Source: Gammaproteobacteria bacterium HGW-Gammaproteobacteria-1
GTDB lineage: Bacteria > Pseudomonadota > Gammaproteobacteria > Thiohalomonadales > Thiohalomonadaceae
DNA: 64,000 bases
Assembly (NCBI GenBank): GCA_002840095.1
Contig: PGZL01000005.1
Coordinates: 62,001-126,000, forward strand
Direction: 5' to 3'
Shown here: positions 1 to 64,000 of the stretch, piece after piece
How positions within the stretch are numbered: the stretch's first letter is position 1
Layout: each line of letters begins with the position of its first letter
The notes under the pieces: generated by a model
Told to the model about the DNA's origin: nothing
Database searches by the model: none
The model's input: the letters and a program-made list of their open reading frames with translations, nothing else
Program-made: the position numbers and the translations under genes

Positions 1-286
1 GGGCGCGCCGCTCGAACACCGAACCGACGATGACGATGCCCAGTTCCTGCGCCAGTTCCGCCAGGGCGTCGGTAGTGGGGCCGGGAATGGGTTCGGCCTG
101 ATCGAAACGTGCCGGGTCTTCCGACTGGCAGAAGTACACGCCGCCGTGCAGTTCCTGCAACAGCACCAGTTCGGCGCCGTCGGCCGCCGCCGCGCGGATC
201 TCCAGCGAGCTGTAATAGAGATTGGTTTCGCGGTCCTCGCTGCAGGGCTGCTGGACCAGGCCGACACGCAGGGTTCGTGATTTCAT
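1..286 (-). CDS. aguB: N-carbamoylputrescine amidase, N-terminal part (cut by window edge)
   Basis: Carbon-nitrogen hydrolase (nitrilase superfamily) that would convert N-carbamoylputrescine to putrescine, CO2 and ammonia, the second step of the agmatine deiminase route. Only the first 95 residues are in the window. The N-terminus reads MKSRTLRVGLVQQPCSEDRE, and the catalytic Glu lies near residue 45 in a LLQELH motif followed by the family's YFCQSED stretch. The catalytic Lys and Cys lie beyond the edge. The start is set by a strong GGAGGA Shine-Dalgarno (SD) sequence at 291-296 (complement). It is the downstream partner of aguA on the same strand, which fixes the substrate better than the family alone. 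Confidence 0.9.
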   Translation of the reverse strand, partial: MKSRTLRVGLVQQPCSEDRETNLYYSSLEIRAAAADGAELVLLQELHGGVYFCQSEDPARFDQAEPIPGPTTDALAELAQELGIVIVGSVFERRA

Positions 287-306
287 CACATCCTCCACAA
301 GGATGA

Positions 307-394
307 GTCCGCAAATGAACGCGAATTAACGCGAATACAACTTTGCCGGGGAAGAATAGCTTTCATTGGCGTGCATTCGCGTTCATTTGCGGAC
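307..394. repeat. Inverted repeat between aguA and aguB
   Basis: A perfect 20-bp inverted repeat has arms at 307-326 and 375-394. Each arm carries the words GCAAATGAACGCGAAT or its complement, and the left arm continues as TTAACGCGAAT, a roughly 10-nt periodic word. The loop is 48 nt. A degenerate copy of the same family is at 39357-39407. The element fills most of the gap between the aguA stop and the aguB SD. Transcribed, it would form a long hairpin that could reduce aguB expression relative to aguA; that effect is inference. Confidence 0.85.
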
Positions 395-402
395 CCGATT
401 TT

Positions 403-1431
403 TCATACCACCCCTGCCGGCAGTTGCATGGTGACGCAGTGCAGGCTGCCGTATTGCTGGATCAGGGGCAGGCAGTTGATGGCGATGATCTCGCGGCCGG
501 GAAAGCAGGGAGCCAGGCGCTCCAGCGCCACCCCATCCATGACGTCGTCGTAGACCGGCAGCAGCACCGCGCCGTTGAGGATGAGGAAGTTGGCGTAGGT
601 GGCGGGCAGGCGCTGGCCGTGTTCGTTGAGCTTGGGGGAGGGCAGCGGCAGCGGTACCAGGCGGTAGGGCCGGCCGTCGTTGTCGCGGAAGCCCCTCAGT
701 TCGCGCTCCATTTCCTGCAAGGCTGCGTAATGGCTGTCGCGCGGGTTGTCGCAGCGCACGTAGGCGATGGTGTGTTCGTCGCAGAAGCGCGCCAGGGTGT
801 CGATATGGCCGTCGGTGTCGTCGCCTTCCAGTTCGCCGTGGTCCAGCCACAGCACGCGCCTGCTGCCGAACACCTGGGCAAAGAGCCCTTCCAGGCCGAC
901 GCAGTCGTATTCGGGATTGCGCTGCGGGTTGAGCAGGCAGTGACGGGTGGTGAGCAGGGTGCCCTGGCCGTCGCTTTCGATGCTGCCGCCTTCCAGGATC
1001 AGGTCCACGCCCTCCAGCGGCGTGGCGCCGAACACGCCCTGGCCGTGCAGGGCGCGGGTGAGGGCGTTGTCCAGATCGTAGGGGTATTTGCGGCCCCAGC
1101 CGTTGAAGGCGAAGTCCAGCAGCAACGGTGCGCCGTCGCGCAGCACGGTGATGGGACCGTGGTCGCGTGCCCACACGTCGTTGGACGGCGCGATGGCCAG
1201 CCGCACCCGGCCGGTGTCGATGCCGGCGGTGGTCAGCCGGCCGGCGACGTGGTCGCGATGTTCTTCGTGCAGGCAGGAAACGATCAGCGGTTCATGGGCG
1301 GTGACGGCGCGGGCAATGCTCAGGAACACCGCTTCCACCTGTTCCAGGATGCGGCCCAGCGGGCCGTGGCGGTGGGGCCAGGTGAGCATCACCGCGCTTT
1401 GCGGCGACCATTCGGCGGGCAGTATCTGCAT
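403..1431 (-). CDS. aguA: Agmatine deiminase
   Basis: Hydrolyses agmatine to N-carbamoylputrescine and ammonia in the cytoplasm. The 342-aa protein has the family N-terminus (LPAEWSPQSAVMLTWPH), the NDVWARDHGP motif, EGGSIESDGQG near residue 147, GDDTDGHIDT near 204, and the C-terminal GSLHCVTMQ with the catalytic Cys near residue 332. The start is uncertain: ATG at 1431 gives the usual family N-terminus, and an in-frame GTG at 1443 adds four residues. Neither has a clear SD. The next gene downstream on the same strand is aguB, so together they convert agmatine to putrescine. Confidence 0.93.
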   Translation of the reverse strand: MQILPAEWSPQSAVMLTWPHRHGPLGRILEQVEAVFLSIARAVTAHEPLIVSCLHEEHRDHVAGRLTTAGIDTGRVRLAIAPSNDVWARDHGPITVLRDGAPLLLDFAFNGWGRKYPYDLDNALTRALHGQGVFGATPLEGVDLILEGGSIESDGQGTLLTTRHCLLNPQRNPEYDCVGLEGLFAQVFGSRRVLWLDHGELEGDDTDGHIDTLARFCDEHTIAYVRCDNPRDSHYAALQEMERELRGFRDNDGRPYRLVPLPLPSPKLNEHGQRLPATYANFLILNGAVLLPVYDDVMDGVALERLAPCFPGREIIAINCLPLIQQYGSLHCVTMQLPAGVV

Positions 1432-1491
1432 GGGGGGAAGCACCGCGTGCGGTCGCGCTGAGACAACCGCATGAATTGGAGGGAGATGCGG

Positions 1492-1788
1492 CTATTTGCG
1501 CCGGCTGACCGTGTGGATTACGTACTGGCCCTCGAAATAGACGGTATAATCGGCGTAAATCCAGCGGCTGATGGGCGGTTTGCCCACGGCGGGGATTTTT
1601 TCCTGCGGGGCGCCGTAGCGCGCTTCCACCTGCTGCATCTTCATGCCACGGAGCGGCAGCTCCATCTGCGGCGCCGGTTGCGCGGACATGGCTTCCGGCT
1701 CGGCGGGCGGCATCTGTACCTCATCGCCGCTGGCGGCGGTGCTGCCGACGGCCAGCAGGAGGGAGAGGATGAAATGGTGTGGACGCAT
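1492..1788 (-). CDS. Small exported protein of unknown function
   Basis: The 98-aa product begins MRPHHFILSLLLAVGSTAAS, a typical signal peptide probably cleaved near residue 18-20. A proline-rich linker follows, then a conserved C-terminal module with RGMKMQQVEARYGAP, VGKPPISRWIYADYTVYFE and VIHTVSRR. The RGM-x-x-V-x-x-x-YG-x-P pattern resembles the SmpA/OmlA-like fold of small envelope proteins. I recognise it as a conserved gammaproteobacterial family without a known role. The start at 1788 is supported by AGGAG at -10 and by the signal peptide; longer in-frame versions are unlikely. It lies upstream of aguA on the same strand and divergent from ygiQ. Confidence 0.75.
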   Translation of the reverse strand: MRPHHFILSLLLAVGSTAASGDEVQMPPAEPEAMSAQPAPQMELPLRGMKMQQVEARYGAPQEKIPAVGKPPISRWIYADYTVYFEGQYVIHTVSRRK

Positions 1789-1886
1789 GATACGGCTCCT
1801 TGATCGTCGTCTTCGGTTATTGTCCCTGCGACCCAATATACTGCACTGACTCCATACGAGTAAAACCCATTCGGTATTCCGCCTCC

Positions 1887-3998
<2,112 letters not shown>

Positions 3999-4032
3999 CA
4001 GCTGTCCTGTCTGTACCGCAGCCGCGGTTCCG

Positions 4033-7000
4033 CTACAACCCCGCTTCCTCTTCGTGCAGCTGCTTTTCCGCCGTGGCGTGGTCGCGCGCCAGCACCACGT
4101 AGAACGCCGGCAACACGAACAGGGTGAACAGGGTGCCGATGGCGAGGCCGGCGGTGATGGTCAGGCCGATGTCGAAGCGGCTTACCGCGCCGGGTCCGGC
4201 CGCGGTGAGCAGCGGCAGCATGGCGAACACCATGGCCGAGGCGGTCATCAGGATGGGACGCAGGCGGATCTCCGCGGCCTGTTCCACCGCCTCGCGCCGT
4301 GACAGGCCCTTGCTGATCTGCAACTGGTTGGCGAATTCGACGATGAGGATGCCGTTCTTCGCCACCACGCCGATGAGGGTGATGAGGCCGACCTTGGTGT
4401 AGATGTTGACCGAGGACAGGCCCAGGGTGATGAAGATCATCGCGCCGAACACCGACAGCGGCACGGTCACCAGGATGATGGCCGGATCGCGCCAGCTTTC
4501 GTACAGCGCAGCCAGCGTCAGGTAGATGAATACCAGCGACAGGGCGAAGGTGATCAGCGTGGCGCTGCCTTCCTGCACGTATTGGCGCGAGATGCCCTTG
4601 TAGTCGATGCCGTAGTTGTTGGGCAGGATCTCCCGCGCCATCTGTCCCAGATACTCCAGCGCCGAGCCCTGGGCCACGCCCGGCATCATCACACCTTCCA
4701 CCGTGATGGCATTGAGCTGCTGGAACTGGGTGCGGCTCGACGGCTCCACCGACTCTTCCAGCCTGGCGACCGTGGAGAACGGCACCAGTTCGCCGCTGCC
4801 GGTGCGGATGTAGTAATCCTCCAGCATTTCGGCCGACAGGCGCGAGTCGCGCGCCACCTGCGGCACCACCTTGTAGCTGCGGCCTTCCAGCTTGAAGCGG
4901 TTGACGTAGCCGCCGCCCAGCATGGTGCCGAGGTTGCGGCCGATGTCCGCCATGCTGATGCCGAGGTCGCCGGCGCGATCGCGATCGATGACCACATTGA
5001 TGCCGGGCAGGTCGATGTCCAGCGACTTGCGCAGGAACATGAACTGGCCGCTGCCCATGGCCTTGCCGACGATTTGGTCGGCGAAGCCGGACAGTTCCTC
5101 GTAACTGCGATCGGAAGTGATCACCATTTCGATGGGGAAGCCGCGGCCGCCGCCGGGCAGGCTGGGGCGGGGAAACACCGCCGTCTGGTAGCCGGTCACC
5201 CCGGCCAGCAGTCCCTGCACCTGCGGCTGCACGTCCATCTGGGTACGTTCACGCTGGGTGAAGGTCTTCATCTTGAAGCCGCCGAAGGTGGTGTCCGGCG
5301 TCATGCCCAGGATCATGAAGCTGTCGTTGTACTCCGGCACCGTTTCGAAGCGGCGCTGGATGTCGGCGGCGAAGGTCTGGTGATAATCCAGCGTCGCCGT
5401 GCGCGGCGCCGAGGCCTGGAAGAACAGGATGCCCTGATCTTCGGTGGGTGCCAGTTCGCTGCGGCTGGTGATGAACATCAGTACGATGGCCACCAGCAGC
5501 ACCACGGTGAAGATCAGCGTGGCCGGGACCGACTCCAGTGCCACGTGCAGGCCGCGGCGGTATTTGCAGGCGATCCAGTAGAAGGTGCGCTCCACCCATA
5601 TTTCGAAGCGGCCCTCGCTGCCGTGGGGCTTGAGCACCCGCGAGGCCAGCATGGGTGACAGGGTCAGGGCCACCACGCCGGAGATGAACACCGCACCGGT
5701 GAGGGTGAAGGCGAACTCGGAGAACAGGGTGCCGACCAGGCCGCCCTGGAAGCCGATGGGCACGAATACCGCGAACACGGTGATGGTCATGGCGAAGATC
5801 GGCATGGCCATTTCGCGTGCGCCGTGGATGGCCGCCTGGAATTTGGTTTCACCTTCCTCGATGTGGCGATGCACGTTCTCGACGATGATGATGGCGTCGT
5901 CCACCACCAGGCCGATGGCCAGCACCATGGCGAGCAGGGTGAGCAGGTTGAGCGAGTAGCCGAGCAGGAGCATCACGAAGGCGCCGCCGATGAGCGACAG
6001 CGGCACCGCCACCGCCGGGATCAGCGCCGCGCGCAGCGAACCCAGGGTGAGGAAGATCACCGCCAGCACGATGAGCATGGCCTCGGCCAGGGTCTTGTAC
6101 ACCTCGTCGATGGAATCTTCGATGAAGCGGCTGGCATCGTAAGGCACCATCACTTCCATCCCCGCGGGCAGCTGGGCACGAATCTTCGGCACCTCGGCGT
6201 TGATGGCCTGGGCCACGGTGAGCGGGTTGGCGCCGGGCGCCTGTTCCATGGCCATGAATACCGTGGGCTTGCCGCGATACCATGCGGTGGAGTCGTAATC
6301 CTCGGAGCCCAGCTCGGTGCTGGCCACGTCGCGCAGGCGTACCAGGGCGCCGCCCTCGTCGCGCACCACCAGGTTGTCGAAGTCCTCCGCCGAGCTGACG
6401 TCGGTGCTGGCGGTGAGATTGATGGCGACGTATTTACCCTTGGTGGCGCCCACCGCGGCCAGGTAGTTGTTGCTGGTCAGTACCGCGGCCACGTCGGCGG
6501 CGGTGACGTCGAGCGCGGCCATGCGCTGCGGATCGAGCCAGATGCGCATGGCGTACTGCTGGCCGAACATGCGCGCCTTGGCCACGCCGGGCAGGGCCTG
6601 CAACTGCGGCTGCACCACGCGCAGCACGTAGTCGGCCACCTGCGGCCGCGGGATGGTCTCGCTGAATATGGCGATGTACATCAGCGCGGTGGAGTCGCCG
6701 GTGGTGGAATCGATCACCGGGTCCTGGGCATCGGCCGGCAACTGGTTGCGCTTGCTCGCCACCTTGGCCTGGATCTCGGCCACCGCCGCATTGGCGTCAT
6801 AGTTCAGCTCCATGGTGACTTCGATCTTGGACAAGCCCTGGGTGCTGGTGGCGGAGATGAAATCGATGCCGTTGGCCTCGGCGATGGCCTGTTGCAGCGG
6901 CGTGGTGATGAAGCCCTTGATCAGGTCGGAGCTGGCGCCCGGATAGGCGGTGGTGACGGTCACCACCGTATTGCGCATCTCCGGGTACTGGCGCACTTCC

Positions 7001-7095
7001 AGGTCCTGCAACGAGCGCAGGCCGACGATGAGGATCAGCAGGCTGATCACCGTCGCCAGGACCGGCCGGCGGATGAAGATGTCGGTGAATTTCAT
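4033..7095 (-). CDS. RND efflux transporter permease (HAE1 type)
   Basis: Inner-membrane proton-driven drug/solute exporter of 1020 aa, the usual AcrB-like length. It opens with MKFTDIFIRRPVLATVISLL (TM1). The proton-relay Asp pair is present in TM4 at D399-D400 (GLVVDDAIIIVEN) and the partner Lys in TM10 at K913 (GVVAKNGILIVEF). Two large periplasmic porter loops follow TM1 and TM7. Its start overlaps the adaptor gene by 4 bp, so the two are translationally coupled. No outer-membrane TolC-like gene is adjacent; it would have to come from elsewhere. Substrate cannot be told from sequence. Confidence 0.93.
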   Translation of the reverse strand: MKFTDIFIRRPVLATVISLLILIVGLRSLQDLEVRQYPEMRNTVVTVTTAYPGASSDLIKGFITTPLQQAIAEANGIDFISATSTQGLSKIEVTMELNYDANAAVAEIQAKVASKRNQLPADAQDPVIDSTTGDSTALMYIAIFSETIPRPQVADYVLRVVQPQLQALPGVAKARMFGQQYAMRIWLDPQRMAALDVTAADVAAVLTSNNYLAAVGATKGKYVAINLTASTDVSSAEDFDNLVVRDEGGALVRLRDVASTELGSEDYDSTAWYRGKPTVFMAMEQAPGANPLTVAQAINAEVPKIRAQLPAGMEVMVPYDASRFIEDSIDEVYKTLAEAMLIVLAVIFLTLGSLRAALIPAVAVPLSLIGGAFVMLLLGYSLNLLTLLAMVLAIGLVVDDAIIIVENVHRHIEEGETKFQAAIHGAREMAMPIFAMTITVFAVFVPIGFQGGLVGTLFSEFAFTLTGAVFISGVVALTLSPMLASRVLKPHGSEGRFEIWVERTFYWIACKYRRGLHVALESVPATLIFTVVLLVAIVLMFITSRSELAPTEDQGILFFQASAPRTATLDYHQTFAADIQRRFETVPEYNDSFMILGMTPDTTFGGFKMKTFTQRERTQMDVQPQVQGLLAGVTGYQTAVFPRPSLPGGGRGFPIEMVITSDRSYEELSGFADQIVGKAMGSGQFMFLRKSLDIDLPGINVVIDRDRAGDLGISMADIGRNLGTMLGGGYVNRFKLEGRSYKVVPQVARDSRLSAEMLEDYYIRTGSGELVPFSTVARLEESVEPSSRTQFQQLNAITVEGVMMPGVAQGSALEYLGQMAREILPNNYGIDYKGISRQYVQEGSATLITFALSLVFIYLTLAALYESWRDPAIILVTVPLSVFGAMIFITLGLSSVNIYTKVGLITLIGVVAKNGILIVEFANQLQISKGLSRREAVEQAAEIRLRPILMTASAMVFAMLPLLTAAGPGAVSRFDIGLTITAGLAIGTLFTLFVLPAFYVVLARDHATAEKQLHEEEAGL

Positions 7096-8195
7096 TCCTG
7101 GCTGACCTCGCCGTCATTGAGTTCGACGCTGTTGTCTATGGTCACCGGCATGCCGTCGCGCAGTTTCACCAGACCGGCGCGGACCACCTGTTCACCGGCC
7201 TTGAGTCCCTGGCTGACCACGATGCGCCCGCCCTGCACGCGGCCGGTTTCCACCTGGCGGCGCTTGGCAATGAGCTTGTCGCCTTCGGCCTTCTCGATGA
7301 CATAGGCGAAGTTGCCGTAGGTGTTGATGCTGATGGCTGTGTGCGGCACGGTGACCACCGTATCGACCCTGGGCAGCACGGTGGCTACTTCGGCGAACAT
7401 GCCGGGACGCAACAGGCCGTCGCTGTTGGACAGGGTGGCGCGCAGGCCTACCGAGCGGGTGCGGCGGTCCACGCCCGATTCCACGGCCTGGATGCTGCCG
7501 GTGAACAGCTTTTCGGGGTAGGCGGCGATGCGCACCTCGATGGCCTGGCCCACGGCCAGATCACGCAGGTGCCGTTCCGGCAGCGCGTAGTCGACGTAGA
7601 TCGGATCGAGGGCCTGCAGGCCGACGATCTTGGTGCCGGGCGACAGGTACTCGCCCAGGTTGACGCGGCGGATGCCGAGCAGGCCGTCGAAGGGGGCGCG
7701 GATGGTCTTCTGCGCCAGTTCGGCGGCCCTCTCGGAGACGCGGGCCTCGGCGGCATCGAAGGAAGCCTTGGCGGCGTCGTAATCGGACTTGGAGATGGCC
7801 TTGCGCTTGATCAGGTCCATGGCGCGCTCCAACTGGACCTCGGCCAGGCGCCGTTCGGCGCGGGCGCCCTCCAGGGCTGCCTTGTCGACGGTACTGGCCA
7901 GTTGCAGCAACGCGGTCCCGGCTTTCACCGCCTGGCCCGACTCGAACTGGATGGCGCTGACGATGCCGCCGATTTCGGTGGTGACCTCGGTACCGTTCAG
8001 CGCCACCAGGCTGCCGGCGGCCGGCAAGCGCGGTTGCCACTGCTCTTCGCGCGCCTCGGCGGCGGCGACGACGGTGGGCGGCATGGGTTGGGCGAACTGG
8101 GCCTGCATCTGGCGGAACTGGTAGGCCTTGATGCCGAAAATGCCGCCCAGGAGCACGGCCAACGCCAGGAGCACGATCACGATGCGCTTGATCAT
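7092..8195 (-). CDS. RND efflux periplasmic adaptor (membrane fusion protein)
   Basis: The 367-aa protein has an N-terminal membrane anchor (KRIVIVLLALAVLLGGIFGI), a lipoyl/barrel-sandwich hybrid around residues 65-100 and 160-185 (EIGGIVSAIQFESGQAVKAG, then TIRAPFDGLLGIRRVNLGEY), a short coiled-coil hairpin between them, and a beta-barrel domain. It would bridge the permease to an outer-membrane channel. ATG at 8195 was chosen. An in-frame TTG three codons upstream (8204) is possible, and the only SD-like sequence is a weak GGAT. It is the first gene of the two-gene operon, divergent from the LysR regulator. Confidence 0.9.
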   Translation of the reverse strand: MIKRIVIVLLALAVLLGGIFGIKAYQFRQMQAQFAQPMPPTVVAAAEAREEQWQPRLPAAGSLVALNGTEVTTEIGGIVSAIQFESGQAVKAGTALLQLASTVDKAALEGARAERRLAEVQLERAMDLIKRKAISKSDYDAAKASFDAAEARVSERAAELAQKTIRAPFDGLLGIRRVNLGEYLSPGTKIVGLQALDPIYVDYALPERHLRDLAVGQAIEVRIAAYPEKLFTGSIQAVESGVDRRTRSVGLRATLSNSDGLLRPGMFAEVATVLPRVDTVVTVPHTAISINTYGNFAYVIEKAEGDKLIAKRRQVETGRVQGGRIVVSQGLKAGEQVVRAGLVKLRDGMPVTIDNSVELNDGEVSQE

Positions 8196-8284
8196 TTGAT
8201 TCAATCCGTTATGAGGTTCGAAGTAATTCTAGCCGGCTGCCGCGATGGCATAGTGCAATGGTGCGGCAATGGGATGTCGATACT

Positions 8285-8330
8285 GGGTTAATTGTTTATA
8301 AAGATAAACAGGGTGTTTATGATGTAACCC
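8285..8330. promoter_or_regulatory. Candidate LysR-type operator in the divergent region
   Basis: The sequence contains TGTTTAT-AAAG-ATAAACA, a perfect 7-bp inverted repeat at 8293-8299 and 8304-8310, plus a third TGTTTAT half-site at 8314-8320. An outer inverted pair, GGGTTA (8285-8290) and TAACCC (8325-8330), brackets it. The region ends directly at the LysR ATG. LysR regulators usually bind such AT-rich dyads near their own promoter and control the divergent gene. Which promoter it serves is inferred. Confidence 0.45.
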
Positions 8331-9284
8331 ATGAGCGAATTCGATTATTTGGGCCTGGATGGCCGCGCGCTGCGGGTATTTCTTACCGTGCTGGAGACCG
8401 GTTCGGTCACGGCGGCGGCGGAACATCTGGGCACCACCCAATCGGCGGTGAGCCATACCCTGGAAAAGCTCCGGGGAATCACCGGCGACGCGCTCTTCGT
8501 CAAGGCGGGCCGCGGCATCGTGGCGACGGCCCATGCCCAGGCCATGGCGGAACCGGCGCGCGCGCTGCTCGACGGCATGCGCACCCTGGCGCTCGGACCG
8601 CGCTTCGATCCGGCCAGCAGCCGGCGCGAGTTCACCATCGCTGCCAACGATTACCAGCGCGACCTGCTGCTGCCCCCCGTATTGCAGGCCATCTGTGCGC
8701 AGGCCCCCGGTGTGCGGCTGCGCATCGTGCCGGCGGGGATACCCAACCTCGAACAGCTGCGCGAGGGCTATTGCGATCTCACCATCTCGCCGGAGCCGCC
8801 GCAGGGCGGCGAGGTCCTGAACGAACACCTGGTGGCCGACCGCCTGGTCTGTTTCTACGACCCGGCCCATACCGAACCTCCGCGCACCATGGAGCAGTAC
8901 CTGGCGGCGCGCCACATCGGCCTGCGTTTCGACGACTCGGACCGGGCCGACTTCGAGAATCGTTTCCGTGCCGTGGGCATCCATCGTACCGTGGCGGTGG
9001 TGGTGGACAACGTCGCCAGCATCCCCAGTTTCATGCGCGGCACGGCCCTGCTGGCTATCGTCCCGTCGATGCTGGACGACGGACTGATGCGCGGCCTGGC
9101 CTGGGTGGCGCCGCCCTTCGAGGTGCCGACGCTGGAAATCCACATGACCTGGCACCGGCGCAACGAAACCGACGCCGCCCACCAGTGGCTGCGCGGGTTG
9201 ATCCGCGAGTCCGCCGCCGCGCTGCAGCGCTGTCTCGCCGCCGGCGGCGGACTCGCACAATGCGCCGCCACCGTTAATACTTAA
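8331..9284 (+). CDS. LysR family transcriptional regulator
   Basis: The 317-aa protein has an N-terminal winged helix-turn-helix at about residues 8-67 (ALRVFLTVLETGSVTAAAE, then TTQSAVSHTLEKL) and a C-terminal periplasmic-binding-like effector domain from about residue 95. It is divergent from the RND efflux operon, so control of that operon is the natural guess. The effector is unknown. There is no SD in front of the ATG and a putative operator reaches the start codon, so a leaderless or very short mRNA leader is possible. Confidence 0.9.
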   Translation: MSEFDYLGLDGRALRVFLTVLETGSVTAAAEHLGTTQSAVSHTLEKLRGITGDALFVKAGRGIVATAHAQAMAEPARALLDGMRTLALGPRFDPASSRREFTIAANDYQRDLLLPPVLQAICAQAPGVRLRIVPAGIPNLEQLREGYCDLTISPEPPQGGEVLNEHLVADRLVCFYDPAHTEPPRTMEQYLAARHIGLRFDDSDRADFENRFRAVGIHRTVAVVVDNVASIPSFMRGTALLAIVPSMLDDGLMRGLAWVAPPFEVPTLEIHMTWHRRNETDAAHQWLRGLIRESAAALQRCLAAGGGLAQCAATVNT

Positions 9285-9319
9285 GCCGCACCCCGGAGGC
9301 TTTCTGTAAGCGACACCCT

Positions 9320-11539
9320 ATGGTTTATGTGGAATCAAAATTCGGTGAAGGTTCCCTGCGCGAGGAGGCGGAGCGCGACGCCTGGTTGCAGGGGCTGGCC
9401 CAGGATCGCAAGGCCGAGGAAATAGCCCTCATCCGCCGCGCCCTGGATCTGGCCGAGCGCGCCCATCGCGCCCAGACGCGGGCCTCGGGCGAGCCCTACG
9501 TTGCCCACGCCACTGCCGTGGCCGACATTCTCGCCGGGCTGCGCATGGATCATGAAACCCTGGCGGCGGCGATCCTGCACGACGTGGTGGAAGACACCGC
9601 CATCACCCTCGACGACATCGAGCAGGCCTGCGGCCCGGCGGTGGCGCATCTGGTCGACGGCCTGACCAAGATGAAGGTCATCGGCGAATACCAGGCGGTG
9701 GAGCAGGGCAAGAAGGACCAGGTCAAGGCCGAGAGCCTGCGCAAGCTGCTGCTGGCCATGGCCGAGGACGTGCGCGTGGTGTTGATCAAGCTGGCGGATC
9801 GCCTGCACAACATGCGCACCCTGCAACACCTGCCGGAGTACAAGCAGCAGCGCATCGCGCGCGAAACCCTGGATATCTACGCGCCGTTGGCCAATCGCCT
9901 CGGCATCTGGCACGTGAAGTGGGAACTGGAGGACCTCGCCTTCCGCTATCTGGAACCCATGGCCTACAAGGAGATCGCCAGGTCCCTCGACGAGCGCCGC
10001 GTCGATCGCCAGCGCTACATCGACAAGGTGATCCAGACCCTGAAGGATGAACTGGAGGTGTCCGGCGTCAAGGCTGACGTGAAGGGACGGCCCAAGCACA
10101 TCTACAGCATCTGGAAAAAGATGCAGCGCAAGGGGCTCAGTTTTCATGAACTGTACGACGTGCGCGCCGTGCGCATCCTGGTCGACTCCATTCCCGACTG
10201 CTACCACGCCCTGGGCGTGGTACATACCCTGTGGCCGCACATTCCCAAGGAGTTCGACGACTACATCGCCACGCCCAAGGAGAACCGCTACCGCTCCATT
10301 CACACCGCCGTGGTCGGGCCGGAAGGCAAGACCATCGAGGTGCAGATCCGCACCCAGGAAATGGACAAGGAGTCGGAGCTGGGCGTTGCCGCCCACTGGC
10401 GCTACAAGGAAGGCGGCAGGAGCAATCGCGACTTCGAGCAGAAGGTGGCCTGGCTGCGCCAGCTGTTGGAATGGAAGGAAGAGGAGAGCAGCGCCGGCGA
10501 CTTCATCGATCGCTTCAAGTCCGAGGTGTTCCAGGATCGGGTCTACGTGCTGACGCCGCACGGCGAGGTGGTGGATATGCCGCAGGGGGCCACGCCGCTG
10601 GATTTCGCCTATTACATCCACACCGAGGTGGGCAACCGCTGCCGCGGCGCGCGCGTGGACGGGCGCATGGTGCCCATCACCTATGAACTGAAGAGCGGTG
10701 AGCAGGTGGAAATCCTCACCGCGCGCCAGGGCGAACCGAGCCGCGACTGGCTCAATCCCCACCTGGGCTATCTCAAGACCTCGCGCGCCCGTGCCAAGGT
10801 GCGCCACTGGTTCACCCAGCAGGCGCTGGAGCGCAACCTGGCGGAAGGCCGCGCGGTGCTGGAAAAGGAGCTGCGCCGTTTCAGCGTTGCCGATCTGCCC
10901 TTGGAGCAGCTGGCCGCCCAGTTCGGCTTCGATCACCTCGATGCCTTCCTGCTCGCCATCGGCCGCGGCGACATCAATACCAGCCAGATCGTCCGTGCGT
11001 TGCAAAAGCAGGTGGTGCCGCCGCCGGCGGCGGAAGAAGAGGCCATGCCGATCAGTGCCCCGGCGGCGCTCAAGCCCTCCGGCGGCGACGGCGGCATCCA
11101 TATCCGCGGCGTCGGCAATCTGCTCACCACCATGGCGCGCTGCTGCAAACCGGCGCCCGGCGATGCGGTGGTCGGCTACATCACCCAGGGACGCGGCGTC
11201 ACCATCCACCGCAGCGACTGCCGCAACATCCTCAACATGGCGCCGGAAAAACGCGTGCGCCTCATCGAGGTGGAATGGACCAGCCGTCAGCGCCAGACCT
11301 ATCCGGTGGACATCGAAATCCTGGCCTTCGATCGCCAGGGGCTGCTGCGCGACGTCACCTCGATCCTGTCCAACGAAAAAATCAACGTGCTGTCCGTCAA
11401 CACCCAGACCAACAAGCAGGACTACAGCGTGCGCATGCAGCTGACGCTGGAGATTGCCAACATCGACGAATTGTCGCGGGTGCTGGGCCGCATCGGCCAG
11501 CTGTCCAACGTCACCGAGGCGCGACGGCGGATCCACTAA
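9320..11539 (+). CDS. relA: RelA-type (p)ppGpp synthetase with an apparently intact hydrolase domain
   Basis: This 739-aa long RSH enzyme makes the alarmone (p)ppGpp from GTP/GDP and ATP. In order: HD hydrolase domain (~40-190), synthetase (~240-350), TGS (~400-460), zinc-finger/helical region (~600-640, with ARCCKPAPGD) and ACT (~665-735). The synthetase carries E311-x-D313-D314 (EFDDY), the ExDD signature of monofunctional RelA. The hydrolase domain nevertheless keeps R54, H63, H87-D88, E91-D92 and D160/N164, which are degenerate in E. coli RelA. It may therefore be bifunctional. A GGAGG lies about 22 nt upstream, too far for an ideal SD; the MVYVES start fits RelA proteins. Confidence 0.92.
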   Translation: MVYVESKFGEGSLREEAERDAWLQGLAQDRKAEEIALIRRALDLAERAHRAQTRASGEPYVAHATAVADILAGLRMDHETLAAAILHDVVEDTAITLDDIEQACGPAVAHLVDGLTKMKVIGEYQAVEQGKKDQVKAESLRKLLLAMAEDVRVVLIKLADRLHNMRTLQHLPEYKQQRIARETLDIYAPLANRLGIWHVKWELEDLAFRYLEPMAYKEIARSLDERRVDRQRYIDKVIQTLKDELEVSGVKADVKGRPKHIYSIWKKMQRKGLSFHELYDVRAVRILVDSIPDCYHALGVVHTLWPHIPKEFDDYIATPKENRYRSIHTAVVGPEGKTIEVQIRTQEMDKESELGVAAHWRYKEGGRSNRDFEQKVAWLRQLLEWKEEESSAGDFIDRFKSEVFQDRVYVLTPHGEVVDMPQGATPLDFAYYIHTEVGNRCRGARVDGRMVPITYELKSGEQVEILTARQGEPSRDWLNPHLGYLKTSRARAKVRHWFTQQALERNLAEGRAVLEKELRRFSVADLPLEQLAAQFGFDHLDAFLLAIGRGDINTSQIVRALQKQVVPPPAAEEEAMPISAPAALKPSGGDGGIHIRGVGNLLTTMARCCKPAPGDAVVGYITQGRGVTIHRSDCRNILNMAPEKRVRLIEVEWTSRQRQTYPVDIEILAFDRQGLLRDVTSILSNEKINVLSVNTQTNKQDYSVRMQLTLEIANIDELSRVLGRIGQLSNVTEARRRIH

Positions 11540-11576
11540 AGGCAGATGCAAGTTGCAAGATACAAGTTAAAAAGAA
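11540..11576. repeat. Single arm of a CAAGTTG-word repeat
   Basis: About 30 nt of imperfect GCAAGTT-type words (ATGCAAGTTGCAAGATACAA) follow the relA stop. It resembles one arm of the full inverted element at 21884-21998 but has no partner arm nearby, so it is probably a decayed copy. Confidence 0.55.
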
Positions 11577-11593
11577 CGGCCGACTGAACGATA

Positions 11594-12298
11594 GTGGAAT
11601 TCGAAACTCCTCTCCTGGCAGGAACGCTGCTGCAGCGCTACAAGCGCTTTCTGGCCGACGTGCGCCTGGATGACGGCAGCGTCATTACCGCCCACACGCC
11701 CAACACCGGCAGCATGTTGGGCTGTGCCGACGCGGGCAGCCGGGTGTGGCTGCGTGATGCAGCCAGCCCGACGCGCAAATACCGTTATGCCTGGGAGCTG
11801 GTGGAAAACAGCGCCGGCGTGATGATCGGCATCAATACCGGGGTGGTGAACCGGCTGGTGGGCGAGGCCATAGTCAACGGCGTGGCGGCGCAGTTGCAGG
11901 GCTATGACACGCTGCGGCAGGAGGTGCGTTACGGCAGCGAGAACAGCCGCATCGATCTGCTGCTGGAAGGCGGTCGCCCGGCCTGCTACGTGGAGATCAA
12001 GAACGTCACCGCCGTGGACGGGGACGGCACCGCCTTCTTCCCCGACGCGGTCAGCGCCCGCGGCAGCAAGCACCTGCGTGAACTGATGCAGGTGGTGGCG
12101 CAGGGACAGCGCGGCGTGATCTGTTTTTGCGTGCAGCGTGGTGACGCCCGCGCTGTGCGCCCCGCCGACGAAATCGATCCGCTCTATGGCCACACCCTGC
12201 GCGAGGCCCTGGCGGCCGGCGTGGAGGCCGTGGCTTACCGCGCCACCGTCACGCCGCAGGCGGTGACGCTGGATACGACGCTGCCGGTGGTGCCGTGA
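11594..12298 (+). CDS. sfsA: SfsA family protein (sugar fermentation stimulation protein)
   Basis: The 234-aa protein has the family's conserved blocks: LQRYKRFLADVRLDDGS near the N-terminus, HTPNTGSMLGC near residue 35, RIDLLLEG and VEIKNVT in the middle (a nuclease-like fold with conserved Asp, Glu and Lys), and FPDAVSARGSKHLREL. SfsA has been linked to maltose metabolism and nucleic-acid binding in E. coli; its exact role is unresolved. The start is GTG at 11594, which gives the family N-terminus. A repeat remnant sits just upstream and no clear SD is visible. Confidence 0.9.
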   Translation: MEFETPLLAGTLLQRYKRFLADVRLDDGSVITAHTPNTGSMLGCADAGSRVWLRDAASPTRKYRYAWELVENSAGVMIGINTGVVNRLVGEAIVNGVAAQLQGYDTLRQEVRYGSENSRIDLLLEGGRPACYVEIKNVTAVDGDGTAFFPDAVSARGSKHLRELMQVVAQGQRGVICFCVQRGDARAVRPADEIDPLYGHTLREALAAGVEAVAYRATVTPQAVTLDTTLPVVP

Positions 12299-12346
12299 TC
12301 CTTTTGGGCTCCGTACACCGCAGCGCGAAAAAGGGAGGAAGAGCCC

Positions 12347-12826
12347 ATGAAGCTGGTGACCGCGGCACTGATGGAAGAACTCGGCCACAGGGCCGCGGCC
12401 GCGCCGCGCGGCAGGACCAATTTCAATCTGCATCCGTCCCTGGATGATCCGGTGCAACGCTTTCTCAATGCCATCGAACCCGGCAGTTACGTGCGGCCCC
12501 ACCGCCACACCCAGCCGTCGCGTTGGGAATTGTTCGTCATATTGGCGGGCGCCGCGGTGGTCGTAATCCTGGACGACGAGGGGCGGGTGACCGAGCGTGT
12601 CGACCTGGATGCAGGAGGGGTGGTACGGGCGCTCGAAATTCCCGCGGGAGCCTGGCACACATTGGCGGCGCGCAAGCCGGGCACGGTGCTGTTCGAGTTC
12701 AAGGCCGGCCCCTATGCCGCCGTGGACGACAAGGACTTCGCCGGATGGGCGCCGCCGGAAGGCGACGCCGGGTGCGGCAGTTACGTCGCGCGCATCCTGG
12801 CGGCGCAGCCCGGTACGCCATTGTGA
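12347..12826 (+). CDS. WbuC-like cupin fold metalloprotein
   Basis: This 159-aa single-domain cupin has the metal-site pattern RPHRHTQPSRWELFVIL (two His and a Glu) near residue 50 and a later His in PAGAWHT. WbuC proteins are often found in O-antigen gene clusters but their reaction is not known; here no such cluster is adjacent. A strong GGGAGGAAG SD precedes the ATG. It is followed on the same strand by a TPR-methyltransferase 36 nt downstream, so they may be co-transcribed. Confidence 0.8.
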   Translation: MKLVTAALMEELGHRAAAAPRGRTNFNLHPSLDDPVQRFLNAIEPGSYVRPHRHTQPSRWELFVILAGAAVVVILDDEGRVTERVDLDAGGVVRALEIPAGAWHTLAARKPGTVLFEFKAGPYAAVDDKDFAGWAPPEGDAGCGSYVARILAAQPGTPL

Positions 12827-12862
12827 TGCGGCCGGGACGACGCTATTCCGGAGCGGCCTGCA

Positions 12863-14323
12863 ATGACTGAAGCCGGGTCATCGTGGGAAGAACTGCTGCA
12901 CCAGGCCGTGCAGCAGCATCAGTCAGGACAGATTGATGTCGCCGAACGTTTGTATCGACGTGTCCTCGCTCACCATCCCGCTCATGCCGATGCCCTGCAT
13001 TTATTGGGGCTGGTGCACTATGCGCGCGGCGAGCTTGCCGCCGCGGCGGAGCAGGTGCGGCGCGCAGTCGCCGTCGCGCCGCACTCGGGCGTGTATCAGT
13101 TCAATCTCGGCAACATCCTGCGCGATGCCGGCGCACCGGACGCCGCGCTGGCCGCCTATCGCCAGGCCGTGGCCTTGCAACCGGACGAGGCCGATTACCA
13201 CAACAATCTCGGTCTGCTCCATGAAGAGACGGGGGCGGTGGACGACGCGGTGGCCTGTTACCGGGCGGCGACCGCACTGGCGCCGGACGATGCGACTGTT
13301 TGGGTGAACCTGGGCACTGTCTTGCAACAGCAGGGCAGGGGCGGGGAAGCGGCGGAGTGTTACCGCCGGGCGCTGCGCGCGGAGCCGCAGCATGCCCGGG
13401 CGCTCAACAATCTGGGGGCCGTTTTGCAGGCGGAAGGCGATTTCGCCGCGGCGGCCGAGTGTTACCAGCACGCCTTGCGGGCCGAACCGGCCCTGGCCGA
13501 GGCCCATCGCAACTACGGCGGCCTGCTGGAGGCCGGCGGCGACAGGGACGGTGCGCTGCGCCATTACGTCGAGGCCCTGCGCCTCAAACCCGACTACGCC
13601 GAGGTGGCCTATGTACTGGCGGCCCTGCGCGGCGCGGCGGCGCCCGCCGCCGCGCCCGCCGACTATGTGGCCGCGCTGTTCGATCAGTATGCCGACGGCT
13701 TCGATGCGCATCTCACCGGCACCCTGGGCTACCGCACGCCGGCCATGCTGCGTGCGCTTTACCGGCGCTGCGCGGAGGGTCCCACCGGGGACGTGCTCGA
13801 TCTCGGTTGCGGCACCGGGCTGGCGGGGCTGGCCTTTCGCGATGCGGCTGCCCGCCTGGCCGGTGTCGATCTGTCGCCGCGCATGGTGGACAAGGCGCGG
13901 GAGCGCGGCATTTACGACGAGTTGGACGTAGGTGACGTGGTCGCCGCCTTGCGGCGGCGGCCGGAGTCATGGGATCTGCTGCTGGCGGCGGACATGCTGG
14001 TCTACGTCGGCGATCTGGCGCCGGTGTTCGCCGCTGCGCAGAGCGCGCTGCGGCCGGGCGGCTGGCTGCTGTTTTCGGTGGAGCAGGGTGGGACCGACAG
14101 CTTCATGCTGCGCGAAGCGGGGCGCTATGCCCACAGTGCGGCCTATGTGCGCGCACTGGCGGACAGCTGCGGATTTGCGGTACGGGCGGAGGAATCCGCG
14201 GTGCTGCGGCAGAATCTAGGCGCTGACGTGCCGGGCTGGTTGTACGCCCTGCAACTGGCGCAGGAGCCCGCGGCTACGCCGTCTTTTCCAGCACGCGAAA
14301 CACCACCTCCACCGTCAGGCTGA
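12863..14323 (+). CDS. TPR-repeat protein fused to a SAM-dependent methyltransferase
   Basis: The 486-aa protein has about seven tetratricopeptide repeats over residues 5-245 (repeating A-x-x-x-Y-x-x-A-L-x-x-x-P units) and then a class I methyltransferase from about 265. Motif I is LDLGCGTGLAG at 312-322, the acidic ligand is in LAGVDLSPRM, and LLLAADMLVYVGD is motif IV-like. The TPR half probably docks a protein or glycan substrate; the target is unknown. The last 50 nt overlap the 3' end of rlmA on the opposite strand. SD GGAG lies about 10 nt before the ATG. Confidence 0.85.
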   Translation: MTEAGSSWEELLHQAVQQHQSGQIDVAERLYRRVLAHHPAHADALHLLGLVHYARGELAAAAEQVRRAVAVAPHSGVYQFNLGNILRDAGAPDAALAAYRQAVALQPDEADYHNNLGLLHEETGAVDDAVACYRAATALAPDDATVWVNLGTVLQQQGRGGEAAECYRRALRAEPQHARALNNLGAVLQAEGDFAAAAECYQHALRAEPALAEAHRNYGGLLEAGGDRDGALRHYVEALRLKPDYAEVAYVLAALRGAAAPAAAPADYVAALFDQYADGFDAHLTGTLGYRTPAMLRALYRRCAEGPTGDVLDLGCGTGLAGLAFRDAAARLAGVDLSPRMVDKARERGIYDELDVGDVVAALRRRPESWDLLLAADMLVYVGDLAPVFAAAQSALRPGGWLLFSVEQGGTDSFMLREAGRYAHSAAYVRALADSCGFAVRAEESAVLRQNLGADVPGWLYALQLAQEPAATPSFPARETPPPPSG

Positions 14324-15128
14324 TGCGTTCCAGCTGCGCGGCGGCCTCCTTGCCGGCACGGGTGGCGCGGTAGAGGTGCGGCGTCATCACCAGCAGGTCG
14401 GCAATTGCACCGCGGTCGAGATCCGGTGTGTCGTAGCGCAGCGTCTTTTCCGCGATGAGGGCGAAACCCGATTGCTCCGCCTTGTCGAGGGCCGGCGGCG
14501 GCGATTTGCGCACTTCCGGGTAGATGATCTCGCGCAGTTGCAGCAGGTGATCGGGACCGGCGTCCACCAGCAGCACCTTGCCGCCGGGTTTGAGCATGTG
14601 CGCAAAGGCCGGATAGACGGGAAAACCGAACATGCACAGGATCATGTCCACCGACGCGGGCAACAGTGCGGGGTTGCTGTTGCTGGCGACCAGCCAGGTG
14701 ATGTCCCGGTTGCGCCGGGCGGCGGCGATGACCGCCGGCTTGGCGATGTCGAGGCCGATGAGCGCGGCCTGCCCGTCGCCGTGTGACAGCAGGGCACGGC
14801 CCAGGTTGTCGAGGTAGTACCCTTCGCCGCAGCCTGCATCGACGATGCACACATCGCCGACGGGCAGCTGCGGCAAGGTCAGGGCGTTGAGTGTTGCGGA
14901 TATGGGCGCATAAAAGCCGGCGTCCAGAAAGCGCCGCCGTGCCTCCACCATTTCGCCGCTGTCGCCGGGCTCGCGCGACTTCTTGTTCTGCACCGGCAGC
15001 AGGTTGACGTAGCCCTGGCGGGCCAGGTCGAAGCTGTGGCCGTGGGCGCAGCGCAACTGGCGCTCGTTCAGCGTCAGCGGCAGGCCGTCGAGGGGGCAGG
15101 CGAGGTTGGTCGCCTTGTTCAGTTGCAT
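14274..15128 (-). CDS. rlmA: 23S rRNA (guanine-N1)-methyltransferase RlmA
   Basis: The 284-aa protein resembles E. coli RlmA, which methylates G745 of 23S rRNA. The N-terminal zinc site is C11-x2-D14-x12-C27-x3-H31, with Asp where E. coli has its second Cys. Then come the signature GYVNLLPVQNKKSREPGDS and a class I methyltransferase fold (IVDAGCGEGYYL). The shared signature makes rRNA methylation likely, although G745 and G748 specificity cannot be separated with certainty. The start at 15128 has GGAGAG upstream. It converges on the TPR-methyltransferase with a 50-nt overlap. Confidence 0.88.
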   Translation of the reverse strand: MQLNKATNLACPLDGLPLTLNERQLRCAHGHSFDLARQGYVNLLPVQNKKSREPGDSGEMVEARRRFLDAGFYAPISATLNALTLPQLPVGDVCIVDAGCGEGYYLDNLGRALLSHGDGQAALIGLDIAKPAVIAAARRNRDITWLVASNSNPALLPASVDMILCMFGFPVYPAFAHMLKPGGKVLLVDAGPDHLLQLREIIYPEVRKSPPPALDKAEQSGFALIAEKTLRYDTPDLDRGAIADLLVMTPHLYRATRAGKEAAAQLERISLTVEVVFRVLEKTA

Positions 15129-15157
15129 CTTGGAGTTCTCTCCTTCGCCCCAACTAA

Positions 15158-15190
15158 AAATTCAAGGTTCAAAATCGAGATCTTGAATTT
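15158..15190. repeat. Short TTCAAG-word inverted repeat between glnD and rlmA
   Basis: AAATTCAAG at 15158-15166 pairs with CTTGAATTT at 15182-15190. The arms consist of TTCAAGG/TTCAAAA words, so this looks like a short member of the word-based elements seen elsewhere in the window. It ends about 7 nt before the glnD stop. Confidence 0.5.
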
Positions 15191-15196
15191 CATTCC

Positions 15197-17842
15197 TCAC
15201 GTCGCCAGCAGTTCCACGATGCGCTGCCGCAGATGTTCCATTTGCGCGGCATCTTGCAGCGGCCGGTTGGCGGCGTCGGTGACGAAGAAGATGTCTTCCA
15301 CCCGGGCACCGAGGGTGGCGATCTTGGCATTCTGCAGGCGCACGTCGCATTCCATCATGGCCTTGCCGATTTGCGACAGCAGGCCGGGGCGGTCGGAGCT
15401 GACCACTTCCATCACCGTGCGATCGTTGTAGGGATCGGGCTGGAAGGTGACCTGGGTGGGGATGGTGAAGTGCTTGAGCTGGCGCGGCAGGCGCCGCTCC
15501 ACCTTTTGCGGCGGTGCATCCGGGTGGGCCAGCACCTCGTGCAGCGTGGTTTCCAGTTCCTGGATGCGGTAGGCGTCGCTCACCGGCCGGCCGTCCTCCT
15601 CCAGCACGATGTAGGTGTCCAGGGTGTAACCGTCGCGCGAGGGCATGATGCGCGCGTCGGTGATGGTCAGGCCCATCTGATCCAGGGTGCTGGTGGTGAG
15701 CGCGAACAGGTTGTCGCGCCGCGGCGTGTAGATGAACACCTCGGTGCCGCCGCGCTGGGTCTGCTGGCGGATCAGGATCAGCGGCGGATCGATGGCGGAT
15801 GCGGCGGCGATGGTTTCCGTGTGCCAGGCGATGGCGTCCGTGGTGTAGCGCAGGAAGTAGTCGTCGTCGAGGCGGTTCCAGAAGGCGGCAATGTCCTCGG
15901 CGGAAACGGCGCGGTCGCGCACCTGCTTGCGTGCCTCTTCCTTGGTTTCGGCGATCAGCTCGTCGGCGTCGATGGGGTTGGTCAGGCCGCGGCGCAGGGC
16001 GTAGCGGGTGCTGTTGTACAAGGTGTTGAGCAGGGTGCCCTTCCACGAGTTCCACAGGGTGGGGCTGGTGGCGCGGATGTCGGCCAGGGTGAGCAGGTAC
16101 AGGTAATCCAGGTGGATGCGGTCGCCCACGGCGGCGGCGAAGGCGTTCACCACTTCCGGATCGCTGATGTCCTGGCGCTGGGCGGTGCCCGACATCAGCA
16201 GGTGGTTGCGCACCAGCCAGACGGCGAGGCGGCTGTCGTAGTCGGACAACTGGTGGCGACGGCAGAAGGTCAGCACCTCCTCGCTGCCCAGTTCCGAGTG
16301 ATCGCCGCCGCGTCCCTTGGCGATGTCGTGGAACAGGGCCGCGATGTAGATCACTTCGCGCTTGGGGATTTGTTCCATCAACTCGTTGCAGAGGGGGAAT
16401 TCGGCGCGGTATTCCGGATGGGTGTAGCGGCGCACGTTGCGCAGCACGAACAGGGTGTGTTCGTCCACGGTATAGACGTGGAACAGGTCGTGCTGCATCT
16501 GGCCGACGATGCGGCCGAAAGAGGGCAGATAGGCGCCCAGTATGCCGTAGCGGTTCATCCGCCGCAGCGCGGTATAGACGCCGCGCGGCTGGCGCAGCAG
16601 TTCCATGAACAGGCTGCGGCAGCGCAGGTCGTCACGGAAGCTGTCGTCGATCAGGTGTTGATGGCTGCGGATCAGGCGGATGGTTTCGGCGCGGATGCCC
16701 TTGAGCGACTCGTGCTGTGCCAGCAGCAGGAATATCTCCAGCAGGGCGAAGGGCTGGCGGCGGAACACCAGCTCGTGGCTGACCTCCAGAAATCCGTTGC
16801 GCGACTGGAAGCGGCGGTTGAGCGGCGTGATCTGCGCCGGCTCGTCGGCATGCAGGATCTTTTCCTGGAACAGCTGCAGCAGCATTTCGTTGAGCTGGCC
16901 CAGCTCCATCACCGTGCGGTAATAACGCTTCATGAATTGTTCGACGGCGAGCGTGGCGTTTTCGTCCTTGTAGCCGAACTGGCGGGCGAGGGCGCGCTGG
17001 TGGTCGAACAGCAGGCGATCCTCGCGGCGTTTGGCCAGGAGGTGCAGGCCGAAGCGGACGCGCCAGAGAAAGTTCTGGCCGTCGATGAGGATGCGGTACT
17101 CCGCCGGGGTGAGGAAGCCATGGCCCACCAGGTCGTCCAGGGTCTGGCCGCCGAAATGACGCTTGGCCACCCAGCCGATCATCTGGATGTCGCGCAGTCC
17201 GCCCGGCCCTTCCTTGATGTTGGGTTCCAGGTTGTAGGCGGTATCGTGGAATTTGTGGTGGCGGGCAATCTGCTCCTGCCACTTGGCCTCGAAGAACTGG
17301 CGCGTGGGCCAGATGCGGTCCGGGCCGACCACCTGGCGCATGGCGTAGTACAGGCCCGGGTCGCCGGCCAGCAGGCGCGACTCCATCAGGTTGGTGGCGA
17401 CGGTGATGTCGGCCTGGCCCTCGTGCTCGCAGTCGGCCACCGAGCGCACGCTGTGGCCCACCTCCAGCCCCATGTCCCACAGGAACAGCAGGAAACACTC
17501 CAGGGTCTCGTGCAGCCCCGGCAGCTCGCCCACGGGCAGCAGCACCGTCAGGTCCACGTCGGACTGGGGGTGCAGTTCGCCGCGGCCGTAGCCGCCCACC
17601 GCCACCAGGGCGGCCTGGCCCTCGGCGGCGCCCATGATCCGGCGCCAGGCGCGGGCCAGCAGCTGGTCCATCACCCAGGCACGGCCGCGCACCAGCTGGA
17701 CGATGGGGGCGCCGTGCTCGAAGCGCCGGGCCAGCACCTCATGGGCCTGGCGCAGGGCGTCGCGGAACGCCGGCAACGGCGCCGCGCCCGCGGCGAGGGC
17801 CGCGTCGAATGCCTCGCCGTCAAAGAGTATGCCTTTGTTCAT
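15197..17842 (-). CDS. glnD: Bifunctional uridylyltransferase/uridylyl-removing enzyme GlnD
   Basis: Senses glutamine and (de)uridylylates PII proteins. The 881-aa length fits the family. The nucleotidyltransferase motif GGYGRGELHPQSDVDLTVL starts near residue 83. A GlnE-like helical region with NIKEGPGGLRDIQ follows. The HD domain (IAALFHDIAKGRGGDHSELG) is near residue 490, and two C-terminal ACT domains are at ~690-770 and ~800-880 (MEVVSSDRPGLLSQIG). It lies 7 nt after map on the same strand, the arrangement known from E. coli (map-glnD). No strong SD, so coupling to map translation is likely. Confidence 0.97.
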   Translation of the reverse strand: MNKGILFDGEAFDAALAAGAAPLPAFRDALRQAHEVLARRFEHGAPIVQLVRGRAWVMDQLLARAWRRIMGAAEGQAALVAVGGYGRGELHPQSDVDLTVLLPVGELPGLHETLECFLLFLWDMGLEVGHSVRSVADCEHEGQADITVATNLMESRLLAGDPGLYYAMRQVVGPDRIWPTRQFFEAKWQEQIARHHKFHDTAYNLEPNIKEGPGGLRDIQMIGWVAKRHFGGQTLDDLVGHGFLTPAEYRILIDGQNFLWRVRFGLHLLAKRREDRLLFDHQRALARQFGYKDENATLAVEQFMKRYYRTVMELGQLNEMLLQLFQEKILHADEPAQITPLNRRFQSRNGFLEVSHELVFRRQPFALLEIFLLLAQHESLKGIRAETIRLIRSHQHLIDDSFRDDLRCRSLFMELLRQPRGVYTALRRMNRYGILGAYLPSFGRIVGQMQHDLFHVYTVDEHTLFVLRNVRRYTHPEYRAEFPLCNELMEQIPKREVIYIAALFHDIAKGRGGDHSELGSEEVLTFCRRHQLSDYDSRLAVWLVRNHLLMSGTAQRQDISDPEVVNAFAAAVGDRIHLDYLYLLTLADIRATSPTLWNSWKGTLLNTLYNSTRYALRRGLTNPIDADELIAETKEEARKQVRDRAVSAEDIAAFWNRLDDDYFLRYTTDAIAWHTETIAAASAIDPPLILIRQQTQRGGTEVFIYTPRRDNLFALTTSTLDQMGLTITDARIMPSRDGYTLDTYIVLEEDGRPVSDAYRIQELETTLHEVLAHPDAPPQKVERRLPRQLKHFTIPTQVTFQPDPYNDRTVMEVVSSDRPGLLSQIGKAMMECDVRLQNAKIATLGARVEDIFFVTDAANRPLQDAAQMEHLRQRIVELLAT

Positions 17843-17849
17843 CAGCGGC

Positions 17850-18617
17850 TCAGATGACTTCGCCGGTGCGGCGGGTGAGCACCTCGTAGCCGCTGTCGGT
17901 GACCAGTACCGTGTGTTCCCACTGGGCGGACAGGCTGCGGTCCTTGGTCACCACGGTCCAGCCGTCGGGCAGCAGTTTGATCTGGCGCTTGCCGGCATTG
18001 ACCATGGGCTCGATGGTGAAAGTCATGCCGGGGGTCAGTTCCAGGCCGGTGCCGGGGCTGCCGTAGTGCAGCACCTGGGGCTCCTCATGGAACTCTTTGC
18101 CGATGCCGTGGCCACAGTACTCGCGCACGATGGAGTAGCCGCTGGCCTCGGCGTGGTGCTGGATGGCGTGGCCGATATCGCCCAGACGGACCCCCGGCCG
18201 GACCATGCGGATGCCCACCAGCAGGCATTCGTGGGCCACGCGCACCAGGCGCTCGGCCTTGATGGCGGGCTTGCCCACCAGGAACATCATGCTGGTGTCG
18301 CCGTGGTAGCCGTCCTTGATGACCGTGATGTCCAGATTGACGATGTCGCCGTCCTTCAGCTCCCGGTCGCCGGGGATGCCGTGGCACACCTGGTGGTTGA
18401 CGGAGGTGCAGATGGACTTGGGGAAGCCGTGGTAATTGAGGGGGGCCGGGATCGCCTGCTGCACCCTGACGATATGGTCATGGCAGATGCGGTCCAGCTC
18501 GTCCGTGGTCACCCCGGGCTGGACATGCGGCACGATCATTTCCAGCACTTCGGCCGCCAGGCGGCCGGCGATGCGCATTTTTTCCACTTCTTCCGGGGTT
18601 TTGATGGTGACGCTCAT
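17850..18617 (-). CDS. map: Methionine aminopeptidase, type I
   Basis: Removes the initiator Met from nascent proteins. The 255-aa protein has the five metal ligands in their usual contexts: Asp in NLDITVIKDG, Asp in YHGDTS, His in GHGIGKEFHEEP, Glu in FTIEPM and Glu in WEHTVLV. The start MSVTIKTPEEVEKMR at 18617 has an AGGA SD, so longer in-frame upstream versions are not real. It is divergent from rpsB, as in E. coli, and followed by glnD. Confidence 0.97.
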   Translation of the reverse strand: MSVTIKTPEEVEKMRIAGRLAAEVLEMIVPHVQPGVTTDELDRICHDHIVRVQQAIPAPLNYHGFPKSICTSVNHQVCHGIPGDRELKDGDIVNLDITVIKDGYHGDTSMMFLVGKPAIKAERLVRVAHECLLVGIRMVRPGVRLGDIGHAIQHHAEASGYSIVREYCGHGIGKEFHEEPQVLHYGSPGTGLELTPGMTFTIEPMVNAGKRQIKLLPDGWTVVTKDRSLSAQWEHTVLVTDSGYEVLTRRTGEVI

Positions 18618-18662
18618 GTGGCGATTCCTGGGGGGTGGCCTGTGGGCGGGGCGGGTATGCCG

Positions 18663-18691
18663 TTGTTGCGGAACGGTGATTATGGTATAAA
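18663..18691 (+). promoter_or_regulatory. Candidate promoter for rpsB-tsf
   Basis: A TTGTTG box at 18663-18668 and an extended -10 (TGG-TATAAA, 18683-18691) are separated by 17 nt. Transcription from here would start near 18698 and give a ~140-nt leader carrying the structured element upstream of rpsB. Assignment is by consensus only. Confidence 0.5.
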
Positions 18692-18741
18692 GCGCGGCTT
18701 CAATAGGCAAACCCGCATATTGAGATTTGAGTAAATCCGCA

Positions 18742-18809
18742 CACGCACCGTCACACTGGCCGGGGTGCCCCCAGGGTTGTAACCCGGAGGTCGGCCAGCG
18801 GGGTGCGTG
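18742..18809 (+). promoter_or_regulatory. Structured rpsB leader, probable S2 autoregulatory element
   Basis: The rpsB 5' leader can fold into stacked helices: CACGCACC (18742-18749) with GGTGCGTG (18802-18809), CTGGCC (18756-18761) with GGCCAG (18793-18798), and an apical GGGT/ACCC hairpin (18774-18785). S2 is known to repress rpsB-tsf through the leader in E. coli and the leader structure is conserved in gammaproteobacteria. That this element is the S2 site is inference from position and fold. Confidence 0.6.
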
Positions 18810-18839
18810 GAGGCCCAACCCTTGCAGGAGTTAGCAAAA

Positions 18840-19580
18840 ATGGCAAATGTGACCATGCGTCAAATGCTGGAAGCCGGTATTCATTTCGGCCACCAGACCC
18901 GTTACTGGAACCCGAAGATGGCCCCCTATATCTTCGGCGCCCGCAATAAAATCCACGTCGTCAACCTGGAAAAGACCGTCCCGCTGTTCAACGACGCGAT
19001 GAATTTCCTCGGTTCCATGTCCTCCAAGCGTGGCAACGTGCTGTTCGTCGGCACCAAGCGCCAGGCCCGTGACATCATCGCCGCTGAAGCCGCGCGTTGC
19101 GGCATGCCCTACGTCAACCACCGCTGGCTGGGCGGCATGCTGACCAACTTCAAGACCGTCAAGCAGTCCATCAAGCGCCTGAAGGACCTGGAGGCCATGG
19201 AGCAGGACGGCAGCATCAACCGCGTCTCCAAGAAGGAAGCCCTGCTGATGCGCCGCGAGATGGACAAGCTGCAGCGCAGCATCGGCGGCATCAAGGACAT
19301 GGCCGGCCTGCCCGACGCCCTGTTCATCGTCGACGTCGGCCACGAGAAGAATGCCATCGCCGAGGCCAAGACCCTGGGTATCCCGGTGATCGGTGTGGTT
19401 GATACCAACAACAGCCCCGACGGCGTCGACTACGTCATCCCCGGCAACGACGATGCCATCCGCGCCATCACCCTGTACGTGCAGAGTGCCGCCGACGCCA
19501 TCCTGGCCGGCAAGAGCGCCGTGGCCGCTGCCGCTCCGGGCGACGAGTTCGTCGAGGTGGACGAGGCCGCTGCCCGCTAA
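18840..19580 (+). CDS. rpsB: 30S ribosomal protein S2
   Basis: The 246-aa protein starts [20 protein letters not shown], with the family blocks [26 protein letters not shown] and the C-terminal [20 protein letters not shown]. The start at 18840 has GGAG at about -11 and matches the family; the upstream in-frame ATG at 18807 lies inside the leader fold. It is the first gene of rpsB-tsf-pyrH-frr. An intrinsic terminator follows, which should make tsf expression partly independent. Confidence 0.98.
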
Positions 19581-19602
19581 GCGGGACGCGCCCAGCTGAA
19601 AC

Positions 19603-19628
19603 AAAAAGGGGGCCTTGCCCCCTTTTTT
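19603..19628. terminator. Intrinsic terminator/attenuator between rpsB and tsf
   Basis: A 6-bp GC stem (GGGGGC at 19608-19613, GCCCCC at 19617-19622) with a 3-nt loop is flanked by five A on the left and six T on the right. It will terminate on the plus strand and could also do so on the minus strand. Between rpsB and tsf it should act as an attenuator that partly uncouples the two genes. Confidence 0.85.
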
Positions 19629-19694
19629 GAATGTATTGCCGAATTGGCGGCCGTGGCCGCCCACAGATTCTGATTTTCCAGAGAGGATTACGAG

Positions 19695-20582
19695 ATGGCT
19701 GAAATTACTGCTGCCCTGGTCAAGGACCTCCGCGAGCGCACCGGCGCCGGCATGATGGAGTGCAAGAAGGCCCTGACCGAAACCAACGGCGACGTCGAAG
19801 CCGCCATCGAACACATGCGCAAGGCCGGCATGGCCAAGGCCGACAAGAAGGCCGGTCGCACCGCTGCCGAAGGCCTGATCATCGTCAAGACCTCTGTCGA
19901 CGGCAAGCGCCTGGTCATGGTGGAAGTGAACTGCGAAACCGACTTCGTCACCAAGGGCGACGACTTCCGCAACTTCGTCGCTGCCGTGGGCGACACTGCG
20001 CTGGACTCCGGCGCCAACGACATCGATGCCCTGCTGGCCGCCAAGATGGCCGACGGCATGACCGTCGCCGACGCCACCAAGGCGCTGATCGCCAAGATCG
20101 GCGAAAACTCCGCCGTGCGCCGCATGGTGGCCTACAACAGCGACAACCTGCTGGTGAACTACCTGCACGGCACCCGCATCGGCGTGGTGGTCGAGCTGCA
20201 GGGCGGCAGCGCCGAGCTGGCCCGTGACGTCGCCATGCACATTGCCGCCAGCCGTCCGCAGTGCGTGTCCGAGGAGCAGGTGCCGGCCGAGATCATCGAG
20301 AAGGAACGCGAAATCTTCACCGCGCAGTCCGCTGACAGCGGCAAGCCCGCCGACATCATCGCCAAGATGGTCGACGGCCGCATCAAGAAGTTCCTCAAGG
20401 AAGTGACCCTGCTGGGCCAGCCCTTCGTCAAGAACCCGGACATCACCGTGGAGAAGCTGGTGAAGGACGCCGGCGCCAAGGTGATCGGCTTCACCCGCTT
20501 CGAAGTGGGCGAGGGCATCGAGAAGAAGAGCGTCAACTTCGCTGAAGAAGTGGCTGCCCAGGCCGCCGCGACGAGCAAGTAA
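19695..20582 (+). CDS. tsf: Elongation factor Ts
   Basis: Nucleotide exchange factor for EF-Tu. The 295-aa protein has the N-terminal UBA-like domain ([19 protein letters not shown]) and the TDFV exchange motif ([13 protein letters not shown]) near residue 80, then the dimerisation region. SD GAGAGGA lies upstream of the ATG. It follows rpsB after a terminator and precedes pyrH by 2 nt. Confidence 0.98.
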
Positions 20583-20584
20583 CC

Positions 20585-21310
20585 ATGGGTGACGCCGCCA
20601 AACCGGTTTACCGTCGCATCCTGCTCAAGCTGAGCGGTGAGGCCCTGATGGGCAAGCAGGGCTTCGGTATCGATCCCGAGGTCGCCCAGCGCATCGCCCA
20701 GGAAATCGCCGCGGTAGTCAAGGCGGGGGCGCAGGTGGGCGTGGTGATCGGTGGCGGCAACATCTTCCGTGGCGTCAGCCTGGCGTCGTCCGGCATGGAC
20801 CGCGCCGCCGCCGATCAGATCGGCATGCTGGCCACGGTGATCAACTCCCTGAACATGCAGGGAGCGCTGGAGAAGGAGGGGGTGCAGGTGCGGGTGATGT
20901 CGGCGTTGCCGATTCCCGCCGTGTGCGAGGATTACGTGCGTCGCCGCGCCATCCGCCACCTGGAAAAGGGGCGGGTGGCGATTTTCGCCGCCGGTACCGG
21001 CAACCCCTTCTTCACCACCGATTCCGCCGCCAGTCTGCGCGGCATCGAGATCAACGCCGATCTGGTGCTCAAGGCCACCAAGGTGGACGGCGTCTACAGT
21101 GCGGACCCGGTGAAGGATCCCAATGCCACCCGCTACGCCCGTCTCAGCTATGACGAAGTGCTGGAGCGCAAGCTGGAAGTGATGGACGCCACCGCCATCG
21201 TGCTGTGCCGCGATCACGCCATGCCGTTGCGCGTGTTCAACATGAACAAGGCCGGGGCCCTGATGAACATCATGCTGGGGCAGGATGAGGGCACCCTGGT
21301 CGAAGCCTAG
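20585..21310 (+). CDS. pyrH: UMP kinase
   Basis: Phosphorylates UMP to UDP; hexameric bacterial enzyme of the amino-acid kinase family. The 241-aa protein has the N-terminal [11 protein letters not shown], the glycine-rich [10 protein letters not shown], and [15 protein letters not shown] with the acidic specificity residues. It starts 2 nt after the tsf stop, so it is probably translated in part by reinitiation. Confidence 0.97.
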
Positions 21311-21326
21311 GCCGTGGAGGAAATCC

Positions 21327-21884
21327 ATGATTAACGACATCAAGAAAGACGCCGAAGCACGCATGAAGAAGAGCGTGGATGCGCTCAAGGGCGAACTGAC
21401 CAAGCTGCGTACCGGTCGGGCCCATCCCAGCCTGCTGGAGCACATCAGCGTGGACTACTACGGGTCCATGGTGCCGCTGAGCCAGGTGGGCAATGTCGGC
21501 GTGGAGGATTCCCGTACCCTGACCATCACCCTGTGGGAACGCAACATGATCCAGGTGGTGGAGAAGGCCATCCTCACCTCCGACCTCGGGCTCAACCCGA
21601 ACAGCGCCGGCACCGTGATCCGCATTCCCATGCCGCCGCTCACCGAGGAACGGCGCCGCGAACTGACCAAAGTGGTGCGCCATGAGGGCGAGGGGGCCAA
21701 GGTCGCCATCCGCAATATCCGCCGCGACGCCAACAACGATCTCAAGGAGCTGCTCAAGTCCAAGGAGATCAGCGAGGACGACGAACGCCGCGGCCAGGAC
21801 GAAATCCAGAAACTCACCGACCGTTACATTGTCGAAGTCGACAAGGTGCTGGAAGCCAAGGAAAAGGACTTGATGGAGATTTAG
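21327..21884 (+). CDS. frr: Ribosome recycling factor
   Basis: The 185-aa protein splits post-termination ribosomes with EF-G. Family features are the [22 protein letters not shown]-terminal helix region, the domain II segment [17 protein letters not shown] and the long C-terminal helices with [11 protein letters not shown]. The start at 21327 has a perfect GGAGG SD. The stop codon touches the left arm of a repeat element that separates frr from uppS. Confidence 0.98.
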
Positions 21885-21998
21885 TTACAAGTGGCAAGTA
21901 GCAAGTGACAAGTTGCAAGAGAAGAAAAAGTCACTGGCTGGAAGCGTTCAACTACCGGAGTTTTCTGTCTTGAAACTTGAAACTTGCAACTTGTAACT
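21884..21998. repeat. CAAGTTG-word inverted element between frr and uppS
   Basis: The left arm (21884-21922) is a run of imperfect heptamers of the type GCAAGTG/ACAAGTT. The right arm (21969-21997) is the complement (CTTGAAACTTGAAACTTGC and on). They enclose ~46 nt of unrelated sequence. The left arm begins at the last base of the frr stop codon and the right arm ends 9 nt before the uppS ATG. It belongs to the same architectural class as the elements at 31241, 35748 and 40487, with a different word. Confidence 0.85.
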
Positions 21999-22006
21999 GG
22001 CCTTCC

Positions 22007-22759
22007 ATGCCCGATACCGCTGACTACTCCCGCAAGGTTCCCCGTCACGTCGCCATCATCATGGATGGCAATGGCCGCTGGGCGCGCAAGCGCGGCCTGC
22101 CGCGTTTTGCCGGCCACAAGGCCGGCATGGACAGCGTGCGCGCCGTGGTCAAGGTCTGCCTCAGCGAAGGCATCGAATGCCTGACCCTGTTCGCCTTCAG
22201 CAGTGAAAACTGGCGCCGCCCGGCGGAAGAGGTCGGACTGCTGATGAACCTGTTCATGGTCGCCCTCGATCATGAAGTCAAGAAGCTGCACAAGCACGGC
22301 GTACGCCTGCGTATCGTCGGTGACGTCAGCGCCTTCGCCCCCGAACTGCAGCAGCGCATCGTCGCGGCGGAACAGCTGACCGCAGGCAACACGGCCCTCA
22401 CCCTGATCATCGCCGCCAACTACGGCGGACGCTGGGACATTACCCAGGCGGCACGCAGTATCGCCGCAGAAGTGGCGCGCGGAGAATTGGACGCCGCCGA
22501 CATCACCCCGGAACTGATGCAGTCACAGCTGTCCCTCGCCGGCTTGCCGGAACCCGATCTCTTCATCCGCACCGGCGGCGAACAACGCATCAGCAATTTC
22601 CTGCTGTGGCAACTGGCCTATACCGAGCTGTATTTCACGCCGTTGCTGTGGCCCGAATTCGACGACAAGGCCTTCGCCGTCGCACTGGAGTCGTTTGCCG
22701 GCCGGCAACGCCGCTTCGGTCGTACCGACGAACAGGTGGAGCAAATGCGTGATGCTTAA
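22007..22759 (+). CDS. uppS: Undecaprenyl diphosphate synthase (cis-prenyltransferase)
   Basis: Makes C55-PP, the lipid carrier for peptidoglycan and O-antigen. The 250-aa protein has the catalytic Asp at D20 (IIMDGNGRWARKRG), the FSSENWRRP motif and the C-terminal RTGGEQRISNFLLWQ with the Glu/Arg pair. ATG at 22007 gives the family N-terminus, but no SD can be seen because the repeat element runs to within 9 nt of the start. It overlaps cdsA by 8 bp. Confidence 0.96.
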   Translation: MPDTADYSRKVPRHVAIIMDGNGRWARKRGLPRFAGHKAGMDSVRAVVKVCLSEGIECLTLFAFSSENWRRPAEEVGLLMNLFMVALDHEVKKLHKHGVRLRIVGDVSAFAPELQQRIVAAEQLTAGNTALTLIIAANYGGRWDITQAARSIAAEVARGELDAADITPELMQSQLSLAGLPEPDLFIRTGGEQRISNFLLWQLAYTELYFTPLLWPEFDDKAFAVALESFAGRQRRFGRTDEQVEQMRDA

Positions 22760-23573
22760 ACTGCGTGTGATCACGGCGCTGATTCTGGCGCCTCTCGCCA
22801 TCTGGGCTACGCTGGCGCTGCCTGGTCCCTGGTTTGCGGCGATGCTCGGTTTCATTTTCGTTTTGGGCGCATGGGAGTGGTCACGCCTGGCAGGCCTGCC
22901 GCACGTGGTCCTGCGCCACTTTTATGTGGCGATCTTCGTTGGCGTCATGATTGCACTGCTCAATCGCGACACGATCGGCTATCTGATGTTCTTCGTCGCC
23001 GCCGCCGGTGTGCTGTGGTGGTGCATCGCACTGGTTCTCGTGTTGCGTTTTCCGCACGGCAGTGCACTGTGGAAGCGATATCCCAGCCTAGTGAGTTTTG
23101 CCGGCATGCTGACCCTGCTGCCGGGCTGGATCAGCCTGGCTGGCCTGCAATGGCACACTGGGCCGCGCCACGCATTGTTCGTCATTCTGCTGATCTGGGG
23201 CGCGGATGTCGGCGCGTATTTTGCCGGTCATGCCTTCGGACGGCGCAAGCTGGCGCCAGAGGTCAGTCCCGGCAAGACTTGGGCCGGTGTCGGCGGTGCA
23301 ATAGCCTCTACCGTGGTCATCACGCTGGTTGGTACCCCGTTGCTCGGTTTGCCGCTGACGGCCCTTTCCTGGATGTTGCCCCTGACGCTGATTGTTGTGG
23401 CGGCGTCCGTCGTCGGTGATCTCACCGAGAGCATGTTCAAGCGGATCGCTGCGGTAAAGGATAGTGGCGGTCTGTTGCCGGGACATGGCGGTGTACTTGA
23501 CCGTATTGACAGTCTTACCGCGGCGGCCCCGGTGTTTGTATTTGGCTTCTTCCTTTGGCACGCGCTGTCATGA
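22752..23573 (+). CDS. cdsA: Phosphatidate cytidylyltransferase
   Basis: Makes CDP-diacylglycerol from phosphatidate and CTP in the inner membrane. The 273-aa protein is highly hydrophobic with about eight membrane segments. The C-terminal family signature is present ([19 protein letters not shown], followed by VLDRIDS). It starts inside the end of uppS (8-bp overlap) and its stop overlaps the dxr start (ATGA), so uppS-cdsA-dxr are translationally coupled. Confidence 0.95.
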
Positions 23574-24757
23574 TCGGCGTCACAATACTCGGTGCCACCG
23601 GTTCCATCGGGCGCAGCACGCTCGATGTGCTGGCCCGCCACGGTGATCGCTACCGGGTCATGGCGCTTACCGCCAACAGCCAGGTGGACCGGTTGTATGA
23701 ACAATGCCTGGAGTACCGGCCGCGCTATGCCGTGATGGCCGATGCCGCCGCGGCGGAGCAGCTGGTGCAGCGCCTGCGTTCGGTTGCCCCCGACATCGAA
23801 GTCCTCGCCGGCGTGGCCGGACTGGAACAGGTGGCGGCCATGCCCGAGGCGGAGTATGTCATGGCCGCCATCGTGGGTGCCGCCGGCCTTGCGCCGACGC
23901 TGGCCGCGGCGCGCGCCGGCAAGCGCGTGCTGCTGGCCAACAAGGAGGCGCTGGTGATGTCCGGCCGCCTTTTCATGGATGCGGTGCAGCGCAGCAATGC
24001 GGTGCTGCTGCCCATCGACAGCGAGCACAATGCCATCTTCCAGTGCATGCCGCGCGGTTTTGCCGGCGGCTTCGAGCAGGTGGGCGTGCGCCGCGTCCTG
24101 CTCACCGCCTCCGGCGGGCCGTTTCGCACCATGCCGCTGGAGCAGCTTGCCGGCGTGACCCCGGAACAGGCGGTGGCCCATCCCAACTGGAGCATGGGCC
24201 GCAAGATTTCCGTCGATTCCGCCACCATGATGAACAAGGGCCTGGAAGTGATCGAGGCCTGCTGGCTGTTCAATACGGTGCCGGCGCGGATTCAGGTGGT
24301 GCTGCACCCGCAGAGCGTGATTCATTCCATGGTCGAATATGTCGACGGTTCGGTACTGGCGCAGCTGGGCAATCCCGACATGCGCACGCCCATCGCCCAT
24401 GCCCTGGCCTGGCCGGAGCGCATGGAGTCGGGCGTCGACAGTCTCGACATGTTCAGCGTGGCGCGCCTGGATTTCAGCGCCCCTGACCTGAACCGGTTCC
24501 CCTGCCTGCGTCTGGCGGTGGAAGCCATGGAGGCGGGTGGTACCAGTTCCGCCATCCTCAATGCCGCCAATGAGATCGCGGTGGAATCCTTTCTGCAACG
24601 ACGCATCCCCTATACCGCCATCCCGCAAATCATCGAAGCCGTGCTGGCGGAAACCACTGCCCATGGCGCGGAAACACTGGAGCAGATCCTGGCCGACGAT
24701 GCCGCGGCACGGGCCGCCGCCGAGCGGCAGGTGGGCCTGCGGAGAGTGACGCACTGA
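23570..24757 (+). CDS. dxr: 1-deoxy-D-xylulose 5-phosphate reductoisomerase
   Basis: Second step of the MEP isoprenoid pathway, NADPH-dependent. The 395-aa protein has the nucleotide motif GATGSIG at residues 8-14, [11 protein letters not shown], the metal and substrate motif [11 protein letters not shown] near 150, and [20 protein letters not shown] at 23570 overlaps the cdsA stop; an in-frame TTG at 23555 is less likely. Other MEP genes in the window are ispD and ispF. Confidence 0.97.
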
Positions 24758-26124
24758 TGCTGGATTTCCTGCTCACACCGTTGATGTTCGTCGTTGCCAT
24801 CAGTGTGCTGATCGCGGTGCATGAATTCGGCCACTTCTGGGTGGCGCGGCGCATGGGCGTCAAGGTGCTGCGCTACTCCATCGGCTTCGGCAAGCCCCTG
24901 TGGGTGCGGCGCAGCGGCGTCGACCAGACGGAGTATGTCATCGCCGCCATTCCGCTCGGCGGCTACGTCAAGATGCTGGACGAGCGCGAAGGCGAAGTGG
25001 CGCCGGAAGAATTGCCGCGCGCCTTCAACCGCCAGCCGCTGGCCAAACGCGCCGCCATCGTGGCGGCCGGACCGATCTTCAATCTGCTGTTTGCCGTGCT
25101 GGCGTACTGGCTGATGTTCATCAGCGGCATGCCGGGCGTGCGGCCGCTCATCGGCGAACTGGAGCCGTCCAGCCTGGCGTATCAGGCAGGGCTGCGCGCG
25201 GAACAGGAAGTACTCGCCGTGGACGGACAGGCCACGCCGACCTGGGGGGCGGTACTCGATTCCCTGCTGCCCTACACCCTGCGCAAGGAAGCCGTGACCA
25301 TTACGGTCAGCGACGGCGGTACCGAATATGATTTCCGCCTGCCGCTGGAACAGTTGCAGGGCGAGGTCGACGCCGCCACGTTCACCAAGGTGATTGGTCT
25401 GCAGCCGTTCCGGCCGCGCATTGCGCCGGTACTGGATGAGATCACGGCCGGATCGGCCGCCGCTGCCGCCGGGCTGCGCACGGGTGACGAAATTCTCGCC
25501 ATCGACGGTGTGGCCGTCGAGGACTGGGAGCGTTTCGTGCTCAAGGTACGGGATCATGCCGACACCACGTTGATGTTCAGTGTCCGGCGCGGCGGTGAAG
25601 TGCTTGAAATACCTGTGCGCCCGGCGGCGCACAAGACCGCCGCCGGCGTGGTGGGGCGTATCGGCGCCAGTGTGCGGGTGGACGAACACTTGAACGAGCG
25701 TCTGCGCACCGAATGGCGGCTGGGGCCGCTGGCGGCGGCCGGCGCGGCCCTGGAAAAGACCTGGAGCATGTCCACGCTCACCCTGCGCATGCTGGGTGAA
25801 ATGGTGGTAGGCAAGGTGTCCATGGAGAACATCAGCGGCCCCATCACCATCGCGGTGTATGCCAAGAGTTCCGCCCTGGCGGGCCTGGCGCAATTCCTCG
25901 GCTTCCTGGCCATCGTCAGCATCAGCCTGGGGGTCTTGAACCTGTTGCCGGTACCGATCCTGGACGGCGGCCACCTGCTGTTTTACGCGATCGAAATGAT
26001 CAAGGGCAGTCCTGTTTCCGAACGTACCGAAGCCGTTGCCGCACGCATCGGCATCATGCTGATCCTGATGCTGATGTCGCTCGCGCTCTATAACGACCTG
26101 GCGCGCCTGATGGGGGGAGAATGA
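24757..26124 (+). CDS. rseP: RseP site-2 protease (RIP metalloprotease)
   Basis: Inner-membrane zinc protease that performs the second cut of the anti-sigma factor RseA in the sigma-E envelope stress response. The 455-aa protein has H22-E23-F24-G25-H26 in TM1, two periplasmic PDZ domains (~115-190 and ~205-290), and the C-terminal [11 protein letters not shown] motif with the third zinc ligand Asp. Its start shares one base with the dxr stop and its end overlaps bamA by 4 bp. Confidence 0.96.
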
Positions 26125-28424
26125 AGAAGAACAACCCGAAACTGGCGCGGGCCGTGGCACTGGTTTGTGCCGCGCTGCCGCTATCCGCCTGGGCCCTGGA
26201 GCCCTTTGTGGTGGAGGATATCCGCGTCGAGGGTTTGCAGCGTATTTCCATTGGCACGGTGTTCAACTATCTGCCGCTCAAGCGCGGCGATACCGTGAAC
26301 GACAGCGCAACGGTGGAAGCCATTCAGGCCCTGTACCGCACTGGATTCTTCAAGGATGTGGTGCTGGAGCGGGAAGGCGACACGCTGGTGGTGTTCGTGG
26401 CGGAGCGTCCCGCCATCTCCGCCATCACCATCGAGGGCAACAAGAGCATACCCACCGACCAGTTGCTGGAAAATCTCAAGCGCATCGGTTTCGCGGAAGG
26501 GCGGGTGTTCGATCACTCCATGCTGGACAAGGTGGAGCAGGAACTGAAGCGGCAATACCTGGCCATGGGCAAGTACGGCATGCGCCTGAAGTCCACCATT
26601 ACGCCGGAGGAGCGCAACCGCGCCGCGGTCCGCATCGATGTCGCGGAAGGCGACGTGGCCACCATCTACCGTATCAATATCGTGGGTAACGCGGCCTTTT
26701 CCGATGAGGAGCTGCTGCGGCATTTCGAGCTGGGCCCGGCACCGGCCTTTTCGCTGTTCAGCGACAAGGACAAGTATTCCAAGCAGAAGCTGGCCGGCGA
26801 CCTGGAGACCCTGCGCTCCTGGTATCTCGACCGCGGCTACATCAACTTCAAGATCGACTCCACCCAGGTTTCCATCACGCCGGACTACGAGCACATCTAC
26901 GTCACCGTCAACGTGAGCGAAGGCGAACGCTATACGGTGGGCGACGTGAAGATGGCGGGGGAGAGCATCGTTCCGCACGAGGTGTTGCGCACCCTGGTCA
27001 GCATCCAGCCGGGCGATACCTTCTCGCGCCGGAAGATCACCGAAAGCACGGCACGCATCAGTGAGCGTCTCGGCGACGAGGGTTACGCCTTCGCCAACGT
27101 CAATGCCATGCCGGAACTGGACGAGGCCAAAAAGGAAGTCACGTTGACCTTCTTCGTCGACCCCGGCAAGCGCGTCTACGTGCGCCGCGTCAACGTGTTC
27201 GGCAACGCCAAGACGCAGGACGAGGTGATCCGCCGCGAGCTGCGGCAGATGGAAGGCGCCTGGATTTCCACCGATCGCATCAAACGCTCGCGCACCCGCC
27301 TGGAGAAACTCAGCTTCATCCAGGGCGTGAACGTGGAGACGCCGGCCGTGCCCGGCACCCCCGATCAGGTGGATGTGAATTACACGGTGCAGGAACGTGA
27401 TGCCTTCGGCAGCCTGAACTTCGGCGTCGGCTACGGCGATTCACAGGGGCTGCTGTTCAACGCCAGTGTGTCGCAGGACAACTTCCTCGGTACGGGACAG
27501 CGCTATAGCGTCGAACTGAACAACAGCAAAGTGTCGACCGTGTACAGCCTCAACCTGGTGGACCCCTATTACACCATGGACGGTGTCAGCCGCACGCTGA
27601 ATTTCTTCTATCGCACCACCGATGCCGGCCAGGCCAGCCTGTCCTATTACGCCGCCGACAGCTATGGCGCCGGCATCGGCTTCGGCATCCCCATCGCCGA
27701 ATTCGACACAGTCCGCGTCGGCGCCGACTACGAACATACCCTCCTGAAGAACGTCGATGCCTCGTCGCTGCAAATCCAGGACTTCGTGGCCGACAATGGC
27801 GACACCTTCGAGGCTTACAAGCTGAATACCAGCTGGACCCGCGACAGCCGCAACCGCTTCCTGTTTCCCTCGTCCGGCCAGCTGATCACCCTGGGGGCCG
27901 AGGTGGCCCTGCCGGCCGGCAGTCTGCAGTTCTACAAGCTGAACTACCGCCACAAGGCATTTTTCCCGCTGAGCGAGTCGGTGACCTTTACCGGCGGCGG
28001 CGAACTCAGCTATGGCCACAGCTACGGCGACCTCAGCGGCAACCTGCCGCCCTTCGAGCGCTATTACGCCGGCGGCGCCCGTACCGTACGTGGTTTCCGG
28101 GCCAGCAACCTGGGGCCCAAGGACGAATTCGACAACCCCGTGGGCGGCAATGCCCGCATTGTGGGCAACCTGGAGTTGATTTTGCCCGGACCCTTTGGGG
28201 AGAATAGCAATTCGATACGGCTGGGGGCCTTCCTCGACGCCGGTAACGTGTACGATACCGACAGCGAAAAGGTGGATTTGGGCGAATTGCGCTATGCCAC
28301 GGGCGTGTCCCTGTACTGGATGACCCCGGTGGGCGCCATGACCTTCACCCTGGCCAAGGCGCTCAACGCCAAGGACGGGGATAATACCGAAGGCTTCCAG
28401 TTCAATCTGGGCACACTCTATTGA
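26121..28424 (+). CDS. bamA: Outer membrane protein assembly factor BamA
   Basis: Core beta-barrel of the BAM complex that inserts outer-membrane proteins. The 767-aa protein has a signal peptide ending near ALPLSAWA, five POTRA domains (~25-420, the first opening with [14 protein letters not shown]), and a C-terminal 16-strand barrel. The barrel has the loop-6 RTVRGFRAS motif and a C-terminal beta-signal ending in Tyr (FQFNLGTLY). SD GGGGGGAG precedes the ATG, which overlaps rseP. The substrate chaperone gene skp follows. Confidence 0.97.
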
Positions 28425-28435
28425 GGAGCGAAACC

Positions 28436-28972
28436 TTGAACAGAATCTCTCTATGGGCGTTGCTGGGTTTGTGCCTGCTGCTGGCTTCCGCCAATGCTGC
28501 CGCCGCCGAGGCGCGGGTGGGATTCGTCAATACGCCGCGGGTCCTGGAGCAGGCGCCGCAGGCCAAGGTGGCGCGGGAGCGGCTGGAGCAGGAGTTCGCG
28601 CCCCGCGACAGCGAACTGGCTGCGGCACAGAAGACGCTCAAGGGGCAGGAAGAGAAGCTGGCGCGCGACGGCGCCATCATGAGCGAGGAGGAACGCCGCA
28701 GGCTGGAGCGGGAAGTGCTCACCCAGCAGCGTGATCTCAAGCGCGCGCGCGAAGCCTTTACCGAAGACCTCAACCTGCGCCGTAACGAGGAATTCGCCCG
28801 CATGCAGCGCGAAGTGGGCGATGCCATCGTCGCCATCGCCAAGCAGGACGGCTACGACCTGATCTTCGAAACCGGCGTGGTATACGCCAGCGAGCGGGTG
28901 GATCTTACCGAGCGGGTGCTGGGATTGTTGCGCCAGCAGTTCGAGGCCCAGACCAAGAAAAAAGCCAAGTGA
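28436..28972 (+). CDS. skp: Periplasmic chaperone Skp (OmpH)
   Basis: The 178-aa protein has a signal peptide (LWALLGLCLLLASANAAAA) and a mature part opening with ARVGFVNTPRVLEQ, then a long charged coiled coil (~45-130) that forms the tentacles, and the C-terminal dimer strand. It carries unfolded outer-membrane proteins to BAM. The start is TTG at 28436, supported by GAGGAG 8 nt upstream; no ATG is available in a suitable place. It overlaps lpxD by 4 bp. Confidence 0.92.
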   Translation: MNRISLWALLGLCLLLASANAAAAEARVGFVNTPRVLEQAPQAKVARERLEQEFAPRDSELAAAQKTLKGQEEKLARDGAIMSEEERRRLEREVLTQQRDLKRAREAFTEDLNLRRNEEFARMQREVGDAIVAIAKQDGYDLIFETGVVYASERVDLTERVLGLLRQQFEAQTKKKAK

Positions 28973-30000
28973 GCTATACCCTCGCGGAACTGGCCCGGCG
29001 CGTCGGTGCGCGCCCGGTGGGTGACGGCGAGTGCATCATTACCGGCGTGGCCACGCTGACCGCCGCCGCGCCCGGTACCATCACTTTTCTGACCAACCCA
29101 CGCTACCGCAAGCATCTGCAGGCCACCGCCGCGTCCGCCGTCATCCTCCGCGAGGACGACCTTTCTTTCTGTCCGGTTAATGCCCTGGTGGCAGCCAATC
29201 CGCATCTCGCCTATGCGAAAGTCGCTGCCCTGTTTGCGCCGCTGCCGGATGCGGCAGCGGGTGTCCACCCGTCTGCGGTGGTGGCTGCGACGGCTCACAT
29301 CGATGCGTCGGCCAGTATCGGCCCGCACTGCGTCGTCGGGGCGGACTGCCGTATCGGTGCCGGCGCGGTGATCGGACCCGGTTGCGTGCTGGAGCACGAC
29401 GTCAGCATCGGCGCCGGGACCCGCTTGGTCGCCAACGTCTCCGTTTACTACGGTTGCCGCATCGGCGCCCGTGGCCTGATCCACGCCGGTGCGGTGATCG
29501 GTTCCGACGGTTTCGGCTTTGCCCACGATCGCGGTGCGTGGGTCAAGGTGCCGCAACTGGGCGCGGTGATCATTGGCGACGACGTCGAGGTGGGCGCCAA
29601 TACCAGCGTCGACCGCGGCGCCGTGGAGGACACGGTGATCGAAGATGGGGTCAAGCTGGATAACCAGATCCAGGTGGCGCACAATGTGCGCGTCGGTGCG
29701 CACACCGCCATGGCAGGTTGTGTCGGCGTGGCCGGCAGCGCCGTCATCGGCAAGCACTGCGCCATCGGCGGCGGTGCCGGTATCCTCGGCCACCTGGAAA
29801 TCGCCGACGGCGTGACGGTCACGGCCATGTCGCTGGTGACGAAATCGCTCAAGGAACCCGGCGTCTACTCCTCCGGCACACCGCTGGAACGCAGCGAGCA
29901 GTGGCACAAGAACACCGTACGCTTCAAGCAGCTGGACGACATGGCGCGGCGGCTGAAGCAGCTGGAAAAAGAACTGGATGAACTGAAGAAGAAAGGGTAG
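28969..30000 (+). CDS. lpxD: UDP-3-O-acylglucosamine N-acyltransferase LpxD
   Basis: Third step of lipid A synthesis, adding the N-linked 3-hydroxyacyl chain at C2. The 343-aa protein has an N-terminal uridine-binding domain (~1-100), a left-handed beta-helix of hexapeptide repeats (~105-290) and a C-terminal helix ending in Lys. The catalytic His is H238 in QVAHNVRVG. The start is GTG at 28969, overlapping the skp stop. In this genome the acceptor may be the 2,3-diamino sugar made by GnnA and GnnB. Confidence 0.95.
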
Positions 30001-30004
30001 TGCT

Positions 30005-30451
30005 TTGAACACGATGGACATACACGAAATTCTCGAACACCTGCCGCACCGCTATCCGTTTCTGTTGGTGGACAAGGTCGTCGATTACAAGCCCGGCGAA
30101 TACCTGATCGGCGTGAAGAACGTTTCCTTCAACGAGCCGTTTTTCACCGGTCATTTTCCGCAGCGCCCGGTGTTTCCCGGCGTGCTGATCATGGAGGCGC
30201 TGGCCCAGGCCACCGGCCTGCTGGCATTCAAGACCCAGGGCAAGAAGCCGGACGGCAGCTCATTGTATTACTTTGCCGGTATCGACAATTGCCGCTTCAA
30301 GCAGCCGGTGGAGCCGGGCGATCAGTTGTTCCTTGAGGTGAAACTGGTGACCACCAAGCGCAACATCTGGAAGTTCAGCGCCGAGGCCAAGGTGGACGGC
30401 AAGGTCGTCGCCAGCGCCGAGCTGATGTGCGCGGAGCAGGTGATGGCATGA
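30005..30451 (+). CDS. fabZ: 3-hydroxyacyl-[ACP] dehydratase FabZ
   Basis: Dehydrates 3-hydroxyacyl-ACP in fatty-acid elongation and competes with LpxA and LpxD for hydroxyacyl-ACP. The 148-aa hotdog fold has catalytic H50 and E64 ([20 protein letters not shown]). Two starts are possible: TTG at 30005, well spaced from an AAAGGG SD, and ATG at 30014. Both give family-like N-termini. It overlaps lpxA by 4 bp. Confidence 0.95.
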
Positions 30452-31221
30452 ACATCCACCCCACCGCCATAGTCGATCCCCAGGCCCGTGTTGGCGCGGG
30501 CGTCAGCATCGGCGCCTATTCCATCATCGGTGCCGGTGTGGAAATCGGTGACGGCACCTGGATAGGTCCGCACGTGGTCATCAACGGACCGACCCGCATC
30601 GGCCGCGACAACAAGATCCACCAGTTCGCCTCTCTCGGCGAGGCACCGCAGGACAAGAAGTACAACGGCGAGCCCACCGAGCTGGTCATCGGCGATCGCA
30701 ACATCATCCGCGAGTACGTCACCATGAACCGCGGTACGCCGACCGGCGGCGGCGTCACCCGTGTCGGCAACGACGGGCTGTTCATGGCCTACATCCACAT
30801 CGCCCACGACTGCCAGATCGGCGACCGGGTGATCTTTTCCAACAATGCCTCCCTGGCCGGCCATGTGCACGTGGGCGATCAGGTGATCCTGTCCGGTTTC
30901 ACCCTGGTGCATCAGTTCTGCTCCATCGGCGCCCACGCCTTCACCGGCATGGGCAGCGGCATCTCCAAGGACGTGCCGCCCTATCTGATGGTGGCGGGAA
31001 ATCCGGCGGAGCCTCACGGCATAAACAAGGAAGGCCTGAAGCGCCGCGGCTTCTCGCCGCAGTCGATCCAGACCCTGCGCCAGGCCTACAAGGTGCTGTA
31101 CCGCTCCGGCCTGTCGCTGGAAGAGGCGACGGTGCGGCTGAAGGAAATGGCGGAAACCTGCGACGAGTTGAAGCCCTTCGTCGAGTTCATGGACAACTCC
31201 AAGCGCAGCATCGTCCGGTAG
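30448..31221 (+). CDS. lpxA: UDP-GlcNAc acyltransferase LpxA
   Basis: First step of lipid A synthesis. The 257-aa protein is a left-handed beta-helix (~1-180) with a helical C-terminus. Catalytic H120 (IHIAHDC) corresponds to E. coli H125 and H155 to H160. The position matching the E. coli hydrocarbon ruler G173 is M168 (AFTGMGSG), as in Pseudomonas aeruginosa, which predicts a C10 3-hydroxyacyl donor. With gnnA and gnnB nearby the acceptor may be UDP-GlcNAc3N, giving an amide at C3. It is the last plus-strand gene before a large palindromic island. Confidence 0.96.
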
Positions 31222-31240
31222 GTAAAGCCAAAAGCGGTTA

Positions 31241-31465
31241 AACGCAAAGGCGCGAAGAACGCAAAGCGTTTACCCCGAAAATCCAACGCAGAGGCGCAGA
31301 GGCGCAGAGTAAACCAGTTCACAATCTCTGCGTTCTCTGCGCCTCTGCGTTGAGGATTTGACGTTTTCTTCCTTGCCAACGTGACGGGTTGCGCTGTGCT
31401 CCACCCATCCTGCCGGGTCCGCATCAAAACCTTTGCGTCCTTTGCGTTCTTCGCGCCTTTGCGTT
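31241..31465. repeat. Nested palindromic island between lpxA and lpxB
   Basis: The outer arms are a perfect 26-bp inverted repeat (31241-31266 and 31440-31465) built from CGCAAAGG/CGCGAAGA words. Inside lies a second hairpin with arms of CGCAGAGG words (31280-31309 and 31326-31358) and, further right, a GGGTTGCGC..CCACCCATCC segment related to the element at 46339-46420. The two flanking genes converge on this island, so it could end transcription from both sides, although no T tract follows either stem. Confidence 0.9.
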
Positions 31466-31484
31466 GAAGTCTTTTGACTTTGAC

Positions 31485-32621
31485 TCAGTCTGCCGCGAGC
31501 ACGTCCAGCACCACGCGTGCCACATTCTCTGAGCCGCCGGCGGCGCCCAGCTTCTCCCGCACCAGTTTCAGTCGCTCCCGCATTTGCGCATTGCGCGCGT
31601 CGTCGTAGACAAGACTTTCAGCCTCGGCGGCGATGTTCTCCGCCGTGGCCTCGTGCTGGATCAGTTCCGGCGCAATGCGTTCGCCGGCGACGATGTTGCA
31701 CAGTGCGAGATGGTCCACCTTGATCATACGGCTCATGATGCGGTAGCTGAGTGGTGCGATTTTGTAGATTACCGCCAACGGCGTGCGCATCAGGGCGATT
31801 TCGAGGGTGGCGGTGCCGGCTGCGCTGACGATGGCGTCACAGGCGATCATGACGTCGTAGGAACGGCCGGGCACGACAGTGATCGGTACGGTGCGTCCGG
31901 CGAAGTAGGGTGCCAGGTCCGCTTCATTCAGGGTCGATGCACGCGGCAGGATGAATTGCAGGTCCGGGTGTTTCGCATGCATCAGGGCGGCAGTGTCGAG
32001 CAGAACCGGCAGCAGGCGTTGAATTTCGCTGCGGCGGCTGCCGGGAAACAGTCCCAGTAGCTTGCGCGCCGGATCCAGGCCAAATTCGCGGCATGCACCG
32101 TCGCGGTCGTAGGCGCTGCCCACTTCCTCCACCAGCGGATGGCCGACGAAGGTGACCGGAACGTCGGCGTTGCGATAGAACGGCTCCTCGAAGGGAAACA
32201 CCACCGCCATGTGATCCACCAGTTCGCGGATGCGATGCACGCGTTCCTGGCGCCAGGCCCAGATCTGCGGGCTGATGTAGAACAACACCTTGATGCCCAG
32301 TTCCTTCGCCGTCCTGGCCAGGCGCAGGTTGAAATCGGGATAGTCCACCAGGATCAGCAGGTCGGGCCGTTCCTCACGCAGCTTGCGCCGCATCAGTCGC
32401 AGGGCGCCGTAAATGGTGGGGAAGTGCGCCAGTACCTCGAACAGGCCGACCACCGCCATGACACGCGAGTCCACCAGCGTCTCCACACCCTCGGCACGCA
32501 GCTGATCGCCGCCGATGCCGAAAAAGCGCAGGTCGGGTCGCAGGCGCTTGACCGCGCGCACCAGTCCTGCGGCGCGGGAGTCGCCGGAGGCCTCCCCGGC
32601 AATGATCATGATCTTGTTCAT
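31485..32621 (-). CDS. lpxB: Lipid-A-disaccharide synthase LpxB
   Basis: Glycosyltransferase (GT19) that joins UDP-2,3-diacylglucosamine to lipid X. The 378-aa protein has IIAGEASGDSRAAGLV at the N-terminus, FYISPQIWAWRQERVHRI near residue 115, FEEPFYRNADVPVTFVGHPL, GLFPGSRRSEI and VSAAGTATLEIAL. It is on the minus strand, opposite to lpxA and rnhB, which departs from the usual collinear order. An AGGG lies 14 nt before the ATG, and a repeat arm lies just upstream of that. gnnB and gnnA are upstream on the same strand. Confidence 0.96.
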   Translation of the reverse strand: MNKIMIIAGEASGDSRAAGLVRAVKRLRPDLRFFGIGGDQLRAEGVETLVDSRVMAVVGLFEVLAHFPTIYGALRLMRRKLREERPDLLILVDYPDFNLRLARTAKELGIKVLFYISPQIWAWRQERVHRIRELVDHMAVVFPFEEPFYRNADVPVTFVGHPLVEEVGSAYDRDGACREFGLDPARKLLGLFPGSRRSEIQRLLPVLLDTAALMHAKHPDLQFILPRASTLNEADLAPYFAGRTVPITVVPGRSYDVMIACDAIVSAAGTATLEIALMRTPLAVIYKIAPLSYRIMSRMIKVDHLALCNIVAGERIAPELIQHEATAENIAAEAESLVYDDARNAQMRERLKLVREKLGAAGGSENVARVVLDVLAAD

Positions 32622-32634
32622 GAAGTAAAACCCT

Positions 32635-32722
32635 GTCGCAGAGACGCAGAGTCGCAGAGCAGAACAATGAGAGTATCTGTAATCAACTCATATACTCCGC
32701 GTCTCTGCGCCTCTGCGGCGGG
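32635..32722. repeat. CGCAGAG-word inverted element between gnnB and lpxB
   Basis: The left arm (32635-32660) and right arm (32695-32722) consist of three CGCAGAGAC/CTCTGCGTC words each. An inner GAGTAT/ATACTC pair lies in the loop. It fills the gap between the gnnB stop and the lpxB start, so it would be transcribed within that operon. Confidence 0.8.
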
Positions 32723-32730
32723 TTGTGTTT

Positions 32731-33831
32731 TTACGCTTGAACTACGCCGCGGATGACGGCGAGCACTTCATCCACCTGGGCGTCGGTCAGTTCCGGGAAG
32801 ATGGGCAGCGACAGGCACTGCGCGGCAATCTTTTCGCTTACCGGTAGCTTTACCCCGGCACAGGTGTCGGCGAAGGCCTTCTGCTGGTGCAGCGGGATCG
32901 GGTAGTAGATGGCGTTGGCGATCTGCGCCTCGTTCAGCGCCTTGTTGATGGCATCGCGTTTGGGCGAGAGCAGGGTGTACTGGTGGTATACATGGCGGCC
33001 CTTGCCGTCCTCGAACGGCGGCACCACGTCGGGCATCTGGGCCAGCGCGGCGCTGTAACGGTGCGCCGCACGGCGGCGGCCGTCGTTGAACTGTTCGATG
33101 CGCTTCAGCTTCACGCGCAGGATCACCGCCTGCAACTCATCGAGGCGGCTGTTGTAGCCGATGATGTCGTGGTGATAGCGCACCTTGCTGCCGTGGTTGC
33201 GCAGCATGCGCAGGGTCTCGGCCAATTGGGCGTCGTTGGTGGTGACCATGCCGCCGTCGCCGTAGCAGCCCAGGTTCTTGCTGGGGAAGAAGCTGTGGCA
33301 GCCGGCCAGGCCGATGCCGCCGGTCATCCGGTCGCCGTAGGCGGCGCCGAAGGACTGGGCGCAGTCCTCGATCACCTGCAGCCCATGCTTTTCCGCCAGC
33401 GCCATCAGCGGCGCCATGTCCACCGGCTGGCCGAACAGGTGCACCGGGATGATGGCCTTGGTACGCGGAGTGATGGCTGCTTCGAGCAGATTGACGTCGA
33501 GATTGAAGGTGCGCGGATCGATATCGACGAACACCGGCGTGGCGCCGACGTAGGCGATGGCCTCGGCGGTGGCGATGAAGGTGAAGGGGGAGGTGATGAC
33601 CTCGTCGCCCTGCTTCAGGCCGGCGGCGCGCACGGCGAGGTGCAGCGCATCGGTGCCGTTGGCGCAGCTGATGGCATGCTCCACGCCCAGATATTCGGCG
33701 GCCTCTTTTTCGAAGGCCTGCACGTTGGGGCCGAGGATGAACTGGGTGTTCTCCAGCGCCTGCAGGATGCCGCTGTCGATTTCATCCTTGAAGGACTGGT
33801 ACTGACCCTTGAGGTCTACCATGGGGATCAT
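32731..33831 (-). CDS. gnnB: DegT/DnrJ/EryC1 aminotransferase, probable GnnB
   Basis: The 366-aa PLP enzyme of the sugar aminotransferase family begins MIPMVDLKGQYQSF. The PLP-binding Lys is K185 in FFPSKNLGCYGDGGM, and a VIEDCAQSFGA block is present. GnnB transaminates UDP-3-keto-GlcNAc to UDP-GlcNAc3N, using glutamate as donor in the characterised enzyme. The assignment rests on context: it sits between lpxB and a Gfo/Idh/MocA oxidoreductase in the lipid A cluster. WbpE/WlbC-type O-antigen enzymes are close relatives, but their partner acetyltransferase is absent here. GGAGA SD precedes the ATG; 13 nt separate it from gnnA. Confidence 0.78.
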   Translation of the reverse strand: MIPMVDLKGQYQSFKDEIDSGILQALENTQFILGPNVQAFEKEAAEYLGVEHAISCANGTDALHLAVRAAGLKQGDEVITSPFTFIATAEAIAYVGATPVFVDIDPRTFNLDVNLLEAAITPRTKAIIPVHLFGQPVDMAPLMALAEKHGLQVIEDCAQSFGAAYGDRMTGGIGLAGCHSFFPSKNLGCYGDGGMVTTNDAQLAETLRMLRNHGSKVRYHHDIIGYNSRLDELQAVILRVKLKRIEQFNDGRRRAAHRYSAALAQMPDVVPPFEDGKGRHVYHQYTLLSPKRDAINKALNEAQIANAIYYPIPLHQQKAFADTCAGVKLPVSEKIAAQCLSLPIFPELTDAQVDEVLAVIRGVVQA

Positions 33832-33844
33832 TGCATATTCTCCG

Positions 33845-34792
33845 TTAGAGGCCGGATTGTTGTTGGAACAATTCGCTGATGTGGATGGCGGTGGCCAGCG
33901 CGTCGCGGCCGTCCTCGCCGGTGACCGGCGGTTTGCCGCCGGTGGTGATGGCATCGAGGAAGGCCACGATCTCGGCCTTGATGGCATCGGAGTTCTCGAA
34001 GATGCTTTCCTCGGATTTGATCTCGGGGATGCCGGGGAACATTTCCTTCTCGCCCTTGCGATGCACGCTGAGGATCTTGTCCTGGAAGTCCACCGAGATG
34101 TAGGCATCGTGCTGGAAGATGCGCATCTTGCGCTGCGGCTTCATGCTGACGCGGCTGGCGGTGACGTTGGCGACGCAGCCGCTCTCGAACTTGATGCGGG
34201 CGTTGGCGATGTCCACTTCCTTGGTCAGCACCGAGACGCCGTCGGCGTCGATGTGCTGGATGGGCGAGCGCACCAGGCTCTGGATCACGTCGATGTCGTG
34301 GATCATCAGGTCCAGCACTACGTTGACGTCGGCGCCGCGCGGATTGAACGGGGCCAGACGGTGTGATTCGATGAAGCGCGGCTCGGACAGCACGCCGTTG
34401 AGAGCCAGCACGGCGGCATTGAAGCGCTCCAGATGGCCGACCTGCAGCACCAGCTTGTTGCGCGCGGCAATGGCGACCAGCTCGTCGGCCTCGGCCACGG
34501 TGACGGTGATGGGTTTTTCCAGCAGGACGTGGATGCCGTTGTCGAGGAAAAACTTCGCCACTTCGTAGTGGCGCTGGGTCGGCACCACGATGCTGACGGC
34601 CTGCACCTTGCCGGCCAGCTGACGGTAATCGGTCAGCGCCTCGGTGTTGCATTCGGCGGCCACCCGGGCGGCGGTTTCGCCGTTGGCGTCGACCACGGCG
34701 ACCAGTTCGGAGTTGGGGAGGGCGGCGTATTTCTGGGCATGGAACCGCCCCAGATAGCCCACGCCGATCACCGCCGTCTTGATTCTGTTCAT
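33845..34792 (-). CDS. gnnA: Gfo/Idh/MocA oxidoreductase, probable UDP-GlcNAc 3-dehydrogenase GnnA
   Basis: The 315-aa protein has an N-terminal Rossmann fold (VIGVGYLGRFHAQ), the family EKP motif at 92-94 (LLEKPITVT), and a C-terminal alpha/beta domain with GHLERFNAA near 119 and LDLMIHDIDVI (His in the active site). GnnA oxidises the 3-OH of UDP-GlcNAc with NAD+. Identification depends on the neighbours gnnB and lpxB; WbpB/WlbA-type dehydrogenases acting on UDP-GlcNAcA are the main alternative. The ATG has only a weak SD. It is the first gene of gnnA-gnnB-lpxB. Confidence 0.75.
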   Translation of the reverse strand: MNRIKTAVIGVGYLGRFHAQKYAALPNSELVAVVDANGETAARVAAECNTEALTDYRQLAGKVQAVSIVVPTQRHYEVAKFFLDNGIHVLLEKPITVTVAEADELVAIAARNKLVLQVGHLERFNAAVLALNGVLSEPRFIESHRLAPFNPRGADVNVVLDLMIHDIDVIQSLVRSPIQHIDADGVSVLTKEVDIANARIKFESGCVANVTASRVSMKPQRKMRIFQHDAYISVDFQDKILSVHRKGEKEMFPGIPEIKSEESIFENSDAIKAEIVAFLDAITTGGKPPVTGEDGRDALATAIHISELFQQQSGL

Positions 34793-35144
34793 CGCACGCT
34801 CGTCCGGGCCCCGGGCCCCCTGAAAATGAAGCGGCAAATGGTCGCATTTACCGCCCGCCAACGCAACGAAACCGAAAAGACTCGCCGCTGAGGGCGCGGA
34901 GACGCAGAGAAAAACATGTGAACTCTCGCCAGGGCGCAAAGGAAACAAGGTGTAAGAAAGCCAGTACCACCTCTCCTTTTTGATGCGTCGGTTCGGGAAC
35001 GCAACGTGTTGTATTTCTTGGCGCGCTTGGCGTCTTGGCGAGAGTACCTGCCGTTCAACGCACCGGGCCGCGCCTGGGGCGGACATGACGGCAGGCCGTG
35101 CGCCCGGTATGCTTGCCAACTTTACGCACATCCTGAAGGCGGTT
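34793..35144. other. 352-nt intergenic region between divergent gnnA and rnhB
   Basis: No gene is seen. The region holds a lone CGCAGAG-type arm (34886-34910) and a longer inverted element with CGCCAAGA-type words (34922-35047). The promoters for gnnA-gnnB-lpxB and for rnhB must lie here; no convincing consensus stands out. Confidence 0.7.
34886..35047. repeat. Composite repeat upstream of rnhB
   Basis: A single CGCGGAGACGCAGAG arm (about 34893-34910) is followed by an imperfect inverted repeat. The left arm is ACTCTCGCCAGGGCGCAAAG (34922-34941) and the right arm is a run of CTTGGCG words ending GGCGAGAGT (about 35018-35047). The second part is the same family as 59614-59690. Both flanks of the lpxB-gnnB-gnnA segment therefore carry CGCAGAG-family DNA. 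Confidence 0.75.
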
Positions 35145-35741
35145 ATGGAACGGCAATTCGGTCTGGAGTTCGGTGGCGGGGTGGTGCTGGTGGCGGGGGT
35201 GGACGAGGTGGGCCGCGGCCCCCTGGCCGGCCCGGTGGTGACGGCGGCGGTGATCCTCGACCCGGCGCGGCCCATCGACGGGCTGGCCGACTCCAAGAAG
35301 CTGAGCGAGAAAAAGCGCGAGGCGCTGGCCGAGCTGATCAAGGAACGGGCCCTGGCCTGGGCCATCGGCCGGGCCGAGGTGGAGGAGATCGACGCCATCA
35401 ACATCCTGCAGGCCACCATGCTGGCCATGCAGCGCGCCGTGGCCGGCCTCGACCCCGCGCCGCAGCATGCCCTCATCGACGGCAACCGCTGCCCCAAACT
35501 GCCGTGCAGTGCCGAGGCCATAATCCAGGGCGACGGCAAGGTGCCGGCCATCAGCGCGGCCTCCATCCTGGCCAAGGTGACCCGCGACCGCGAGATGGTG
35601 GAGATGGATGCCCTCTATCCGGGCTACGGCCTGGCCGGTCACAAGGGCTACCCCTGCAAGTCCCATATCGAGGCCCTGGAACGGCTCGGGGTGACGCCTA
35701 TCCACCGGCGCTCGTTCGGGCCGGTGAAAAAACTGCTTTAA
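35145..35741 (+). CDS. rnhB: Ribonuclease HII
   Basis: The 198-aa enzyme cleaves RNA in RNA-DNA hybrids and single ribonucleotides in DNA. Catalytic D20-E21 are in [13 protein letters not shown], the third Asp is in ALIDGNR and the fourth in VTRDREM. The start at 35145 has AAGG upstream and gives the usual length; in-frame upstream ATGs lie in or near the repeat region. dnaE follows, as in E. coli (lpxB-rnhB-dnaE-accA). Confidence 0.95.
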
Positions 35742-35747
35742 AAACAA

Positions 35748-35835
35748 AGTTCCGGGTTTCGAGTTTCGGGCTTCGGACCCGAGGAAACGAAGCCCCGGCC
35801 CGCCTTTCGAAACTCGAAACTAGCAACCCGGAACT
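35748..35835. repeat. GTTTCGA-word inverted element between rnhB and dnaE
   Basis: The left arm (35748-35780) has AGTTCCGG followed by GTTTCGA/GTTTCGG heptamers. The right arm (35803-35835) is the complement with CGAAACT words ending AACCCGGAACT. The element lies between the rnhB stop and the dnaE start. It has the same architecture as the other word-based elements with a private 7-nt word. Confidence 0.82.
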
Positions 35836-35883
35836 GCGAAAGAGTCTTGCATCTCCCGCCCCAACTCCCGACACTTGCCCCCC

Positions 35884-38800
35884 ATGCAACCTTCCTTCGT
35901 CCACTTGCGCGTTCACACCGAATACTCCCTGGTAGACGGTCTGGTGCGGGTCAAGCCGCTGGTCAAGGCGGTGGCCGCGGCGGGCATGCCGGCGGTGGCG
36001 GTGACCGACCAGAACAACCTGTTCGCCATGGTGAAGTTCTACAAGGCGGCGCAGGGCGCGGGGCTGAAGCCCATCGTCGGGGCCGACCTGTGGATGGCCG
36101 GGGGGCAGGAAGGGGCGCCGCCGACGCGGTTGACCCTGTTGTGCAAGGATGCCGGCGGCTACCGCAACCTGTCCCAGCTCATCTCCCGCGCCTACATCGA
36201 GGGCCAGCACCGCGGTATCCCCATCATCGAGCGCGACTGGCTGAACGGCCACGTTCACGGCCTCATCGCCCTGTCCGGGGGCCGGGATGGTGACGTAGGC
36301 CAGGCCCTGCTGGGCGACAACCGCGACCTGGCGGCCTCCCTCATCACCGACTGGCTGCGCCTGTTCGGCGACAACTATTACCTGGAATTGACCCGCACCG
36401 GCCGGGAAGGGGAGGAGACCCACCTGCACGCGGCCGTGGCCCTGGCGGGGATGATGAACGTGCCGGTGGTGGCCACCAATGACGTGCGCTTCCTCCAGCC
36501 GGGCGATTTCGAGGCCCACGAAACCCGCGTCTGCATTCACGACAGCCGCACCCTGGACGACCCGCGCCGGCCCAAGCGCTACTCCGAACAGCAATACCTC
36601 AGGACCCCGGAGGAGATGGCGGAGCTGTTCGCCGACATTCCCGAAGCCATCGAAAACACCATCGAGGTCGCCAGGCGCTGCAACGTCACCCTCACCCTGG
36701 GCAAGTATTTCCTGCCGGACTTCCCGGTGCCGGCCGGGCTGACCATGGACGAATTCTTCCGCCAGCAGGCCCATGAGGGCCTGGAAGAGCGCCTGCCCAA
36801 GCTGTTTGACGTCCAGGCCCCGGATTTTGCGGCGAAGTGCCAGCCCTACCGCGAACGGCTCGACATCGAGCTGGACGTGATCATCAACATGGGCTTTCCC
36901 GGCTACTTCCTCATCGTCGCCGACTTCATCCGCTGGGCCAAGCGCAATGCCATCCCGGTGGGGCCGGGCCGCGGCTCGGGTGCCGGCTCGCTGGTGGCCT
37001 ATGCGCTGACAATAACTGATTTGGATCCATTGGCTTACGACCTTCTCTTCGAGCGGTTTCTCAACCCTGAACGCGTCTCCATGCCCGACTTCGACGTGGA
37101 CTTCTGCATGGAAGGGCGTGACCGCGTCATCGACTACGTGGCGGACCATTACGGCCGCGAGAAGGTCTCCCAGATCATCACCTACGGCTCCATGGCGGCC
37201 AAGGCGGTGGTGCGCGACGTGGGTCGCGTCATGGGCCATCCCTACGGCTTCGTCGACCAGATCGCCAAGCTGATCCCCTTCGAGCTGGGCATCACCCTGG
37301 ACGACGCCCTGGAAAAGGAGCCGGCCCTCAAGGAGCGCTACGAGCGCGACGAGGAGGTGCGCAGCCTGATGGACATGGCGCGCCAGCTGGAGGGCCTCAC
37401 CCGCAACGCCGGCAAGCATGCCGGCGGCGTGGTCATCGCACCCACCGCCCTGACCGACTTCGCCCCGCTGTACTGCGAACAGGGCGCCCAGGGTGTGGTG
37501 ACCCAGTTCGACAAGGACGACGTGGAGGCCGTGGGCCTGGTGAAGTTCGACTTCCTCGGCCTGCGCACCCTCACCATCATCGACTGGGCCATCGCCAACA
37601 TCCGCCTGCAGACCGGGGAGACCATAGACATCACCCTGCTGCCCCTGGGCGATCGGCCGTCCTTCGAACTGCTCAAGGCCTGCCAGACCACCGCCGTGTT
37701 CCAGCTGGAATCGCGCGGCATGAAGGACCTGATCAAGCGCCTGCAACCGGACTGCTTCGAGGACATCATCGCCCTGGTGGCCCTGTTCCGCCCCGGTCCG
37801 CTGGAATCGGGCATGGTGGACGACTTCATCAACCGCAAGCACGGCCGCGCCAAGGTCGAGTACCCGTTCCCCGAGTTGGAGCCGATCCTGAAGCCGACCT
37901 ACGGCGTCATCGTCTACCAGGAACAGGTCATGCAGATCTCCCAGGTGATCGGCGGCTACACCCTGGGCGGCGCCGACCTGCTGCGCCGCGCCATGGGCAA
38001 GAAGAAGCCCGAGGAGATGGCCAAGCAGCGCGAAATCTTCCTCGAGGGCGCCGGCCGGCTCAACTTCGACCTGGTCAAGGCCGGGGCGCTGTTCGACCTG
38101 ATGGAGAAGTTCGCCGGCTACGGCTTCAACAAGTCCCACTCCGCCGCCTACGCCCTGGTGTCCTACCAGACCATGTGGCTCAAGGCCCATTACCCGGCGG
38201 CCTTCATGGCCGCAGTGCTGTCCGCCGACATGGACAACACCGACAAGGTGGTGACCCTCATCGACGAGTGCAGCAGCATGGGGCTCAAGGTGGTGCCGCC
38301 CTCGGTCAACACCAGCCGCTACAAGTTCACCGTGCGCGCCGACAATGCCGTGGTCTACGGCCTGGGCGCCATCAAGGGCGTGGGCGAGGGCGCCATCGAG
38401 GGCATCGTCAGCGAGTGCGAGGCCCACGGCCCCTATGCCGACCTGTTCGACTTCTGCAAGCGCATCGACCTGAAAAAGGCCAACCGCCGCGTGCTGGAGG
38501 CCCTGATCCGCGCCGGTGCCCTGGACGGCCTCGGTCCCAACCGCGCCACCCTGATGGCGGCGCTGCCCCAGGCCCTGCAAGTGGCCGAGCAGCACATGCA
38601 GAACCACCAGGCGGGGGTGGAGGACCTGTTCGGCTTCGAGCCGGCGGGCGCCGCCGACGCCTCCGGCCCCACCGGCTACGAGGAAGTGCCGGAGTGGAAC
38701 GACGAAATCCGCCTCAACGGCGAGAAGGAGACCCTGGGGCTCTACCTCACCGGCCATCCCATCGACCGCTACCTGACCGAGCTGGCCCGTTTCACCAGCT

Positions 38801-39339
38801 GCCGCCTGGCCCAGCTGGCCGCCGACCGGCCCCGCGCCGTGACCGTGGCCGGGCTGGTGGTGGCCCTGCGCACCCGGCCCACCAAGCGCGGCGACCGCAT
38901 GGCCTTCGTCACCCTGGACGACCGCAGCGGGCGGCTGGAGGTCACCATGTTCGGCGACACCTACGCCCGTTTCCAGCATCTGATCGCCCAGGACAAGGTA
39001 CTGGTGGTGAAGGGGGAGGCGCGCCACGACGACTATTCCGGCGGCCTGGTGCTGCGTGCCGAGGACGTCTTCGACCTGGAACTGGCACGCAATCATTTCG
39101 CCAAGCGCCTGGTGGTGGCGGTGGACGAGGGGCAGGCCGGCAACGGCTTCGCCGACTCCCTGGAACGGGTGCTCGGCCCCTATTGCGAAGGGCGCTGCCC
39201 GGTGCACCTGGACTACGCCCGCCGCGACGCCCGTGTCCGCCTGGCCCTGGGCGAACAGTGGCGCGTGCGCCCCAGCGAGGAACTGCTGCACCGCCTGCAA
39301 CAGCTGGCCGGGCCGGACGCCGTGCGGTTGGAATACTGA
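35884..39339 (+). CDS. dnaE: DNA polymerase III alpha subunit
   Basis: Replicative polymerase of 1151 aa. In order: PHP domain ([13 protein letters not shown] at the N-terminus), the C-family polymerase core with catalytic D402 and D404 ([15 protein letters not shown]) and D556 ([11 protein letters not shown]), the [14 protein letters not shown] block near 360, the beta-binding and helix-hairpin-helix region, and an OB fold (~970-1060, [19 protein letters not shown]). ATG at 35884 gives the family N-terminus but no SD is visible. A repeat element lies ~48 nt upstream. Confidence 0.98.
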
Positions 39340-39356
39340 GTCCAAGAGCTGCAGTT

Positions 39357-39407
39357 AGTCCGCCATTGGCTGCCCAATTTGCCTCCATTCGCGTTCATTG
39401 GCGGACT
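39357..39407. repeat. Degenerate inverted repeat upstream of accA
   Basis: AGTCCGCCA at 39357-39365 pairs with TGGCGGACT at the end of a longer right arm (39387-39407, ATTCGCGTTCATTGGCGGACT). The right arm matches the arms of the element at 307-394 except for one base, so both belong to one family. The left arm has diverged after about 9 nt. Confidence 0.75.
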
Positions 39408-39516
39408 CGATTGCGGGGTGATTCGAAGTTGATACCCAGGGTCATATACGCTCCCGGCGGAAACGGCTAAACTAGCGCCACTTAACCGGATAACAACCAA
39501 TTCGCGCCTATCTCCC

Positions 39517-40476
<960 letters not shown>

Positions 40477-40486
40477 CTTTAAGGCA

Positions 40487-40606
40487 GAGGAAAGATACAA
40501 GAGAAAAGATACAAGGGAAGGACCTCGTTGTGCTCGCGCTGTCTGAAATAACCGTGTGCGTAGCGCGTTCGCCCTCTTGTATCTTTCCTCTTTCCTCTTG
40601 TATCTG
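40487..40606. repeat. GATACAAG-word inverted element between accA and tilS
   Basis: The left arm (40487-40517) contains two 13-14 nt AAAGATACAAGAG words. The right arm (40572-40606) is the complementary run of CTTGTATCTTTCCTC words. The loop is about 55 nt. The right arm ends 8 nt before the tilS GTG start. Confidence 0.85.
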
Positions 40607-40613
40607 GGTTTAA

Positions 40614-43631
<3,018 letters not shown>

Positions 43632-43632
<1 letters not shown>

Positions 43633-44462
43633 TGAAGCTGTGCGGTTTCGAGGCGGGCCTGGACCAGCCGCTGTTCCTCATCGCCGGGCCCTGCGTCATC
43701 GAGAGCGAACAGCTGGTGCTGGACGTCGCCGGCCGCATGCAGGAAATCTGCGCCAAACTCGGCATGCCGTACATCTTCAAGGCCTCCTTCGACAAGGCCA
43801 ACCGCACCTCCGGTGGCAGTTTCCGCGGTCCCGGCCTGGAGTTGGGCCTGCGCATCCTGGAGCAGGTGAAGAAGCAGTACGGCCTGCCGGTGCTCACCGA
43901 CGTGCACGAAGACAGCCCGCTCAATGAAGTGGCCGCGGTGGTGGACGTATTGCAGACCCCGGCCTTTCTCTGCCGCCAGACCAATTTCATCCAGAACGTG
44001 GCGCGCCAGGGCCGGCCGGTGAACATCAAGAAGGGCCAGTTTCTCGCCCCCTGGGACATGAAGAACGTGGTGGACAAGGCGCGCGCGACGGGCAATGAGC
44101 AGATCATGGCCTGCGAACGCGGCGTTTCCTTCGGCTACAATACCCTGATTTCCGACATGCGCGGTCTGGCTATCATGCGCGACACCGGGTGCCCGGTGGT
44201 GTTCGACGCCACCCATTCGGTGCAGCAGCCCGGCGGCCTCGGCGGCGCCTCGGGCGGCCAGCGCCAGTTCGTGCCGGTACTGGCGCGCGCGGCAGTGGCC
44301 AGCGGTATCGCCGGATTGTTCATGGAAACCCATCCCGACCCGGACAAGGGGCTCTCCGACGGCCCCAACATGTGGCCGCTGCACCTGATGGAAGAACTGC
44401 TGGAAGGCCTCCAGGCCATCGATGCCCAGGTAAAGCAGCGCCGCTGGCTGGAACAGATTTAA
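43632..44462 (+). CDS. kdsA: 3-deoxy-8-phosphooctulonate (Kdo-8-P) synthase
   Basis: Condenses PEP with arabinose 5-phosphate for the LPS core sugar Kdo. The 276-aa TIM barrel has [13 protein letters not shown] at the N-terminus, [33 protein letters not shown] and [12 protein letters not shown]. It is one-base coupled to pyrG, the order also found in E. coli relatives (pyrG-kdsA-eno). Confidence 0.97.
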
Positions 44463-44465
44463 TTT

Positions 44466-44621
44466 TTCACCGTAAAGACGCCAAGAATGCAATGAACTTG
44501 AAAACCTCCGCCGCAGAGACGCGGAGACACAGAGGAAACACAAGCAATCTTCTTTTCTCTGCGCCTCTGCGTCTCTGCGGCAGATTAGGTTTGTTCATTT
44601 TATTCGTGTCCTTGCGGTGAA
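44466..44621. repeat. Nested repeat element between kdsA and eno
   Basis: The inner arms are CGCAGAGAC-type words (44508-44534 and 44557-44583). The outer arms are imperfect: TTCACCGTAAAGACGCCAAG (from 44466) pairs with CTTGCGGTGAA (44611-44621) and TTTATTCGTGTC. This is the same nested plan as the island at 31241-31465: an A-rich CGCAAAG/CGCCAAG outer stem around a CGCAGAG inner stem. Confidence 0.8.
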
Positions 44622-44647
44622 CCGATTTTAAAAAGACTAAGCGATAA

Positions 44648-45958
<1,311 letters not shown>

Positions 45959-45969
45959 GAACCACCGTC

Positions 45970-45997
45970 ATTATCCCGGCCTGACGGCCGGGATAAT
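45970..45997. terminator. Perfect 12-bp hairpin between eno and ftsB
   Basis: ATTATCCCGGCC (45970-45981) and GGCCGGGATAAT (45986-45997) with a TGAC loop form a strong stem just after the eno stop and 12 nt before the ftsB ATG. There is no T tract, so full termination is doubtful. It may protect the eno mRNA 3' end or limit ftsB translation. Confidence 0.5.
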
Positions 45998-46009
45998 CCG
46001 GCTCCCATC

Positions 46010-46309
46010 ATGAAGCGGCTCGTTGTCGCCATACTCGTCACCCTCCTGCTGGTATTGCAGTACCGTCTCTGGTTCAGTGACGGCGGTCTGGTCAAAATGT
46101 GGCAGCTGTCCGAGTCGCTGGAAGCGCAGAAGCAGGAAAACGCCCGTCTGCTCGAGCGCAACCGCGCCCTGGAAGCGGAAGTCATCGATCTCAAGCAGGG
46201 CCTGCAGGCCATCGAGGAGCGCGCCCGCACCGAGCTGGGCATGGTGAAGAAGGATGAAACCTTCTTCCAGGTCATCGATGAACCCAAAACGGCCGGGGCC
46301 TCCCAATGA
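46010..46309 (+). CDS. ftsB: Cell division protein FtsB
   Basis: The 99-aa bitopic divisome protein has a short cytoplasmic N-terminus, one membrane helix (~4-20), a leucine-zipper-like coiled coil (~28-70) and a periplasmic tail with RTELGMVKKDETFFQVID, typical of FtsB. It forms the FtsQLB complex. Gene order eno-ftsB-ispD is conserved in gammaproteobacteria. No SD is visible; the 12-bp hairpin occupies the usual position. Confidence 0.92.
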   Translation: MKRLVVAILVTLLLVLQYRLWFSDGGLVKMWQLSESLEAQKQENARLLERNRALEAEVIDLKQGLQAIEERARTELGMVKKDETFFQVIDEPKTAGASQ

Positions 46310-46338
46310 CGCCCCCGTGTTCCAAATCACCTGATGGA

Positions 46339-46420
46339 GGATGGGGAGAGCGCAGCGAAACCCATCGTTCCGGGGCAGGAGAGTCAAAACCCGATGGGTT
46401 TCGCTGCGCTCTACCCATCC
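46339..46420. repeat. 29-bp near-perfect inverted repeat between ftsB and ispD
   Basis: The arms at 46339-46367 and 46392-46420 match at 28 of 29 positions and contain GGATGGG..AGAGCGCAGCGAAACCCATCG in both orientations, with a 24-nt loop. It is not built of short words, unlike the islands further left. A partial relative lies inside the 31241-31465 island. Similar sequences are common between genes in many gammaproteobacteria. Confidence 0.85.
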
Positions 46421-46445
46421 TACAATCGCGGGAAGGGTGTGCCCG

Positions 46446-47129
46446 ATGAAACACTGGGTCGTCATCCCCGCCGCCGGCGTCGGCGCCCGCATGAAGGCCG
46501 ATCGCCCCAAGCAATACCTGCCGCTGCGCGGCAGGACCGTCATCGAACACACCCTGTCTTGCTTTACCCACCATCCCGCCATCGCCGGTATCGTTGTGGC
46601 GCTGTCGCCGGACGATCCGTACTGGCCCGGCCTGCGCATCGATTCACCGGTGCCGCTGCACGTTGCCGCCGGTGGCCAGGAGCGCTGCCACTCCGTGCTC
46701 AATGCACTGCGTCTGTTGGCGCAGCACGCCGATGCCAACGACTGGGTGCTGGTGCACGACGCCGCGCGCCCGTGCCTTACCTGCGCCGACATCGACAAGT
46801 TGTGTGCAGAACTGTGCGATGACGAGGTAGGCGGCATACTCGCCGTGCCGGTACGCGACACCATGAAGCGCGCCGACGGGGAAGGGCGCATCAGCGCCAC
46901 CGAAGATCGCAACGGGCTGTGGCACGCGCTGACGCCGCAGATGTTCCGCCTGGGCCTGCTGACGCAGGCACTGGAGCAGGCCCTGGCCGACGGCTTCGTC
47001 GTCACCGACGAGGCCTCGGCGGTGGAGCATGCGGGACTGCGGCCGAAACTGGTGGAAGGCCGCGCCGACAACATCAAGGTGACGCGGCCGGAGGATTTGG
47101 CGCTGGCGGAGTTTTTTCTCAGCCGTTGA
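46446..47129 (+). CDS. ispD: 2-C-methyl-D-erythritol 4-phosphate cytidylyltransferase
   Basis: MEP pathway step 3. The 227-aa protein has the nucleotidyltransferase motif VIPAAGVGARMKADRPKQYL at the N-terminus, VLVHDAARPC near residue 103, and the C-terminal VTRPEDLALAEFFL. An AAGGG lies near the proper distance from the ATG. Normally ispF follows directly; here it lies 10.7 kb downstream. The last codons and stop fall in an 18-nt tandem duplication. Confidence 0.96.
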   Translation: MKHWVVIPAAGVGARMKADRPKQYLPLRGRTVIEHTLSCFTHHPAIAGIVVALSPDDPYWPGLRIDSPVPLHVAAGGQERCHSVLNALRLLAQHADANDWVLVHDAARPCLTCADIDKLCAELCDDEVGGILAVPVRDTMKRADGEGRISATEDRNGLWHALTPQMFRLGLLTQALEQALADGFVVTDEASAVEHAGLRPKLVEGRADNIKVTRPEDLALAEFFLSR

Positions 47130-47155
47130 CGGTCGCGCAGCCGTTGACGGTCGCG
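47120..47155. repeat. 18-nt tandem duplication at the ispD 3' end
   Basis: CAGCCGTTGACGGTCGCG occurs twice in direct tandem (47120-47137 and 47138-47155). The ispD stop lies in the first copy. It marks the left edge of the accessory block. Confidence 0.9.
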
Positions 47156-47183
47156 ACCTATCAGTATCGCGAGAGAGGCTGTT

Positions 47184-47208
47184 GTAGGAGCGGATCGTAT
47201 CCGCGATG
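47184..47208. repeat. GTAGGAGCGGAT palindromic element
   Basis: GTAGGAGCGGAT, a CGT loop and ATCCGC form a short hairpin (stem 47190-47195 and 47199-47204). This is a widespread proteobacterial intergenic motif; here it is a single copy. Confidence 0.6.
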
Positions 47209-47262
47209 GTTTTGTGCGCTACGCGCGGTTTTATTTTGATGCGGGGAGCCGCCCCGCGCGCG

Positions 47263-47296
47263 GGTTACTTTCTTTGCTCCGCCAAAGAAAGTAACC
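47263..47296. repeat. 14-bp perfect palindrome of the TTACTTTCTTTG type
   Basis: GGTTACTTTCTTTG (47263-47276) pairs perfectly with CAAAGAAAGTAACC (47283-47296), loop CTCCGC. The downstream CAAAGAAAGGCGG extension is typical of a repeat I recognise from many proteobacterial intergenic regions. Function unknown. Confidence 0.8.
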
Positions 47297-47599
47297 AAAG
47301 AAAGGCGGACCCGATTGCCGCGCCCTGCGGGTGCCCTGCGCTTCATTCGGCACATCCCTGTGCCTCACCCTTCGGGCAGCCTGCGGCTGTGCAAATCGGC
47401 AATCCTGCCGCTTTGTTTCGCCCGAATCGGCGCTCGCCTACGCGCCGTCCCTGGCGCGAAGGCGAGGACATGCCATCCATGGCATGTCCCCTTCGGGCTT
47501 ATCCCGATTCGGGCTGCGATGCTCGGCGCAGCAGACGGGGAGAAGACCGAAGTCAAAGACAAAACACAAGAACCCGAAACCAACAGACCGGTCTCGTAG

Positions 47600-47616
47600 G
47601 GTGCGCTCTGCGCACC
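47600..47616. repeat. Short GGTGCGC palindrome
   Basis: GGTGCGC-TCT-GCGCACC forms a 7-bp stem with a 3-nt loop, preceded by CGTA. It is a commonly dispersed motif type, here in one copy. Confidence 0.55.
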
Positions 47617-47721
47617 ATTATCCGCGCGATGAGCCAATGAAGTCCCTTTTGCCCCGGTCTGAACCTGGTGTCGACGTCGAATACGTTTGCCATATATTGG
47701 GATATCCCCAAAGTTGCAGTT

Positions 47722-47798
47722 CGTAGTGTGGATAAGCGGAGCGCATCCACCATCAACGGCGACGAATTGGCGGATGCGCTTCGCTTATCCACCCTACG
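47722..47798. repeat. 27-bp inverted repeat of the GTGGATAAGCG type
   Basis: The arms at 47722-47748 and 47772-47798 match at 25 of 27 positions and carry GTGGATAAGCGnAGCGCATCC in both orientations, bounded by CGTAG and CTACG. The 23-nt loop is CACCATCAACGGCG-like. It lies ~60 nt past the pbpC stop. Confidence 0.85.
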
Positions 47799-47856
47799 TC
47801 AGGGCCCATCGCCGCCGCCGTTTACGGAACACTGCGATAGGCAACCTTTCCGTCTG

Positions 47857-50190
47857 TCACCGGAAATTCTCTTCCGGCTCCACCGTAAATTCCAAGGTAT
47901 CGCTCATCCCCGCCTGGTCGGTCACGGCCAGCTGATATTTGCCGGGCTCGGGCATCGGCAGTTTCAGGACATCGCCCTGGCTTTCCAGCAGTTCGCCGTT
48001 GAGGAACCAGTACCACTGCGGTTGGCCGCCGACGGCGCGGAAGCCGAGCAGGGGTTGTTCGGCGGTGGTGGCGTGGCGTTTGAGGCGGGCCTTTTTGTCC
48101 AGGCCGATGATCTGCACCGGGGTTTCGCTGAGCAGGCCGGCGCTGTGCTTGCAGCGGGGATCGAGCGGCGGGATGCGGGTGTTGGTACGCCATTTGGCCG
48201 GCAGCCAGCTTTGCAGGGGGGCGGGCCAGACGGGGAGCGTTGTTTCGGCTGAGGCGATGTTGCAGCCGAGGGCGGTGCGCAGCCCGCTGTCGCCGGCCAG
48301 GCGCAGGGTGAGGTAGGGGTTGGGGATCAGCGGCGACTGCGCGACGCTGCCCATGAAGGTGGCAGGGATGACGTCGTCCACTATCCATGCCTGGCGTTGT
48401 TCGTCGCACAGTTGCGGCGTTTCCTGGCCGGTGGGCCAGCAGATGGCTTTGCGGCTGACGTTGGCCGGTCTGGCGGGAAGTCCCGGGCCGCTGTTGGGCA
48501 GGATGGCGGCGGCGGCACGCAGGATCGGCACGGCGGTGTAGCTGCCGTAGTGGCCGGTCATGGCGGCGTTGTCGGGGCGTCCCACCCAGACGCCGATGGT
48601 GTGATGCCTGCCGACGCCGATGGCCCAGGCGTCGCGGTTGCCGTAGCTGGTGCCGGTTTTGATGGCGAGCCCCTGCTGCCAGGTGGTCTCTTCGCGGCGG
48701 TGGGAGAGGATGTCGCGGATGATCCAGGCGCTGCCGGGGCTGAGCAGTCTGCGTTTTTGCAACGGGTCGTCGGGGGTCAGGCGCGGCACGATGGCGTAGC
48801 CGTCGTTGCCCAGGGCGCTGTAGAGCCCCAGCAGGCGTTCCAGGTTGGTGGCCACGCCGCCGAGGGCGATGGCGAGACTGGGCGTGGCGCCCGGCGGCAG
48901 GTGGAGGCCCGCGCCGGCGGTCTGCATGCGGGCGAAGAAGTGGGCCGGGTCGAGTCGCTCCAGCACCTGGACGGCGGGCACGTTGAGCGAGAGTTGCAGC
49001 GCGTGGCTGACGCTGACCGGGCCGGAGAAGCCGCGGCTGAAATTCAGCGGGCGGTAGTCGCCGAAGGCTAGCGGGGCATCCAGCAGCAGGCTTTCGCTGT
49101 GGATCAGGCCCTCGTCCATGGCCATGCCGTAGATGAACGGCTTGAGCGTCGAGCCGGGGGAGCGCTCGGCGGTGACCATGTCGATGTAGCCGAAGCGTTC
49201 CATGTCGCCGAGGCCGGCGGAGCCGAGATAGGCGACCACCTTGCCGCTGCCGTGTTCCATCACCTCGATGGCCAGCGAGGCGTGCTGCGGCAGCTGGTGG
49301 AGCTGTTCGCGGGCCAGTGTTTCCAGACGGCGTTGCAGCTGGCGGTCGATGAAGGCGGTGACGCGGTGGTCGGTGGTGTTGCGCCCGATGAGCCGCCGCG
49401 CCAGCAGCGGGGCCAGCGGCTTGAGATGCGGCGGGGTGGCGGCGACGCCTTCGAGCTTGGCGTCGGCGGCCTCCTCCGGGCTGAGCAGGCCGAACTCGAC
49501 CAGCCGGTCCAGCACCTTGTCGCGCTGCAAGCGCGCGCGCTCCGGATAGCGGTCGGGACGGTAGCGGCTGGGCGCCTGCGGCAGCACCGCCAGCAGCGCC
49601 CCCTGGGCGCGGGTGAGGCGGGCGGCGGGATAGCCGAAGTAACTGCGGCTGGCCGCTTCCACGCCTTGCAAGGGGCCGCCGAAGGGGGCGTGGTTGATGT
49701 AGTAGGTGAGGATCTCGTCCTTGCTGTAGTGCAGTTCCAGTTGCAGGGCACGGACGATCTGCCGCAGCTTGTCGCCGATGCCGCCGTGGCCGGGATAGCG
49801 GATGCGTGCCACCTGCATGGTGAGGGTGGAGCCGCCGGAGACGATATGGCCGTGGCGCAGCCACTGCCAGGCGGCCCGCAGCAGGGACAAGGGATTGACG
49901 CCGAGGTGGTGGTAGAACCAGCGGTCCTCGTAGCCGATGAGCGTCTGCACATAATCGGGCGAGACCTGATCGAGGCCGACCTGGTAGCGCCATTCGCCGT
50001 TCTGATCGGCAAAGGCGCGCAGCGGCTCACCGCGGCTGTCGACCACCACGCGGGCGGTGCTGAGCGGCTGCAGATCGACCGGCGCCCACAGATCGATGAG
50101 CAGCAATGCGCAGACAAGAATGCCGGCCGCAATAAAAACGGGCCTGGCGTAATGCCAGGCCCGCTTGCCCAGGGCGGTTGCTGCCGGCAC
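47857..50190 (-). CDS. pbpC: Penicillin-binding protein 1C
   Basis: Bifunctional peptidoglycan glycosyltransferase/transpeptidase-like protein of 777 aa. One N-terminal membrane helix (~17-35) is followed by the GT51 domain with E88 (GYEDRWFYHH) and GGSTLTMQVAR at 119-129. The penicillin-binding domain has S347-x-x-K350 (SPGSTLKPF) and K511-T-G (IKTGTSYGNRDAW), and the C-terminus is a BiPBP_C domain. The start is GTG at 50190, 3 nt after the macroglobulin stop, so the two are coupled. The same pairing occurs in E. coli (yfhM-pbpC). Confidence 0.95.
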   Translation of the reverse strand: MPAATALGKRAWHYARPVFIAAGILVCALLLIDLWAPVDLQPLSTARVVVDSRGEPLRAFADQNGEWRYQVGLDQVSPDYVQTLIGYEDRWFYHHLGVNPLSLLRAAWQWLRHGHIVSGGSTLTMQVARIRYPGHGGIGDKLRQIVRALQLELHYSKDEILTYYINHAPFGGPLQGVEAASRSYFGYPAARLTRAQGALLAVLPQAPSRYRPDRYPERARLQRDKVLDRLVEFGLLSPEEAADAKLEGVAATPPHLKPLAPLLARRLIGRNTTDHRVTAFIDRQLQRRLETLAREQLHQLPQHASLAIEVMEHGSGKVVAYLGSAGLGDMERFGYIDMVTAERSPGSTLKPFIYGMAMDEGLIHSESLLLDAPLAFGDYRPLNFSRGFSGPVSVSHALQLSLNVPAVQVLERLDPAHFFARMQTAGAGLHLPPGATPSLAIALGGVATNLERLLGLYSALGNDGYAIVPRLTPDDPLQKRRLLSPGSAWIIRDILSHRREETTWQQGLAIKTGTSYGNRDAWAIGVGRHHTIGVWVGRPDNAAMTGHYGSYTAVPILRAAAAILPNSGPGLPARPANVSRKAICWPTGQETPQLCDEQRQAWIVDDVIPATFMGSVAQSPLIPNPYLTLRLAGDSGLRTALGCNIASAETTLPVWPAPLQSWLPAKWRTNTRIPPLDPRCKHSAGLLSETPVQIIGLDKKARLKRHATTAEQPLLGFRAVGGQPQWYWFLNGELLESQGDVLKLPMPEPGKYQLAVTDQAGMSDTLEFTVEPEENFR

Positions 50191-50193
50191 CGG

Positions 50194-53100
50194 TTACTTC
50201 GAGATACGCAGCGTCTCTACCGTGGCGCCGACGGCGTGGTGGTAGGGGCGATACATATCCTCTACGTAGGGCGGCGGCACGCGGTACTCACCGGGGGTGA
50301 CCGCACGGGCCAGATAGAACAGGTCGCGGGAGCCGTACTCTTCCACCGCCAGTGCGGCGACGAAGCGATCGTCGCGATACTCCACGTGCACCACCTCGGC
50401 CTTGTCGCGCCAGTCGGCGAGCTGCTGGCCGTCGACGGCCACCTTGCTCAGGTCGACGCTGGCATTGGCCAGGTTCTGGTTCTCCAGTTCCAGGCCGGCG
50501 GGCAGCAGGTCGACCACCAGGCCGTCCGGCGTGTACTTGCTGGCGGTGACCACCAGTCGCACCACCACCAGCTCGCCGCCTTTGAGTGACTTCAGGTCGA
50601 GCGGCTTGCCGTCGATGTCGAAGTAGTCGCGCCGGATGGTGAAGCCGTCGCCGGAGGGCGCCGGTACGCCCGCCTGGTTGCCGATGATCTCCAGGCTGGC
50701 ATACACGGTGTTCTCGTTCGCGCTTATGGACTGGATGGAATCGAGCTGGTCGAAGCCGAGGATCGTCTTGAACGGCTTCTCCTGCGCGATGCTCTGCCTG
50801 TTCTTCTTCGTCTCGATCAGCGCGAGCAGCTTTTCGCCGCCGGCCGTCTTGGAGGCAAGCGCCGCCTTGAACAGCGCGTTGCGCTCCTGCGTGCTGAGCC
50901 AGGGGCGCTGCCGGGTCAGATCGAACAGCTGCAGCAGCATGTCCGCCCTGGCCTCGCCGCGTGAGGCCAGGATGGCGTAGGTGAGCGACAGGTCGCGCAG
51001 GTTGCTGTCGTAGTAGCCCACATAGCGCTCGGCAAACTTCAGCTGGCGCGCCTTGTCGTAGGCCGCCTTGGCGCGCGTGGCGTCGCCCTGCTTATCGAGG
51101 GCAAAGCCCAGCTGGGCCCAGGGCAACGGCGAGTCGTCGAATTTGCCGTCGACGGCATCGTAGAGCCGCCGCAGGTCGGACAGGTTGGTGCGGTTGACCT
51201 TGGCCAGCACGTAGGCGGCGTAGGCGCGGCTGGCGAAGTTGTAGACCTTGGCATCGCTGCTCCAGCGCTGGGCGATGGGCGCCTGTTCGCGCAGGTATTC
51301 GCCGAGGCGGTTCAATGCCTTGTTCACCGCGTCGCCGTCGACCTCGGCACCGGTCATCTTCGCATCGGTGAGGAAGTCGGCGACGTAGACCGTCAGCCAG
51401 CTCAGCTCGTCGCCGTTGCCGTCCCACAGGGTGAAACCGCCGGAGCTGTTCTGCCGCGGCAGGAGCCGCTTGACCGCCTTTTCGATCTGCTCCTTGCGGA
51501 ACGCCTCGGTGTAGTCGGTCTTGAACTCGCTGCGGATCAGCGGCAACAGGTCCATGCGCTGGGCCGCGTCGAGGTCCACCAGTACCCAGGGATAACCCGA
51601 GCTGGTGCTCTGCTCGGTGCAGCCGTACGGATAGTGGAGCAGGTGCCGGAACTGCGAGTTGACGTCGATGGGCGGCTGGTTGGAAAGGATCAGCTGCCCC
51701 TGCACGCTGGCCTGCGCCAGATCGGCGATATCCACCGTGGGGCGCCAGGCCTCGCCGGGATTGATGACGGTCATCTCCTTGCGGGTGACGGCCGGATAGG
51801 CGTAGCGCACGCCCAGGGTCCAGTTGCGTTGCAGCGCGATGGCCTCGTTGCCCTGCCTGTTGTTGCTGACGGTCAACTCGATCAGGCCGTCGCCCACCGC
51901 CGCGGCGGTGATGGGGAAGCGCAGGGTTTGTTTCTTGCCGTCGTCCAGCGCCACCTGCTCATCCCACACCTGGGCGGCGAGGGCGCCGCCGCTGCTCATG
52001 GCGACGCTGAGTTGCTGCGGCGCGCCGCTCATGTTGCTCAGGTCGAGGGTCAGTTCCGATTTGTCATCGACGGCGAGGAAGCGCGGCTTGGACAGCTGCG
52101 TCACCAGTTTGTCGGCCACGGTGGTATTGGCCTCGGCGCTGCCGAAGGTCTGGTCGGACCAGGCGATGGCCATCCAGCGCAGCTTGCCGTTGAACTGCGG
52201 AATGTCCATGGTGACGGTGGCGCGGCCGTCCTTGCCGACGCGCACCGGCGCCGATTGCAGCGACACGATGCGCACGTCGTTCTTCGGCTTGTCGCCGCCG
52301 CGCGAGAGCTCGGCCTCGGACTCGGCGAAGTCGCCACCGAAGCGGTACTGGCTGTAGTTGAAACCGGCGTTCTCGATAATCTGGCCGTAGACGTCGTACA
52401 GGTTGGCTTCATAACGGCGCGGACTGAACAGGTAAGCGACCGGATCCGGCGTCTTGTAGCGGGTGATGTTGAGTACGCCGACATCGACCGCGGCCAGGGT
52501 GACGTAGGTGTTGTCCGGAATGGTGCCGTTGCCGCCGGTAAGCCTGACGACGGCGGCGACCTTCTGTTCCGGTGCAATCTTTTCCGGCACCTCGATGCTC
52601 ACGTCGAAGCCGGCATCGCTGCGGCGCAGCGGCAGATTGACGAAACCGAACGCCCGCTTCGGGGCCACGCTGTGCTTCATGTCGCCGGGGCTGAGGATGG
52701 TGGCGGTGACGTAGATGTCGTGACGCGACCAGTCGCTGTTGACCGGAATGTCGATCACCGTCTTCTCCGCTGCTACGGAACGTTGGCTCACCCACAACAC
52801 GGTGTCGTTGTTCTCCACCGTGATGGTGGCCAGACCGGCGGTGGCGGGGGAGAGCAGCAGGTGGGCGGTGTCGCCGGCCTGGTAACTGTCTTCGCGGAAG
52901 CCCAGGTTGACCTGGTCGGGCTTGAGGGCGTTGCCGTCGGCACTGTTGCCCCACCAATACCAGCGGGTGCGGAAACGGTAGCTGCTGACGATCTGGTTGG
53001 AACCGTCACGCACTTCCAGGCGGTAGTTGCCCCACTTGACCGGTACGGCGATGGACACGGGTTTGTCGGCGCTGAACTTCAGCTTGCCGGAGAAACTTTC

Positions 53101-55329
53101 GTACTCCATCGGATCGTAGTGCCAGCTCCAGCCGCTGCTGTCGCTGTAGGTCCAATAGTAGTTGCGGTCTTCCTGTATCAGCACGTACTGGTAGCTGCCG
53201 GACTGCGGCTGGCCCTGGCTGTCGGTCAACACCAGCTTGAAGCCGGCACGGCTGTTGTTGTCGGCCTGCTTGCTGAACTGCGGCTCGATGCCGACCAGCT
53301 GCTTCTGGGTGATGCGCGTGGCGCTGAAGCTGCGGGTGACCGGGCGGCCGCCGCTCTCGTAGAGGCTGGCGGTGGAGGTGAGGGCCAGCGGCGAGGCCAC
53401 GCCCTTCCAGTTGCCGAGGTCGATGCTCCATTCGCCGGCGCCGTCGCCGTCCAGATTGATGGCGGGCAGCGTTACGCGCGGCGTGGGAATCTCTTCGCCG
53501 TCGACGCCGAAGCTGTAGCTCTTCCACTGCTCGAACGGATGCCGGTCCAGCTCGGCCAGCAGGTTGCCGTCGACCCGATTGCCGGAGGCCGGCGCGCCGT
53601 ACAGGTATTTGCCGCTGAGCGGAATGGTCAGGGTATTCGCGTCGTGGAACAGGCGGCGGCGCAGCGGGTCTCCGTCGTAGAGGGATATCTCCATGCGCTC
53701 GGGCATGAATTCCTCGACGGCGAATTTGTACTCGCTCAGCACCTCGTTGTTGCCGGGATTGCTGTAGATCAGTTTCCACTCGCCCGGTTTGGCCGTGTCG
53801 GTCATTTGGTGGGTGAAGTGGTAGGTACCGCTGTCGTCGCGGTTCAGTGTGGCGTTGGCTGCCTGACTGCCGGTGGCGTCGTAGAGGCTGGCGCGCACCG
53901 GCATCCCGCGCAGCGGACGGCCGTCGTGGTCGCGCAGGATGGCGTAGGTTTCGATCAGCTCGCCCGGCCGGTACAGGTCGCGCGGTCCCCAGGCGAACAG
54001 CTGCATCTCCTGAAAACGCGCAATGGCATTGCTGATGCCGGAAAGGTCGAGCGGCTGGTCCAGGCGCAGTACCGTATAGTCGCTGCCGCTGCGCGCGATC
54101 AGGGTGCTGGTCTCTTCGAACCAGTTGCTGAAGGACGCGATGCCGTCCTTGCCGGTGGTCTGGCTCGCCTTCAGGTCATTGCCCTTGAACAGCGATATCT
54201 CCACCCCTGTCAGCGCCTTGCCCGAAGTGACCGAGTTGCTGAAAACATGCATACCCTTCACCGTGCGTCGCACCTGGATGCCGATATCGCTGACGGTGAA
54301 GAAGTTGGTTTCGTAGTCGTAGGTGTACTTGCCGGGGACGCGCAGCACGGCCAGGTAGGCACCGCTCCCGGCCAGTGCCGGAATGTTGCTCAGGTCGAGA
54401 TTGGTGGTGGTGCGCTGGTTGCGCCGATGCTTGATCGGGAAACGGGCACTGAACGCCAGCGGATGCTTCTCGGAGAAGGCGTTCATGCGGTAGTAGTTGT
54501 TGCGCTGGCTGCCGCTGAACTGGCTCCAGGCCGGGATTTCGTCGGGGGCGATGTGGAAGAAGTCCAGATCCACCTCGTCCACGTTGAGGGTGGTGACCGG
54601 CAGGGCGCGCTTCATCTTGGTGCTCATCACTTCGCCACCACCGGCAAACGAGGCGCTCGGCTCGCTGCGGCGGCTGGTAATGGTGAATTCACGGTTGCCG
54701 GAATGGCTGCGGCCGTTGATTGCCTTCAGGCCCGGCTTGACCTTGACGGTGTACTTGGTCGAGGGCTCGATGAAGGGATAGATGGCGAGGAAGCCGTCAT
54801 CGTTGATCAGCCAGTTGTTGGCCGGCAGCGTAGTGGTTTCGGTGCTGATCTCCAGATGGCGGCGGAAGTCGGCATTGCGATCGACCGGGACATTGAAACG
54901 GATGACGACCGAGGCGGCATTGTCGTAGCTCTGCTCAAGGGCGGAGGTGACCTCCACGTCCTTGCCGGCGTAGATGACCTGTTGATACAGGCCGTTCAGC
55001 TCGTCGATGCGTTTGTTGTAGCTGTCGGTCAGACACTTGTTGTCGTTGCAGCGATCGCGCGTCTGGATCCAGACCCACTGGAGGCTCTTCACCTTTTCCG
55101 CGTCCTGGCCGGACATCCCGGCGATGACGTCGTTGTAGAGGCTGCCCAGTTTGCCGTCGAGTTCGGAGAGCGTCTGGTCGCCGCAAATGGTTTTTTCGAT
55201 GGCGGAAGCGGCCTTGCCGCAATCGAAGCTGGCGGCCCGCAGGACGGGACTTGCAAGCAACAGCAGGGTGGACAGCAGCAACGCGGCCGTGCGCTGGATG
55301 AACAGGAGGCGGGTCGAGGCAGGAGTCAT
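50194..55329 (-). CDS. yfhM: Bacterial alpha-2-macroglobulin with an N-terminal LprI-type lysozyme-inhibitor domain
   Basis: This 1711-aa protease trap begins with a signal peptide (RTAALLLSTLLLLASPVLRA). Residues ~34-115 match the LprI/DUF1311 fold with four Cys (C37, C49, C94, C99) and QWVWIQTRDRC. Macroglobulin-like MG domains follow, then the thioester motif CTEQ at 1237-1240 (YPYGCTEQSTSSG) and a helical TED domain. E. coli YfhM is a lipoprotein; here no lipobox is present, so the protein should be soluble in the periplasm. AAAGGGA lies before the ATG. It is 3 nt upstream of pbpC on the same strand. Confidence 0.92.
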   Translation of the reverse strand: MTPASTRLLFIQRTAALLLSTLLLLASPVLRAASFDCGKAASAIEKTICGDQTLSELDGKLGSLYNDVIAGMSGQDAEKVKSLQWVWIQTRDRCNDNKCLTDSYNKRIDELNGLYQQVIYAGKDVEVTSALEQSYDNAASVVIRFNVPVDRNADFRRHLEISTETTTLPANNWLINDDGFLAIYPFIEPSTKYTVKVKPGLKAINGRSHSGNREFTITSRRSEPSASFAGGGEVMSTKMKRALPVTTLNVDEVDLDFFHIAPDEIPAWSQFSGSQRNNYYRMNAFSEKHPLAFSARFPIKHRRNQRTTTNLDLSNIPALAGSGAYLAVLRVPGKYTYDYETNFFTVSDIGIQVRRTVKGMHVFSNSVTSGKALTGVEISLFKGNDLKASQTTGKDGIASFSNWFEETSTLIARSGSDYTVLRLDQPLDLSGISNAIARFQEMQLFAWGPRDLYRPGELIETYAILRDHDGRPLRGMPVRASLYDATGSQAANATLNRDDSGTYHFTHQMTDTAKPGEWKLIYSNPGNNEVLSEYKFAVEEFMPERMEISLYDGDPLRRRLFHDANTLTIPLSGKYLYGAPASGNRVDGNLLAELDRHPFEQWKSYSFGVDGEEIPTPRVTLPAINLDGDGAGEWSIDLGNWKGVASPLALTSTASLYESGGRPVTRSFSATRITQKQLVGIEPQFSKQADNNSRAGFKLVLTDSQGQPQSGSYQYVLIQEDRNYYWTYSDSSGWSWHYDPMEYESFSGKLKFSADKPVSIAVPVKWGNYRLEVRDGSNQIVSSYRFRTRWYWWGNSADGNALKPDQVNLGFREDSYQAGDTAHLLLSPATAGLATITVENNDTVLWVSQRSVAAEKTVIDIPVNSDWSRHDIYVTATILSPGDMKHSVAPKRAFGFVNLPLRRSDAGFDVSIEVPEKIAPEQKVAAVVRLTGGNGTIPDNTYVTLAAVDVGVLNITRYKTPDPVAYLFSPRRYEANLYDVYGQIIENAGFNYSQYRFGGDFAESEAELSRGGDKPKNDVRIVSLQSAPVRVGKDGRATVTMDIPQFNGKLRWMAIAWSDQTFGSAEANTTVADKLVTQLSKPRFLAVDDKSELTLDLSNMSGAPQQLSVAMSSGGALAAQVWDEQVALDDGKKQTLRFPITAAAVGDGLIELTVSNNRQGNEAIALQRNWTLGVRYAYPAVTRKEMTVINPGEAWRPTVDIADLAQASVQGQLILSNQPPIDVNSQFRHLLHYPYGCTEQSTSSGYPWVLVDLDAAQRMDLLPLIRSEFKTDYTEAFRKEQIEKAVKRLLPRQNSSGGFTLWDGNGDELSWLTVYVADFLTDAKMTGAEVDGDAVNKALNRLGEYLREQAPIAQRWSSDAKVYNFASRAYAAYVLAKVNRTNLSDLRRLYDAVDGKFDDSPLPWAQLGFALDKQGDATRAKAAYDKARQLKFAERYVGYYDSNLRDLSLTYAILASRGEARADMLLQLFDLTRQRPWLSTQERNALFKAALASKTAGGEKLLALIETKKNRQSIAQEKPFKTILGFDQLDSIQSISANENTVYASLEIIGNQAGVPAPSGDGFTIRRDYFDIDGKPLDLKSLKGGELVVVRLVVTASKYTPDGLVVDLLPAGLELENQNLANASVDLSKVAVDGQQLADWRDKAEVVHVEYRDDRFVAALAVEEYGSRDLFYLARAVTPGEYRVPPPYVEDMYRPYHHAVGATVETLRISK

Positions 55330-55530
55330 CGTTAAATCCCTTTATTGTTATTACGGGCTTCCGGGCCGCAGGGCTCTGGACCGGCAGATCCTACCAGCTT
55401 ATGGAATCAGAAAGACAACCGCGTGCCGGCCGAATTCCTGAGTGAATTATTTGCAGCACCGGGCGCAGAGGCTGCGGCAAGGGGCGGGGACTTTCCTCCC
55501 TCGCGCCGGCTGGCGTCCGCAGGAATGGGA

Positions 55531-55563
55531 AAATAAAAACGGCGCCCCTTGCGGGGGCGCCGT
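55531..55563 (-). terminator. Intrinsic terminator downstream of rhlE
   Basis: A 10-bp GC stem (ACGGCGCCCC at 55539-55548, GGGGCGCCGT at 55554-55563) with a 5-nt loop is followed on the minus strand by TTTTTATTTT (complement of about 55531-55539). It lies ~50 nt past the rhlE stop. The rest of the 55330-55613 gap holds no gene I can support; it must contain the yfhM promoter. Confidence 0.85.
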
Positions 55564-55613
55564 CGTGTTGCTTCATCCTGGCCTGCAAACCAGGAGGGGG
55601 CGTACAGAACGTC

Positions 55614-56939
55614 CTACTGATGCCGCCCGCCCGAGCGATGCTGCGACGGTTGTTTGTTGCCGCCCTGACCGCCGCTGCGGCCCGCCGGCTTCTGCGCCGG
55701 ACGGTTGCCGCCCGGACGCTGGCCGCCACGACCACCGCCGCCACCGCCCGGACGCGGCCCGCGGCCGTTTTGGATCGGCTCGGGCTTGGCGTTCAGGTCC
55801 GGCTCGAAGCCGGGCACGATCTCCTTGGGCAGTTCGCGCTTGATCAGGCGTTCGATGCCCTTGAGCAGCTGGTGTTCGTCGACGCACACCAGCGACACCG
55901 CCTCGCCCTCGGAACCGGCGCGGCCGGTGCGGCCGATGCGGTGCACGTAGTCTTCCGACACGTTGGGCAGTTCGAAGTTGACCACATGGGGCAGCTCGCT
56001 GATGTCGATGCCGCGGGCGGCGATGTCGGTGGCGACCAGCACCTGCAGGCTGCCTTTCTTGAACTCGGCCAGGGCATGGGTACGTGCCGACTGGCTCTTG
56101 TTGCCGTGGATGGCGAGGGCGGAGATGCCGCCCTTGTCCAACTGCTCGGCCAGGCGATTGGCGCCATGCTTGGTACGGGTGAACACCAGCACCTGGCGCC
56201 AGTTGTGTTCGCTGATCAGATGGGCCAGCAGTTCGCGCTTCTTTTCACGGTCCACCAGGTAAACCTTCTGCGCCACGGTGTCGGCGGTGGCGTTGCGGCG
56301 CGCCACTTCGATCAACGCCGGCTTATTGAGCAGGCCGTCGGCCAGGCCCTTGATTTCGTCGGAGAAGGTGGCGGAGAACAGCAGGTTCTGGCGCTGCTTG
56401 GGCAACAGGGCGAGGATGCGCTTGATGTCGCGGATGAAGCCCATGTCCAGCATGCGGTCGGCCTCGTCCAGCACCAGGATCTCCACGTGGGACAGGTCGA
56501 CGGTGCGCTGCTGCACGTGGTCGAGCAGGCGGCCGGGAGTGGCGACCAGGATGTCGATGCGCTTCTTCAGCTTGTCGATCTGCGGATTGATGCCGACGCC
56601 GCCGAACATCACCATCGAGGTCAGCTTCTGGTATTTGCCGTAGTGGCGCACGCTTTCCTCCACCTGGGCCGCCAGTTCGCGGGTCGGGGTGAGGATCAGG
56701 GCGCGCACCGGCGGGAAGCCGCGCGGCTGGCTCTTGGCCGGGGTGTCGGTTAGGCGCTGCAGGATCGGCAGCACGAAGCCGGCGGTCTTGCCGGTGCCGG
56801 TCTGGGCGCCGGCCAGCAGGTCGCCGCCGGAGAGCACGGCGGGGATCGCCTGCTTCTGAATGGGGGTGGCTTCGGTGTAGCCGCGCTCGGTGACGGCACG
56901 GAGGATCGTTTCGGACAGGCCGAGGGTGGTAAAGGACAT
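55614..56939 (-). CDS. rhlE: DEAD-box ATP-dependent RNA helicase RhlE
   Basis: The 441-aa protein begins [16 protein letters not shown], the RhlE pattern. It has the Q motif (TPIQKQAIP), motif I AQTGTGKT with K51, [12 protein letters not shown] box in [16 protein letters not shown] in FSATFS, and motifs V and VI ([21 protein letters not shown]). The C-terminal ~60 residues are Gly/Arg/Gln-rich RNA-binding tail. SD GGAG precedes the ATG. The upstream region has a GTAGACTG/CAGTCTAC pair (57038-57045, 57066-57073) that could form a 5' UTR stem. Confidence 0.93.
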
Positions 56940-57164
56940 TGCAACTCCAAAGGGTAAACATCGGCCTGTCGCCGCCGTGGAAGGGGGGCGCCAGTCATAG
57001 GCGGACGGATTACGGGAAACCGGGAAGGCCGCGGTGCGTAGACTGGAAAGAACACCGCAGGCGCGCAGTCTACCAGATAGTGTCCATAAGGTTACATGAA
57101 TCAGTAAATATCTGTGTGTGATGGCGTATTTGACAACACCCAGCCTTGGGGCCACCATTGCCAC

Positions 57165-57452
57165 ATGCGTGCCGAGCTCATTACCCGCTTCAAGGACGTG
57201 GCGCCCGACGGCGAGGTGATTGAAATGGTGATTTGGCGGATACCAAGACCTGCACCGCCCTGCGCACACGACTTTAAATATCGTCTGGTTTTGGTCGTAC
57301 AGGGGGAGCGGATCATCGGTTTCGACAATGAACGCGGCAAGGGCGATCACTGCCATCTCGACGGAGCAGAGCGGCCTTATGCGTTTGTCGACATAGATAC
57401 GCTGGTAGAGGACTTTATTGCGGAGGTGGAACGATGGCGAAACGCACGCTGA
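57165..57452 (+). CDS. tumE: TumE family toxin (DUF6516-like)
   Basis: The 95-aa protein contains the conserved blocks I know from TumE-type toxins: [13 protein letters not shown] at 19-31, [10 protein letters not shown] at 38-47, FDNE at 53-56, GKGDHCH at 58-64 and RPYAFVD followed by LVEDF. The biochemical target is not clear to me. It overlaps the downstream HTH gene by 19 bp, toxin first. The start at ATG 57165 lacks a strong SD; an in-frame ATG at 57114 would add 17 unconserved residues. The sequence just upstream is more AT-rich than its neighbours, suggesting transfer. Confidence 0.75.
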
Positions 57453-57790
57453 CTATTACCGTTCAACCGGACTGGCGGGGTGCCTTGCGCACGGCTGCGC
57501 GTGGGGCAAAAGCGGATACCTATCAGGGTGAGACGCTGAATTTCGAGACGGCAGAAGCCTTTTTTGGCCGACTCACCGCCCGCCGCTGGACACTGGTGCA
57601 TATCTTGATTGGTGCCGGCGAAGTGCCGGTGCGCGAACTGGCCCGGCGGGTCGCTCGTGATATCAAGCGCGTTCATGAGGATGTGGAAGCCCTGGCCGAA
57701 CTGGGGCTGGTTGAGCGTACGGACAGCGGTGGTGTGCTGTGTCCCTACACGGATATCCATGTCGATATGCACTTGCGCGAGGTGGTTTGA
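57434..57790 (+). CDS. tumA: TumA-like antitoxin, winged-helix DNA-binding protein
   Basis: The 118-aa protein has an N-terminal strand region ([13 protein letters not shown], then [18 protein letters not shown]) and a winged helix-turn-helix around 48-100 ([20 protein letters not shown] and [13 protein letters not shown]). This layout matches the HTH partner encoded next to TumE-type toxins. It likely binds the toxin and represses the pair. GGAGG lies 10 nt before the ATG inside tumE. The stop is 8 nt before the ispF ATG. Confidence 0.72.
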
Positions 57791-57798
57791 ACAACATT

Positions 57799-58281
57799 AT
57801 GACGACTCTGCGTATCGGCCACGGCTACGACGTCCATGCCTTTACCGAGGGCGATCACCTCGTGCTCGGCGGTGTGCGCATTCCCCACGGCAAGGCATTC
57901 AAGGCGCACTCCGACGGCGACGTGCTGATCCATGCCCTGTGCGATGCACTGCTGGGCGCAGCGGCGCTGGGCGATATCGGCCGCCATTTCCCCGACAGCG
58001 ATGCGCAGTACAAGGGCATCGACAGCCGCAGGCTGCTGCGTCATGTGGTGGCGCTGCTGGGTGAGCACGGCTGGCGCGTCGGCAACGTGGACGGCACCCT
58101 CATCGCCCAGGCACCGAAGATGGCGCCGCACATCGAGGCCATGCGCGCCAACCTGGCGCAGGACCTGGAGGTGGACGTCGGCCAGGTCAACGTCAAGGCC
58201 ACCACCACCGAGCACCTGGGCTTCGCCGGGCGCGAGGAGGGCATTGCCGCCCACGCTGTGGTGCTGCTGGAGCAGGTGTAA
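57799..58281 (+). CDS. ispF: 2-C-methyl-D-erythritol 2,4-cyclodiphosphate synthase
   Basis: MEP pathway step 5. The 160-aa trimeric enzyme has zinc ligands D11, H13 and H45 ([22 protein letters not shown]), [12 protein letters not shown], and [19 protein letters not shown]. It is separated from ispD by the accessory block and starts 8 nt after the antitoxin gene; the only SD-like sequence, GAGGTGG, is 13 nt away. It may depend on reinitiation after tumA. Confidence 0.96.
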
Positions 58282-58312
58282 GCAATCCGAAAACCATAAC
58301 GCTTCTGTTTCA

Positions 58313-58342
58313 TTCTACGCGCCTCTGCGTCTCTGCGACGGG
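58313..58342. repeat. Single CGCAGAG-family arm between ispF and truD
   Basis: A lone right arm (GCGCCTCTGCGTCTCTGCG) of the family seen at 31280, 32635 and 44508. No left arm is visible, so it is a half element or remnant. Confidence 0.6.
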
Positions 58343-58385
58343 GCTTCTTGTCTTTCGCATTCTTGAGCGATATACGAATTCCACC

Positions 58386-59432
58386 ATGACGACCTCGACG
58401 ATTGAACTGCCGCACTGGGCCTACGCCTATGGCGAGCCAGCCGTGCGCGGCGTGCTGCGCAGCACGCCGGAGGATTTTGTCGTCGACGAGGAGCTGGGCT
58501 ACGAGCCGGACGGCCGCGGCGATCACGTCCTGCTGCACGTGCGCAAGCGGGAGACCAATACCGAGTGGCTGGCGCGCGAGCTGGCGGCCTACGCCGGGCT
58601 CAGGCCGGTGGACGTGGGGTTTGCGGGGCTCAAGGATCGGCACGCCGTGACCACCCAGTGGTTCAGCCTGCACCTGCGCGGCGCCGAGCCGGACTGGGCC
58701 AGCTTTCCCTGCGCGGAAGCGCAAATCCTCGACGTGCGGCGCCATCGCCGCAAGCTGCAGCGGGGCGAGCTGCGCGGCAACCGCTTCCGCCTGGTGGTGC
58801 GGCAACTGGAGGGCGATATCGCCGCACTCGATGCGCACCTGCATCGGGTGAAAGAGGAGGGCGTGCCCAACTACTTCGGCGCCCAGCGCTTCGGCATCGA
58901 CGGCGGCAACCTGGCCGAGGCGGAGGCCTTGCTCGCCGGGCGCAGCGAGGTGCGGGATCGGCACAAGCGCGGGCTGTATATCTCGGCGGCGCGCTCGCTG
59001 CTGTTCAATACGGTGCTGTCGGCACGGGTGGCGGCGGGCAACTGGCAGACACCGCTGGCGGGGGAGGTGGTGTTGCTCGGTGCGACGCAGAGCCTGGTCA
59101 CCTGTGACGAACCGACGCCGGCCATCGTCGAGCGGATCGCCCGCGGCGAATTGCAGCTCACCGGCCCGCTGTGGGGCCGCGGCCGGCCGCTCAGCAGCGG
59201 CGCCGTGCTGAACCTGGAAGAGGCCGCGCTGGCCGATTTTGCAGCGTGGCGGCTGGGGCTGGAACAGGTGGGGCTGCAACAGGAACGGCGTGCACTGCGT
59301 CTGCAGCCGCAGGAACTGGAATGGACGCTGGATGAACAGGCCGCGACGCTGATGCTGTCTTTCTACCTGCCGGCCGGCGCCTACGCCACCACCGTGCTGC
59401 GCGAGCTGGTGATGGCGGCGGACGCCGGCTGA
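58386..59432 (+). CDS. truD: tRNA pseudouridine(13) synthase TruD
   Basis: The 348-aa protein carries catalytic D84 in the family motif GFAGLKDRHAVTTQ, the N-terminal STPEDFVVDEELGYEP and the TruD insertion domain. Blocks RRHRRKLQRGELRGNRF and VPNYFGAQRFG are also typical. It normally lies between ispF and surE; here a chemoreceptor and a Smr protein are inserted before surE. Confidence 0.95.
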   Translation: MTTSTIELPHWAYAYGEPAVRGVLRSTPEDFVVDEELGYEPDGRGDHVLLHVRKRETNTEWLARELAAYAGLRPVDVGFAGLKDRHAVTTQWFSLHLRGAEPDWASFPCAEAQILDVRRHRRKLQRGELRGNRFRLVVRQLEGDIAALDAHLHRVKEEGVPNYFGAQRFGIDGGNLAEAEALLAGRSEVRDRHKRGLYISAARSLLFNTVLSARVAAGNWQTPLAGEVVLLGATQSLVTCDEPTPAIVERIARGELQLTGPLWGRGRPLSSGAVLNLEEAALADFAAWRLGLEQVGLQQERRALRLQPQELEWTLDEQAATLMLSFYLPAGAYATTVLRELVMAADAG

Positions 59433-59465
59433 ACAGCGGCTCCGAATGGGGGTGGCCCGTGTTAT

Positions 59466-59529
59466 GTGGGGCGGGCTTCAGCCCGACCGCTGCGGGCCAA
59501 TGCCGATGTCGGGATGAAGCCCGCCCCAC
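59466..59529. repeat. 22-bp inverted repeat of the GGGCGGGCTTCAGCCC type
   Basis: The arms at 59466-59487 and 59508-59529 match at 21 of 22 positions; each arm itself contains a GGGCTTCA/TGAAGCCC palindromic core. It is a widespread intergenic motif type. Confidence 0.8.
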
Positions 59530-59613
59530 AAAGCCGCCCCCTGTCTTGTCCCTGACGGCATTCCGGAACTGTAGTTTTGTTGCGCGGAATCCGGGACAAG
59601 ATAAGTCCTTGTA

Positions 59614-59690
59614 CTCTCGCCAAGACGCCAAGCACGCCAAGAAAACATGGCAATGGACTGCCTTGGCGAGCTTGGCGTCCTTGGCGAGAG
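59614..59690. repeat. CGCCAAGA-word inverted element
   Basis: The left arm (59614-59641) is CTCTCGCCAAGACGCCAAG and on, and the right arm (59662-59690) is its complement with one extra base. Each has three 8-9 nt CGCCAAG words. A related imperfect element is upstream of rnhB at 34922-35047. Confidence 0.85.
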
Positions 59691-59778
59691 AATATTGGTC
59701 TACCAATTCCGTGTGCGGGCTCCGCGGAAGTCATTCGCTCAATGGCCGCTTAAGTTCCACACGGCGTGAAACAGCACG

Positions 59779-61407
59779 CTAGCCGATGGTGAAGCGGCCG
59801 GTGAGCTGTTGCAGCGTCTTCGCCAGGTCGCTGAGGTCGTGACTGGCGGCGGTGATGCGCTGGGCACCACTGGCGGACTCTTCCGCCACCTGGCTGATCT
59901 TCACGATGTTGCGGTTGATCTCCTCGGCCACCGCGCCCTGTTCCTCGGCGGCGCTGGCGATCTGGCTGTTCATGTCGCTGATGCGGGTGACCGCCTCGGT
60001 GATCGTCTTCAGCGCGGTGCCGGCCCGGGCCGCCTGCTGCACGGTTTCCTGGGCATGGCTGCGGTTCTGCGCCATGGCCTGCACCGCATCATGGGTACCC
60101 TTCTGCAGGCGCTCGATCATCGACTGGATTTCCTGGGTCGACTGCTGGGTGCGTGAGGCCAGGGTACGCACTTCGTCGGCGACGACGGCAAAGCCGCGGC
60201 CCTGCTCGCCGGCGCGGGCCGCCTCGATGGCGGCGTTGAGGGCCAGCAGGTTGGTCTGCTCGGCGATGCCGCGAATCACGTCCAGCACGCTGCTGATGTT
60301 TTCGCTGTCGCTCTCCAGCGTGTTGATGGCTTCAGCGGTGCGCTCGATTTCGGTGGCAAGCTTGTCGATGTCCTGGATGGTGGACGTCACGATCTGATGC
60401 CCGTCACGCGATTCTTCATCCGCCTTGTGGGCGGCCTCGGCGGCGTGGGCGGCGCTGCGCGCCACTTCCGCCACAGTGGCGGTCATTTCGTTGATGGCCG
60501 TTGCCACCATGTCGGTTTCCCGCTGCTGGGTGGCGACGCCGTCGGTGGTGGCGGTGGACACGGCGGCCAGTTCGGCGGCCTCGCCGGCCAGGCTGGCGGC
60601 CGACTCGACCACCTGATGCAGGGCCAGCCCCAGCTCCTGCCGTATCTTTTCCGCGCTCTGCGCCACCTGCCCGATCTCATCCTGGCTGCCCACGGTCACC
60701 GGCTGCGTGAAATTGCCGTCTGCAATGAGCGCCAGCTGCTGCACCACGGTGTGCATCGGCTGCAGCACCATGCGGCGCACGCTCCACAGCAGGGCCAGGA
60801 ACGTCAGAAAGATGGCGCCACCCATCATGGCGAGTCCGCGGTTCATTGCCGCCCCTGCGTTCTGGTCGGTGACAGCCGAGGCCTCGCTTACCGCCGTCGC
60901 TATTTCAGCGGCGGCCTGATCCAGCAACTGGGTGGGTTCGCGGTCTATGCCCTTGACCGCCTTGTCGCCGATTTGGGTGATGTGGCCGCCGGACTTGTAC
61001 TCTTCCAGGCCGCGGCGGTAGGCCTCGCCCATGGTCTTGTGCGACGCCAGGAACTGCTGCAACAGCTGTTTCGCCCTGGGGTTGTCCAGGTGCTGCGCCA
61101 GCGCGCTGCCGTCCTTCTGGATGGCGGCCTCCACGGTCTGGAAACTACCCCAGTACTTGTCCAGCGACTTGGCGTCGGCGCCGCGGATGAGAGTGTTCTT
61201 CCATTCCTGTACCTGAATCTTGAACTGGGTCTGGAGGTGCAGGATCGCCCGTTCGTCGGCGACGGCGCCGCCGACCAGGTCATGGTAGCGGTCGATGCTG
61301 GATTGGGACTGCACGATGGAATAGAGGATGGCGGCGATGAGCAGCATGGTGCCGCTGCCGGTGATGGCAATGATTTTTCCGAGCAGACTGCGCGAGATGA
61401 TATGCAT
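59779..61407 (-). CDS. Methyl-accepting chemotaxis protein
   Basis: The 542-aa transducer has TM1 at ~10-30 ([18 protein letters not shown]), a ~150-residue helical periplasmic sensor domain, TM2 at ~193-213 and HAMP at ~214-268 ([20 protein letters not shown]). The cytoplasmic coiled coil has the signalling tip [20 protein letters not shown] and [15 protein letters not shown]. No C-terminal pentapeptide for CheR is present. The start at 61407 has AGGA 8 nt upstream. A weak sigma-28-like promoter lies upstream. Ligand unknown; no other chemotaxis genes are nearby. Confidence 0.92.
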
Positions 61408-61480
61408 TTTTTTATCCTGTTTCCTTGTCCCGGGCGACCACGCATGCGGCCGCCCTCCCTGGGGACTTCGTTGCAAATTT

Positions 61481-61507
61481 ATGACGGCAGGATGTTATAT
61501 AAATTTG
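61481..61507 (-). promoter_or_regulatory. Weak sigma-28-like promoter for the chemoreceptor
   Basis: On the minus strand CAAATTTA (61507-61500), 11 nt, then GCCGTCAT (61488-61481) resembles the flagellar sigma factor consensus TAAAGTTT-N11-GCCGATAA at 5 of 8 positions in each box. Predicted 5' leader ~65 nt. The gene type supports it; the match alone does not. Confidence 0.3.
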
Positions 61508-61529
61508 GAGAAATAAGCATGTATCTTAT

Positions 61530-62087
61530 TCAGGTCGCAGCCGGGGTGCGTTTCAGGAGCACGTAAACGGCGCCGGTACCGCCATCCACCGGCCGCGCTG
61601 AACAAAAAGCCAGCACCTCGTCACGCTGCTGCAACCAGTGATTGACCTTGCCCTTGAGCACCGGCCGGCGTTGCACCGAACCGTTACCCTTGCCGTGGAT
61701 GATGCGCACGCAGCGCAGGTCGCGCTGACGGCAGGCGATGAGAAAGGCCGCCAGCTGCTCCCGGGCGGCAGCGGCGGTGAGGCCGTGCAGGTCCAGCTCG
61801 GCACCGATGCTGTACTGGCCCCGGCGCAACTTGCGCAGCACGCCGTGCTGCAGGCCGCTGCGGGCGAAAAACAGCTCCTCGCCCGTTTCCAGCAGTTCCG
61901 GGTATTCAGGGTCGGACAGCATGTCCTGTAGCACCTGACGCTCGTCCTCAAGCCGCTTCTGGGGCTGGGGGGGCGGCGGCGGCGGGGCCACGGGCAGGCG
62001 ATCGGAGGCGAGCGGGCGCACGTCCGCCACGGCGGACCGGAACAGGTCGCTGTCGTCGTCGCTCAGGGGGGAGGGTTTCTTGCGCAT
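61530..62087 (-). CDS. Smr-domain protein (SmrA/SmrB-like)
   Basis: The 185-aa protein has a short N-terminal segment ([19 protein letters not shown]), a poly-proline stretch near residue 35-45, the segment [18 protein letters not shown], and a C-terminal Smr domain with LDLHG and IIHGKGNGS. Smr domains have nuclease activity in several proteins; SmrB of E. coli cuts mRNA at collided ribosomes. The sequence shares features with both E. coli paralogues, so I leave the symbol open. ATG at 62087 lacks a clear SD. Confidence 0.88.
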
Positions 62088-62219
62088 GGTTGCCGGCCGC
62101 CGGGATGGGGCAAGTTTATCATCCACATCGAGGTATCGCGCGAGCCACGGAGATGCCGACGGGACGTGTGCTTGCGGTATAGTAGGCGGGTTCAATCCCA
62201 CCCGGCCTCCAAGCAAAAC

Positions 62220-62972
62220 ATGAAGATACTCATCAGCAACGATGACGGCTACCAGGCCCCCGGCATACGCTGCCTGGCGCAGCACCTGGGCGCCATCGGC
62301 GAAATCACCGTGGTGGCGCCGGAGCGCGACCGCAGCGGGGCAAGCAACTCCCTGACCCTGGAAAACCCCATCCGTGCCGTGGTCATGGACGACGGCGTCA
62401 TCCGCGTGGACGGCACCCCCACCGACTGCGTTCACCTGGCCATCACCGGCCTGCTGGACGACGAGCCGGACATGGTGGTCTCCGGCATCAACGCCGGGTC
62501 CAATATGGGCGACGACGTCATCTATTCCGGCACGGTGGCCGCGGCCATGGAGGGGCGCTTCCTGGGCCTGCCGGCCATCGCCGTCTCCATGGCCAGCCAC
62601 AAGCCGCAGCATTTCGACACCGCCGGCAGGGTGGCGGTGTGCCTGGTGCGCCAGTTGCTGGCCAATCCGCTGCCCAAGGACACCATCCTCAACGTCAACG
62701 TGCCCGACGTGCCGTGGGAACAATTGCAGGGGTTCGAGGCCACCCGCCTGGGCCAGCGCCACAAGTCCGAGGCGGTGATCCGGGCCGAGGACCCCCGCGG
62801 CAGGCCCATCTACTGGGTCGGCCCCGCCGGCGCCGAGCAGGATGCCGGGCCCGGCACCGATTTCCATGCGGTGCGCAACCAGCGGGTGTCGGTGACGCCC
62901 ATCCAGGTGGACCTCACCCGGCACAACGCCATCGCCGGCGTGGCCGACTGGCTGCGGAGCTGCCCCCTGTGA
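62220..62972 (+). CDS. surE: 5'/3'-nucleotidase SurE
   Basis: The 250-aa metal-dependent nucleotidase/exopolyphosphatase has ligands D8-D9 ([11 protein letters not shown]), S39 ([11 protein letters not shown]) and an Asn in [10 protein letters not shown]. It starts at ATG 62220; a TATAGT -10-like box lies at 62178-62183. No SD is visible. The stop overlaps pcm by one base, the conserved surE-pcm order. Confidence 0.96.
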
Positions 62973-63631
62973 TGCGCGGGAGCGCTGGTATCGGCATGAC
63001 CTCGCAGCGCACCCGCGAGCGCATGGTGACGCGGCTGATGGAGCAGGGCATCCGCGACCTGCGGGTGCTGGAGGTGATGCGCAGCCTGCCGCGCCACCTG
63101 TTCGTGGACGAGGCCCTGGCCACCCGTGCCTACGAGGACACCGCCCTGCCCATAGGCAACGGCCAGACCATTTCCCAGCCCTACGCCGTCGCGCGCATGA
63201 CCGAAGCCCTGCTGGACGGCGGCCGGCTCGCCAAGGTGCTGGAGGTGGGTACCGGTTGCGGCTATCAGAGCGCGGTGCTGGCGGCGCTGGCGGGCGAGGT
63301 GTTCAGCGTCGAGCGCATCGGCGACCTGGTGCGCCGCACGCGGGAGCGGCTGCAGGGTTTGCAGGTGCGCAACGTGCGCATCCGCCACGGCGACGGCTAC
63401 GCCGGCTGGGCCGAGCACGGTCCCTATGACGGCATCCTCGCCGCCGCCGCGCCTACCCAGGTGCCGGCGGCGCTGCTGGAGCAGCTGGCCGAAGGCGGAC
63501 GCCTGATCGTGCCGGTGGGGGAGCGGGGCGGCCAGCAGCTGCTGCGCATCAGCCGTGTCGACGGCGAGATCAAACAGGAAGTCCTGGAGACGGTGAGCTT
63601 CGTGCCCATGGTGCACGGGGCCGGCCAGTGA
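62972..63631 (+). CDS. pcm: Protein-L-isoaspartate O-methyltransferase
   Basis: Repairs isoaspartyl residues in aged proteins. The 219-aa protein has [35 protein letters not shown], motif [17 protein letters not shown] and the C-terminal [10 protein letters not shown] at 62972 overlaps the surE stop; an alternative ATG at 62996 ([10 protein letters not shown]) is also family-like. Confidence 0.96.
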
Positions 63632-63638
63632 GGTTGTG

Positions 63639-64000
63639 ATGAAGCTGTTTTCCGCCCTGTACACGCGCGTGATGCGCTGGTCGGCCCACCCCCATGCCGC
63701 CCGCTATCTCGCCACGCTGAGTTTCGCCGAATCCTCGTTTTTCCCCATCCCGCCCGACGTGATGCTGGCGCCCATGGCGCTGGCGCGGCGGGAGCGGGCC
63801 TGGCACTACGCGCTGCTCACCACCCTGGCGTCCGTGGCCGGCGGCGTAGCGGGTTACCTCATCGGCTATTTCGCCTTCGAGCTGGTGGAGCCGCTGATCC
63901 GGCAGGCCGGCTACTGGGAGCGCTACGAGCACGTGCGCCTATGGTTCGACGCCTGGGGCTTCTGGGCCATCTTTCTCGCCGGCTTTTCGCCCATCCCCTA
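63639..64000 (+). CDS. yqaA: YqaA-like membrane protein, DedA/SNARE-associated family (cut by window edge)
   Basis: The first 120 residues are visible: MKLFSALYTRVMRWSAHPHA, then FAESSFFPIPPDVMLAPMAL, which is the re-entrant motif of the family, a membrane segment (TTLASVAGGVAGYLIGYF) and FLAGFSPIPY at the edge. The family includes lipid transporters and scramblase-like proteins; the function of YqaA is unclear. GAGG lies 6 nt before the ATG. It follows pcm by 7 nt. Confidence 0.85.
   Translation, partial: MKLFSALYTRVMRWSAHPHAARYLATLSFAESSFFPIPPDVMLAPMALARRERAWHYALLTTLASVAGGVAGYLIGYFAFELVEPLIRQAGYWERYEHVRLWFDAWGFWAIFLAGFSPIP

Follow-up and report, generated by a model that had tools for sequence, protein, structure and literature searches.

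What could a bacterium do with an exported protein in which a domain of the LprI family stands in front of an alpha-2-macroglobulin (A2M) protease trap, and is such a protein peculiar to one genome? The window analysed here (the whole stretch of 64,000 nucleotides from contig PGZL01000005.1 of Gammaproteobacteria bacterium HGW-Gammaproteobacteria-1) encodes one on its minus strand, with the following features at and beside the gene.

50194..55329, minus strand: coding sequence of the LprI-A2M fusion protein, 1711 aa, ATG start, stop codon included
55234..55329, minus strand: signal peptide, residues 1-32 (by eye and crude scan; no lipobox)
54979..55233, minus strand: LprI/DUF1311 domain, residues 33-117, with Cys 37, 49, 94 and 99 (Pfam, profile, AlphaFold model)
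54670..54972, minus strand: bMG1, residues 120-220 (Pfam)
54298..54651, minus strand: bMG2, residues 227-344 (Pfam)
52468..52896, minus strand: bait-region domain, residues 812-954 (Pfam)
51310..51660, minus strand: thioester domain (TED) match, residues 1224-1340 (Pfam, 22.1 bits against a cut-off of 22)
51610..51621, minus strand: thioester motif CTEQ, residues 1237-1240 (sequence)
50245..50646, minus strand: bMG10 (C-terminal MG), residues 1562-1695 (Pfam)
47857..50190, minus strand: pbpC (penicillin-binding protein 1C), the listed frame starting 3 bp after the fusion gene

Protein layout and the A2M body

Residues 1-32, judged by eye, have a basic n-region, a Leu-rich core and small residues at the end, and look Sec-like. 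The residues S-F-D immediately before C37 are not a lipobox, and an earlier start hiding one is excluded because the open frame of 1715 residues leaves only four codons upstream of the ATG; the absence of a lipobox, noted in the preliminary description of this DNA, is thereby confirmed. The whole protein contains just five cysteines: Cys 37, 49, 94 and 99 belong to LprI, and Cys 1237 is that of the CTEQ motif. Such a set would fit two disulfides and one thioester.

The same description had reported a full MG/TED architecture with an intact CTEQ, which the Pfam search bears out: bMG1, bMG2, bMG3, MG2, bMG5, bMG6, the bait region (PF07703, 48.6 bits against a cut-off of 22.7), A2M and bMG10 all exceed their cut-offs, and TED does so barely. 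The E. coli and Salmonella A2M structures align with the protein from residue 114-121 to its end (phmmer E 1.7e-294 to 1.4e-282), and since they align only from there on, LprI is an addition in front of the A2M. That the protein is a complete type I bacterial A2M of the YfhM/ECAM kind, acting as a trap, is therefore well supported. As described in the available part of PMC4498604, such proteins work by bait cleavage, conformational change and covalent capture through CxEQ, and two N-terminal MG domains hold bacterial A2M at the inner membrane; in the window protein LprI precedes the very end said to anchor there. An AlphaFold model of residues 33-345 was weak outside LprI (mean pLDDT 65.3), with the E. 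coli and Salmonella A2Ms as top matches. NF049887 (A1S_1983 putative colistin-resistance protein) scored 23.9 bits, under its cut-off of 150.

Compared with E. coli YfhM/ECAM and Salmonella A2M (5a42, 4ziq, 4rtd, 4u48), the window protein shares the body, the CxEQ motif, the bait region and the pbpC neighbour (PMC4498604, in part). It differs from E. coli YfhM, named a lipoprotein in its PDB entries, in having LprI in front and no lipobox. A crude scan, run on rows other than those of the fused family f211 described below, found a lipobox in 26 of 83 unfused A2M rows and in none of 8 fused rows. It overlooks some lipoboxes (L008) and gives what seem to be false hits for L061 and L066. On this count a lipid anchor does not define the YfhM/ECAM family. 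The idea that LprI is a strict substitute for the lipid anchor was rejected, as L043, the closest of the unfused A2Ms in the tree, also lacks a lipobox by the same scan.

Family membership and fold of the front domain

The preliminary description had seen an LprI pattern with four spaced cysteines at about residues 34-115, and PF07007 (LprI, formerly DUF1311) indeed matches residues 37-111, around Cys 37/49/94/99. Within the whole protein this match scores 22.0 bits, exactly the curated cut-off of 22; residues 30-118 alone score 29.7 bits (E 8.6e-7). A profile of eight LprI modules from other, unfused proteins, with the window protein excluded, gave 77.5 bits on the window domain, while the best of 20,000 shuffles of that domain reached 16.5 bits; since the window protein was the query that had turned up the eight modules, this test is strong but not wholly independent. 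The four cysteines are invariant across 18 aligned LprI modules. A chance or borderline Pfam match is rejected by the score of the isolated segment, by the profile and shuffles, and by the recurrence of the pairing described below.

Structure prediction of the front domain, which had been suggested as a check, gave a helical bundle. The AlphaFold2 model of residues 33-120, computed from the window sequence together with four relatives from Thalassospira, has three long helices and one short (mean pLDDT 91.2, pTM 0.80). Foldseek returned nothing from the PDB at E <= 0.001, the top entry being 6ar7, an unnamed Burkholderia thailandensis protein (E 0.5, TM-score 0.71 over the query). A second structure aligner also placed 6ar7 first (Z 11.1, rmsd 2.8, 78 residues), and the solved DUF1311 protein 3gi7 (Pseudomonas putida PP0307) came seventh, behind unrelated helical bundles (Z 7.3, 72 residues, 24% identity). 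An LprI-module profile (A1) finds 6ar7 by sequence as well (E 2.6e-4, over 30 positions only), and a phmmer search of PDB sequences with the 89-residue LprI segment gave no match. Because helical bundles often reach such values by chance, membership rests on sequence, with which the structure agrees.

In its profile and in the four cysteines reported for the family (PMC7933661, in part) the window domain resembles other PF07007 proteins, namely M. tuberculosis LprI, PP0307 (3gi7) and Salmonella ScwA, and in its modelled helical bundle it may do so too. Those proteins, however, stand alone or are joined to other parts, an MliC domain in the case of M. tuberculosis LprI (PMC7933661, in part). 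A Pfam scan of the whole window protein gave no MliC match (PF09864, the number being that in the available part of PMC7933661) at E <= 1.

Distribution of the LprI-A2M pairing

With the whole protein as query, matches were recovered from 24 of 95 relatives (some to LprI only), from 8 of 20 genomes of its own family and 46 of 369 of its own class at E <= 1e-20, and, at E <= 1e-40, from 125 of the 398 genomes sampled for the phylum. The window genome is counted each time; the species genomes are a sample, and E limits and numbers of candidates scored differ between surveys; in the class and phylum A2M surveys at most two candidates were scored per genome, at E <= 1e-20 and 1e-40, respectively. 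All four genomes of the same genus gave no A2M match at E <= 1e-20. Apart from the window protein, none of the A2M matches listed for the 369 genomes of its class showed the pairing, and most A2Ms found have no LprI domain. Among the matches listed, only the window genome and one other, G613 (18 to 1705), have an A2M match that starts before query residue 109.

An A2M match was found in 7 of the 29 genomes of that second genome's family, and all seven start at query residues 13-26 and are also positive with an LprI profile. We take this to be the family of Thalassospira, a marine genus, because a scan of named genomes gave T. lucentensis HF2 at 100% together with three other Thalassospira. Four of the seven fused genomes carry names: T. 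lucentensis HF2 (L170), T. sp. MCCC 1A03138 (L171), T. profundimaris S25-3-2 (L172) and T. sp. MCCC 1A01428 (L173). Their proteins (1688-1697 aa across the seven genomes) share with the window protein the order of signal peptide, LprI and A2M, the lack of a visible lipobox and pbpC as the next gene. They differ in that overall identity is 28-29%, the A2M body belongs to another clade and the thioester motif is CLEQ.

Searches that started from LprI exposed two further lineages. PF07007 was positive in 182 of 398 genomes of the phylum sample and revealed a 2061-codon frame in genome G517 (family f211), in which LprI is joined to a larger A2M; LprI-A2M is present in seven of the eight genomes of that family, once as an incomplete gene where the contig ends. 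An SFDC-type LprI profile, positive in 141 of 398 genomes, added a protein of 2081 aa with LprI and A2M domains in G552, one genome of family f237. Among the matches listed for this profile nine lie in frames of more than 1400 codons (the window, G613, six from f211 and G552), and as the profile was partly built from fused modules their high rank means nothing. The f211 and f237 proteins (L160-L166, L209) likewise carry LprI in front of A2M, the complete frames being about 2020-2080 aa long. In contrast to the window protein their A2M is of a larger type, that of f211 lies far away in the tree (f237 was not placed), the motif is CMEQ in L150/L160 and CLEQ in L209, and pbpC is not adjacent in the regions examined. 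The E limits and two-candidate scoring explain why the class and phylum A2M surveys missed the f211 type, which came from the LprI searches alone; the matches of those LprI searches are the best rows listed, and more fusions may be hidden.

The preliminary description had treated the pairing as a single curiosity, which no longer holds given its recurrence in such distant lineages as the Thalassospira family, f211 and f237. None of the best 20 of 350 plasmid records matched by the window protein was fused (matches from residue 108 or later), nor was any of the best 15 of 272 matched by a Thalassospira protein (all from residue 138). A first scan of genome contigs with the single window protein gave 14 stretches, none confirmed, and a search of viral contigs with LprI profile A1 led nowhere. 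Literature searches, with subscription papers and preprints outside their coverage, returned no report of LprI joined to a protease trap.

Origins of the fused proteins

A tree of 91 A2M bodies nests the window protein among unfused proteins of the YfhM type (starred sets of 5 and 25 rows) and puts those of Thalassospira in another clade. In a 32-row tree that includes the f211 type, the fused label requires three changes. Constraining the window and Thalassospira proteins to group together lowered the log-likelihood by 155.7 (AU p 6.6e-6), and constraining all three fused groups lowered it by 181.6 (AU p 1.9e-35), in quick 32-row trees with three of the seven Thalassospira-family and five f211 proteins and f237 left out, the test being run after the tree was seen and on a group defined by its trait. 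This test rejects one ancestral fusion passed on with the A2M body, and with one clade of fused bodies rejected, LprI would have reached its place ahead of A2M three times or more, through fusion or through a swap of front ends. Front ends may have been swapped by recombination instead of repeatedly fused. Many A2Ms of the clade near the Thalassospira proteins (L136, L137, L139, L141-L149) carry other N-terminal extensions, of two hundred to more than 1000 residues, in place of LprI, which makes the A2M front end look like a general swap site.

The LprI modules themselves tell less. In a tree of 66 rows and 109 columns all 15 fused modules and 13 others fall in one SFDC-type group (SH-aLRT 94), whose 28 members mostly begin with SFDC or near and stand apart from most stand-alone LprI sampled. 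The alignment is too short to resolve a common source of the fused modules.

Selection and module promiscuity

Six of the 21 possible Thalassospira-family pairs were chosen for an estimate of dN/dS. For the LprI part five of them gave a value, within 0.07-0.45; for the rest of the protein all six did, within 0.09-0.23. The LprI part is thus under purifying selection in these pairs, with a value above that of the rest of the protein in four of the five. A domain that is kept yet faster-changing, as is often the case in binding domains, fits this result, and weaker constraint would give the same picture.

Such weaker constraint would be expected if LprI were a promiscuous secreted module that recombined in together with its signal peptide and gives only export and stability, a neutral or structural cap. 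Modules of the SFDC type do precede several different C-terminal parts, including a WG-repeat protein and several proteins with no other Pfam match among the loci fetched, and two such proteins with other C-terminal parts are found in congeners of the window's species. The joining to A2M may partly reflect this promiscuity, so that its repetition would carry little meaning, and the prevalence of A2Ms lacking LprI, like the higher dN/dS in four of five pairs, points the same way. Against a mere cap stand the presence of LprI in all seven A2M-bearing genomes of the Thalassospira family and in the seven of f211, the four cysteines invariant in 18 rows, dN/dS well below 1, and fused A2M bodies that are not one clade. 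On balance we regard the cap as a rather unlikely explanation.

Four single LprI loci are of note. At L042 (727-3192) an SFDC-type LprI stands before WG repeats (PF14903). On another contig of the window's own genome (L159, 5778-6395) a second PF07007 match of 26.8 bits lies in a secreted-looking frame of 205 aa with no A2M. Five consecutive LprI matches occur in one 506-codon frame at G610:C4:32115-33527, a tandem LprI protein. In a Thalassospira-family genome without an A2M match (G722:C12:26390-26557), a partial LprI match contains an in-frame stop and is possibly a decayed remnant.

The pbpC neighbour

The neighbouring PbpC named in the preliminary description is confirmed by TIGR02073 (699.6 bits, cut-off 494.2); its frame lies directly downstream of the fusion stop codon, 3 bp away, and the two genes probably form one operon. 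The same description read the pair as a shield-and-repair module. Its A2M/PbpC part was already published, in that Budd et al. 2004 proposed that A2M and Pbp1C act jointly in defence and repair (cited in the available part of PMC4498604). The arrangement is not special to this locus: of 114 loci with an A2M match, 82 have a PbpC-like frame in the flanking sequence covered, some of the 114 being duplicate views of one locus and some flanks being short or cut. pbpC adjoins the fusion gene in the window and likewise at each of the seven Thalassospira-family loci. In f211 it was found in one of five regions read more widely, about 4 kb downstream; one of the other four ends with the contig right after the A2M.

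Possible roles of the LprI domain

The preliminary description had also proposed that one protein combines lysozyme inhibition with protease trapping. Its second half is well supported by the A2M body, and its first half does not follow from the evidence, as it rests on the Pfam name. According to the available part of PMC7933661, that name is without experimental support in the authors' protein set, the LprI-domain protein ScwA of Salmonella has no role in lysozyme resistance (deletion of scwA leaves susceptibility unchanged), and ScwA positively controls the levels of MltD. 'Lysozyme inhibitor' is a family name and should not be read as the activity of the window domain. A direct inhibition of lysozyme-type muramidases by LprI, alongside trapping of proteases by A2M, would agree with the PF07007 name, with the report that M. 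tuberculosis LprI counteracts lysozyme and confers resistance to it (cited in PMC7933661 and PMC11189972, each in part), and with LprI proteins being predicted immunity partners beside T6SS effectors that hydrolyse peptidoglycan (PMC8867033 and PMC12135965, each in part). We consider it improbable, given that M. tuberculosis LprI also has the MliC domain absent here, that loss of scwA had no effect, and that carriers of the fusion include Thalassospira, a genus to which animal lysozyme poses no evident danger.

The effect of ScwA on MltD also suggests another role, in which a ScwA-like LprI controls one of the cell's own lytic transglycosylases, such as MltD, and the trap senses or removes proteases acting on it. 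ScwA raises MltD levels (PMC7933661, in part) and the adjacent pbpC places the gene in wall metabolism; ScwA, however, carries LprI at the C-terminus of a different protein, and we hold this role to be very unlikely.

The reading that we tentatively favour, while giving it slightly less than an even chance, is that of a soluble periplasmic trap with an LprI head that binds a wall enzyme, docking on it or inhibiting it, or another wall component; every binding partner and activity in it we infer. In its favour are the domain matches and the front-domain model, the recurrence of the fusion, the separate placement of the fused A2M bodies, purifying selection on LprI in the Thalassospira pairs, the invariant cysteines, the adjacent pbpC and the LprI proteins predicted as immunity partners of T6SS wall hydrolases. 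Against it count ScwA with its lack of a lysozyme role, the promiscuity of the module, the scarcity of pbpC near the f211 genes, the missing lipobox of L043, the same-genus genomes without an A2M match, the higher dN/dS of LprI, and the outcome of the Foldseek search and the low rank of 3gi7. By analogy with the family, an intruding protease would cut the bait region, the A2M would then close, and the thioester of Cys1237-Gln1240 would bond the protease covalently. LprI, sitting where E. coli YfhM has its lipid anchor and probably held by disulfides, may bind a peptidoglycan-cleaving enzyme, either an intruding muramidase-like effector or an own lytic enzyme, or some other component of the wall. 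Such binding could either block the wall-cutting enzyme or keep the trap at the wall, and PbpC, probably from the same operon, would make new peptidoglycan.

A bolder extension of the docking reading would make the protein a two-headed envelope shield, in which distant bacteria independently joined SFDC-type LprI to distantly related A2Ms so that LprI catches the wall-cutter, the trap catches the protease and PbpC repairs. It would arise because an intruder, through T6SS attack or as a predator, delivers muramidases and proteases together; as a whole we think it unlikely. The recurrence of the pairing hints that the two parts work together, and repeated joining suggests that the partner of LprI and the prey of the trap share place and time. 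The protein bears on two questions, namely what bacterial A2Ms protect against in free-living bacteria and what the LprI/DUF1311 domain, with matches in 182 of the 398 phylum genomes sampled, binds. The fusion provides a compact construct for finding the LprI partner, and its recurrence is the part most worth specialist attention.

Other elements in the window

A near-perfect hairpin at 46335-46424, with 33-nt arms that are 94% complementary and a 24-nt loop, resembles a dispersed palindromic repeat; the gene just downstream of it we take to be ispD. A second hairpin, of CTCTGCGTCTCTGCG-type sequence, lies at 44507-44584, and one half of it occurs again at 58313-58337 with 92% identity. At 18720-18819 the window matches the Rfam family t44 RNA (RF00127) with 73.5 bits, the gathering score being 44.
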